This document shows, one piece after another, positions 1 to 34,359 of a DNA stretch of 34,359 nt. Both the position numbers and the translations under genes were made by a program. Within the stretch, counting starts at the first letter, position 1. Each line of letters opens with the position of its first letter. The notes below the pieces were generated by a model. It saw nothing but the letters and a program-made list of their open reading frames with translations. It was not told the origin of the DNA and searched no databases. This DNA comes from a virus, in IMG/VR virus record IMGVR_UViG_3300036945_001039, positions 1-34,359 of that record; one strand, written 5' to 3'.

Positions 1-68
1 CCATCAATGTATAATGTATTACATACAATACCTATTATCCTTGTTTTAATAAAATCTTCTTTTGCCAT
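1..68 (-). CDS. Partial leftward ORF, N-terminus only
   Basis: The minus strand is open from an ATG at 68-66 to the window edge, giving 22 residues that begin MAKEDFIKTRIIG and continue off the left end. The ATG follows the stop of the small ORF at 76-144 by only 7 bases, so it would be the third gene of a leftward unit with 76-144 and 157-453. No family is recognisable from this fragment. The tight spacing and A-rich leader are the only support. Confidence 0.45.
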   Translation of the reverse strand, partial: MAKEDFIKTRIIGIVCNTLYID

Positions 69-75
69 AATATTA

Positions 76-144
76 CTATTTAAAATGTCCATTTACCCAA
101 TCTCCATTTTCATCGTAATAGCCTTCATACCATTCTTCTTCCAT
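76..144 (-). CDS. Small acidic/aromatic ORF, 22 aa, unknown function
   Basis: A 22-residue leftward ORF starting MEEEWYEGYYDENGDW and ending at TAG. It lies 12 bases after the stop of the 98-residue gene and 7 bases before the next ATG, as expected for a packed phage operon. It is rich in Glu, Tyr and Trp. No function can be assigned, and an ORF this short could be chance; position is the main argument. Confidence 0.4.
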   Translation of the reverse strand: MEEEWYEGYYDENGDWVNGHFK

Positions 145-156
145 AACTATTACTAT

Positions 157-453
157 TTAAAATACTGATGGTTCATCACTAATTACCAAGAAGGCATTAT
201 ACGTATCACTATATTCTATGTGAAACTTTTCAGTTTTATTAGAATATTCTAAACACTTATCATATAGATATGTGATTCTTTCCAAATCATCGTGTTCTCT
301 AGCAAACTTGCTATACTCTAACAATGAATAAACAATTGCTTCATCAGAGAAATCATCAAAGCCTAATACTTCTTGTTTAAGTGTTCTAATGTACCCATCT
401 ATAAAAGAAGATAATTTACCTTCTATTATACAAACTTCTTTATAATGTTTCAT
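157..453 (-). CDS. Hypothetical protein, 98 aa
   Basis: Leftward ORF encoding 98 residues, MKHYKEVCIIEG to ISDEPSVF. It is acidic and predicted mostly helical, with no transmembrane segment, Cys motif or known catalytic motif visible. It follows a 297-base gap (454-750) holding predicted RNA-like structures and starts behind an AT-rich leader. It probably belongs to the early/accessory set of small leftward genes. I do not recognise a family. Confidence 0.75.
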   Translation of the reverse strand: MKHYKEVCIIEGKLSSFIDGYIRTLKQEVLGFDDFSDEAIVYSLLEYSKFAREHDDLERITYLYDKCLEYSNKTEKFHIEYSDTYNAFLVISDEPSVF

Positions 454-750
454 AATGCTATATATATTTTGATGTTTTTTGTTTGTTTGTACTACTCAAT
501 CTACCCTATTTAGTACGTGAAGGTTCACACGTTAGCTCTTTTACATCACTCAGATGTATAATATTATTGCAAGATTCTCAGTGATTAGCCCTTTTCATTG
601 AAGAATAGTTAATACGCTCCTCGTAGAAAGTTTGATTTTTTGAGAATACTGCAATATATTGATATTATAGCCCACCCAAAGTGCATTCTGAACCCACCCT
701 TACATACAAAAAGAATAAGACCCACGTTAGTGGGTCCTATTACATTGCTA
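454..750. other. Structured gap between leftward genes
   Basis: No convincing ORF is seen here. It holds the terminator of the 751-1152 gene (719-736), two copies of CCCACCC (671-677 and 693-699), a long inverted repeat (565-580 with 641-656), a perfect 6-bp hairpin at 542-558 and an imperfect palindrome near 513-530. Together these suggest a structured leader or regulatory region for the 157-453 gene. No tRNA T-loop was seen. Confidence 0.5.
719..736 (-). terminator. Rho-independent terminator of the 133-aa gene
   Basis: Perfect 7-bp stem GACCCAC/GTGGGTC with a 4-base loop. Read on the minus strand it is followed by TTATTCTTTTTG. It starts 15 bases beyond the stop of the leftward gene 751-1152. 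Confidence 0.8.
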
Positions 751-1152
751 TTAGAACGAAGCATTAGCAAGCGCATTGATTGCACTCTCGCTTAAGCCTG
801 CTGATGTAGCTTGCTTGTTAATTTCCTGTTGGATATTAATGTCAAGCAATTTGCTATCAGCGTGCGCTTGGATAATCTCTTCTTTAGCTTTGAAAGCACT
901 AAGAGCTGTTAGACGTGATGATTTGATTTCAACACCATTAGCGTCCACAACAGGTTTACCATTAGCGTCGAGCTGACCAATCTCTTTTTCTTCTGCAATG
1001 CAAAAGAAAGGAAATTTAACGTCTTCGTTTTTCGTCCAAGCAAGAGCCTCCATTTGACGTTTGTGCAAGTGAACACGAACGCCAAGAGCTGTGTAGCCTG
1101 AGAAATTACCATTTGCTGTAAAAGCACCATTGTTGATTACAAAATTTTTCAT
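751..1152 (-). CDS. Hypothetical protein, 133 aa
   Basis: Leftward ORF of 133 residues, MKNFVINNGAFTANG to NALANASF. The first ~60 residues look beta-rich (GYTALGVRVHLH, KFPFFCIAEE) and the C-terminal third looks helical and Gln/Ala-rich. A beta-rich N-terminus with a flexible tail could suit a small nucleic-acid-binding protein such as an OB-fold SSB, but no diagnostic motif is present, so that is only a guess. It has its own terminator (719-736) and a leader carrying the GTTTTGGGATGG motif at 1211-1222. Likely a single-gene leftward unit. Confidence 0.75.
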   Translation of the reverse strand: MKNFVINNGAFTANGNFSGYTALGVRVHLHKRQMEALAWTKNEDVKFPFFCIAEEKEIGQLDANGKPVVDANGVEIKSSRLTALSAFKAKEEIIQAHADSKLLDINIQQEINKQATSAGLSESAINALANASF

Positions 1153-1265
1153 TTTGATTTGATTTAAAAATTAATATTAAAGATTTGATTATACTCAATC
1201 TGTGAAAAAGGTTTTGGGATGGATGAAACGCTTTTTGAATTAAGAAAGATTGGGATATATACAGA

Positions 1266-1290
1266 GGGAATTACATACGTATGTGTTCCC
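1266..1290. promoter_or_regulatory. Palindromic element ACATACGTATGT within GGGAA/TTCCC arms
   Basis: A perfect 12-base palindrome ACATACGTATGT (1273-1284) is flanked by complementary arms GGGAA (1266-1270) and TTCCC (1286-1290). It lies upstream of the leftward 133-aa gene and just past the terminator of the 60-aa gene. Dyad symmetry in an intergenic spot suits a repressor or activator site; no protein partner can be named. Confidence 0.4.
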
Positions 1291-1302
1291 AACAGAATCA
1301 AA

Positions 1303-1320
1303 GGCTCTTGTTAAAGAGCC
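1303..1320 (-). terminator. Hairpin terminator overlapping the stop of the 60-aa gene
   Basis: Perfect 7-bp stem GGCTCTT/AAGAGCC with loop GTTA; on the minus strand it is followed by TTTGATTCTG. The stop codon of gene 1311-1493 lies in the hairpin loop. The T-run is weaker than in its neighbours. Confidence 0.6.
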
Positions 1321-1493
1321 CATAATTCAGTGATGTCAACAGCCCTTACTTCAGGTCTTGCTATTGGGATGTTCTTAAACTCACAATATAGATTGTAAGT
1401 CTGCCAAGTCGCAGGTACATTGATGCGATGATTACCAAAATAGAGAATCACTTCTTGTGTATCCCTAATGTACGTAATGTTTGTTAGCTCCAT
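1311..1493 (-). CDS. Hypothetical protein, 60 aa
   Basis: Leftward ORF of 60 residues, MELTNITYIRDTQEVILYFG to VDITELWAL. It is short, predicted mixed alpha/beta, with no Cys pair, membrane segment or known motif. It lies between two terminators (1303-1320 and 1552-1579), so it looks like a separate transcription unit. Its leader contains TAAAGTTA (plus strand), which reads TAACTTTA on the coding strand, similar to a Bacteroidota -7 box. No family recognised. Confidence 0.7.
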   Translation of the reverse strand: MELTNITYIRDTQEVILYFGNHRINVPATWQTYNLYCEFKNIPIARPEVRAVDITELWAL

Positions 1494-1551
1494 AATTCTA
1501 TGTAATTAAAGTTATTGAATAGATAAGAAAGTTTTGATATATATAAAGGAC

Positions 1552-1579
1552 AAAAAAAAGGGGCTCTGTGAAGAACCCC
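1552..1579 (-). terminator. Strong terminator of the 142-aa gene
   Basis: Stem GGGGCTCT (1560-1567) with AGAACCCC (1572-1579), 8 pairs including one G-T wobble, loop GTGA. On the minus strand a T8 run follows (complement of 1552-1559). It directly follows the stop of gene 1587-2015. Confidence 0.87.
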
Positions 1580-1586
1580 TGATTGT

Positions 1587-2015
1587 CTATTCAGCCAAAT
1601 CGTAGCTTGGACATTTTGCTCTATTCCAATTGTCAACTTTGCAAGAGCCTGTTGCAGGCTCAAACTCACCTGTCTCAAGGCTGTACCAAAACGTATCATC
1701 ACCATTATTATCAACCATTAATTCAAATAATTCAATGGTGATTTCATTACGACTAACGCTTTTAGGAAAGTATCCTGATTTCGTTATTGGACGAAGGTAA
1801 CTAAACTCAATGGTTTCTGTCCAAGGATTGTACGCAATGAATTCTGATTGATGACGATTGATTATCTTGAATCGTTCAAACTGTGGTTCATTGTAGATTC
1901 CACAAAGTTTTTCAGTGGCAATCGTTGGATTACCTGTTGCACAAATGATTTCCATAATAGTATCAACGTTGATGTTTGGAAATGTCAATTCAATAAGTTT
2001 TCTTTCTAAGTTCAT
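1587..2015 (-). CDS. Hypothetical protein, 142 aa
   Basis: Leftward ORF of 142 residues, MNLERKLIELTFPNIN to KCPSYDLAE. The N-terminal ~45 residues look helical; the remainder is beta-rich with many aromatic residues (NPWTETIEFSYL, TFWYSLETGEFE). It has single scattered Cys and no zinc pair. Only about 35 bases separate it from the terminator at 2050-2074, so it may depend on read-through or a compact promoter. Its own terminator is the strongest of this block. No family recognised. Confidence 0.75.
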   Translation of the reverse strand: MNLERKLIELTFPNINVDTIMEIICATGNPTIATEKLCGIYNEPQFERFKIINRHQSEFIAYNPWTETIEFSYLRPITKSGYFPKSVSRNEITIELFELMVDNNGDDTFWYSLETGEFEPATGSCKVDNWNRAKCPSYDLAE

Positions 2016-2049
2016 TTTTGTTTTTATTTAAAGGGTTTATAATCAAAAG

Positions 2050-2074
2050 AAAAAAAGGGGTTTTGGCGAACCCC
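2050..2074 (-). terminator. Terminator of the leftward gene ending at 2083
   Basis: Inverted repeat GGGGTT (2057-2062) and AACCCC (2069-2074) with loop TTGGCG. On the minus strand it is followed by T7 (complement of 2050-2056). It starts 9 bases after the stop of the upstream leftward gene. Confidence 0.75.
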
Positions 2075-2082
2075 CTTTATTA

Positions 2083-2427
2083 TTAGCAAGTTTCAATTAG
2101 CAAATCGTAATCAATGTATTTCTTTGTATGATTACAAATTCCATATTTTGCGTCAATGCGCTCGTGCATTATTTCTGCAAGAACTTTATCAATTGCATTG
2201 CGAATGCGCATGTGTTCAACGTAGTCTGACGTAATGAATTGCATTGTAGTGTACAATGCACCATTCTTATCAGTCTCAGTGAATGAAATCATTGAAGCGA
2301 TGTTCATTGGAAATCTCGTGTGCAAATTATTGCAAGAAGATTTCAATCTGATTTTCAATGTGTGGATTGAATGGCTACCAATGCTGAATGTGTTGTAGCC
2401 AAAAGGAATTTTGATTGTTGTTTGCAT
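2083..2427 (-). CDS. Hypothetical protein, 114 aa (start chosen at 2427)
   Basis: Leftward ORF. The frame extends to an ATG at 2508 (141 residues), but the ATG at 2427 (MQTTIKIPFGYNTFSIG) is preferred: its leader matches the AT-rich TTAAATAC-type leaders of neighbouring genes, and the extra 27 residues overlap a GTTTTGGGAAGG motif (2470-2481) shared with the leader of gene 751-1152. The protein is beta-rich early and helical late (HMRIRNAIDKVLAEIMHERI). No catalytic motif or membrane segment is visible. Function unknown. Confidence 0.7.
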   Translation of the reverse strand: MQTTIKIPFGYNTFSIGSHSIHTLKIRLKSSCNNLHTRFPMNIASMISFTETDKNGALYTTMQFITSDYVEHMRIRNAIDKVLAEIMHERIDAKYGICNHTKKYIDYDLLIETC

Positions 2428-2523
2428 AATGTGTAAGTATTTAAGGTTATTAATCGCAGTGTATAAAATGTTTTGGGAAGGAATTACCAAGCTGTTCATA
2501 GCACACATTACTATACTATGAAC

Positions 2524-2563
2524 AAAAAAGAATAACCTATGGTAGATGATACCATAGATTATT
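2524..2563 (-). terminator. Terminator with stem of 13 pairs at the end of the 43-aa ORF
   Basis: CTATGGTA (2537-2544) pairs perfectly with TACCATAG (2550-2557), loop GATGA. The stem continues past one C/A mismatch with AATAA (2531-2535) and TTATT (2559-2563). On the minus strand a T6 run follows (complement of 2524-2529). The last seven codons of the 43-aa ORF, including its stop, lie inside this hairpin. Confidence 0.8.
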
Positions 2564-2668
2564 ATTTATTTCTTTTTTCTTTTTATTCTTTTTCAAGAAT
2601 TTTTTCCACTCTTTGTCATTCTTGTTAGGAATGTGTAGCATACCTATTGCTTTAATTTCTTTTTCCAT
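2537..2668 (-). CDS. Small Lys-rich protein, 43 aa
   Basis: Leftward ORF of 43 residues beginning MEKEIKAIGMLHIPNKND, followed by a very basic stretch (KKFLKKNKKKKE) and ending NNNLWYHLP. It is too short for routine ORF calling, but it is the first leftward gene after the divergent region and has a strong terminator. The basic tail suggests nucleic-acid binding; that is inference. Its C-terminal codons are encoded by the terminator hairpin, so gene end and terminator share sequence. Short Lys-rich ORFs are also common by chance in AT-rich DNA, hence moderate confidence. Confidence 0.55.
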   Translation of the reverse strand: MEKEIKAIGMLHIPNKNDKEWKKFLKKNKKKKEINNNLWYHLP

Positions 2669-2685
2669 TTTTAGTTTTAGATTAA

Positions 2686-2765
2686 GATTAGACCTATTCC
2701 AACAGTGGGGAGACACCCCAACTTACCAAAGCGTGTGGGGGGTTTTGGTTTGGAATGGTCTACTC
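2686..2765. other. Predicted three-way-junction element in the divergent region
   Basis: Outer stem P1: TAGACC-T-ATTCCAA (2689-2702) with TTGGAATGGTCTA (2750-2762), 13 pairs and one bulged T, plus two more pairs (2686-2687 with 2764-2765) past a mismatch. P2: TGGGG (2706-2710) with CCCCA (2716-2720), loop AGACA. P3: ACCAAAGC (2725-2732) with GGTTTGGT-type arm 2742-2749, 8 pairs with one G-U, loop 2733-2741. P3 abuts P1, allowing coaxial stacking. The G-U pair slightly favours a plus-strand RNA. It could be an ncRNA, leader element, origin or packaging site; the sequence does not decide. Confidence 0.5.
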
Positions 2766-2787
2766 CAGCACACACACGATAGGTTTT

Positions 2788-2812
2788 AAAATTTTGGGAA
2801 AAATTTTTTTTT
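2788..2812 (+). terminator. AT-rich hairpin followed by T9
   Basis: AAAATTTT (2788-2795) can pair with AAAATTTT (2800-2807) across loop GGGA; the T-run spans 2804-2812. An all-AT stem is weak, but it lies 23 bases after the three-way junction and could end a short plus-strand RNA. It could equally be an easily melted DNA element. Confidence 0.3.
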
Positions 2813-2852
2813 CTTCTACAGCGTTTCTATAACGAAAAAAGTTTTTACCTTT

Positions 2853-2867
2853 GGTGGGTGGGTGGGG
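2853..2867 (+). other. G-rich tract with quadruplex potential
   Basis: The sequence GGTGGGTGGGTGGGG contains four G-runs separated by single T residues. Two-tetrad stacking is straightforward; three tetrads would need a shortened first run. It stands out in AT-rich surroundings and lies just upstream of promoter-like boxes. Confidence 0.5.
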
Positions 2868-2871
2868 TGTA

Positions 2872-2896
2872 TATAATATTTTATTGTATATCTTTG
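2872..2896 (+). promoter_or_regulatory. Promoter-like boxes for the rightward operon
   Basis: TATAAT at 2872-2877 and TATCTTTG at 2889-2896 lie 23-47 bases upstream of the first rightward gene. TATCTTTG matches the Bacteroidota -7 consensus TAnnTTTG exactly. No TTTG occurs at the expected -33 spacing (the nearest is 2850-2853), so an activator or phage polymerase may be involved. Confidence 0.45.
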
Positions 2897-2918
2897 TTCT
2901 TAATAAACCAATGATATA

Positions 2919-3272
2919 ATGATAGTTCAGAAATTAAAGAAGACAATTACAGATGATATTTCTTTAGCTGAGAAATATTACGCTATTCTTTCGAACATTA
3001 ATTCTCTTAATTTAACAACACGAGAAATACAGTTGATTGCTTTTACAGCTGTGAGAGGTAATATTACGAATGCCAATGTAAGGGAAGAATTTTGTTCTAA
3101 GTATAATACGACAAACCCTACGATTAACAACATAATTAGTAAGTTGAAAAAAGTTGGAGTGTTTGTTAAGGAGAAGAACATGGTGAAGGTTAATCCTGTT
3201 ATTGTGTTAGATTTTAATAAGGATGTATTCCTTGGAATAAGTTTGAAGCATGATGATGAACAAACCTCCTAG
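2919..3272 (+). CDS. Winged-helix-like putative transcriptional regulator, 117 aa
   Basis: First gene of the long rightward block. Residues ~30-95 look like a helix-turn-helix/winged-helix unit: LNLTTREIQLIAFTA, then VREEFCSKYNTTNPTINNII with a candidate recognition helix, KLKKVGVFVKEKNMVKVNP as wing, and a short C-terminal beta region. Similar small proteins occur near the start of late modules of Bacteroidota phages, as I recall. Likely a DNA-binding protein acting on transcription or packaging; target unknown. Its 3' end overlaps the next gene by 23 bases. An upstream ATG at 2911 meets a stop after two codons, supporting the 2919 start. Confidence 0.7.
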   Translation: MIVQKLKKTITDDISLAEKYYAILSNINSLNLTTREIQLIAFTAVRGNITNANVREEFCSKYNTTNPTINNIISKLKKVGVFVKEKNMVKVNPVIVLDFNKDVFLGISLKHDDEQTS

Positions 3273-3642
3273 TATGTCTGTTAAGGAATACCTTGTTAAG
3301 AAGATTGCTATTAATAAGGTGTGTGATAAGATGGTTTCTGAAAAGACAATTGATACAATTATTTCCCATCAATTTGATTCTGCTAATGCAGCTACAGCTA
3401 CAAACAATTCAGTTGAGATTTCTGGATTTGGGAAGTTTGTGTTTAATGAGAAACGTGGAGTTAAACAAATGCAGAAATACACAGAGCAGATTAGCTATTA
3501 TTCTAAGATGCTATCTTCAGAGCTTACAGATGCAGAAAGAAGAAACACAGAAATGAGACTAGAGTCTGTTAATAATAATGTCAAAGCTTTAAAACCAAAA
3601 CTAAATGAGCCTAGCACAGATAATCGAGGGATGGAAGAATAA
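3250..3642 (+). CDS. IHF/HU-like DNA-binding protein, 130 aa
   Basis: Residues ~20-70 resemble the IHF/HU fold: a helical region (KMVSEKTIDTIISHQFDSA) followed by VEISGFGKFVFNEKR (55-69), matching the family's 'i.l.gFG.F.v..r' hairpin. The canonical DNA-binding arm is not obvious; instead there is a helical extension (residues ~75-115, YYSKMLSSELTDAERRN). Crassvirales-type phages conserve IHF-like proteins in the structural module, which supports the call. Likely roles are DNA bending in packaging or virion chromatin. It overlaps both neighbours. Three tandem ATGs begin the gene; the first is reported. Confidence 0.65.
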   Translation: MMMNKPPSMSVKEYLVKKIAINKVCDKMVSEKTIDTIISHQFDSANAATATNNSVEISGFGKFVFNEKRGVKQMQKYTEQISYYSKMLSSELTDAERRNTEMRLESVNNNVKALKPKLNEPSTDNRGMEE

Positions 3643-3859
3643 TCTTCTCCCTGCAGAAAAGGAAAAAGAATTGATTCAACAGGTAAGTGATTCAAGGATG
3701 TTAGTGTGTAAAGAATGTGAGCACATTTCTACGAAGCATAAATCTGTTAGACCAGATGTACATTGTGTCAATTGTGGATGTACATTAGCAGCAAAAACAA
3801 AATGCCTATCTTGTGAATGTCCTTTAAAGAAATGGACAGCCATAGAAAAAAATACATAA
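3605..3859 (+). CDS. Zinc-ribbon protein, 84 aa
   Basis: Eight Cys in paired arrangement: C35/C38, C54/C57/C59 and C67/C70/C72, with the core CVNCGC and CLSCECPLKKW. This matches a small zinc-ribbon family common in phages of Bacteroidota and in some T4-like phages ('C..C...H..CGCPL..K...C..CPL.KW'). The helical N-terminus (SLAQIIEGWKNN) may mediate partner binding. The gene overlaps the IHF-like gene by 38 bases and is followed after 3 bases by the next gene. Function is unknown; its place beside terminase suggests a packaging- or late-transcription-related role. Confidence 0.75.
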   Translation: MSLAQIIEGWKNNLLPAEKEKELIQQVSDSRMLVCKECEHISTKHKSVRPDVHCVNCGCTLAAKTKCLSCECPLKKWTAIEKNT

Positions 3860-3862
3860 GCC

Positions 3863-4108
3863 ATGGAAGCAAACAAAGATTTTAAAGTTACAAAGATTCC
3901 TCTAGAGATGTTCATTAATCTCCTTGTTATATTATATGAGGAAGGAGCAAACTTTATTGATCTTTCTGCGCAGGTTGATGAAGAGGAGAAAAGGGACACA
4001 ATTAAAATAGCTGTCCAAGAGGATTATTATGACAATGATGAAGAAGATGACGATGTTCCAAGTGCAAATGTTAAACTGTCAGAGGATGACATTAATGATT
4101 TGATATGA
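3863..4108 (+). CDS. Small acidic hypothetical protein, 81 aa
   Basis: 81 residues, MEANKDFKVTKIPLEMFINL to LSEDDINDLI. The first half forms a hydrophobic helix-like segment (LEMFINLLVILYEEGANF) that is probably amphipathic rather than membrane-spanning. The second half is strongly acidic (EDYYDNDEEDDDV). Acidic tails of this kind occur in DNA mimics and partner-binding proteins, but no family is recognised. Its TGA stop overlaps the next ATG by four bases (ATGA), so the two are translationally coupled. Confidence 0.75.
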   Translation: MEANKDFKVTKIPLEMFINLLVILYEEGANFIDLSAQVDEEEKRDTIKIAVQEDYYDNDEEDDDVPSANVKLSEDDINDLI

Positions 4109-4362
4109 GTTCAGTTTATTACAATAGGAGTTTGAAAGCTTTGGCAAAGCTGAATAAAGGGTTTCCTTCACATTCGTTAGGGAAGCACATTGCAACAGCC
4201 ATGGATGGGCATTGCATAGAGAACCTTTCTGACAAGGAGTTCTATGAAATATTAAACGATTATATTGTAGAACTAGAATCAGATGTTCCATATTGTGAAG
4301 ATTTGGAACAGATAATACAAGAGGGTCTCGATTTAAACCACATTCTTGACGAGGAGGAATAA
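4105..4362 (+). CDS. Hypothetical protein, 85 aa
   Basis: 85 residues, MSSVYYNRSLKALAKLNKG to DLNHILDEEE; mostly helical and acidic at the C-terminus (EDLEQIIQEGLDLNHILDEEE). It shares a 4-base ATGA overlap with the upstream acidic gene and lies 11 bases before the probable small terminase gene. No Cys, membrane or enzymatic motif is visible. The location suggests involvement in packaging or early assembly, which is inference only. Confidence 0.72.
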   Translation: MSSVYYNRSLKALAKLNKGFPSHSLGKHIATAMDGHCIENLSDKEFYEILNDYIVELESDVPYCEDLEQIIQEGLDLNHILDEEE

Positions 4363-4373
4363 AAAACTAAATT

Positions 4374-4706
4374 ATGGCATTAAAGAAAACTACATACATT
4401 AATACAGAGCTCGATTGGGCAGAGCAACAACTATCTAGTTGGAAGCAATATGTGGATGCAAATCCTATGCACACATTAGAGGATAGAATCAAGTGGAAAG
4501 AGACCAAAGCTGGTGGAGCAATGCCAATGGTTATTGCGAGCATTGAGAGCCAAGGAAAATTTATTCAGGAGACAATGAAAAATTACTTAGCTTTGCTCGA
4601 AGTTGTGGACAAGCTACGTGAAAAAGAAGAGGCCAAAAAAGTGGAGACACGAGGTGGAGCTGAATTAGGATCTATGGCTGAAGACTTCTTAAAAGGAAGA
4701 CGATAA
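4374..4706 (+). CDS. Probable terminase small subunit, 110 aa
   Basis: Small helical, charged protein whose stop (4704-4706) abuts the ATG of the large terminase, the classic position of a small terminase. It has an amphipathic helical core (LDWAEQQLSSWKQYV, RIKWKETKAGG, QETMKNYLALLEVVDKLREKEEAKK) and a basic end (AEDFLKGRR). No clear helix-turn-helix is visible. The small subunit family is highly divergent, so the call rests on position, size and helical character. An unrelated packaging accessory protein is the alternative. Confidence 0.5.
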   Translation: MALKKTTYINTELDWAEQQLSSWKQYVDANPMHTLEDRIKWKETKAGGAMPMVIASIESQGKFIQETMKNYLALLEVVDKLREKEEAKKVETRGGAELGSMAEDFLKGRR

Positions 4707-6728
4707 ATGAAACTACATAGTATAGATTATAAGGATTGGTTCATCAATCAGAAGCGTATTCCAGATAAAGCGTCTGATGAATACAAAACATTTTTCAATT
4801 TCCATAAGGAGTTAAGTATGAATGGCTGTATGATGGATGGCGAATACATCAATCCCTTTCTATATTGGCATCTAAACATCTGGCACACAGAAGTAGATAT
4901 TATAGATGAATATGGACGTATTAATCAGAAGTATGCTAACCCTTTGCTTAGAGATAATGAGTGGTTAGTTACAAATGAGATTGATAGAGCCCACAAAGAA
5001 AAGAAAGGACTAGTCATCCTTGGAATTCGACGTTTTGCTAAGTCTGTTATTGAGGCATCATATATAGGACATGGTGCTACGTTTGATGAGAACTCACAGA
5101 ACATTATTGCAGGACTGAATGCTCCTGATATCAAGCTTATTACAGACAAGATTGACAAGGGATTAAACTTCTTACCAGAAGCATGGAGATGGCAGAGGGT
5201 TGAAGATAACTGGAAGAACCAAGTGACACTTGGAATTAAAACTAGAGCAGGAGAAAGAATCCCATTTTCTCAGATCCTTATTCGTAACTTAGATGGTGGT
5301 AATAATGAGGAAGCTATTGCAGGTACAAAACCACGTAGGCTAATCATTGACGAGATAGGTAAAGGAAGTTTCTTACGAGGACTTCAAGCTGCTACACCTG
5401 GATTTACAACACCATTTGGTTGGGGTTGTAGTCCTATTTTGACAGGTACAGGTGGGGATATGAAGATGTTTATGGATGCGAAGAGCTTAATGTTTGACGT
5501 AGACAATTTTAATTTTCTTACGTACAATAATGCAAAAGATGAGAAGAGAATTCATGGACTTTTCATCTCACACAAATACAGAATGGAAGCCAAGGAGGAA
5601 AGTTCTCTTGGTGCATTCTTAGGAAAACCAAAGAAGTCTTCTTTACATGATGTGAAGATGATGGTGTCTAATGAAGAATTAGCCACAAAGATTACAAATG
5701 ACAATCTCGAGAAGCTTAAAAAAGCAGGAGATAGAATTGCTTATTTAAAGGAGAAGATGTACTACCCACAAGAAGTGGATGACATATTTCTGAACGAAGA
5801 TACAAACATCTTTGACATTGAAGCAGCTAAACGTCAGAAAACCAGACTTTTAAATCAAGAAAGAACAGGAACTCCTGTCGTTCTATATGATGATGGACAG
5901 GGTGTAAAACATGAATTCTCAGATAGATTACCAATTACAAACTTTCCATTAAAGAATAGTGATCAGAAAGATGCTCCTGTAGTTATATATGAGTTTCCTG
6001 TAGACACTCCCCCATATGGACTTTATGTTGCAGGGATTGACCCCTATAGACAAGGTAAATCTGCATATTCTACATCGTTAGGATCTGTGTACATTTACAA
6101 GCGTATGCATGCTATTGCTGGAGAGAAATACCAGGATATGTTTGTAGCTAGTTATTGTGCACGTCCTGATAAAAAAGAAACATGGGAAGAACAGGCACGA
6201 CTATTGATTAAGTATTACAATGCTAGAGCTCTATGTGAGAATGATGAGATTTCCTTTATAGACTACATGATTTCCAAAGGAGATGCACATTATTTAGAAC
6301 GTCAACCAGACTGGTTAAAAGAAATAGTTCCTAATACAACAGTTAGACGTGACTATGGTATACATAGATCTGCTGAGAAAATACGAGACTTTCTACATGG
6401 ATGTCTTAAGAAATATACAGAAGAGGCAATACACGTAGAGAAAGATGATGATGGGAACATTATTTCTGAAACAAAAGGTATGTCAAAGATATTTGACCCT
6501 GTGCTTCTTGAAGAAATGATACAGTATAATGAGGAGGGTAACTTTGATAGAATCATTGCTGCAGAACTAGCTGTAGCATTAGCTATGAAGTTAGATCCTA
6601 TCATGGGAAGAACTGGTGGGAAAGAAGATGAAAGACTTACATCACTATATGGAACAAAGAAAAGAAACTCTTTGTTTGCAGAATCTAGTGGAATGTTTAA
6701 TAATAAAAAACGTAAATTGTTTACATAA
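4707..6728 (+). CDS. terL: Terminase large subunit (packaging ATPase-nuclease), 673 aa
   Basis: Pumps phage DNA into the prohead through the portal and cuts it. The N-terminal ATPase has a Walker A-like motif GIRRFAKS (106-113), Walker B LIIDE (212-216) and a TGTGG coupling motif (246-250). The C-terminal RNase H-like nuclease shows a strand with GIDPYRQGK (443-451, D445), ENDE (511-514) and NFDRI (612-616, D614) as the likely acidic metal ligands. Length is near the upper end of the family. The ATG directly follows the small-subunit candidate, and the stop overlaps the portal ATG by one base (TAATG), indicating translational coupling. Confidence 0.95.
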   Translation: MKLHSIDYKDWFINQKRIPDKASDEYKTFFNFHKELSMNGCMMDGEYINPFLYWHLNIWHTEVDIIDEYGRINQKYANPLLRDNEWLVTNEIDRAHKEKKGLVILGIRRFAKSVIEASYIGHGATFDENSQNIIAGLNAPDIKLITDKIDKGLNFLPEAWRWQRVEDNWKNQVTLGIKTRAGERIPFSQILIRNLDGGNNEEAIAGTKPRRLIIDEIGKGSFLRGLQAATPGFTTPFGWGCSPILTGTGGDMKMFMDAKSLMFDVDNFNFLTYNNAKDEKRIHGLFISHKYRMEAKEESSLGAFLGKPKKSSLHDVKMMVSNEELATKITNDNLEKLKKAGDRIAYLKEKMYYPQEVDDIFLNEDTNIFDIEAAKRQKTRLLNQERTGTPVVLYDDGQGVKHEFSDRLPITNFPLKNSDQKDAPVVIYEFPVDTPPYGLYVAGIDPYRQGKSAYSTSLGSVYIYKRMHAIAGEKYQDMFVASYCARPDKKETWEEQARLLIKYYNARALCENDEISFIDYMISKGDAHYLERQPDWLKEIVPNTTVRRDYGIHRSAEKIRDFLHGCLKKYTEEAIHVEKDDDGNIISETKGMSKIFDPVLLEEMIQYNEEGNFDRIIAAELAVALAMKLDPIMGRTGGKEDERLTSLYGTKKRNSLFAESSGMFNNKKRKLFT

Positions 6729-9313
6729 TGGCAATAATTAGATATACCAAAGATGCTACGATACGCTATGCGTATTTGAACATCTTTCCAGATCAGTTCA
6801 AAACTGAAAAAGAAAAGCAAGATGAAAGTTGGATTAAAAATACAATGGACTATTTTGCAAACAAAGCATATGCTGAGTATGTGAAGAACAGGGACACCTT
6901 TGTAAAGAACTATGATCTTATGAAAGGTATTCTTAGAATGGAAGACTTCTATCAAGAACCACATGTAAGAAGTTTTACAGACATGTTAGAAGCTGACCTT
7001 CAACTTCCTTCATATGTAAAACACTATTCTATTGTCACCACTCCTGTAAACGAATTAGTTGGAGAAATAAGCAAACGTCCTGATACTTACAGAGTTAAGG
7101 CATTTGATGATGATAGTCAAGCTGAAGAATTGCAATTTAAAACAGAAATGCTTCAGCAATATATAATGAATGAAGCAAAACAAAAGATCATTGAAAATCT
7201 TGCAATGCAAGGTGAAGAGATTGATGAAGAGCAAGTTCAACAGATGACAATGGATGAAGTAAAAGAAGAATTAGATTCTTACACATCTATTGCAGAAAAA
7301 TGGGCAAACCACGTATTAACATGTCAGAAAGCAGACTTTAACTTAAAAGAAAAATCAGAAGATGCATTTAGAGATCTTCTAATATCAGCAAGACAATTTT
7401 ATCACATATATGAAGACAACTCGAAACTTGGGTTTAACATCGAAGTGGCTAACCCAAAGAACACTTGGTTTCTCACTACTCCTGATAGAAAGTGGATTTC
7501 TGATCCCACAGGCAGAGCTCAGGGTGCTTATGCTGCTGGTACAGTACAGGTTATGGAGCTATCAGAGATCATTGAAGCTATACCAGATCTTACGAAAGAG
7601 GAAATCGACCACTTACGCTCGTCACTCCAAGACTATGGACTTATCAACGTTAGAGAGTCTAATCTTGGGAATCCTAATGCTCCTGAAGGTATCGATTCTG
7701 TAGTTTACGATACATATGATCCTCTTGTGTTACAAACAAGAATGATGATTGAGTCTGAGATGAAAGAGAACAATGATGGACTTAAAGACTTTTTGGGGCT
7801 AACGTCTAACGTTAGTAGTTTTGGTTATAAGTATGTTGTTGTACGTAGCTATTGGATTTCTAAAAAGAAAATTGGTAAGCTAATCTATCTTGATGAAATG
7901 GGTAACGAACAATCAACACTAGTTGATGAAACTTACAAATCTGGATTGATGCCTACACAACAATCATTAGAATGGGGATGGATTAATGAGTGGTATCAAG
8001 GAACTAAGATTGGTCCAGACATCTATCACATCAAGCCATTTAAACTATTAAACTATTGTCCTATCATAGGAACAACATACGAGGTGAAGAACACAGAAGC
8101 TAAAAGCTTAGTGGATCTTATGAAACCTTTCCAAGTTATATACAATGTATGTATGAACCAATTGTATAAACTTCTTGAGAAAGAAGTTGGTAAGGTTCAA
8201 CTTATGTCATTACGTCACATCCCTATTCCTAAAGATGGAGATGCACAAGATGCTCTTGACATATGGGAAATGGAAGCACGTAACAGAGGTGTGGTATTCA
8301 TTGACGACTCTCCAGAGAACTTAAAAGCTCCTAGTTCATTCAACCAATTTACAGCTCTTGACCTTACACGTACGCAGGAGATACAATCTCGTTACCAACT
8401 TGCGCAACAAATGAAAATGGAATGTTGGGAACTTGTAGGTATGTCAAGACAACGTATGGGATCTGTTGCAGCATCTGAATCTGCTACAGGTACAAACACT
8501 GCAATGCAACAAAGTTATTCTCAAACAGAACCTTTGTTTATAGCTCACGAATATGTAATGGGACAACTTTATCAAGCAATAATTGATTCTGCATTATATA
8601 TAGCAAGTTCTAAACCCCAGTCCACGCTTTCATATATTACATCTGAGGGACAATCTGCATTTGTACAGGTGAATGGTACAGATTTAAAATTTAGAGACTT
8701 AAAAGTGTTCCCAACAAATCGTCCTGAAGATACACAAATGTTTAATGAGCTTAGACAATTGGCACAACCTTTGATGCAGAATGGTGGTTCATTATACGAT
8801 GTTATTGAATTGTATAGTACTAAGTCTATGAGAGAGATGAAGAAAACCTTCAAAGATCTTAGAGATAAACAAGATGCTATGCAACAACAAGCACAACAAC
8901 TAGAACAACAAAAACTTCAACAACAGCAAGAACAAGCTCAAGCTCAAATGCAACAAGCTATTCAAATGAAAGAAGCTGATGTTGCTCACCAAGACTACCA
9001 AAATGAACTTGACAGAATCAATAAAAAAGAGATTGCTGTTATTCAAGCACTTGGTAGAAACGAGAATGCTACAGCAGATCTTGATAACTCAGGAACAGCT
9101 GATGCTCTTGAGATGACTAATCTCTCAATGGAACAAACTAAAGCCCAAAGAGATTATGAAATGAGAATGCAAGACATTCAATCTAAAAACACATTAGCTG
9201 CACAAAAATTGCAGTTAGAAAAAGAGAAATTACAAGTTGCTAGAGAGAATCAAGCAAACGATCTTGCTGTTGCAAAAGAGAATGCTAAGGGGCGCAATTC
9301 ATCTAAAAAATAA
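6728..9313 (+). CDS. Portal protein, 861 aa
   Basis: Forms the ring at the capsid vertex through which DNA is packaged and ejected. Support: position directly after terL, a length typical of crAss-like portals, a long mixed N-terminal body, and an aromatic-rich clip/stem region (residues ~390-560) followed by helices with QEIQSRYQLAQQMKMEC and a Ser/Thr-rich stretch near 580. The C-terminal ~150 residues are Gln/Lys/Glu-rich coiled coil (DAMQQQAQQLEQQKLQQQQE and onward), as in other Crassvirales-type portals where the tail projects into the head. No nuclease or protease motif is seen. Likely cotranscribed with terL. Confidence 0.88.
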   Translation: MAIIRYTKDATIRYAYLNIFPDQFKTEKEKQDESWIKNTMDYFANKAYAEYVKNRDTFVKNYDLMKGILRMEDFYQEPHVRSFTDMLEADLQLPSYVKHYSIVTTPVNELVGEISKRPDTYRVKAFDDDSQAEELQFKTEMLQQYIMNEAKQKIIENLAMQGEEIDEEQVQQMTMDEVKEELDSYTSIAEKWANHVLTCQKADFNLKEKSEDAFRDLLISARQFYHIYEDNSKLGFNIEVANPKNTWFLTTPDRKWISDPTGRAQGAYAAGTVQVMELSEIIEAIPDLTKEEIDHLRSSLQDYGLINVRESNLGNPNAPEGIDSVVYDTYDPLVLQTRMMIESEMKENNDGLKDFLGLTSNVSSFGYKYVVVRSYWISKKKIGKLIYLDEMGNEQSTLVDETYKSGLMPTQQSLEWGWINEWYQGTKIGPDIYHIKPFKLLNYCPIIGTTYEVKNTEAKSLVDLMKPFQVIYNVCMNQLYKLLEKEVGKVQLMSLRHIPIPKDGDAQDALDIWEMEARNRGVVFIDDSPENLKAPSSFNQFTALDLTRTQEIQSRYQLAQQMKMECWELVGMSRQRMGSVAASESATGTNTAMQQSYSQTEPLFIAHEYVMGQLYQAIIDSALYIASSKPQSTLSYITSEGQSAFVQVNGTDLKFRDLKVFPTNRPEDTQMFNELRQLAQPLMQNGGSLYDVIELYSTKSMREMKKTFKDLRDKQDAMQQQAQQLEQQKLQQQQEQAQAQMQQAIQMKEADVAHQDYQNELDRINKKEIAVIQALGRNENATADLDNSGTADALEMTNLSMEQTKAQRDYEMRMQDIQSKNTLAAQKLQLEKEKLQVARENQANDLAVAKENAKGRNSSKK

Positions 9314-9316
9314 TAA

Positions 9317-9370
9317 ATGAAAGTTTGTACAAAATGCAATAGAATATTTAAATGCAAAGGGCAGAAATAA
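9317..9370 (+). pseudogene. Possible remnant of a Cys-rich endonuclease N-terminus, 17 codons
   Basis: A 17-residue ORF, MKVCTKCNRIFKCKGQK, starts 3 bases after the portal stop. It has the CxxC start seen in many small HNH endonucleases of phages but ends at once in TAA. It could be the decayed start of a homing endonuclease inserted after the portal gene, in line with two intact HNH genes elsewhere in this window. A chance ORF is equally possible. Confidence 0.22.
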
Positions 9371-9395
9371 CAAAAAAAAGTAATAAATCTTAAAG

Positions 9396-9454
9396 AGGAT
9401 TAGACATTAATGCTATATTACGAGAAAAAATATAGCATATTGGCAACTAATCCT
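9396..9454 (+). terminator. Nested double-stem element between portal and scaffold genes
   Basis: Outer stem AGGATTAG (9396-9403) with CTAATCCT (9447-9454), 8 perfect pairs; inner stem ATGCTATATT (9410-9419) with AATATAGCAT (9429-9438), 10 perfect pairs; loop 9420-9428. Internal loops of 6 and 8 bases separate the stems. It lacks a strong T-run, so processing or mRNA stabilisation is as plausible as termination. A promoter candidate begins at its last base. Confidence 0.45.
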
Positions 9455-9484
9455 TTGAAATTAAATATATCTATTCTAGTTTTA
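9454..9484 (+). promoter_or_regulatory. Bacteroidota-type promoter before scaffold and capsid genes
   Basis: TTTG (9454-9457), 19-base spacer, then TAGTTTTA (9477-9484). This fits the Bacteroidota pattern TTTG-N19-21-TAnnTTTG except for a final A. It lies 38 bases upstream of the scaffold candidate start and could give extra transcription of the capsid genes. Confidence 0.55.
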
Positions 9485-9521
9485 CACGTAATATAAACCA
9501 AATATTAAACACAACTACATT

Positions 9522-10790
9522 ATGGCTGATAATACAGATAATCTGTCTATGGGTAATTTTAGTATCCAAGATACTATGGAGATGGGTATGGGAAATCAGG
9601 AATTACTAAACGATTTGTTTTCTCCTGAAACTTCTACTTCCAACCCTGAAGATGTCACACCAATTATTAAAGAAGCTGAACCTGCTACACCTCCTGCTAA
9701 ACCAGCAGTACCAAAAGGTAAAGAGATAGCACCAGTTGAAGATGATGCTGACGATAAAGAAAAAGGACAATCTCTTATATCAAACTTCTTAGGTGATAAC
9801 ACTGACGAAGATGAAGATGAGGACATTACACCACCTGCACCTGTTGCAAAACCTGCAACAACTGATACATCTGATGACAATGACGAAGATGAGGACTCAC
9901 AAGGTACTCAGTTCACTGCATTGGCAAATGACTTATTCAAGTTAGGAGTTTTCAATAAAGATGAAGATGACGAAGATCCTATCACAACACCAGAACAATT
10001 CTTAGAAAGATTTGAAACTGAAAAGAAACGAGGTGCTTCTGAAATGGTTCAAAATTTCATTGGACAATTTGGAGAAGATTATCAACAAGCGTTCGAAGCC
10101 ATATTTGTAAAAGGAGTAGATCCTAAAGAGTACTTTGGTACATATAATCAGGTGGTTAATTTTGCTGAGATGGATCTTGCAGATGAAGACAACCAGGTAA
10201 GAGTTATAAAACAAGCATTGTCTGATCAAGGATTTGATCACGAAGATGTAGAGTCAGAAGTTGAAAGACTCAGAAATTATGGTGATCTTGAGAGTGTAGC
10301 AACAAAGCATCATAAAGTATTGGTTAAAAAAGAAGCACAGAAATTGGGACAAATGGAAGCTAAGGCTGAACAAGAGTTACAACAGAAAGCTTCAATCAGA
10401 AATCAATACATACAAAACGTTCAAGGTATCCTTGGAGAAAAATTAAAAGCAAAGGAGTTTGATGGTATTCCATTAAATCCAAAATTAGCAAGCGAACTAC
10501 AAGACTTCTTATTAGTAGATAAATGGAAGACTGCATCTGGAGAAACACTTTCAGATTTTGACAGAACCATTTTAGATCTTAAGAGACCTGAGAATCATGC
10601 CATGAAAGTTAAAGTGGGATTGCTTCTTAAAATCTTAGAAAAAGATCCTACATTATCAACTATACAAAAGTCAGGTGTTTCTAAAAAAACAGACCAGTTG
10701 TTTGGAGAAGTTGCTAGACAAGTGACAAAATCAAAAACATCAACTAGTAGTGGTGGTTCAAAAGCTAATCCTAATTCGTGGTTCTTATAA
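9522..10790 (+). CDS. Putative scaffolding/head assembly protein, 422 aa
   Basis: Lies between portal and major capsid protein, the usual place for a scaffold. The N-terminal ~150 residues are acidic, low-complexity and Pro-rich (EDDADDKEKG, DNTDEDEDEDITPPAP, DDNDEDEDSQG). The middle and C-terminal parts are helical and charged, with coiled-coil potential around residues 265-300 (VKKEAQKLGQMEAKAEQELQQ). No protease catalytic motif is seen. It would organise capsid subunits and leave or be degraded before packaging, by analogy with phage scaffolds. Its Ser-rich end (KTSTSSGGSKANPNSWF) may contact the shell. A structural cargo protein is an alternative. Confidence 0.62.
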   Translation: MADNTDNLSMGNFSIQDTMEMGMGNQELLNDLFSPETSTSNPEDVTPIIKEAEPATPPAKPAVPKGKEIAPVEDDADDKEKGQSLISNFLGDNTDEDEDEDITPPAPVAKPATTDTSDDNDEDEDSQGTQFTALANDLFKLGVFNKDEDDEDPITTPEQFLERFETEKKRGASEMVQNFIGQFGEDYQQAFEAIFVKGVDPKEYFGTYNQVVNFAEMDLADEDNQVRVIKQALSDQGFDHEDVESEVERLRNYGDLESVATKHHKVLVKKEAQKLGQMEAKAEQELQQKASIRNQYIQNVQGILGEKLKAKEFDGIPLNPKLASELQDFLLVDKWKTASGETLSDFDRTILDLKRPENHAMKVKVGLLLKILEKDPTLSTIQKSGVSKKTDQLFGEVARQVTKSKTSTSSGGSKANPNSWFL

Positions 10791-10825
10791 TCAAATAATT
10801 TAATAACAACAAAAAGTATAACAAA

Positions 10826-12391
10826 ATGAGTATTCAAACTATCCCAGGGTTAACTGGTTTTACTTACGCTAGAGTAGCTTCTATGGACAAGCGTGCTATA
10901 GGTAAACTTACAGACTCTAACCACTTGGAGTCTTTTCACTCCACTGAACCAGCTGACTATGATAAAAAAATCATCAGCTTGTACACACAAAGTTCATTGT
11001 ACAGCAATGACTTCTTAGACATGATTAACAAAAGCACACCTTATTACATTGATAATAATAGTGATGCTTGGAAATGGCAGGTAGCAGTACCTTACAAATT
11101 CCCAAAAATCATTGACATCCCAACTAGTTTAACAAACATTTTAGAAGATGGAGGTAAACCTGGTATTGATGGTCAAGAATTCCAATTAGTATTGGATACT
11201 AATGAGTTCTCTAAAAACGCTATCGTTTCTGTAGGTTCACGTCAGTATGGTCCTCGTTTCTATGTAGTTAAAGATCCACTTCCTTGGAACATGGGTTACT
11301 TGTATTCATTTACATTAGTAACTGACAATCCAATTGTAGATTTCGTATCTTCTACATTCTTACAAGTTGGTATTGAATTAGAATTGGTTGATGCTGCAAT
11401 TGGTGAGTTTGACCAAGACTTATTAGGATTGCCACGTTTAGGTGAGCAAATCACTATGTTCGAATCATTAGGTTCTGGATATGGTTATGAGCACAAAATC
11501 ACTGAATGGGCTGACGACAAAATGATGCGTGATGCTTCAGGTAAACCACTTGACATCTTAGTATATGCTCCACAAAGACGTAACCAATTACCTTTAACTC
11601 GTAACGATGTTAAATGGGAGCCATTTGTTGAGTTCTGGATGCGTAAATCTATGTTGGAATTGAAAGTTAAACGTATGATCTGGGCTAAACCAGGTACAGT
11701 TAAAACTAATGGTTCTAAACAAGAATTGAAACGTACATCTGCAGGTGTATACCACAGAATGCGTAACAATGGAAACTTAGTACAATACAATAGAGGTGAA
11801 TTCTCTGCTAACTTGATTCGTTCTGTATTTGGAGATTTATTCTACAGACGTGTGGACGTTAAAGATAGACGAGTTAAAATGTACACTAACGAAGCTGGAT
11901 TCGACGTATTTCAACAAGCTTTGAAAACTGATGCATTAAACTCAGGATTAACTTTCATGGCTGACTCTGGAAACAGATACATGCAAGGAGAAGGACAACA
12001 CATCACTTACAACTTTGCATTTGATGCAATGGTAACTCGTGAGACAGGTCGTGTTGAATTGATCCACTTGAAAGAATTAGATTTACCACAATCTAACTTA
12101 GAGTTTGGACAAAACAAAAAATCTACCCCAGTATTTATGGTGTTTGATGTTTCTCCAATGTCTGATGGTTCAATGGTAAACAACATTCGTGAGGTTCGTA
12201 TGAAAGGTGCGCCTTCTATGACTTGGGGTTATATTGATGGAACTCGTCACCACTTAGGTTTTGCTAAATCTCAAGGTATGAGCTCTGCTAACAAATTCCC
12301 AGGATACGAAATCTGGATGAAAGATCGTTGCGATGTATTCATCGAAGACTTGTCAAGAACTGTGTTGATTGAGGAAATGCCACAATTCTAA
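10826..12391 (+). CDS. Major capsid protein (HK97-fold, crAss-like), 521 aa
   Basis: Shell-forming protein. Size (~500 residues), position after portal and scaffold, and sequence character (SDAWKWQVAVPYKFPKIID near residue 80, then a beta-rich body with VGSRQYGPRFYVVKDPLPW) agree with Crassvirales-type capsid proteins as I recall them. Codon choice differs from neighbours: AAC, GAC and CGT are frequent, as expected for a very highly expressed gene; gene 14662-15834 shares this bias. A long structured 3' region follows (12404-12557). There is no N-terminal extension suggesting a covalently fused protease or scaffold. Confidence 0.85.
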   Translation: MSIQTIPGLTGFTYARVASMDKRAIGKLTDSNHLESFHSTEPADYDKKIISLYTQSSLYSNDFLDMINKSTPYYIDNNSDAWKWQVAVPYKFPKIIDIPTSLTNILEDGGKPGIDGQEFQLVLDTNEFSKNAIVSVGSRQYGPRFYVVKDPLPWNMGYLYSFTLVTDNPIVDFVSSTFLQVGIELELVDAAIGEFDQDLLGLPRLGEQITMFESLGSGYGYEHKITEWADDKMMRDASGKPLDILVYAPQRRNQLPLTRNDVKWEPFVEFWMRKSMLELKVKRMIWAKPGTVKTNGSKQELKRTSAGVYHRMRNNGNLVQYNRGEFSANLIRSVFGDLFYRRVDVKDRRVKMYTNEAGFDVFQQALKTDALNSGLTFMADSGNRYMQGEGQHITYNFAFDAMVTRETGRVELIHLKELDLPQSNLEFGQNKKSTPVFMVFDVSPMSDGSMVNNIREVRMKGAPSMTWGYIDGTRHHLGFAKSQGMSSANKFPGYEIWMKDRCDVFIEDLSRTVLIEEMPQF

Positions 12392-12403
12392 TAAAATAAC
12401 AGT

Positions 12404-12445
12404 ACTTACTACGCTACCCATTCAGAACAGCGTCCCAGAGTAAGT
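12404..12445 (+). other. Bulged hairpin 1 downstream of the capsid gene
   Basis: ACTTACT (12404-12410) pairs with AGTAAGT (12439-12445), and ACGCT (12411-12415) with AGCGT (12429-12433), separated by a 5-base bulge (12434-12438). The loop is 13 bases. It is the first of three consecutive inverted repeats between the capsid stop and the HNH gene. Confidence 0.5.
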
Positions 12446-12453
12446 CGTAAATC

Positions 12454-12507
12454 GAAAAGAATTCCCCCCTTCCCCCACTCTCTCCCACCTTGGGGGGAAG
12501 ACTTTTC
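12454..12507 (+). terminator. Very stable GC hairpin downstream of the capsid gene
   Basis: GAAAAG (12454-12459) pairs with CTTTTC (12502-12507); after a 2x2 internal loop, TTCCCCCC (12462-12469) pairs with GGGGGGAA (12492-12499). The 22-base loop is C-rich and offers the alternative pairing CTTCCCCC/GGGGGAAG. The only U-tract is TTTT within the 3' arm, so this may be an mRNA-stabilising or processing element, or a weak terminator. Confidence 0.5.
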
Positions 12508-12510
12508 AAA

Positions 12511-12557
12511 CAGAATGATGGACTTATGTCGCATTATCCTTCAATGGGTACATTCTG
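12511..12557 (+). other. Inverted repeat 3 upstream of the HNH gene
   Basis: CAGAATG (12511-12517) and CATTCTG (12551-12557) are perfect complements enclosing 33 bases. It lies just before the HNH gene leader and may fold with the two preceding hairpins. Confidence 0.4.
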
Positions 12558-12591
12558 CAAAGTATAAACCAAAACTTAATTAAACTACATT

Positions 12592-12888
12592 ATGGGTAAG
12601 TTAGATCCTTATCAATCCCAAAAAGCAAGTAGAGATAAATCTATTGCTAGAAATAAACTTTATGTTAGGGAATATTTAGAAGGAAAATCATGTGTAGATT
12701 GTGGTAATTCTGATATAAGAGTATTAGAATTTGATCACGTAAGAGGAAAGAAGTTATATCACGTATCTTACATGGTACAAAAAGCATATAAACTTGATCT
12801 TATAAAAGAAGAATTAAGTAAATGTGAAATACGATGTTGTAATTGTCATAGAATCGTTACACATGAAAGAAGAAGTAATTTTAAATAA
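12592..12888 (+). CDS. HNH endonuclease, 98 aa (free-standing, mobile)
   Basis: Small HNH nuclease: CVDC (34-37), then VLEFDHVRGKK with D48/H49 as the catalytic DH, and CCNCHRIVTHER (82-93) providing the second Cys pair and the final His. This is the zinc-stabilised beta-beta-alpha-metal fold of phage homing endonucleases. The basic N-terminus (KASRDKSIARNK) likely contacts DNA. It is inserted between the capsid gene and the next structural gene, and its leader copies that of the scaffold gene (AACTACATTATGG). Its AT-rich codon use contrasts with the capsid gene. It probably cuts alleles lacking the insert; it is not needed for virion assembly. Confidence 0.88.
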   Translation: MGKLDPYQSQKASRDKSIARNKLYVREYLEGKSCVDCGNSDIRVLEFDHVRGKKLYHVSYMVQKAYKLDLIKEELSKCEIRCCNCHRIVTHERRSNFK

Positions 12889-12910
12889 ACCAATTAATAT
12901 AAATTAAATT

Positions 12911-13879
12911 ATGGGAAAGATAGGCAAAATCTCTACATTAAAGAAAGATTATAACAATTCTCAATTGCAGACAATGCAAGGTGGATTAGCAGCAAAAGGT
13001 ATGACACGTATTCCTGGAACAGGAGTGTTTAAGTATCCTTACAAAGAGCTAGATGGTCAATACAGAACAGGACTAGATCCTAATGCTGCATACATCAGAA
13101 GAATTAGTGATCCAACAGAACGTGAGTTAGAAATGGAACGTGTTACAAAACTACGTCAAAAACTAGAAGCTGCGTTAGGTGATATTGATCTTGGTCCTCG
13201 TTCTAAATTTTGGAACTATGGATTGTCATTATCAACAGATGATTACACACACGTACAAGCAGTAAAACTGTTAGATGGTGATAACTTTTTTGATCTTTCA
13301 ATTCCTTTTCAAGAGTTAGCTTTTTCATGGTTGCGAGTACATCCAACTATTGCAGGAAGTTATCAAGCTTACGAAAGAGGAGACTATCCTGCAGACACGC
13401 AATTTTATGTTGTTGACGAGGAAATTGAAAGTGCTGTAATCTTCAAGAAAAAACAATTGATCAATAAAGCTATTGTGAAATTTGATTCTATGACTCCTGA
13501 GAAGAAACGTAAAGTTGGAAGACTTTTAGGACTTCCAGTTACAGAAGATACAAAAGAAGAAATTGTTTACAATCAAGTAGACAACATGCTTAAACAATCA
13601 GAGTTCAAGTCTGGTGCATTCCAAGGATTAAATCCTGTAGAAGTGTTCAACAGATTTGCAGACATGAAGGAAAACTTACTCCATATCAAAGATTTAGTTA
13701 AGCAAGCTGTTGCTCATTCAGTTTACAGAATCAAGCCAAATGGTAAGGTTTATGAAGGTGAATTTGAAATTGCAAAAGATGAGGAAGATTTAATTAAATT
13801 CCTTATGGATGATGATAATCAAGATGAGTTACTTACTCTTGAAGGAAAATTAAAACATAAAAAACTAGCTGCTATTTAG
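12911..13879 (+). CDS. Conserved head/structural protein, 322 aa
   Basis: 322 residues, MGKIGKISTLKKDYNNSQ to KLKHKKLAAI. The N-terminal ~60 residues are basic and unstructured-looking (KGMTRIPGTGVFKYPYK). The remainder is helical and mixed, with an LVKQAVAHSVYRIKPNGKVYEGEFE-like beta unit (split around residues 265-290). I recall similar proteins next to the capsid gene in crAss-like phages, annotated only as structural. A head-completion or internal virion role is likely. Its TAG stop lies in the loop of a 10-bp hairpin (13860-13891) that probably ends or attenuates transcription. Confidence 0.7.
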   Translation: MGKIGKISTLKKDYNNSQLQTMQGGLAAKGMTRIPGTGVFKYPYKELDGQYRTGLDPNAAYIRRISDPTERELEMERVTKLRQKLEAALGDIDLGPRSKFWNYGLSLSTDDYTHVQAVKLLDGDNFFDLSIPFQELAFSWLRVHPTIAGSYQAYERGDYPADTQFYVVDEEIESAVIFKKKQLINKAIVKFDSMTPEKKRKVGRLLGLPVTEDTKEEIVYNQVDNMLKQSEFKSGAFQGLNPVEVFNRFADMKENLLHIKDLVKQAVAHSVYRIKPNGKVYEGEFEIAKDEEDLIKFLMDDDNQDELLTLEGKLKHKKLAAI

Positions 13880-13891
13880 TGGCTAGTTTTT
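13860..13891 (+). terminator. Hairpin terminator overlapping the stop codon
   Basis: AAAAACTAGC (13860-13869) pairs perfectly over 10 bp with GCTAGTTTTT (13882-13891). The 12-base loop contains the TAG stop of the upstream gene. The 3' arm ends in T5. The next ATG is only 14 bases away, so partial read-through is expected. Confidence 0.6.
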
Positions 13892-13904
13892 AAAAATATA
13901 AAAT

Positions 13905-14636
13905 ATGATACCAGTAGATAGTTTATTATACAAGATTGACCAAAGATTGAATAAGCTATCAACTAATGAGCATCAACAGATTCAACTTGAAGATAAAATC
14001 TTAGCTCTGAATGAGGCTCAGATCAAGTTGATAAAACAAAAAGTTGATAGCATTAGTACTGTAAGTCAAATGGGAATGGATGCATTTAAAAAACGTTACG
14101 AAGACCTGCAAAGGTTAGTAATGGATTATAATCATCAACCATTAGAGCTTGTAGAATCAGATGAAGAAATACATCAGTGGAAAGCTAACATACATCAATT
14201 AGAACCACAATATATGTTCTATGTAGATTCATATGTATTAGCTGACAAAGGAAGATGTAAAAACAGAAAGATCTGGATTAATAGAGATCTTGCAAAACAT
14301 GGAGATCTTCAGTTTATTCTAAATAACGATCATTACAAACCAAGTTTTGAATACCAAGAAACATTTAACTTTCTTGCATCTGATGAAATAAGTGTATTTA
14401 CAGATGGGACGTTCACTCCCAAAAGTATAAATATAATGTACATGAGATATCCAGTTTACATTGATAAAGCAGGATATATCAAATTTGATGGAACACCTTC
14501 TACAGATGTAAATTGTGAACTTGAGACATACCTAGAAGATGAATTGTTAGATTTGACAGTTGAGAACCTAGCAATGTATACAGAGAATCAAAGTGCTGTA
14601 CAAAATGCAGCATACAGAATACAAACAAACGAATAA
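13905..14636 (+). CDS. Connector/ring-type structural protein, 243 aa
   Basis: The N-terminal ~60 residues form a probable coiled coil (LLYKIDQRLNKL, IQLEDKILALNEAQIKLIKQ). The C-terminal half shows a pattern typical of head-tail connector proteins of podoviruses: a strand block (KSINIMYMRYPVYI), then FDGTPSTDVNCELETYL and a helix pair (EDELLDLTVENLAMYTEN). I infer a ring or adaptor protein beneath the portal, comparable in role to P22 gp4-type adaptors. It sits between two structural genes in a long cotranscribed head block. The exact ring position cannot be fixed from sequence. Confidence 0.6.
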   Translation: MIPVDSLLYKIDQRLNKLSTNEHQQIQLEDKILALNEAQIKLIKQKVDSISTVSQMGMDAFKKRYEDLQRLVMDYNHQPLELVESDEEIHQWKANIHQLEPQYMFYVDSYVLADKGRCKNRKIWINRDLAKHGDLQFILNNDHYKPSFEYQETFNFLASDEISVFTDGTFTPKSINIMYMRYPVYIDKAGYIKFDGTPSTDVNCELETYLEDELLDLTVENLAMYTENQSAVQNAAYRIQTNE

Positions 14637-14661
14637 ATTTTTAACTTAATAAATAAATAAA

Positions 14662-15834
14662 ATGGCAGATTTTTCTTTAACTACTGTCTTTGTAGTACCA
14701 GGTTTTCAGAGCTCATTGCCTGCAAATGGTAGCCCTACACAAGACTTAGCAGCTGGTGAAGTAGGTATTTTTGGTAGCAACTACGAAGCTACTGATACTC
14801 CTAGTTCTTCTAAGTATTTTTACATTGCCCAAGGTAGACAAAACACTTACTTGCAAGGAACAAAACGTTCTGATAAAATTGCAGGATGTGGTGGTGGAGT
14901 TCTTGGCTGTAACTCGAATGTAACTGAATGGTACAAAGTAAGTGGATGTCCTACTCCTATCACTCAAATTACTGATGTTGATGGATGGAATGTAAAATGT
15001 GGTGATGTTGTAACTTTGACGTTACGTGCTCACTCTTCTTACTTGGATACATTGTATTTCAATGGATTCACTCGTTCAGTAACTGTACAAGCTCCTTGTT
15101 GTGACTGTGGTGGTGATCCTTGTGACACTGTTGACGTTCCAGCATTAATTGACCAATTCATCTTGAAGTTAACACAACAAGCTCCTGGTATCAATCCTGA
15201 CAACATTAACTTCAACGATTTCTATCAATTCCAAAGAATTAATAATGATGCTACTGCAATCTTACGTATTACAGGAAAACCATTAACTCAATATGGACAA
15301 CCATGTGATGTTGCTGCTTTCCCTTACGAATATGACAGAATGTGGTTCAGAACTTTTGTATACAGTGGTCCTGCAACTACAGCTGACTTTATCGTAGCTG
15401 ATAATTGTAACATTGTTGCTAATGCTGAAGTGGTACAACGTGCTAACTACGCTACTGGTACATATGGAGAAATTGCTCAATTAGAGAAAAACTTCTACAG
15501 CTACCAAGCAGGTTACTTGAAACACTTATACAGAATGGCTGGTTACAATGGTAACTTTGAGTCTTGGGTTGTTGATGGTGCAACTTATGATACTTTCTTT
15601 ATCAAATTCAACGAATATGATAAGTCTGCTTATTCTTGGGGTGATTACATCAAAGAAGACTCTATGGTAATTATTGCAGTTGAAGCTGGTTCAGGTATCT
15701 CTGGTGATATTGAAGGTGCATTAGAAGATGCTCTTGGAACTGTTGTTGACAACAATTCGATATGTCTTACTACTACTTCTACTACAACTACTGTGTGGCC
15801 TAGTACTACTACTACATCTACATTGATTCCTTAA
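14662..15834 (+). CDS. Abundant structural protein with C-terminal Thr-rich tail, 390 aa
   Basis: 390 residues with a beta-rich body and several Cys clusters (IAGCGGGVLGC near 75-85; CCDCGGDPC near 146-154). It ends in a Thr/Ser tail, residues 370-388, followed by IP. Codon use resembles the capsid gene (frequent AAC, CGT, GAC), suggesting a high-copy virion component such as an auxiliary capsid or decoration protein. The poly-Thr tail ends the protein with no domain after it, unlike other proteins here where similar tracts link two domains. A hairpin terminator candidate follows at 15856-15897. The function is inferred from position and codon use. Confidence 0.6.
   Translation: MADFSLTTVFVVPGFQSSLPANGSPTQDLAAGEVGIFGSNYEATDTPSSSKYFYIAQGRQNTYLQGTKRSDKIAGCGGGVLGCNSNVTEWYKVSGCPTPITQITDVDGWNVKCGDVVTLTLRAHSSYLDTLYFNGFTRSVTVQAPCCDCGGDPCDTVDVPALIDQFILKLTQQAPGINPDNINFNDFYQFQRINNDATAILRITGKPLTQYGQPCDVAAFPYEYDRMWFRTFVYSGPATTADFIVADNCNIVANAEVVQRANYATGTYGEIAQLEKNFYSYQAGYLKHLYRMAGYNGNFESWVVDGATYDTFFIKFNEYDKSAYSWGDYIKEDSMVIIAVEAGSGISGDIEGALEDALGTVVDNNSICLTTTSTTTTVWPSTTTTSTLIP
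15769..15822 (+). repeat. ACN/AGT-rich Thr tract encoding a C-terminal tail
   Basis: Low-complexity DNA of ACT/ACA/ACC codons encoding TTTSTTTT-type sequence at residues 370-387 of the 390-aa protein. Similar tracts recur in five other genes of the window. Confidence 0.8.
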
Positions 15835-15855
15835 GAAGTAAATTAATAAATAACC

Positions 15856-15897
15856 TATGCCAGAGGGTGAGAGGATATTCTCAAGTCCTCTGGCATA
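15856..15897 (+). terminator. 11-bp perfect hairpin between two late genes
   Basis: ATGCCAGAGG (15857-15866) and CCTCTGGCAT (15887-15896) are perfect inverted repeats, extended by T15856-A15897. The 20-base loop contains a possible inner GAGA/TCTC pairing. It is followed by TTTATTATATAAC, a weak T-rich stretch. An ATG in its 5' arm (15857) is in frame with the next gene but is probably part of the hairpin, not the start. Confidence 0.6.
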
Positions 15898-15913
15898 TTT
15901 ATTATATAACAAC

Positions 15914-16477
15914 ATGCCAACATTAAATTTAGATATACTTGTAGTTCCTACGTATAACACATTAACTCTTGGGGTGATAGATGCGTCTACATATCCTACA
16001 GATCCTCCTGTTGTTACATCTCCAACAATTGAAATAAATGTTCCTGGATTTGATACTGCAATTCTTGCATTTGATGTAAATAATTTTAATATCTTTACAT
16101 CATCAAGTTTAGGAATTACTGCAACAGGTGTAAACCAACCTCTTCCTGATGGAGTTTATCATTTAAAATATTCCATTGCTCCAGCATATGAAAACTTTGT
16201 AGAAAGATCAATCATTCGTGTTGACAGACTACAAGAAAGATTTGATGAAGCATTCATGAGACTTGACATGATGGAATGTGATAGAGCAATTAAGACCCAA
16301 TCAAAAGTGGAATTAAACTCAATCTATTTCTTCATACAAGGAGCAATTGCAGCAGCAAACAACTGTGCAATTGTTGAAGCAAACAAACTATATAATCAGG
16401 CATCTACAATGTTAACCAACTTTAGCAAAAACAATTGTGGTTGTTCTGGAAATAATTATGCTATAAACTTTTATTAA
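15914..16477 (+). CDS. Virion-associated protein, 187 aa (start chosen at 15914)
   Basis: The frame opens at 15857, but that ATG lies inside a perfect hairpin, so the ATG at 15914 (MPTLNLDILVVPTYNTL) is preferred. Residues ~1-95 are beta-rich and immunoglobulin-like in pattern (TIEINVPGFDTAILAF, GVYHLKYSIAPAYENF). Residues ~100-165 are helical (ERFDEAFMRLDMMECDRAI, SIYFFIQGAIAAANNC). It ends with a CGCSGN Cys pair. The layout (beta domain, then helical domain) suits a small head-fibre or tail-accessory subunit. It is in the adhesin/decoration module and probably cotranscribed with the small Cys-rich ORF 2 bases downstream. No family name can be given. Confidence 0.7.
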   Translation: MPTLNLDILVVPTYNTLTLGVIDASTYPTDPPVVTSPTIEINVPGFDTAILAFDVNNFNIFTSSSLGITATGVNQPLPDGVYHLKYSIAPAYENFVERSIIRVDRLQERFDEAFMRLDMMECDRAIKTQSKVELNSIYFFIQGAIAAANNCAIVEANKLYNQASTMLTNFSKNNCGCSGNNYAINFY

Positions 16478-16478
16478 T

Positions 16479-16589
16479 ATGGCTGCTTGTAGAAACTGTG
16501 GGGCTAGTGTGGGCTGTGGATGCCAACTAAAGAATGGATTATGTGGAAAATGCCAAAGTGCTGCCAACAATCCTCAACCTAAAAAATAA
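16479..16589 (+). CDS. Tiny Cys-rich protein, 36 aa
   Basis: A 36-residue ORF starting MAACRNCGASVGCGCQLKNG and ending NPQPKK. Six Cys (C4, C7, C13, C15, C22, C25) form a CxxC...CxC...CxxC pattern, consistent with one or two zinc sites or a disulfide knot. It fits exactly between two genes: it starts 1 base after the upstream stop region and ends 5 bases before the next ATG. The Cys pattern plus perfect packing make a real gene likely despite its size. It resembles the Cys-rich N-termini of the neighbouring fibre proteins and could be a small cap or linker. Confidence 0.65.
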   Translation: MAACRNCGASVGCGCQLKNGLCGKCQSAANNPQPKK

Positions 16590-16594
16590 TAATT

Positions 16595-16861
16595 ATGTTA
16601 TCTCCTAGATTAACTAATTGTCCTGAATGTGCAAACATTCCTTCATTGATCGCAGAGATTGATTGCAAGATTGCAAATATGGCTAGTAGTTTATATAACA
16701 ATCTTGTTTTTATGTTAAATCAATCCTTTGCAGGAAGTATTATGTCTGATCTTTTGAACTATAAAAGAATCCTTACATACAAATATCATAATCCAAGTTA
16801 CGCAAGTGATTACTCTGTGAATATGATTGCTAGTAGAATTAAAATTTTAAAATTTAGATAA
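16595..16861 (+). CDS. Small hypothetical structural protein, 88 aa
   Basis: 88 residues with CPEC near the N-terminus (residues 9-12) followed by helices (SLIAEIDCKIANMASSLYNN, SDLLNYKRILTYKYH) and a basic end (SRIKILKFR). It lies between the 36-aa Cys-rich ORF and the first tail-collar protein, with 5-base and 1-base gaps, and so is probably part of the same assembly. Compact helical proteins here could be adaptors or chaperones for the fibres. No family recognised. Confidence 0.72.
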   Translation: MLSPRLTNCPECANIPSLIAEIDCKIANMASSLYNNLVFMLNQSFAGSIMSDLLNYKRILTYKYHNPSYASDYSVNMIASRIKILKFR

Positions 16862-16862
16862 G

Positions 16863-18023
16863 ATGTCTTGTACAAATTGCTTTAATGGATGTACTGAAAC
16901 TATTTCAGATCAATGTGTCAGATACACAGGAGAAGATATTCCTGCATTAGGTATTAGTCATGGTGATAATCTTTTAGCTGTAGAGAATGCAATTACAACA
17001 TTCCTTGTTCCTGTATTGACAGGAGTGGGAATTAAACCTATTGTTAACGAGAGCGTTATTTGTGATGTAGTTAAACAGTTTCTTCCAACATGTACACAGT
17101 GTACAGGATTTACATTAAACGAAGTTTTAACAGCAATTATTAAAGCAGCATGTTTATTACAAGAACAAATAGATGATCTTGTTGCAGAATTTGAAACTTT
17201 AAATGCTAACTATGATGTAGCATGTCTTGATAATGTAACAGCATCGTCTGGTACACATGATATTCTTCAAGCTGCAATTGATAAAATTTGTGAGCTAGAA
17301 GTTAATCTTGGAGCAGTAATTCTTGACCTTGCTACAAACTACTATACTAAAACACAAGTTATTGCACTTATTGAGAACTATGTTCCACCTGGTGGAAATT
17401 TAGTTAAAAATAAAATGATACCTTATGTAGCCCTCCCATACTTCTCTACAGACTTATCAATGTTTGATGTTAGTGGTGCAGGTATAGGTGATTGGATTGA
17501 TATTTATTTATGTAATGGAACTAGTCATCCACAAGCACCAGATATACGAGGAAGAGCTATTGTTGGAGTTACTACAGGTGTTCAAGGAGGACCAATGAAT
17601 CCATCTGTTAATCCAGGAGGATTTAATCCATCCTACACGCTAGGATCTACATTTGGAGAAAATGGAGTTGCTATAACAGACATTAATCAAATTCCAAGTC
17701 ATACACATACAGCTTCAGCTGTTACAACTATATTAGATACTCACAAACATAATTTTTCTGATTCTAAAGAGCAAGGTAGTGGTTTGATGCGAACAAGTGC
17801 TGGAATAGCACTCAATGGATCTCCATCTATATCCCCTAGTCAAGATTTTACTTCTGGTGCAGGAAGTGGGTTAGGTGTAATTCGATACACTTCTACAACA
17901 AGTGCAGGTGCTATTACAGGTACAACTACAGTTACAGTTGATCCTACTGGTGGTCTCACTCCTCAAGCTCACTCAAATACACAGCCTGTTATTGCTGCTA
18001 ATTATATAATCTACATACCTTAA
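16863..18023 (+). CDS. Tail fibre/collar-domain protein A, 386 aa
   Basis: Modular protein. Residues 1-110 are a Cys-rich N-terminal module (MSCTNCFNGC, SDQCVRYTGEDIPALGI, CDVVKQFLPTCTQCTGF); residues ~110-175 are helical with a repeat of the module logic. Residues ~185-386 are a phage tail-collar/microcystin-dependent-protein-like domain: DWIDIYLCNGT, APDIRGRAIVG, SHTHTASA, a Gly/Ser/Thr-rich loop region and the terminal HSNTQPVIAANYIIYIP. Collar domains commonly sit at fibre tips in receptor recognition. It is followed by a clear paralogue (18034-19155). The N-terminal module is shared with two further proteins and probably docks the fibre on the virion. Confidence 0.82.
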   Translation: MSCTNCFNGCTETISDQCVRYTGEDIPALGISHGDNLLAVENAITTFLVPVLTGVGIKPIVNESVICDVVKQFLPTCTQCTGFTLNEVLTAIIKAACLLQEQIDDLVAEFETLNANYDVACLDNVTASSGTHDILQAAIDKICELEVNLGAVILDLATNYYTKTQVIALIENYVPPGGNLVKNKMIPYVALPYFSTDLSMFDVSGAGIGDWIDIYLCNGTSHPQAPDIRGRAIVGVTTGVQGGPMNPSVNPGGFNPSYTLGSTFGENGVAITDINQIPSHTHTASAVTTILDTHKHNFSDSKEQGSGLMRTSAGIALNGSPSISPSQDFTSGAGSGLGVIRYTSTTSAGAITGTTTVTVDPTGGLTPQAHSNTQPVIAANYIIYIP

Positions 18024-18033
18024 TTTTATTAAT

Positions 18034-19155
18034 ATGTCTTGCACAAATTGTTATAATGGTTGCGCTGAGATTGTTTCTGATCAATGCGTTAGATATACAG
18101 GGGTAGATATACCTCTATTAGGCATTCAAAATGGTGACACTCTTCTTACTGTTGAGAATGCAATAATTTCATTTGTTACACCTTTCCTTAATGGATCAGG
18201 TATAAAACCCACTATTGATTTAGATATAATATGTGATGTAGTTAGACAATATATTCCTACATGTGTAGAATGTAATGGTTTTAATTTAAACGATGTATTA
18301 TCAGCAATCATTAAAGCTGTATGTGATTTACAAATTCAAATCAATAATATTGTTGCAGACATTGCAGTAATTGAAGCTGATTATGAAGTTGATTGTATAG
18401 AGGGAGTTACTGCTAACGCTGGAACACATGATGTGTTACAAGCTGTTATAACTACACTTTGTGAAGTACAATCTGACCTTGCAGCACTATCATTAGATCT
18501 TTCTACAAATTATGTTAGAATTGATCAGATTAACGATTACATTGCTGCATATCTAGCATCCACTCAACCAACTGATTTAATAAGAAACAGAATGGTTCCA
18601 TTTTCTGCATTAGAATTCTATGGTGACTTAATTGGTAAGTTTGATGCTACAGGTAAAGGTTTTGGAACCTGGGTAGATATCTATCTATGTAATGGAAACA
18701 ATGGCACTCCTGATAAACGAGGTAGAGTTGCTGTTTGTGCAATAGCAGATATGGGTGGTGGAGATTTGGATATAGAAGTAGATCCTAATGAAAGTGTATT
18801 CAATCCTAATTATGTAATAGATGATAATAGCCATGGTGTTAATTTTACAACTCTTAATATAGGTCAAATTCCTGATCATACACACTTTGCTACTGTAACA
18901 ATAAATGATCCTGGGCATATTCATAATATTAATGTTGGATATACAGGATCTTCAAGTATTAAAATGGTAAATGGAGAGATTGATAATAATGCTTTAGTAG
19001 GAACAAAGCCTACTTTGTCTGCAAATACAGGTTTAAAAGGGACAGGAGTAGGTCAAAATGTTTTTGTATTAAATTCAAATATAGGTGGTAATCAAGCTCA
19101 TTCAAACCTACAACCTGTATATCCTTGTTATTATATAATTTATATACCTTCTTAA
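18034..19155 (+). CDS. Tail fibre/collar-domain protein B, 373 aa (paralogue of A)
   Basis: Tandem paralogue of the preceding gene. The N-terminus (MSCTNCYNGCAEIVSDQCVR, then YTGVDIPLLGI) and central helical region align almost throughout. The C-terminal collar domain has WVDIYLCNG, PDKRGRVAVC, PDHTHFATV and HSNLQPVYPCYYIIYIPS but differs in the loop regions where ligand contacts are expected. Gene duplication followed by divergence of the tip is the simplest explanation. It is separated from A by 10 bases. Two fibre types or a heteromeric fibre are possible. Confidence 0.82.
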   Translation: MSCTNCYNGCAEIVSDQCVRYTGVDIPLLGIQNGDTLLTVENAIISFVTPFLNGSGIKPTIDLDIICDVVRQYIPTCVECNGFNLNDVLSAIIKAVCDLQIQINNIVADIAVIEADYEVDCIEGVTANAGTHDVLQAVITTLCEVQSDLAALSLDLSTNYVRIDQINDYIAAYLASTQPTDLIRNRMVPFSALEFYGDLIGKFDATGKGFGTWVDIYLCNGNNGTPDKRGRVAVCAIADMGGGDLDIEVDPNESVFNPNYVIDDNSHGVNFTTLNIGQIPDHTHFATVTINDPGHIHNINVGYTGSSSIKMVNGEIDNNALVGTKPTLSANTGLKGTGVGQNVFVLNSNIGGNQAHSNLQPVYPCYYIIYIPS

Positions 19156-19157
19156 TT

Positions 19158-20270
19158 ATGTGGCCATATTTACCTCAAAACCCATGTGGGTGTGACTCTT
19201 GTGAGAGTTCTAATGAATCAACAACAGATGTTGGATCAGATAACGTAAGATATATTGGAGAACCTTTAGCCTGTACAGGAATTAATCCTTGTGATACGCT
19301 TACTGTTGCTCTTCAAAAAATTGACAATGCAGTTTGTGAAATACTTGATACACTAGATGTATGTTGTACAACTACCACTTCTACAACAACAATTTGTCCT
19401 TGTACTACTTATGCATATGTTGGACCAAGATTTAATCCTGGTACAATTACGTATGTAGAATGTAATACATTAGAGATCATTGGTGATACTGCATCGAGTA
19501 CTCCTAAATTTGCTTGTGTTGACAATAATTATCCAATTATAGAAGTTGGTTCAATTAATGTTATAGATACACAAGAATGTTGTTCAAATACTACAACAAC
19601 AACTACTACCACTCTTGCATTGAAACCATATTGCTACGAAGTTACAGTTACAGGTAAATGTACTGTTTATTGGATTGATGCTAATGGTAATCCTCAGTCA
19701 CAACAAGTTACAAATGATAAAATAAATATTTGTGCAGATGAAGGATCTATTGCAAGTGCTTGTGGTGGAGGTGCAGGTATATCTGTAGATGGAGGACTTG
19801 TAGTTTGTACAAGTGATGCAATTTGTCAACCACCTACAACTACCACTACAACAACAACTATATGCCCTACTAACATAGTAGTAAATAGTTCATTTGATTC
19901 TAACTTAGATGGTTGGCAACAAACTATATTTCCAGATTGGCAATGGAGTCCATTACATGGAGGAAGTGCTCAATATGTAGGACAAGATGAATTAGCAAAA
20001 TTATATCAAAATGTTCTTGTACCAGGAACTACTTATGATGTTTCATTTGATTTGTGGATGAATCATCCTATTTGTGCTGATGTGTATGTAAAAGTATTTT
20101 TAGGTACAACAGAATATGGTCCAATACAAATAGTTGGAAATCAAACTATAATTTTTAGTGCAACTTGTGTAGGTAATTCAACATTTGCTATTCAAGGACA
20201 AGATGCTTGTGGTGTTCCTTTTAATACAATATTTATTGATAATGTATATGTAAGTCAGCAATGTGAATAA
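19158..20270 (+). CDS. Modular adhesin with three poly-Thr linkers and a CBM-like C-terminus, 370 aa
   Basis: The ATG at 19158 (MWPYLPQNPCGCDSC) is chosen because the longer frame from 19125 overlaps the end of fibre B. Modules: residues 1-70 are the Cys-rich docking module (SDNVRYIGEPLACTG, CDTLTVALQKIDNAVCEI, DTLDVCC); Thr linkers at 71-78, 145-152 and 227-234 separate two small Cys-containing domains; residues ~239-368 resemble a CenC/CBM4-9-type carbohydrate-binding module (NIVVNSSFDSNLDGWQQ, YDVSFDLWMN, FIDNVYVSQ). It probably binds surface glycans of the host or its habitat. The family call for the CBM is by pattern only. Confidence 0.75.
   Translation: MWPYLPQNPCGCDSCESSNESTTDVGSDNVRYIGEPLACTGINPCDTLTVALQKIDNAVCEILDTLDVCCTTTTSTTTICPCTTYAYVGPRFNPGTITYVECNTLEIIGDTASSTPKFACVDNNYPIIEVGSINVIDTQECCSNTTTTTTTTLALKPYCYEVTVTGKCTVYWIDANGNPQSQQVTNDKINICADEGSIASACGGGAGISVDGGLVVCTSDAICQPPTTTTTTTTICPTNIVVNSSFDSNLDGWQQTIFPDWQWSPLHGGSAQYVGQDELAKLYQNVLVPGTTYDVSFDLWMNHPICADVYVKVFLGTTEYGPIQIVGNQTIIFSATCVGNSTFAIQGQDACGVPFNTIFIDNVYVSQQCE
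19368..19859 (+). repeat. Three ACN-rich Thr-linker tracts
   Basis: Short poly-Thr-coding tracts at 19368-19391, 19590-19613 and 19836-19859, with alternating ACA/ACT/ACC codons. They lie exactly at domain boundaries of the encoded protein and resemble each other closely enough to serve as recombination points. Confidence 0.75.
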
Positions 20271-20299
20271 TGATCACTTAATATTTTAAAATCAAAATT

Positions 20300-21295
20300 A
20301 TGAGCATTCTTAATTGTATAAACACTGACTCTTGTTCAACACAAATTACTAAATCTGATTTAGTAACATATATTGGGCTAGATTTATTGTGTACAAATAT
20401 TCAAACATCAGAAGATCTCACTGTAGCTCTTGCAAAAATAGAAGAAAATATTTGTAGTATAACAGATACTTTAACTGTCTGTTGTCCTACAACTACTACA
20501 ACCAGTAGTTCTACCACAACAACTACAACTACAGAATGTCCTTGTCCAACCACAACAACAACTACTAGTTCTAGTAGCACAACTACTACAACTAGTTCTA
20601 CTAGTACAACTACTAGTACAAGTACATCAACCACTACAACAACATCAACAACATCAACATCATCAACTACAACTACATCAACTAGTACAACTTCTACAAC
20701 CACTACAATATATGTTCCAACAGTGAATATTTGTGATATTGAAGTTGCAACTAAAAACTTAAATGTATCAAGATACAGAAATGGTGATGCGATTCCTCAA
20801 GTAACAGACCCTGCAGCATGGGCAGCATTGACCACTGGAGCTTGGTGCTACTATAATAATGATTCAAGTAATCAATTAGTTTATGGAAAACTTTACAACT
20901 GGTATGCTGTGAATGACCCTAGAGGATTAGCTCCATTAGGTTATCATGTTATGACACACGCAGAAAGACTTGCTATTCAAGCATGTCTTGGAGGATCAGG
21001 AGTTGCAGGAGGAAAAATGAAAGAAATTGGAACTTCGCATTGGGCTGCACCAAATACATCAGCTACTAATTCAAGTGGTTTTACAGCATTACCTGGAGGT
21101 ATCAGACGTGCAGGAGCACCTCTTGTTACATCAGCTCCATTTCAAGAATTTACATTATCTGGATATTTCTGGACAGCTACTCCAGAAACAATAACTTCAG
21201 CTTACTCTTTTATAGTTGTATACAATGCTAGTTTTGTAGGAGATCCTGGTAATACTCACAAGTATGGTATGTCTGTTCGAATAGTAAAAGATTAA
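20300..21295 (+). CDS. Modular adhesin: docking module, long Thr/Ser stalk, FISUMP domain, 331 aa
   Basis: Residues 1-62 are the docking module seen in its neighbours (VTYIGLDLLCTNI, DLTVALAKIEENICSITDTL, VCC). Residues 63-136 are almost pure Thr/Ser, broken once by ECPCP, a mucin-like stalk. Residues ~141-331 match the Fibrobacter succinogenes major paralogous domain (FISUMP) pattern: KLYNWYAVND, LGYHVMTHAERLAIQ, AGGKMKEIGTSHW, ATNSSGFTALPGGIRRAG, GYFWTATPE and KYGMSVRIVKD. FISUMP domains have a C-type-lectin-like fold and occur in surface proteins, including variable proteins of some diversity-generating retroelements. Likely a receptor- or glycan-binding virion protein. Confidence 0.8.
   Translation: MSILNCINTDSCSTQITKSDLVTYIGLDLLCTNIQTSEDLTVALAKIEENICSITDTLTVCCPTTTTTSSSTTTTTTTECPCPTTTTTTSSSSTTTTTSSTSTTTSTSTSTTTTTSTTSTSSTTTTSTSTTSTTTTIYVPTVNICDIEVATKNLNVSRYRNGDAIPQVTDPAAWAALTTGAWCYYNNDSSNQLVYGKLYNWYAVNDPRGLAPLGYHVMTHAERLAIQACLGGSGVAGGKMKEIGTSHWAAPNTSATNSSGFTALPGGIRRAGAPLVTSAPFQEFTLSGYFWTATPETITSAYSFIVVYNASFVGDPGNTHKYGMSVRIVKD
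20489..20707 (+). repeat. Long Thr/Ser codon repeat (mucin-like stalk)
   Basis: About 219 bases of ACA/ACT/ACC and AGT/TCA/TCT codons encoding residues 64-136. It is the longest such tract in the window. Its composition creates an open antisense frame rich in Val, which is an artefact. Confidence 0.85.
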
Positions 21296-21312
21296 TTTAA
21301 ACCAATAATAAA

Positions 21313-22077
21313 ATGACAGTATTAATAACATTAACAATAGCAGGATCTGATGCAGGACCTTTTAATCTATATTCAGATGTAGATGGATTCACCTCAGCAT
21401 TTGAAACAGGTGTTGCCAAAATAGATTTATTAGCAGGATATTCTTCATCATTAGTTCCTGACCCAACAACAATTATCAGAGTGATGTCTATTAATCCATT
21501 GTGTACTAGTTACATTGATTTAGAATTATATCCAACAACTACAACTACAACTACCTATTTACCATTAGCGTTCTCAACTTCTTACAGTTGTATACCTGAA
21601 CCAAATATTTCAATATCTGCGTTCTCAATTACTGGTGGATCAGGATTATATTTTGCAGGAACAACTTACTTTTTAGATGAGCCTTCTGCATTAGCTAATT
21701 CAAGTTGGACATCACCTATATCTACTGTTACATATAATGTAGGGACTACAAATGGTAGTTTCTGGATTGTAATTATAGATTCAGTAGGAAACATACTTGC
21801 ACAGGAAGTAATCACTGCTTGTGTAATTACAACCACTACTACCACTACCACAGCACTTCCAAATTATGGAATAAAAAGATGTGGTGACCTTGCACCATTT
21901 GTTGTTGCAGCCACTTACCCATTTTCAATATACGATGTAATTCAATTTCAAATAGGAGTACCAGGATCTGGTCCTGTTTATTGTGGTGAAGTGGGTGGTA
22001 TTGTAGCAGGTGTACCAGATGCTGAGATTGTTTCTCCTACAGTATATTCTTGTGGAGATATAGTAAATTGTCCATAA
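21313..22077 (+). CDS. Modular virion protein with AG-GPF domain and two Thr linkers, 254 aa
   Basis: Residues 1-72 form a beta-rich module (VLITLTIAGSDAGPFNLYSD, KIDLLAGYSS) that recurs at the start of the 288-aa protein at 32197. A Thr linker (75-81) leads to a second beta domain (residues ~82-170, ISAFSITGGSGLYFAG, TTNGSFWIVIIDSVGN), then a second linker (173-180) leads to a C-terminal domain of about 70 residues (GIKRCGDLAPF, VYSCGDIVNCP). It is the last gene before a strong terminator. It is probably a decoration or adhesin subunit of the preceding fibre set. No enzyme motif is seen. Confidence 0.7.
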   Translation: MTVLITLTIAGSDAGPFNLYSDVDGFTSAFETGVAKIDLLAGYSSSLVPDPTTIIRVMSINPLCTSYIDLELYPTTTTTTTYLPLAFSTSYSCIPEPNISISAFSITGGSGLYFAGTTYFLDEPSALANSSWTSPISTVTYNVGTTNGSFWIVIIDSVGNILAQEVITACVITTTTTTTTALPNYGIKRCGDLAPFVVAATYPFSIYDVIQFQIGVPGSGPVYCGEVGGIVAGVPDAEIVSPTVYSCGDIVNCP

Positions 22078-22085
22078 CATACAAA

Positions 22086-22148
22086 AAGTCTTGTTTTGTT
22101 GGTTTTACAAGACTTCTCCTCAAGGATTTCCTTGGGGAGTTTTTGTTT
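22086..22148 (+). terminator. Double-hairpin terminator ending the adhesin block
   Basis: Hairpin 1: AAGTCTTGT (22086-22094) with ACAAGACTT (22107-22115), 9 perfect pairs. Hairpin 2: CTCCTCAAGG (22116-22125) with CCTTGGGGAG (22130-22139), 10 pairs with one wobble, loop ATTT, followed by T5 and GTTT. The second is a canonical intrinsic terminator. The two stems are directly adjacent. Confidence 0.9.
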
Positions 22149-22193
22149 AATAATTTTTTTAATTATAAAGAATTTCTTGCGTAATTAAAAATA

Positions 22194-22226
22194 TTTGCAT
22201 ATTGTAAAAACTATTTTTTATCTTTA
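22194..22226 (+). promoter_or_regulatory. Bacteroidota-type promoter of the tail module
   Basis: TTTG (22194-22197), 21-base spacer, TATCTTTA (22219-22226), matching TTTG-N19-21-TAnnTTTG apart from the last base. It lies between the strong terminator and the ATG at 22255, so it probably starts a new late transcription unit. The final A is shared with the 9477-9484 box. Confidence 0.65.
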
Positions 22227-22254
22227 CCATATTTTTAAGTAAATTAGAACGCAT

Positions 22255-23463
22255 ATGCTTGACAATCAACAATTACTGAATCAGTTGAAGGATATGCTTC
22301 GCTGGAAAAAAAGTAAAACTTACTACGCAAAGTCTTTAGGAATTTCTGTATCTGAAGTAGATGATCTTCTTAAACAGTTAAGCAAGAAGAAAAGATTTGA
22401 ACCATCGTCAAATAAAACAATCAAGGTTGATGTTGAAAAGGGAACATTAGAAAGCGTAATGTTGTGCGACTATGAACCTAAAGATGATATTGAACTTGCA
22501 GCATTACATAAGATAGATCTTGATAAATATATAATTACCAACTACTGGTCTAAGCTTTTACCAACTGGTAAGTTTACATCTTCAGTTTTTTCTAAACGAA
22601 AAGGACCAAAAGATTACAATCCTGAAGACTTTGCCAAGTTTTTAGAAAACTACAAACCAAACAACATTACAATCGCTCCTGTTGATCATAGCAAAGAGAA
22701 AGAATATGTTGATATTGAAGTATCAATCTCTGATTATCACTTAGCTAAACGACATGTGGATGAGGATAACAATCCTGTTGAAAGAGCTTACAGATACTTT
22801 AATGTGGCTCAATCTTTGATTAAGAAAGTTTCATCTGTATATAACATAAACACTTTAGTGTTTCCTATTTCGAATGACTTTTTCCATACAGATAATTACC
22901 ATAACCAAACTACACAAGGAACTCCACAAGACACTATATTAGATTATAGTTCTGAATATGAGTTAGGATTCTCAATACTTGTGGACACAATAAACCTATT
23001 GAGATTTTATTCAAGTAGTGTTCATGTAATACTTGTTCAAGGAAATCACGACAGAACTAAATCTTTCTACCTAGCACACGCACTAGAGGTATATTTCAAA
23101 CGTGAGCTTGACGTTAAGTTTGACAGAGAACATAGTGTTGTAAAAGGTAAGACGTTAGGAGATACATTTATTGGATGGCATCATGGTAACTGTAAAGTGG
23201 AGGATCTTCCACTACTGTTTGCAACACATCCTGAATATAGCAAAGCATTTGGTGATGCTAAATACAGAGAAGTTCATACAGGAGACAAACATCACTACAT
23301 GGCTAAAGAAGTCAAAGGTGTAAGAATACAACAAATGCCTAGCTTGTCTGGAACAGACAGATGGCACTTAGATAACAATTTTGTACATAGTGTACGAGCA
23401 GCACTTGTTTTAGTTTATGATAAACATAAAGGAAAGATTGCTGAATTTGAAGAAAGAATTTAA
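22255..23463 (+). CDS. Calcineurin-like metallophosphoesterase with N-terminal HTH, 402 aa
   Basis: Residues ~1-50 resemble a helix-turn-helix (SKTYYAKSLGISVSEVDDLL). Residues ~150-400 carry the metallophosphoesterase motifs in order: ISDYH (158-162, for D-x-H), ISNDFF (205-210, for GD), GNHD (263-266), GWHHG (307-311) and TGDKHH (342-347, for GH-x-H). The second motif has N at a usual Gly position (SND), as I recall in other phage members (GNDFF). Such enzymes hydrolyse phosphodiesters with two metal ions; the substrate is unknown. It opens the tail transcription unit, followed by connector genes 2 bases downstream, suggesting a late role such as DNA processing or a virion-borne nuclease. 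Confidence 0.85.
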   Translation: MLDNQQLLNQLKDMLRWKKSKTYYAKSLGISVSEVDDLLKQLSKKKRFEPSSNKTIKVDVEKGTLESVMLCDYEPKDDIELAALHKIDLDKYIITNYWSKLLPTGKFTSSVFSKRKGPKDYNPEDFAKFLENYKPNNITIAPVDHSKEKEYVDIEVSISDYHLAKRHVDEDNNPVERAYRYFNVAQSLIKKVSSVYNINTLVFPISNDFFHTDNYHNQTTQGTPQDTILDYSSEYELGFSILVDTINLLRFYSSSVHVILVQGNHDRTKSFYLAHALEVYFKRELDVKFDREHSVVKGKTLGDTFIGWHHGNCKVEDLPLLFATHPEYSKAFGDAKYREVHTGDKHHYMAKEVKGVRIQQMPSLSGTDRWHLDNNFVHSVRAALVLVYDKHKGKIAEFEERI

Positions 23464-23465
23464 TT

Positions 23466-24191
23466 ATGTCAACATTAAGAAAATTAGTTTCAGACGTAAG
23501 ATCAACACACAAGCTGCTTTCTACAGACAGCTTAATCACTGATAGAGCTATTGCTTCTGAGATCAGAAACAATTCTTTATTACTCATCAAGAGAGAAACA
23601 AATCTTAGAAAACTTTGGGCTACAGATACTTTGTTTACAACTATTTCTTGTTTAGAGATGTGCCCTGTGCCAATCTCTGAATGTTGTGACTTTGTAGATG
23701 AATGTACTATTGCAAGAAGTAAATTTAAACTTCCACGTATATCAGAAGGTAATTACCAATATGTAATACAAGGAGTTTATTCCATTAATGCAATGGGTGG
23801 AAAAGCAACTAAGTTTAAAGAGATTTCAGTTAACAGATACGTTAACTTATTAAAGCTTCCTGTAATTAAATCTGAATCTTACTTCTGGATATCTAATGGA
23901 TATCTTTATGTGACAAATCCACAGATACAAGCTGTTCGATTTGTAGCATTCTTTGAAGAAGATGTAGAGAATGATATTCTATATCCAGAATGTGGATGTG
24001 GAAAAGAATATTCAGAAGAAGAATTCTGCATTAATCCATTAGACAAGGAGTTTGCTTGTCCAGGATATTTAGAACAACAAGTGTTACAGCTTACGTCACA
24101 AAAACTCTTGTCTACATACTTTAGTATCAAAACAGATATAAGTCAAGATGGTGTAGATGGACAAGCCCCAAATTCAAAGCCAACTAGTTAA
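23466..24191 (+). CDS. Probable connector/tail ring protein, 241 aa
   Basis: The helical N-terminus (STLRKLVSDVRSTHKLL, SDRAIASEIRNNSLLLIKRET-like region, residues ~1-50) precedes a Cys-containing beta region (ISCLEMCPVPISECCDF) and a strand-rich core (YFWISNGYLYVTNPQIQAVR). The C-terminal part has CGCGKEYSEEEFC and a helix pair (QVLQLTSQKLLSTYFS). This arrangement is typical of crAss-like head-to-tail ring proteins in the cluster with IHF-like and muzzle genes, as I recall. The stop overlaps the next ATG by one base. The exact ring assignment is not possible. Confidence 0.6.
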   Translation: MSTLRKLVSDVRSTHKLLSTDSLITDRAIASEIRNNSLLLIKRETNLRKLWATDTLFTTISCLEMCPVPISECCDFVDECTIARSKFKLPRISEGNYQYVIQGVYSINAMGGKATKFKEISVNRYVNLLKLPVIKSESYFWISNGYLYVTNPQIQAVRFVAFFEEDVENDILYPECGCGKEYSEEEFCINPLDKEFACPGYLEQQVLQLTSQKLLSTYFSIKTDISQDGVDGQAPNSKPTS

Positions 24192-24667
24192 TGAGAACAA
24201 AGGTTGATTGGAGAAGTTCGAGTAAAGATAACTACAGGGAGTTTTGTGAAAAGTATCCCAATATATTGTTATCTTTTGATGAATGGAGAAATGTTATTTA
24301 TACATTCAACGAAGCATTCAAACAATACATATTAGAAACTGGAGAGAAGATTAAACTTCCTTTTGGTTTTGGAGAGTTCTCAATAAAGAAAAAGAAGAGA
24401 AGAAAGATGAAGGGTGTTGATGGAAAAGAATTTATTAACCTTCCTATTGACTGGCAGAAAACTAGAGAGAAAGGAAAAGTTATTTATAACTTCAACTATC
24501 ACACAGAAGGATTCTTTTTTGGTTGGCACTGGTTCAAACAAAATGCTAGATTCAAACATTCTGACCTTTGGTACTTTAAACCTTCTAGAACAACATCAAG
24601 ATTACTATCTCACTACATAAAGGCTGATGACAAATATCAGCACATATATAGAGAGTGGAAAACATAA
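24191..24667 (+). CDS. IHF/HU-related protein of the tail cluster, 158 aa
   Basis: Residues ~20-70 show the IHF/HU pattern: helices (FDEWRNVIYTFNEAFKQYIL) followed by IKLPFGFGEFSIKKKKR (54-70), close to the family 'v.l.gFG.F.v.....'. The C-terminal half (residues ~85-158) is aromatic and basic (FNYHTEGFFFGWHWFK, HSDLWYFKPSRTTSR) and unlike bacterial IHF. An IHF-like gene beside the tail ring and muzzle genes is a known feature of crAss-like genomes. It may bind DNA at the connector or be a structural component that reuses the fold. It is coupled to the preceding gene by a TAATG overlap. Confidence 0.7.
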   Translation: MRTKVDWRSSSKDNYREFCEKYPNILLSFDEWRNVIYTFNEAFKQYILETGEKIKLPFGFGEFSIKKKKRRKMKGVDGKEFINLPIDWQKTREKGKVIYNFNYHTEGFFFGWHWFKQNARFKHSDLWYFKPSRTTSRLLSHYIKADDKYQHIYREWKT

Positions 24668-24679
24668 ACACTTATAAAA

Positions 24680-25603
24680 ATGAGTTACTACTACAAATAT
24701 AATTTTGTTAGCCCAGAGCCAGTCTACGCACTTGTGAAAGAAGAGTTGAAATCTTACTTTGATACAGGAGCAGTAGATGATCTTTTATTTCCAACCTACT
24801 TGGAAAAGTGCCTTAAGAAGTTAGGACAATCAAGTTATGTAATAGCACAACAACTTCTATATATAGAAGATTTTGAAGCTAGACTTCCTGATAACTTCTA
24901 TGCTGTAAGAGAAGCTTGGTTGTGTACATCTATTCCTGGATATCCATATCAGACAGCTAACTCATTTTACTCACAGGCTGCCTCAGAAACAACAATACAA
25001 ATTAGTCCTGTTATTTCTAATGGTCAACCTTGTACTAACTTAGAATGTACCACAGGATGTCCTACGTGCATGCCTGAGCTAGTTCAAGCTGTATATAAAA
25101 CAAATCAACAAATTGCTGTTGAATATCACAGACAATATTTATTAAGACCAGGAAACATTTCTGTAAAAGCAAACTGTTCTTTAGACTGTGCTAACTTTGG
25201 TTCATCAGCTGCTGATTCATTTGACATTAGAGATAACAAGTTTGTTACCAACTTCAGACATGGAGTGGTACATTTAGTATTCTACTCTACAGAATATGAT
25301 AATATAGGAAATCAAATGATGCCTGACAACTATCGTATCAGAGAGTTTATAGAAGCATTCATTAAATATAAAGTGTTTGAAACACTTGCAAATCAAACTA
25401 ACGACGAAACCTTCAATCAACTCCAACAAAAACTTGTCTATTACAAACAACTTCATGATGAGGCTTTCATTATGGCAAACATTGAAATCAAGAAACAAAC
25501 TTCTTGGGAGAAACAAAGACGAGTTAGAAAAGACTTGAACAGATTTAATATGTACGAGTTACCAAATCGTAGTAATAGATATGGTTGGAGACGAAATAAT
25601 TAA
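24680..25603 (+). CDS. Probable tail hub/ring protein, 307 aa
   Basis: 307 residues. The N-terminus (YYYKYNFVSPEPVYALVKEEL) and the pattern IEDFEARLPDNFYAVREAWLC resemble conserved tail-ring proteins next to the muzzle gene in crAss-like phages. A Cys-rich insertion (CTNLECTTGCPTCMPE, residues ~117-130) could bind metal. The C-terminal region is helical (NYRIREFIEAFIKYKVFETL, QQKLVYYKQLHDEAF) and basic at the end (RRVRKDLNRFNMYELPNRS). It is likely a component of the tail barrel between connector and muzzle. Six bases separate it from the next ATG. Confidence 0.65.
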   Translation: MSYYYKYNFVSPEPVYALVKEELKSYFDTGAVDDLLFPTYLEKCLKKLGQSSYVIAQQLLYIEDFEARLPDNFYAVREAWLCTSIPGYPYQTANSFYSQAASETTIQISPVISNGQPCTNLECTTGCPTCMPELVQAVYKTNQQIAVEYHRQYLLRPGNISVKANCSLDCANFGSSAADSFDIRDNKFVTNFRHGVVHLVFYSTEYDNIGNQMMPDNYRIREFIEAFIKYKVFETLANQTNDETFNQLQQKLVYYKQLHDEAFIMANIEIKKQTSWEKQRRVRKDLNRFNMYELPNRSNRYGWRRNN

Positions 25604-25608
25604 TACCC

Positions 25609-28600
25609 ATGGCAGACGATAAACTTGACCAAATTAAGAAACTACTCGATGGTAATCAAAGTAATGTTAACCAGGAGTATAATGTAGCAGCTGTAGGAAT
25701 GAATTTCGATAACAGCGTTAACCAAGTTCCTAAAGGTATGCTCACTTATGCACTGAATGCATCAGTTGAGAACTTTGACTCTAACTCTGTAAACTATCAG
25801 AATGAGCCAGGAAATGAGTTTTGTGTTTCATTTCCTCCTGAGTTTGTATTAATTGGTAAACATTTTATTCAAGAGAAAAGTAAACATATATTCTTTCTTG
25901 CAAATCCTACAACAGGAGATTCGCAGATTGGATACATGGATAACAATGATTGTAAGTATAATGTATTCGTAAGTGCTAAGTGTCTTAATTTTAACGTAGC
26001 TTATCCTATTCATAAAGTTGTACACAAGATAACTAACTGTAGTACAGAGATATATTGGACAGATGGATTTAATCCTAGAAGATACTTAGATCTTGATCCT
26101 CTCAAGATTCCTTATAGCTTAGTACAAACTTCTACTTTTTGTAATCCTGATTACACAGATGAGATAGATTGTAATCAATTAAAATTACAACCTAACTTTT
26201 CTATTCCTGGATTATCTATTATTGATGTTGTAACAGGTGGAAGTCTCACTGCAGGTACAGTGCAGTTTGCAATTCAGTATTCTGATTCAGCAAGCAATCC
26301 TTACACATCATATTATTCAGTTACAAATCCTACACCTATTGCAGATCCAAGAATTACTACTCCTGACTTCAACTATCCTGTTGGAAAATCAGTTGTGATT
26401 CAAGTGGACAATCTTGATACTACAGGACAGTTCCAATATTTCAATCTAGCTGTAATTAAAACAGTGAATTCAATTGCATCTGTAGAACTAGTGGGCACAT
26501 ACTTTATTGAATCACCCACTATAAACATTACCTACACAGGACAAGATGTTACAGCAATACGTTTAGCTATCAATGATATCTTTGAAAAATATCCTTATTA
26601 TGACATTGCTCAAGACGTTACAGCTGTACAAGACGTTCTTGTATGGACCAGTCTTACATCTATAGATAGAATCAACTATCAATCTATTGCTAATGCAATC
26701 ACTTTAAATTGGCAATCATACAGACTTCCTGCTAATGAGAATTATGCAGATGAATTAAATGCAACTAACTTACGTGGGTATCTACGTGATGAGGTGTATG
26801 CATTTGAGATTGTGTTCTTATTGAAGAATGGAAAACAAACAGATGGATTCCATATTCCTGGTAGACCAGTGTTAGCCACTGACTTAACTAATGTTTACAA
26901 AACAGGTCCAGCTGCAACAGCTGATTTTATAGGTGTTCCTACTAATGTTGAAGATGTTACAGGTTATGAGTATAGTCCTTATTGGAAGATATATAATACA
27001 GCCACAGTAACTGGAGAGGGTGATGGATTACCTATTGGGAATGCCACACCTTATGAGCAAGGAAATTTTGCTTATTGGGAATCATCAGAAAAATATCCAT
27101 GCAATCCTGATTTATGGGGAGAACTTGCAAATCAACCTATCAGACATCATAAGTTTCCTGACGTACTTGTTAGTCCTGTATTTGAAAGTGCTACACCAAC
27201 TATCCTATCTAATGGTAAGTATGGAGTTGAAATGCAATCTAACGATGCTGTATTTCCTATTGGTGTAAATATAAACATCACTCAAATTACAAATTTAATC
27301 CAACGTTCTAATTTAACAGAAGATCAGAAAGCTGACATTGTTGGGTTTAAAATAGTTAGAGGAGACAGAGGAACAAACAAATCCATTGTAGCTAAGGGTA
27401 TTCTTAGAAATGTAGGAATGTATTCAAGAGAAGATCAAACCTACTACTACCCTAACTATCCATATAACGATCTTGATGAAGATCCATTCTTAAATGAAAT
27501 CAATAATGCTTACAGTAAAGTATCTGAAGCGTGGTTAATTATTTGTACAGAGGATGGTGAATATACATACATAGATCCAAATACAAATAAAGAAGTTACA
27601 AAACCAATGGTTGCAGGGGAGAATTATGAATTCTGTGCTATTGGAAAACCTAGACAAAAAGATTTAGGAGTTGGAAAAGCATTAATTGGTCCTGCAAATT
27701 ATAATGTGTGGTATGCTTCCAATGCAAATGCAAGAGGGTATGAAGCACAATGGAATGATCCTTTTACAGATAATAATACAGAATATAAATACACAACATC
27801 TTGGATTGCAGGAATTGGTGGTAGTGGTGCAACTGCTTTTTGTAGAATGGTTGTAGAAGATCTTGATGGACCTGGTAATAATTGTAATAATGAAACAACT
27901 TTTGAAGATCCATTCAATGGATTTATTAAATGTGGTCCTCGTAACACGCTTGAACCATATGATATAAATGATCCAAACTTATTACCTGGTGGAATATCTC
28001 CATTAGGATATATACCATTTCCAGATTTTGGAAATGGGTTTCAATTCTCAAGAAGATCATCATTAAATTGTAATATAGAAACTCCAATCAAACCAATAAA
28101 AACTCCTGCATCACAATACAGACATGTATTCAATTCTCCTGAGACATCTTTTGGACAACCTTTCTTAGGTAATGTTCTTAAGTTAGAGAACGTAATGTAT
28201 GGAGCAGGTATTGGACATTTTGTTCAAGTTAGTAAAAATGCCAAGTATAAACTTATATCTAAAGAAGCTCAGATAGATGCACTTAATAGTTCTACAGCAA
28301 TTGCAAGAATTACTAGCTTCAATGCCACTGCTTTGTTTACAGCATATCAGGCATACCTAACTATTTATATCAATGGTATAACAAGAAGAAACTATGCATA
28401 TTCTTTTAACTCCATAGCTAGCTATGACTACTTTGGAGATATAGAAAATAATCAACAGATTAAACAACGTCCTATTGATCTTACACAATATCTTATTCCT
28501 GGTGTTCAGTCTGTAGGAGATAATTACAACATCAACAACTATCAAAGAGAGTCTTCTGTATTTATAAAAACTACAGAAGATGTAGATCCATTATTGTTTC

Positions 28601-30660
28601 CATCTAATGTTCCTAGTATTAATCCAGGAGGAACTACTTCTGCAACAGCTTTAATAGTCGATGACTCAAGATTTACTATTAGTGAATCAGGTGCATGTGC
28701 AACTCCTGCAAGAGAACAAGACTTGTCAGTAGTTTCTTACTATGGATCAATTAAAAATATATTTGATAATCAATGGGGTCAGATATATTCATACCAGACA
28801 ATTGATACAGGTTTTCAAGAAACACTTCCATTCTCAGGAATATCAAGTGCAACTGTGTTTGGAGGAGATACATTTATTTCTAGATTTGCATTCAAAACAA
28901 AACTTCCATTCTTTATTGATAACAGAGTGGGAGCTCCTGATGATTCAGATATATTCTATGATGAGATTGGTAACATTGCCTATCCAAGATATTGGCACTC
29001 ATCACGTTCTATATTAGAAGATTATAGCGTTCCTGGAGAGTCAACTATTATGAAGAATTTAATTTCTTACAAAGCTACCAACTTTGACTGTCCTAATAAT
29101 CCAGCAGATATTGTTTCAGTGGATGGTGCAGGGGCTTCATTAAGAACTTACTATGATGGGTACTTCTATTTATTTGCATATGGAATTCCTAACTTTTATT
29201 GTGAGAGTTCATATAATACAGATTTACGTCAAGCAATTGATAATAGATCTGGTGACTTCTGGCCACACGTTAGTACAAGTATTCCTGACGATTGGGTACA
29301 AGAAAGTTTTGTGTCAATAGCATTTGATAATACATATAACTATAATACAACCTTCTCCAAACAGAATAAAGAGAATGTGTTCACACACTTACCTCCTGAT
29401 TGGACAGAACAATTGTGTTACACAAACTATCCATTCAGAGCTATATATTCAGATCCTCAAACTGTTGATGCTGATAATAGAGTGAATAACTGGTTATCAT
29501 ATTCTGCATTATCATATCATGACTTTCCTCAGAACTATGGAAACTTAATATCATTAGATGGTATTCAGAACAGAGCTATTCTAGCTAGATTTGAAAACAA
29601 GTCATTGTTGTATAACAACTTGTTGACTATCGATACAAGTAATCCTCAAGCTGCATACGTAGGTAATCCTAATATGTTTAGTGCTCCTCCAATTGATTAT
29701 GCTGAAACAGATCTTGGATATGCAGGAAGTCAGAACAAGTTCTTGTTGAAGATTCCTCAAGGACAAATTAGTGTAGATGCTAAACGTGGACAAGTGTTCT
29801 TAATTGGTGGAGATCAAGCACAAGACCTTTCTGCATTTGGTTCAGGTATGAACAGATTCTTTACAGACCATTTAGCATTTGAGGTTCTTAGATATTTCCC
29901 AGATGTAAATACAGATAATAACTTTACAGGAATTGGATTACATGGAGTGTATGATTCTAAATTTGATAGAGTTATTCTTACTAAGCTTGATTACATTCCT
30001 ATAGACAAAGATGTGAAATATGATGCTGATAAAAGAGAGTTCTATATAGAGACAGTTCAATATCTTCCAGAGCCTACTACTACAACAACTACAACAACTG
30101 AAAGTCCTTATAACTTTGATATTACATTTAACTGGAATGATATTGGTGTTACAGATGCTGCAAGTTTTGAAGCATTCTATGTAAATGGGCAGCAAGGAAA
30201 TATTTTTCCAAATCCAAGTTTTGTACTTAATAGCTTCTTAATGGAAGGTAATAGAATACAAGCTAATGTTTCAAATATTTTTGTTATTTCGCTTAATAAT
30301 GGTTATATAAATTCAGATGTATCAGTAGATGTTTTACCCAATAATTTAATTACTCTAGAACTTCTTTATTTTGATAATCTTACTGGAATTTTTATAGACC
30401 TTCCTCCAAATCTAGTTAATTTAATGATAATATATAGTCCTTTTATTACATCACTTCCTAATCTTCCTACAACGTTGATGGCAATAAATATAGCTGGATT
30501 AAACTTAACTCAACAAACTTTAGATGATTTGGTAGACATGTTTATATTAGGTAGTGTTCCTAAAAATTCTTGGCAGTCTGGTAATCAACAAACAACTGAT
30601 ATTCCTAGTCCATCTAAAATAGCATTATTGAATGCAAATGTTAATAGTGTTTATTATTAA
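25609..30660 (+). CDS. Giant muzzle/tail-stabilisation-type protein with LRR-like C-terminus, 1683 aa
   Basis: Largest gene of the window. Residues ~1-1490 are beta-rich; the start (AAVGMNFDNSVNQVPKGMLTYALN) and late blocks (VDAKRGQVFLIGG, ~1389-1401; GVYDSKFDRVILTKLDY, ~1446-1462) match my recollection of crAss-like muzzle/tail-stabilisation proteins capping the tail. Residues 1490-1497 are poly-Thr; ~1500-1683 are a separate domain with LPxxLxxL-type repeats (LPNNLITLELLYF, LPPNLVNLMI, LPTTLMAINI) resembling a leucine-rich repeat. Relatives usually continue with a SWT/SFH block; here that block opens the next gene, so the gene appears split. Likely roles are tail closure and host contact. 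Confidence 0.75.
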   Translation: MADDKLDQIKKLLDGNQSNVNQEYNVAAVGMNFDNSVNQVPKGMLTYALNASVENFDSNSVNYQNEPGNEFCVSFPPEFVLIGKHFIQEKSKHIFFLANPTTGDSQIGYMDNNDCKYNVFVSAKCLNFNVAYPIHKVVHKITNCSTEIYWTDGFNPRRYLDLDPLKIPYSLVQTSTFCNPDYTDEIDCNQLKLQPNFSIPGLSIIDVVTGGSLTAGTVQFAIQYSDSASNPYTSYYSVTNPTPIADPRITTPDFNYPVGKSVVIQVDNLDTTGQFQYFNLAVIKTVNSIASVELVGTYFIESPTINITYTGQDVTAIRLAINDIFEKYPYYDIAQDVTAVQDVLVWTSLTSIDRINYQSIANAITLNWQSYRLPANENYADELNATNLRGYLRDEVYAFEIVFLLKNGKQTDGFHIPGRPVLATDLTNVYKTGPAATADFIGVPTNVEDVTGYEYSPYWKIYNTATVTGEGDGLPIGNATPYEQGNFAYWESSEKYPCNPDLWGELANQPIRHHKFPDVLVSPVFESATPTILSNGKYGVEMQSNDAVFPIGVNINITQITNLIQRSNLTEDQKADIVGFKIVRGDRGTNKSIVAKGILRNVGMYSREDQTYYYPNYPYNDLDEDPFLNEINNAYSKVSEAWLIICTEDGEYTYIDPNTNKEVTKPMVAGENYEFCAIGKPRQKDLGVGKALIGPANYNVWYASNANARGYEAQWNDPFTDNNTEYKYTTSWIAGIGGSGATAFCRMVVEDLDGPGNNCNNETTFEDPFNGFIKCGPRNTLEPYDINDPNLLPGGISPLGYIPFPDFGNGFQFSRRSSLNCNIETPIKPIKTPASQYRHVFNSPETSFGQPFLGNVLKLENVMYGAGIGHFVQVSKNAKYKLISKEAQIDALNSSTAIARITSFNATALFTAYQAYLTIYINGITRRNYAYSFNSIASYDYFGDIENNQQIKQRPIDLTQYLIPGVQSVGDNYNINNYQRESSVFIKTTEDVDPLLFPSNVPSINPGGTTSATALIVDDSRFTISESGACATPAREQDLSVVSYYGSIKNIFDNQWGQIYSYQTIDTGFQETLPFSGISSATVFGGDTFISRFAFKTKLPFFIDNRVGAPDDSDIFYDEIGNIAYPRYWHSSRSILEDYSVPGESTIMKNLISYKATNFDCPNNPADIVSVDGAGASLRTYYDGYFYLFAYGIPNFYCESSYNTDLRQAIDNRSGDFWPHVSTSIPDDWVQESFVSIAFDNTYNYNTTFSKQNKENVFTHLPPDWTEQLCYTNYPFRAIYSDPQTVDADNRVNNWLSYSALSYHDFPQNYGNLISLDGIQNRAILARFENKSLLYNNLLTIDTSNPQAAYVGNPNMFSAPPIDYAETDLGYAGSQNKFLLKIPQGQISVDAKRGQVFLIGGDQAQDLSAFGSGMNRFFTDHLAFEVLRYFPDVNTDNNFTGIGLHGVYDSKFDRVILTKLDYIPIDKDVKYDADKREFYIETVQYLPEPTTTTTTTTESPYNFDITFNWNDIGVTDAASFEAFYVNGQQGNIFPNPSFVLNSFLMEGNRIQANVSNIFVISLNNGYINSDVSVDVLPNNLITLELLYFDNLTGIFIDLPPNLVNLMIIYSPFITSLPNLPTTLMAINIAGLNLTQQTLDDLVDMFILGSVPKNSWQSGNQQTTDIPSPSKIALLNANVNSVYY
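30076..30099 (+). repeat. Poly-Thr linker inside the muzzle-like gene
   Basis: Eight consecutive ACT/ACA codons (residues 1490-1497) mark the boundary between the conserved body and the LRR-like addition. Confidence 0.8.
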
Positions 30661-30686
30661 TAGAATTAAAATGTATAGTTCACATT

Positions 30687-32192
30687 ATGTCAACAGAGAA
30701 TAATCAAATACCAGTAGTAACAAGAACACAGGTCTATCTTACAGATCCTGAATTTTTCTGTAGTAAATCTTGGACTCTTTCATTTAATATGAACACTAAG
30801 AGTTGGGTTTCATTTCACAGTTATATTCCTAATTGGTATATGGGTGAGAATAACTTCTTCTATTCAGGAATCAATGGTTGTTGTGATGACTTTGATTCTA
30901 GCTTTGCTGCATTTGTAGGAAATACAAATAAACCAACTACTAGTACAACCACTACAAATCCAGGAAGACCAACAGGAACAACTACTACTAGATATGTACC
31001 AAGTTGTATGTTAGAAGGATCAGTTGCAGAATTATTCTGTGAATTGGAAGGAGAAGTTCAGATTACAGTTCCAGCTACCACTACAACAACTATTTGTAGC
31101 AGACCTTCAGGACTAATAGGATTCCAATTAGTTACAGGATATGATGATGGAATAAATCCACCTGTAGTTTCTACAGGAAGTTTATTCGATGCTTGTACTG
31201 CAATAGACCTTTATTACATAACAACTCCAACAACAACATTTGGTTACACATATAGTTTAGAAGTTGGACAGTTTGTATATGATGACGATGGAACATTGTG
31301 TACTTATGTTCCAACTGGTTATTATTTTACAGAAGAAAGTGCATCAGGAAAATATGCATACTACATAGAAGATGGACGTATCATGAGCATTGATTATTGT
31401 AACTGTGGAACTACAACCACTACAACAACTAGTGTTCCTAATATTCCTGAATGTTGTGGAATATTATTTGCTTCAGGAGATAATGTATATTACACTTTAC
31501 CAAATTCTATTACGATGGGTCAGTTATCTATTCCTGGATATGTTACTTCTTTAGGAGTGGCTATGACAGCTAATAAGTTTTGGTCAATTGATTCAACTAT
31601 TGAAGAATGGGATATTGACTTATCTCCATTCAGTGCAACGTATAACAGATCGATTGCTTTTCCTGCAGGATTTACAACATCAGCAGGAATAACTGGAAAA
31701 GATGATTTAACATTAATAGCAATTAATGATACACCTTCTCCACAAGAAATTGTTGAATTAGATGTAACAGGATTAACAGCTGTAGAAACTTCTATAATTA
31801 CATTACAAACAGATAGAATTGGAGTTGGAAATACTTTATATACAACCAGTGGTAAAATAGTAGTAATCAATTACGATAGTGTAACAAATGATTATTACTT
31901 AACTCAATACGATTATGGAACAGCAGCAATAGAGTTAGATTTAAACATTGGAACAATTGCTCCTACATCAATTTATCAATGTAATTGTTACATTTACATA
32001 AGTGAAGCAAATGGTGATAGTTATTTAGTAACGTCATCTGCAGTTTATTCATTTGTAAATTTAAATATTTCAGTAGATGCAGTGGCTCAGTTATCAAGTT
32101 GTGTTGTAAGTTCTTTGACTGACAATCCTAATTTGACAACAACTACGTCAACATCATCATCTACAACTACGACAACAACAACTATTCCTTAA
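30687..32192 (+). CDS. Modular tail protein carrying the displaced muzzle C-terminal block, 501 aa
   Basis: Residues ~15-65 (VYLTDPEFFCSKSWTLSF, KSWVSFHSYIPNWY, FFYSGINGC) resemble the block that normally ends crAss-like muzzle proteins. Thr linkers at 84-90, 98-101, 131-135 and 242-248 separate small Cys-containing domains. Residues ~255-475 form a long beta-rich domain with propeller-like repetition (GILFASGDNVYY, VAMTANKFWSID, LTLIAINDTP, GKIVVINYD, CYIYISEANGDSYL). Residues 484-499 are a Thr/Ser tail ending the protein with IP. It is likely a tail-tip or adhesin subunit binding next to the muzzle. Domain names are by pattern only. Confidence 0.68.
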   Translation: MSTENNQIPVVTRTQVYLTDPEFFCSKSWTLSFNMNTKSWVSFHSYIPNWYMGENNFFYSGINGCCDDFDSSFAAFVGNTNKPTTSTTTTNPGRPTGTTTTRYVPSCMLEGSVAELFCELEGEVQITVPATTTTTICSRPSGLIGFQLVTGYDDGINPPVVSTGSLFDACTAIDLYYITTPTTTFGYTYSLEVGQFVYDDDGTLCTYVPTGYYFTEESASGKYAYYIEDGRIMSIDYCNCGTTTTTTTSVPNIPECCGILFASGDNVYYTLPNSITMGQLSIPGYVTSLGVAMTANKFWSIDSTIEEWDIDLSPFSATYNRSIAFPAGFTTSAGITGKDDLTLIAINDTPSPQEIVELDVTGLTAVETSIITLQTDRIGVGNTLYTTSGKIVVINYDSVTNDYYLTQYDYGTAAIELDLNIGTIAPTSIYQCNCYIYISEANGDSYLVTSSAVYSFVNLNISVDAVAQLSSCVVSSLTDNPNLTTTTSTSSSTTTTTTTIP

Positions 32193-32196
32193 TGCT

Positions 32197-33063
32197 ATGC
32201 CAAAGATTATAACAATACGATTAACAACAGCTGGAGCAAAGACTGGACCATTCACGATCACAGATCAGTTTGGTAACATCATAGCTACTAATGTTTCTAA
32301 GAAAACATTAATTGCAGGGATTAGTTATGAGGTTGATAATGTAGTTGATATAATAACAATTGAATCTACAGGAGAATGTAAATTAAAAAAATCATTCACT
32401 TTGACATCAATTACTAGAGCTGACTATGCAGCATTAACTTATACACAATCTACAAGTGCATGTTTGTGGAGACATCTTACAGATGTAACTACATACAACT
32501 GCTACTATGGAAATATAGAACCATACATTATTGAGTATCCTTTTGCATACCAATACCAAGATGAAATCTTACAGAATGTAAAAGACTACACTAAAGCATA
32601 TCAATACCTTCCTATTCCTAATGGTGTATTTGATGACAATGCTAAATTTGAAACAAACGATAAATGGTTCAACAAAGCTATTCTATATAATGGACAACAA
32701 AGTTCAGGAGTATTAGAGCTTGTTGCAAAACCAATGAACAACTTGCAGGCATACAACTTATATCCTATCTTTAACGCTGATAGCAAAACTATCACATATA
32801 CCAAGAGTGATAACTTCTACCAGTATAATACATTCTGGGCATTGCAAAAAAGTTCTCAGATTCCATTGTTTAATGTTTCTTGTGAAAGCCTTTCAATTGA
32901 TAAGGTGATTAATCAATCTAATATGGACTATGGATCTAGATCATTTAAGAAAGCTCCCCTTAGAGCCAAGGAACTCAAAGTGAGACACATCTTAGATAAT
33001 AGCTGCACAGTACACTTAGTTAGTCAATTCATAATAACACCTGCAATGATAAGCTATAAATAA
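32197..33063 (+). CDS. Virion protein sharing the AG-GPF N-terminal module, 288 aa
   Basis: Residues ~1-70 (IITIRLTTAGAKTGPFTI, VSKKTLIAGISYEV, IESTGECKLKKSF) match the start of the 254-aa protein at 21313 in pattern. The remaining ~215 residues are beta-rich and aromatic (YGNIEPYIIEYPFAYQYQD, NKAILYNGQQSSGVLEL, YTKSDNFYQYNTFWALQK), with a basic stretch near the end (SRSFKKAPLRAKELKVRH). No known catalytic motif is visible. It starts 4 bases after a gene that ends in a poly-Thr tail, so it may be a former C-terminal module now separate. A late tail component is likely. Confidence 0.68.
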   Translation: MPKIITIRLTTAGAKTGPFTITDQFGNIIATNVSKKTLIAGISYEVDNVVDIITIESTGECKLKKSFTLTSITRADYAALTYTQSTSACLWRHLTDVTTYNCYYGNIEPYIIEYPFAYQYQDEILQNVKDYTKAYQYLPIPNGVFDDNAKFETNDKWFNKAILYNGQQSSGVLELVAKPMNNLQAYNLYPIFNADSKTITYTKSDNFYQYNTFWALQKSSQIPLFNVSCESLSIDKVINQSNMDYGSRSFKKAPLRAKELKVRHILDNSCTVHLVSQFIITPAMISYK

Positions 33064-33070
33064 AATAGTT

Positions 33071-33598
33071 ATGGAAATTTGGAAACCAATACCTAGTTTA
33101 AATAATTTATATGAAGCAAGTAATCTTGGTAAGATTAGATCTGCAGGTATTAGAAATAAAGGTAAAATATTAAGAGAATATATTAATTCTCCTGAAAATA
33201 TTAATTACAATTTTGTAGAAGTCCATATAAATAATAAAAAATGGATGAAAAGAGTACATAGACTTGTAGCTGAAGCATTTTGTGAAAATCTTGAAAATTA
33301 TCCAATTGTAATGCATTTAGATAATGATAGAAGAAATAATAAAGCAAGTAATTTACAATGGGGTACATTAAAAATGAACTCTCAACAAATGATAATAGAG
33401 GGTAGAGGTAATAAATCTAAAGGTAGCAAACATTATCTTTCTAAATTAACTGAAGAGCAAGTAATTGAAATACGAGAAAAGTATATACCAAGAAAATATA
33501 CTTTGCAAAAATTAGCAAAAGAGTACAATGTAAGCTTTGGGTTAATTGGACATGTTATAAAGAATAGAAATTGGAAACACGTAATCTCTTACAAGTAA
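33071..33598 (+). CDS. NUMOD4-HNH homing endonuclease, 175 aa
   Basis: The N-terminal NUMOD4 pattern (EIWKPIPSLNNLYEASNLGK, 2-21; then IRSAG) is followed by the HNH core: VHRLVAEAF (62-70), IVMHLDNDRRNN (79-90, H82/D84) and ASNLQWGT (92-99). Residues ~122-168 form a helix-turn-helix DNA-binding tail (YTLQKLAKEYNVSFGLIGHV). Such free-standing enzymes cut intron- or insertion-free alleles and spread between phages. The gene is more AT-rich in codon use than neighbours and lies between two tail-module genes, a typical insertion site. The length is normal and all key residues look intact, so it is probably active. Confidence 0.92.
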   Translation: MEIWKPIPSLNNLYEASNLGKIRSAGIRNKGKILREYINSPENINYNFVEVHINNKKWMKRVHRLVAEAFCENLENYPIVMHLDNDRRNNKASNLQWGTLKMNSQQMIIEGRGNKSKGSKHYLSKLTEEQVIEIREKYIPRKYTLQKLAKEYNVSFGLIGHVIKNRNWKHVISYK

Positions 33599-33599
33599 T

Positions 33600-34359
33600 A
33601 TGAATAGTGGTAAAGTAAAATGCACATGTGGATGGAGTTGGAACAAATCTGATTCTAGCAAAAAAGATATGTACATCTGTCACGAGTGTGGTAGAGACAA
33701 TAGTAACAACATGAAGAATGGAGGTTGGTTAGACAACTATGGTGAGGAAGAGAATTATAATGATTATGAAGTTTCTGCTCCTGAAGGATTTGAAGGAGAT
33801 GGATATAGTAACGTAGGACGTAACTATTCTCCTGCATGGGGGGGACAGTTTAGAGAAGGAGGAGAAACTCCTAAAGCACAAGGAGGTCGTCTTCAAACTA
33901 TTAATGCTAGACAAAAAAGAGGGATTGAGTTATTGAATGAAGAATCAAAAAAAGCTGCAGAAGATAAACGTGAGTTAGAAACAACAGGGCAAATAAAGAG
34001 ACCTCGTTCTATTGCGTATAAATCAAAAGTAAAAAAACAACCTGAATTAAAACAGGATAATAGAACTGATTATGAAAGAGGGTACGATAAAAGAAAAGCA
34101 AAATTAAAAAAATTTAATAAAGTTGTAGTTGGTGCAGCAGACGTTGCTACTGATGCAATGCAGTTAGGAAATTTTATTCCTCACCCAGCTGCACAACTTG
34201 TTGGTAAAATAGGAAATGTTGCAGGAGCAGCTGTTGATGCTTACCAAGCAGGTATGGATTTTAATGAAGGAAATTATGGTTCTGGAGCATTTAATCTTGG
34301 ATCAGCAATATTACCTAGTTTTATAGAAGGAGCTGGTTATACAAGAAATATGTATAACA
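33600..34359 (+). CDS. Zinc-ribbon protein with Gly/Ala-rich region, truncated by window end (253+ aa)
   Basis: Open from the ATG at 33600 to the window edge (253 codons). Residues 8-31 form a zinc ribbon (CTCGWSW at 8-14 and CHEC at 27-30). Next come an acidic low-complexity stretch (DNYGEEENYNDYEVSAPEG), a Gly-rich patch (AWGGQFREGGETPKAQGG), and a basic helical region (residues ~100-170). Residues ~177-250 are Ala/Gly/Val-rich and moderately hydrophobic (VVVGAADVATDAMQLG, LVGKIGNVAGAAVDAYQAG), possibly membrane-interacting. Long proteins of this layout occur near the tail genes of Bacteroidota phages as internal or ejected proteins; that is inference. Confidence 0.7.
   Translation, partial: MNSGKVKCTCGWSWNKSDSSKKDMYICHECGRDNSNNMKNGGWLDNYGEEENYNDYEVSAPEGFEGDGYSNVGRNYSPAWGGQFREGGETPKAQGGRLQTINARQKRGIELLNEESKKAAEDKRELETTGQIKRPRSIAYKSKVKKQPELKQDNRTDYERGYDKRKAKLKKFNKVVVGAADVATDAMQLGNFIPHPAAQLVGKIGNVAGAAVDAYQAGMDFNEGNYGSGAFNLGSAILPSFIEGAGYTRNMYN

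Follow-up and report, generated by a model that had tools for sequence, protein, structure and literature searches.

A crAss-like phage muzzle gene broken into three pieces, with exchangeable cassettes at the first break

Why does a long muzzle-like protein stop inside a structural unit, and where is the rest of it encoded? The question is raised by the window analysed here, the virus record IMGVR_UViG_3300036945_001039 taken whole (34,359 bases), which carries structural genes of a crAss-like phage. The original prediction placed a split between two genes and ascribed it to the insertion of a threonine linker with a repeat domain. According to our analysis, the genes starting at 25609, 30687, and 32197 very probably represent three fragments of one ancestral muzzle protein, which forms the tail-tip gate; both breaks lie in loops that link one strand to the next. 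Each piece is a polypeptide of its own and most likely folds together with the others, and cassettes are exchanged at the first break.

Assignment to the crAss-like muzzles is backed by both gene neighbourhood and homology. The gene directly upstream of the muzzle core (24680-25603) matches PF24228 CrAss_Ring_1 (E=1.9e-9). The muzzle pieces are matched by PHROG 37948 and PHROG 15100, by the “Muzzle protein” of csAssE-Sib (tblastn, E=5e-52), and, via the profile of their relatives, by gp44 of phage crAss001 (hhalign, E=5.7e-7). The muzzles of this family are single polypeptides, but the window has three open reading frames with TAA stops and hence harbors a split variant of the gp44 family, not a typical member.

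The first gene, P0001 (25609-30660; all parts of the three muzzle genes described here are on the plus strand), encodes 1683 aa and ends in TAA. Its muzzle core (25609-30075, residues 1-1489), homologous to the muzzles of 78 viral contigs, matches phrog_37948 with E=2.8e-105, includes the stretch ...GIGLHGVYDSKFDRVILTKLDYIPIDKDVKYDADKREFYIETVQYLPEP-TTTTTTTT-ESPYNF..., and ends right after the strand GVYDSKFDRVILTKLDY and the hairpin KYDADKREFYIE. The chain reads ...GVYDSKFDRVILTKLDYIPIDKDVKYDADKREFYIETVQYLPEP, then eight threonines (30076-30099, residues 1490-1497 of the translation), then a 186-aa module (30100-30657, residues 1498-1683), then the stop. The interruption of the gene within one structural unit, as originally proposed, is real, and so are the poly-Thr linker and the leucine-rich-repeat (LRR)-like domain at the break. 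The latter comprises three tandem repeats of 21-22 aa of the LPxxLxxLxI type (30334-30528, residues 1576-1640). When the 75-aa repeat core was compared with PDB sequences by phmmer, all 14 matches were LRR proteins, the best being SspH1 (E=2.5e-5), with YopM at 2.3e-3; these similarities support the label of a putative LRR module. No Pfam match was found for the C-terminal module as a whole and no relatives of it among viral contigs; its AF2 model, made from the single sequence without an alignment, had a pLDDT of 34.

The second gene, P0002 (30687-32192, 501 aa), starts with MSTENNQIPVVTRTQVYLTDPEFFCSKSWTLSFNMNTKSWVSFHSYIPNW. Its new N-terminus, MSTENNQIPVVTRT (30687-30728, with an ATG start), is shared in kind by the split relatives, which begin alike as M-x(4-6)-(I/V)PV(V/I)xRT. 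It is followed by the SWT/SFH block (30729-30881, residues 15-65), reading SWTLSFNMNTKSWVSFHSYIPNW, and by Thr-linked modules (30882-32189) at the site of the second break, present also in many fused relatives. The third gene, P0003 (32197-33063), combines an 86-aa N-terminal domain, named here P3N (32197-32454), with the last 200 residues of the muzzle, i.e., the C-terminal block (32455-33060, residues 87-288), which lies within the intact muzzle in Lbo-JY46 and FpV4. The P3N domain also forms the N-terminus of another gene of the window, 21313-22077 (HMM match, E=1e-10).

PHROG profiles of intact muzzles connect these genes: they match P0001 up to approximately residue 1475, P0002 over residues 15-65 (phrog_37948 2051-2099, E 3.5e-8, and phrog_15100 1547-1587), and P0003 over residues 88-286 (phrog_15100 1588-1781, E 7e-10). 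Since the profiles run from P0001 through P0002 to P0003, the SWT block follows on the core within one and the same protein, whose remainder is carried by the third gene; the homology and order of the three pieces are thus demonstrated. The view that the block missing from P0001 opens the next gene held in the alignment with intact crAss-like muzzles, where this block directly continues the core in intact and fused relatives alike. The idea of one domain shared by two polypeptides was right as regards the split, but the third gene had been missed.

All three blocks occur in the same order within single open reading frames of other phages. The SWT and C-terminal blocks span residues 1408-1456 and 1461-1652 in the Leptolyngbya phage Lbo-JY46, 2010-2060 and from 2067 in csAssE-Sib, and 1725-1761 and from 1767 in the Flavobacterium phage FpV4. 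Lbo-JY46 as a query matched no viral contigs; a profile of the intact C-termini revealed 12 further single-ORF contigs (L166-L176, L180), of which L176 is ~50% identical to the clade of the window. Unlike the window, Lbo-JY46, csAssE-Sib, and L176 have a junction lacking the Thr linker, and the P3N domain was not detected in them. Intact homologues without the SWT/SFH block were not found.

A phmmer/hmmsearch comparison of the muzzle with PDB sequences found no muzzle, so a fold search was used instead. The fold was recognized in the intact relative, not in the window's own chains: the AF2 model of the 506 C-terminal residues of L176, moderate overall (pLDDT 64, pTM 0.46) with pLDDT of ~80-95 in the broken blade, found in Foldseek the phicrAss001 muzzle as its best match (7qok_A, 7e-11; 7qol_P, 8e-11), followed by podovirus tail proteins including that of T7. 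In crAss001 gp44 (PDB 7QOK/7QOL), a single chain of 1371 aa, the C-terminal propeller region is homologous, the order of blocks is alike, and the SWT and C-terminal blocks lie within one chain. The first break falls between FYDKNNNDVYFTYKDH and CLCYSELINQFTSFMSY and the second between FYAFKDG and KMWEQF, where the part after each break was placed by hhalign and the strand before the first, left unaligned by the program, was aligned by eye. Both points are short, tight turns after residue 1021, where IG2 ends; the part beyond is the propeller and the ring-joining domain, according to the description given in PMC10172136. The same description attributes the variation in muzzle length to insertions into the crass and IG2 domains; in contrast, the breaks in the window are situated in the propeller part and give rise to separate genes.

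The distribution of the splits suggests different ages for the two breaks. In 141 of 141 loci, some of which overlap on one contig, the third piece stands apart as a gene of its own that bears the P3N domain; the second split is accordingly the earlier of the two and has become fixed. In the tree, where the rows outside the clade of the window are phage outgroups, the core and the SWT block are fused in 93 of the 110 non-redundant muzzles of this clade and split in 17. Relatives that were never fused are thus not the picture obtained; with fusion seen in the outgroups and throughout most of the clade, the fused state is ancestral and the first split derived. Fused muzzles of the clade (e.g., L070, L039, L045) resemble the window in the core and in the separate third piece, often bearing Thr-linked modules after the SWT block, and differ in that the core and SWT block share one open reading frame.

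The split rows form three groups (the window with L084-L088; L089-L091; L102/L104/L008-L057). One origin of the first split in the clade is not rejected with L015 placed inside (p-AU 0.13), and a single clade of all split rows is rejected with L015 left outside, so that a single origin and repeated splitting are equally possible. The fused phage L015, which falls within the third split group, is of recombinant descent. As far as approximately residue 1350, its closest relatives are L038 and kin (63-91% along the protein); the end of its core, its SWT block, and its C-terminal block resemble those of L135/L145 (89-95%). As all three came from another lineage, these blocks travel as a unit. Far from this clade, L178, L179, and L181 also have a muzzle gene interrupted at the loop of the first break, where TAA is followed by a new ATG and the core and SWT block occupy adjacent genes; there, the SWT and C-terminal blocks are still joined and the tail modules are different, and the event is apparently independent.

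The first break is a site where Thr-linked cassettes are exchanged, as becomes evident from phages with near-identical backbones. In L084 and L085, the 3.7 kb ending at the Thr linker are 94.5% identical, and the 2.75 kb that begin with the second gene are 94.9% identical; between these flanks, there are 36 nt in the former and 3,289 nt in the latter. The longer segment encodes Thr linkers and three modules and contains an entire gene of 415 aa, in which trypsin-like motifs were read by eye (NNHVT and GDSGSAL; no Pfam match). L034 and L013 (flanks of 90/88%) differ by ~650 bp carrying a Fib_succ_major domain, and L034 and L057 by ~430 bp at the first break. In the window, the cassette occupies 30093-30683: blastn matches with the split relative L086 (70-90% around) stop at 30092 and restart at 30684, leaving 591 bp with the LRR versus 27 bp. 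“Empty” relatives thus have 27-36 bp at this position, and L008, L034, L042, L084, and L086 retain only a Thr stub, a Thr-rich tail being present there in all split relatives of the clade. The same loop accepts in-line inserts in fused proteins, e.g., Thr linkers of ~30-45 aa (the L109-L134 group) and a 108-aa Thr-flanked domain (L045, L066). The structural proteins of Cellulophaga phi17:2 and of FpV4 and the contig L177 carry an extra domain (~300 aa in the two phages, 491 aa in L177) between the core end and the SWT block; unlike in the window, their gene remains one chain.

Modules of this kind recur elsewhere in the window. One is a Fib_succ_major domain (2e-31) in the fibre-like gene at 20300, with homologues in the muzzle tails of L102/L104/L038/L013 (1e-52 to 1e-48); another is the final module of gene 21313, which resembles the tail of L091 (1.9e-15). 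Judging by the type of the modules and their place, the cassettes probably bind hosts, because LRRs are general binding scaffolds and the muzzle is located at the tail tip. A further reason is the link of Fib_succ_major to tropism, this domain having been found in variable, tropism-linked target proteins of diversity-generating retroelements in Bacteroides phages (PMC8143477, PMC4159848). Such a retroelement was considered for the Fib_succ_major tails of the split relatives and dismissed: 21 records from fused as well as split relatives, several of them 100-119 kb long and others fragmentary, yielded no RVT_1. Repeats of Thr codons are seen in many virion genes of the window; as a guess, they may serve as a recombination substrate.

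The mechanism we propose is as follows. The ancestral chain was interrupted in two loops joining neighbouring strands towards the C-terminal end of the beta-propeller, the first break lying between the strands VILTKLDY and SWTLSFN and the second between NNFFYSGIN and LWRHLTD. Adjacent genes now supply separate pieces, which most likely co-fold once the tail tip assembles, so that every piece would complete a blade started by a different chain: SWTLSFN and SWVSFHSY would pair with GVYDSKFDRVILTK, and LWRH/CYYGN would complete the next blade. The broken ends are free for extra material, and the first carries the Thr linker with an exchangeable domain, in the window the putative LRR module, probably displayed at the tail tip and touching the host surface.

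The alternatives concern the expression, the fate, and the cause of the split. Assembly error or a decaying pseudogene, conceivable for one metagenomic record, has a negligible probability: the same break is found in ~20 other contigs, several exceeding 100 kb and from different samples, which excludes chance as well as an artefact of assembly, and both open reading frames are long, open, and constrained. Joining of the two frames at expression by frameshift, stop readthrough, a recoded stop, an intron, or an intein deserves mention, since crAss-like phages are known for recoded stops and a TGA-recoded muzzle is reported in PMC12386605. Still, it is very improbable. The stop of P0001 is TAA, which ends genes of the window 26 times; the gene that follows starts at an ATG of its own in a different frame; gaps of 2-13 nt in L034, L042, L084, and L089 leave no room for an intron; and in L085 the whole 415-aa gene sits between the halves. 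Hence, separate polypeptides are made. The second gene could also encode an independent tail or fibre protein merely retaining a muzzle piece, with the core closing by itself, and its long Thr-linked modules are indeed typical of display proteins. This is unlikely, as the core still adjoins, the motif is kept, and the SWT block moved together with the core end and the C-terminal block in L015. Moreover, this block is equally constrained in both forms: its pN/pS is 0.064 and 0.142 within split groups and 0.168 over all split rows, compared with 0.149 and 0.088 in two fused groups. With motif and constraint kept and the blocks moving jointly, the simplest reading of these sequences is that the three pieces most likely still build one propeller.

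As to the cause, the in-line linkers and domains of the fused relatives make a split by insertion of the Thr-LRR cassette plausible in general, but for the window we regard it as quite unlikely. Phages that otherwise closely resemble one another have different modules at the site, and in L084 and L086, the nearest relatives of the window, the same break comes with a short Thr tail, a 5-nt gap, and no domain; L008, L034, and L042 are likewise split, with gaps of 11-13 nt. Thus, the insert postulated originally is present at the break, but the LRR is probably one exchangeable occupant rather than the cause. Similarly, of the two modules thought to have been added at this break, the LRR is indeed there, and those after the SWT block belong to the second break and occur in fused relatives as well. 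A homing endonuclease was rejected as the cause, too: among the loci examined, only the window, L006, and the locus L113 overlapping the latter have an HNH gene like that after P0003 close to the muzzle, and L006 is fused. Beyond the co-folding of the three pieces, it is an evenly balanced matter, in our judgement, whether fission inside the blade made a plug-in site out of an internal loop. At the ends thus set free, Thr-linked cassettes for receptor binding would be exchanged (LRR, Fib_succ_major lectin-like, other beta domains, or a whole extra gene), diversifying the tail tip without touching the gate, and splitting would recur at this loop for the sake of such an end.

In the open-access literature, no report on point was found for a split muzzle, gene fission in phage tails, or Thr linkers, though absence there is no proof of novelty; passages on the muzzle protein in open-access crAss papers mention insertions and not a split gene. 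Since the muzzle is treated as one conserved gene and here comprises three, its pieces will be overlooked or wrongly named when environmental crAss-like phages are compared gene by gene. Provided that they do co-assemble, chains made separately would share the blades of the tail gate, and the break would represent a natural site of module exchange at the tail tip. In that case, the evolution of host range in an abundant order of phages would become testable with near-identical phages differing only in the cassette.

In the muzzle gene of one related phage, L015, a recombination breakpoint was located near residue 1350, and the recombination carried a C-terminal unit of the fused type (core and SWT block in a single ORF) into a split lineage, in which the two are encoded by separate genes. 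Another irregular muzzle ORF, that of the related contig L044, is interrupted within its core (L044:9750-9991) and is intact in the near-identical L043; this interruption probably represents a sequencing or assembly frameshift, distinct from the core/SWT split of the window clade. In the locus L085, a gene of 415 aa with trypsin-like motifs (L085:5737-6984) is located between both muzzle halves; its product had no match in Pfam. In the window, the 3' end of the third muzzle gene is adjoined by a gene for an HNH endonuclease with a NUMOD4 motif (33071-33598); among the loci compared, an HNH gene of this kind was otherwise present near the muzzle only in L006 and its overlapping locus L113. A small second HNH-like ORF was noted by eye at 12592-12888.

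A crAss-like muzzle is also encoded by L079 (PP438436), labelled "Leptolyngbya phage Lbo-JY46"; since cyanobacteria would be unusual hosts of crAss-like phages, this host label should be treated with caution.

Upstream of the muzzle genes, the window harbors two neighboring paralogues (16863-18023 and 18034-19155) whose N-termini resemble each other and whose C-termini are of a tail-collar-like type (QAHSN.QP....YIIYIP). The gene at 20300-21295 encodes a display-like protein comprising a Thr/Ser linker of 53 residues and a Fib_succ_major domain (2e-31), and the muzzle tails of split relatives are homologous to its product. The product of the gene at 21313-22077 begins with P3N, the small N-terminal domain that it shares with the product of the third muzzle gene, followed by two Thr-linked modules; P3N-like N-termini are also encoded in many relatives by genes approximately 3.6 kb upstream of the muzzle. 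Possibly, P3N represents a virion docking domain common to several proteins.
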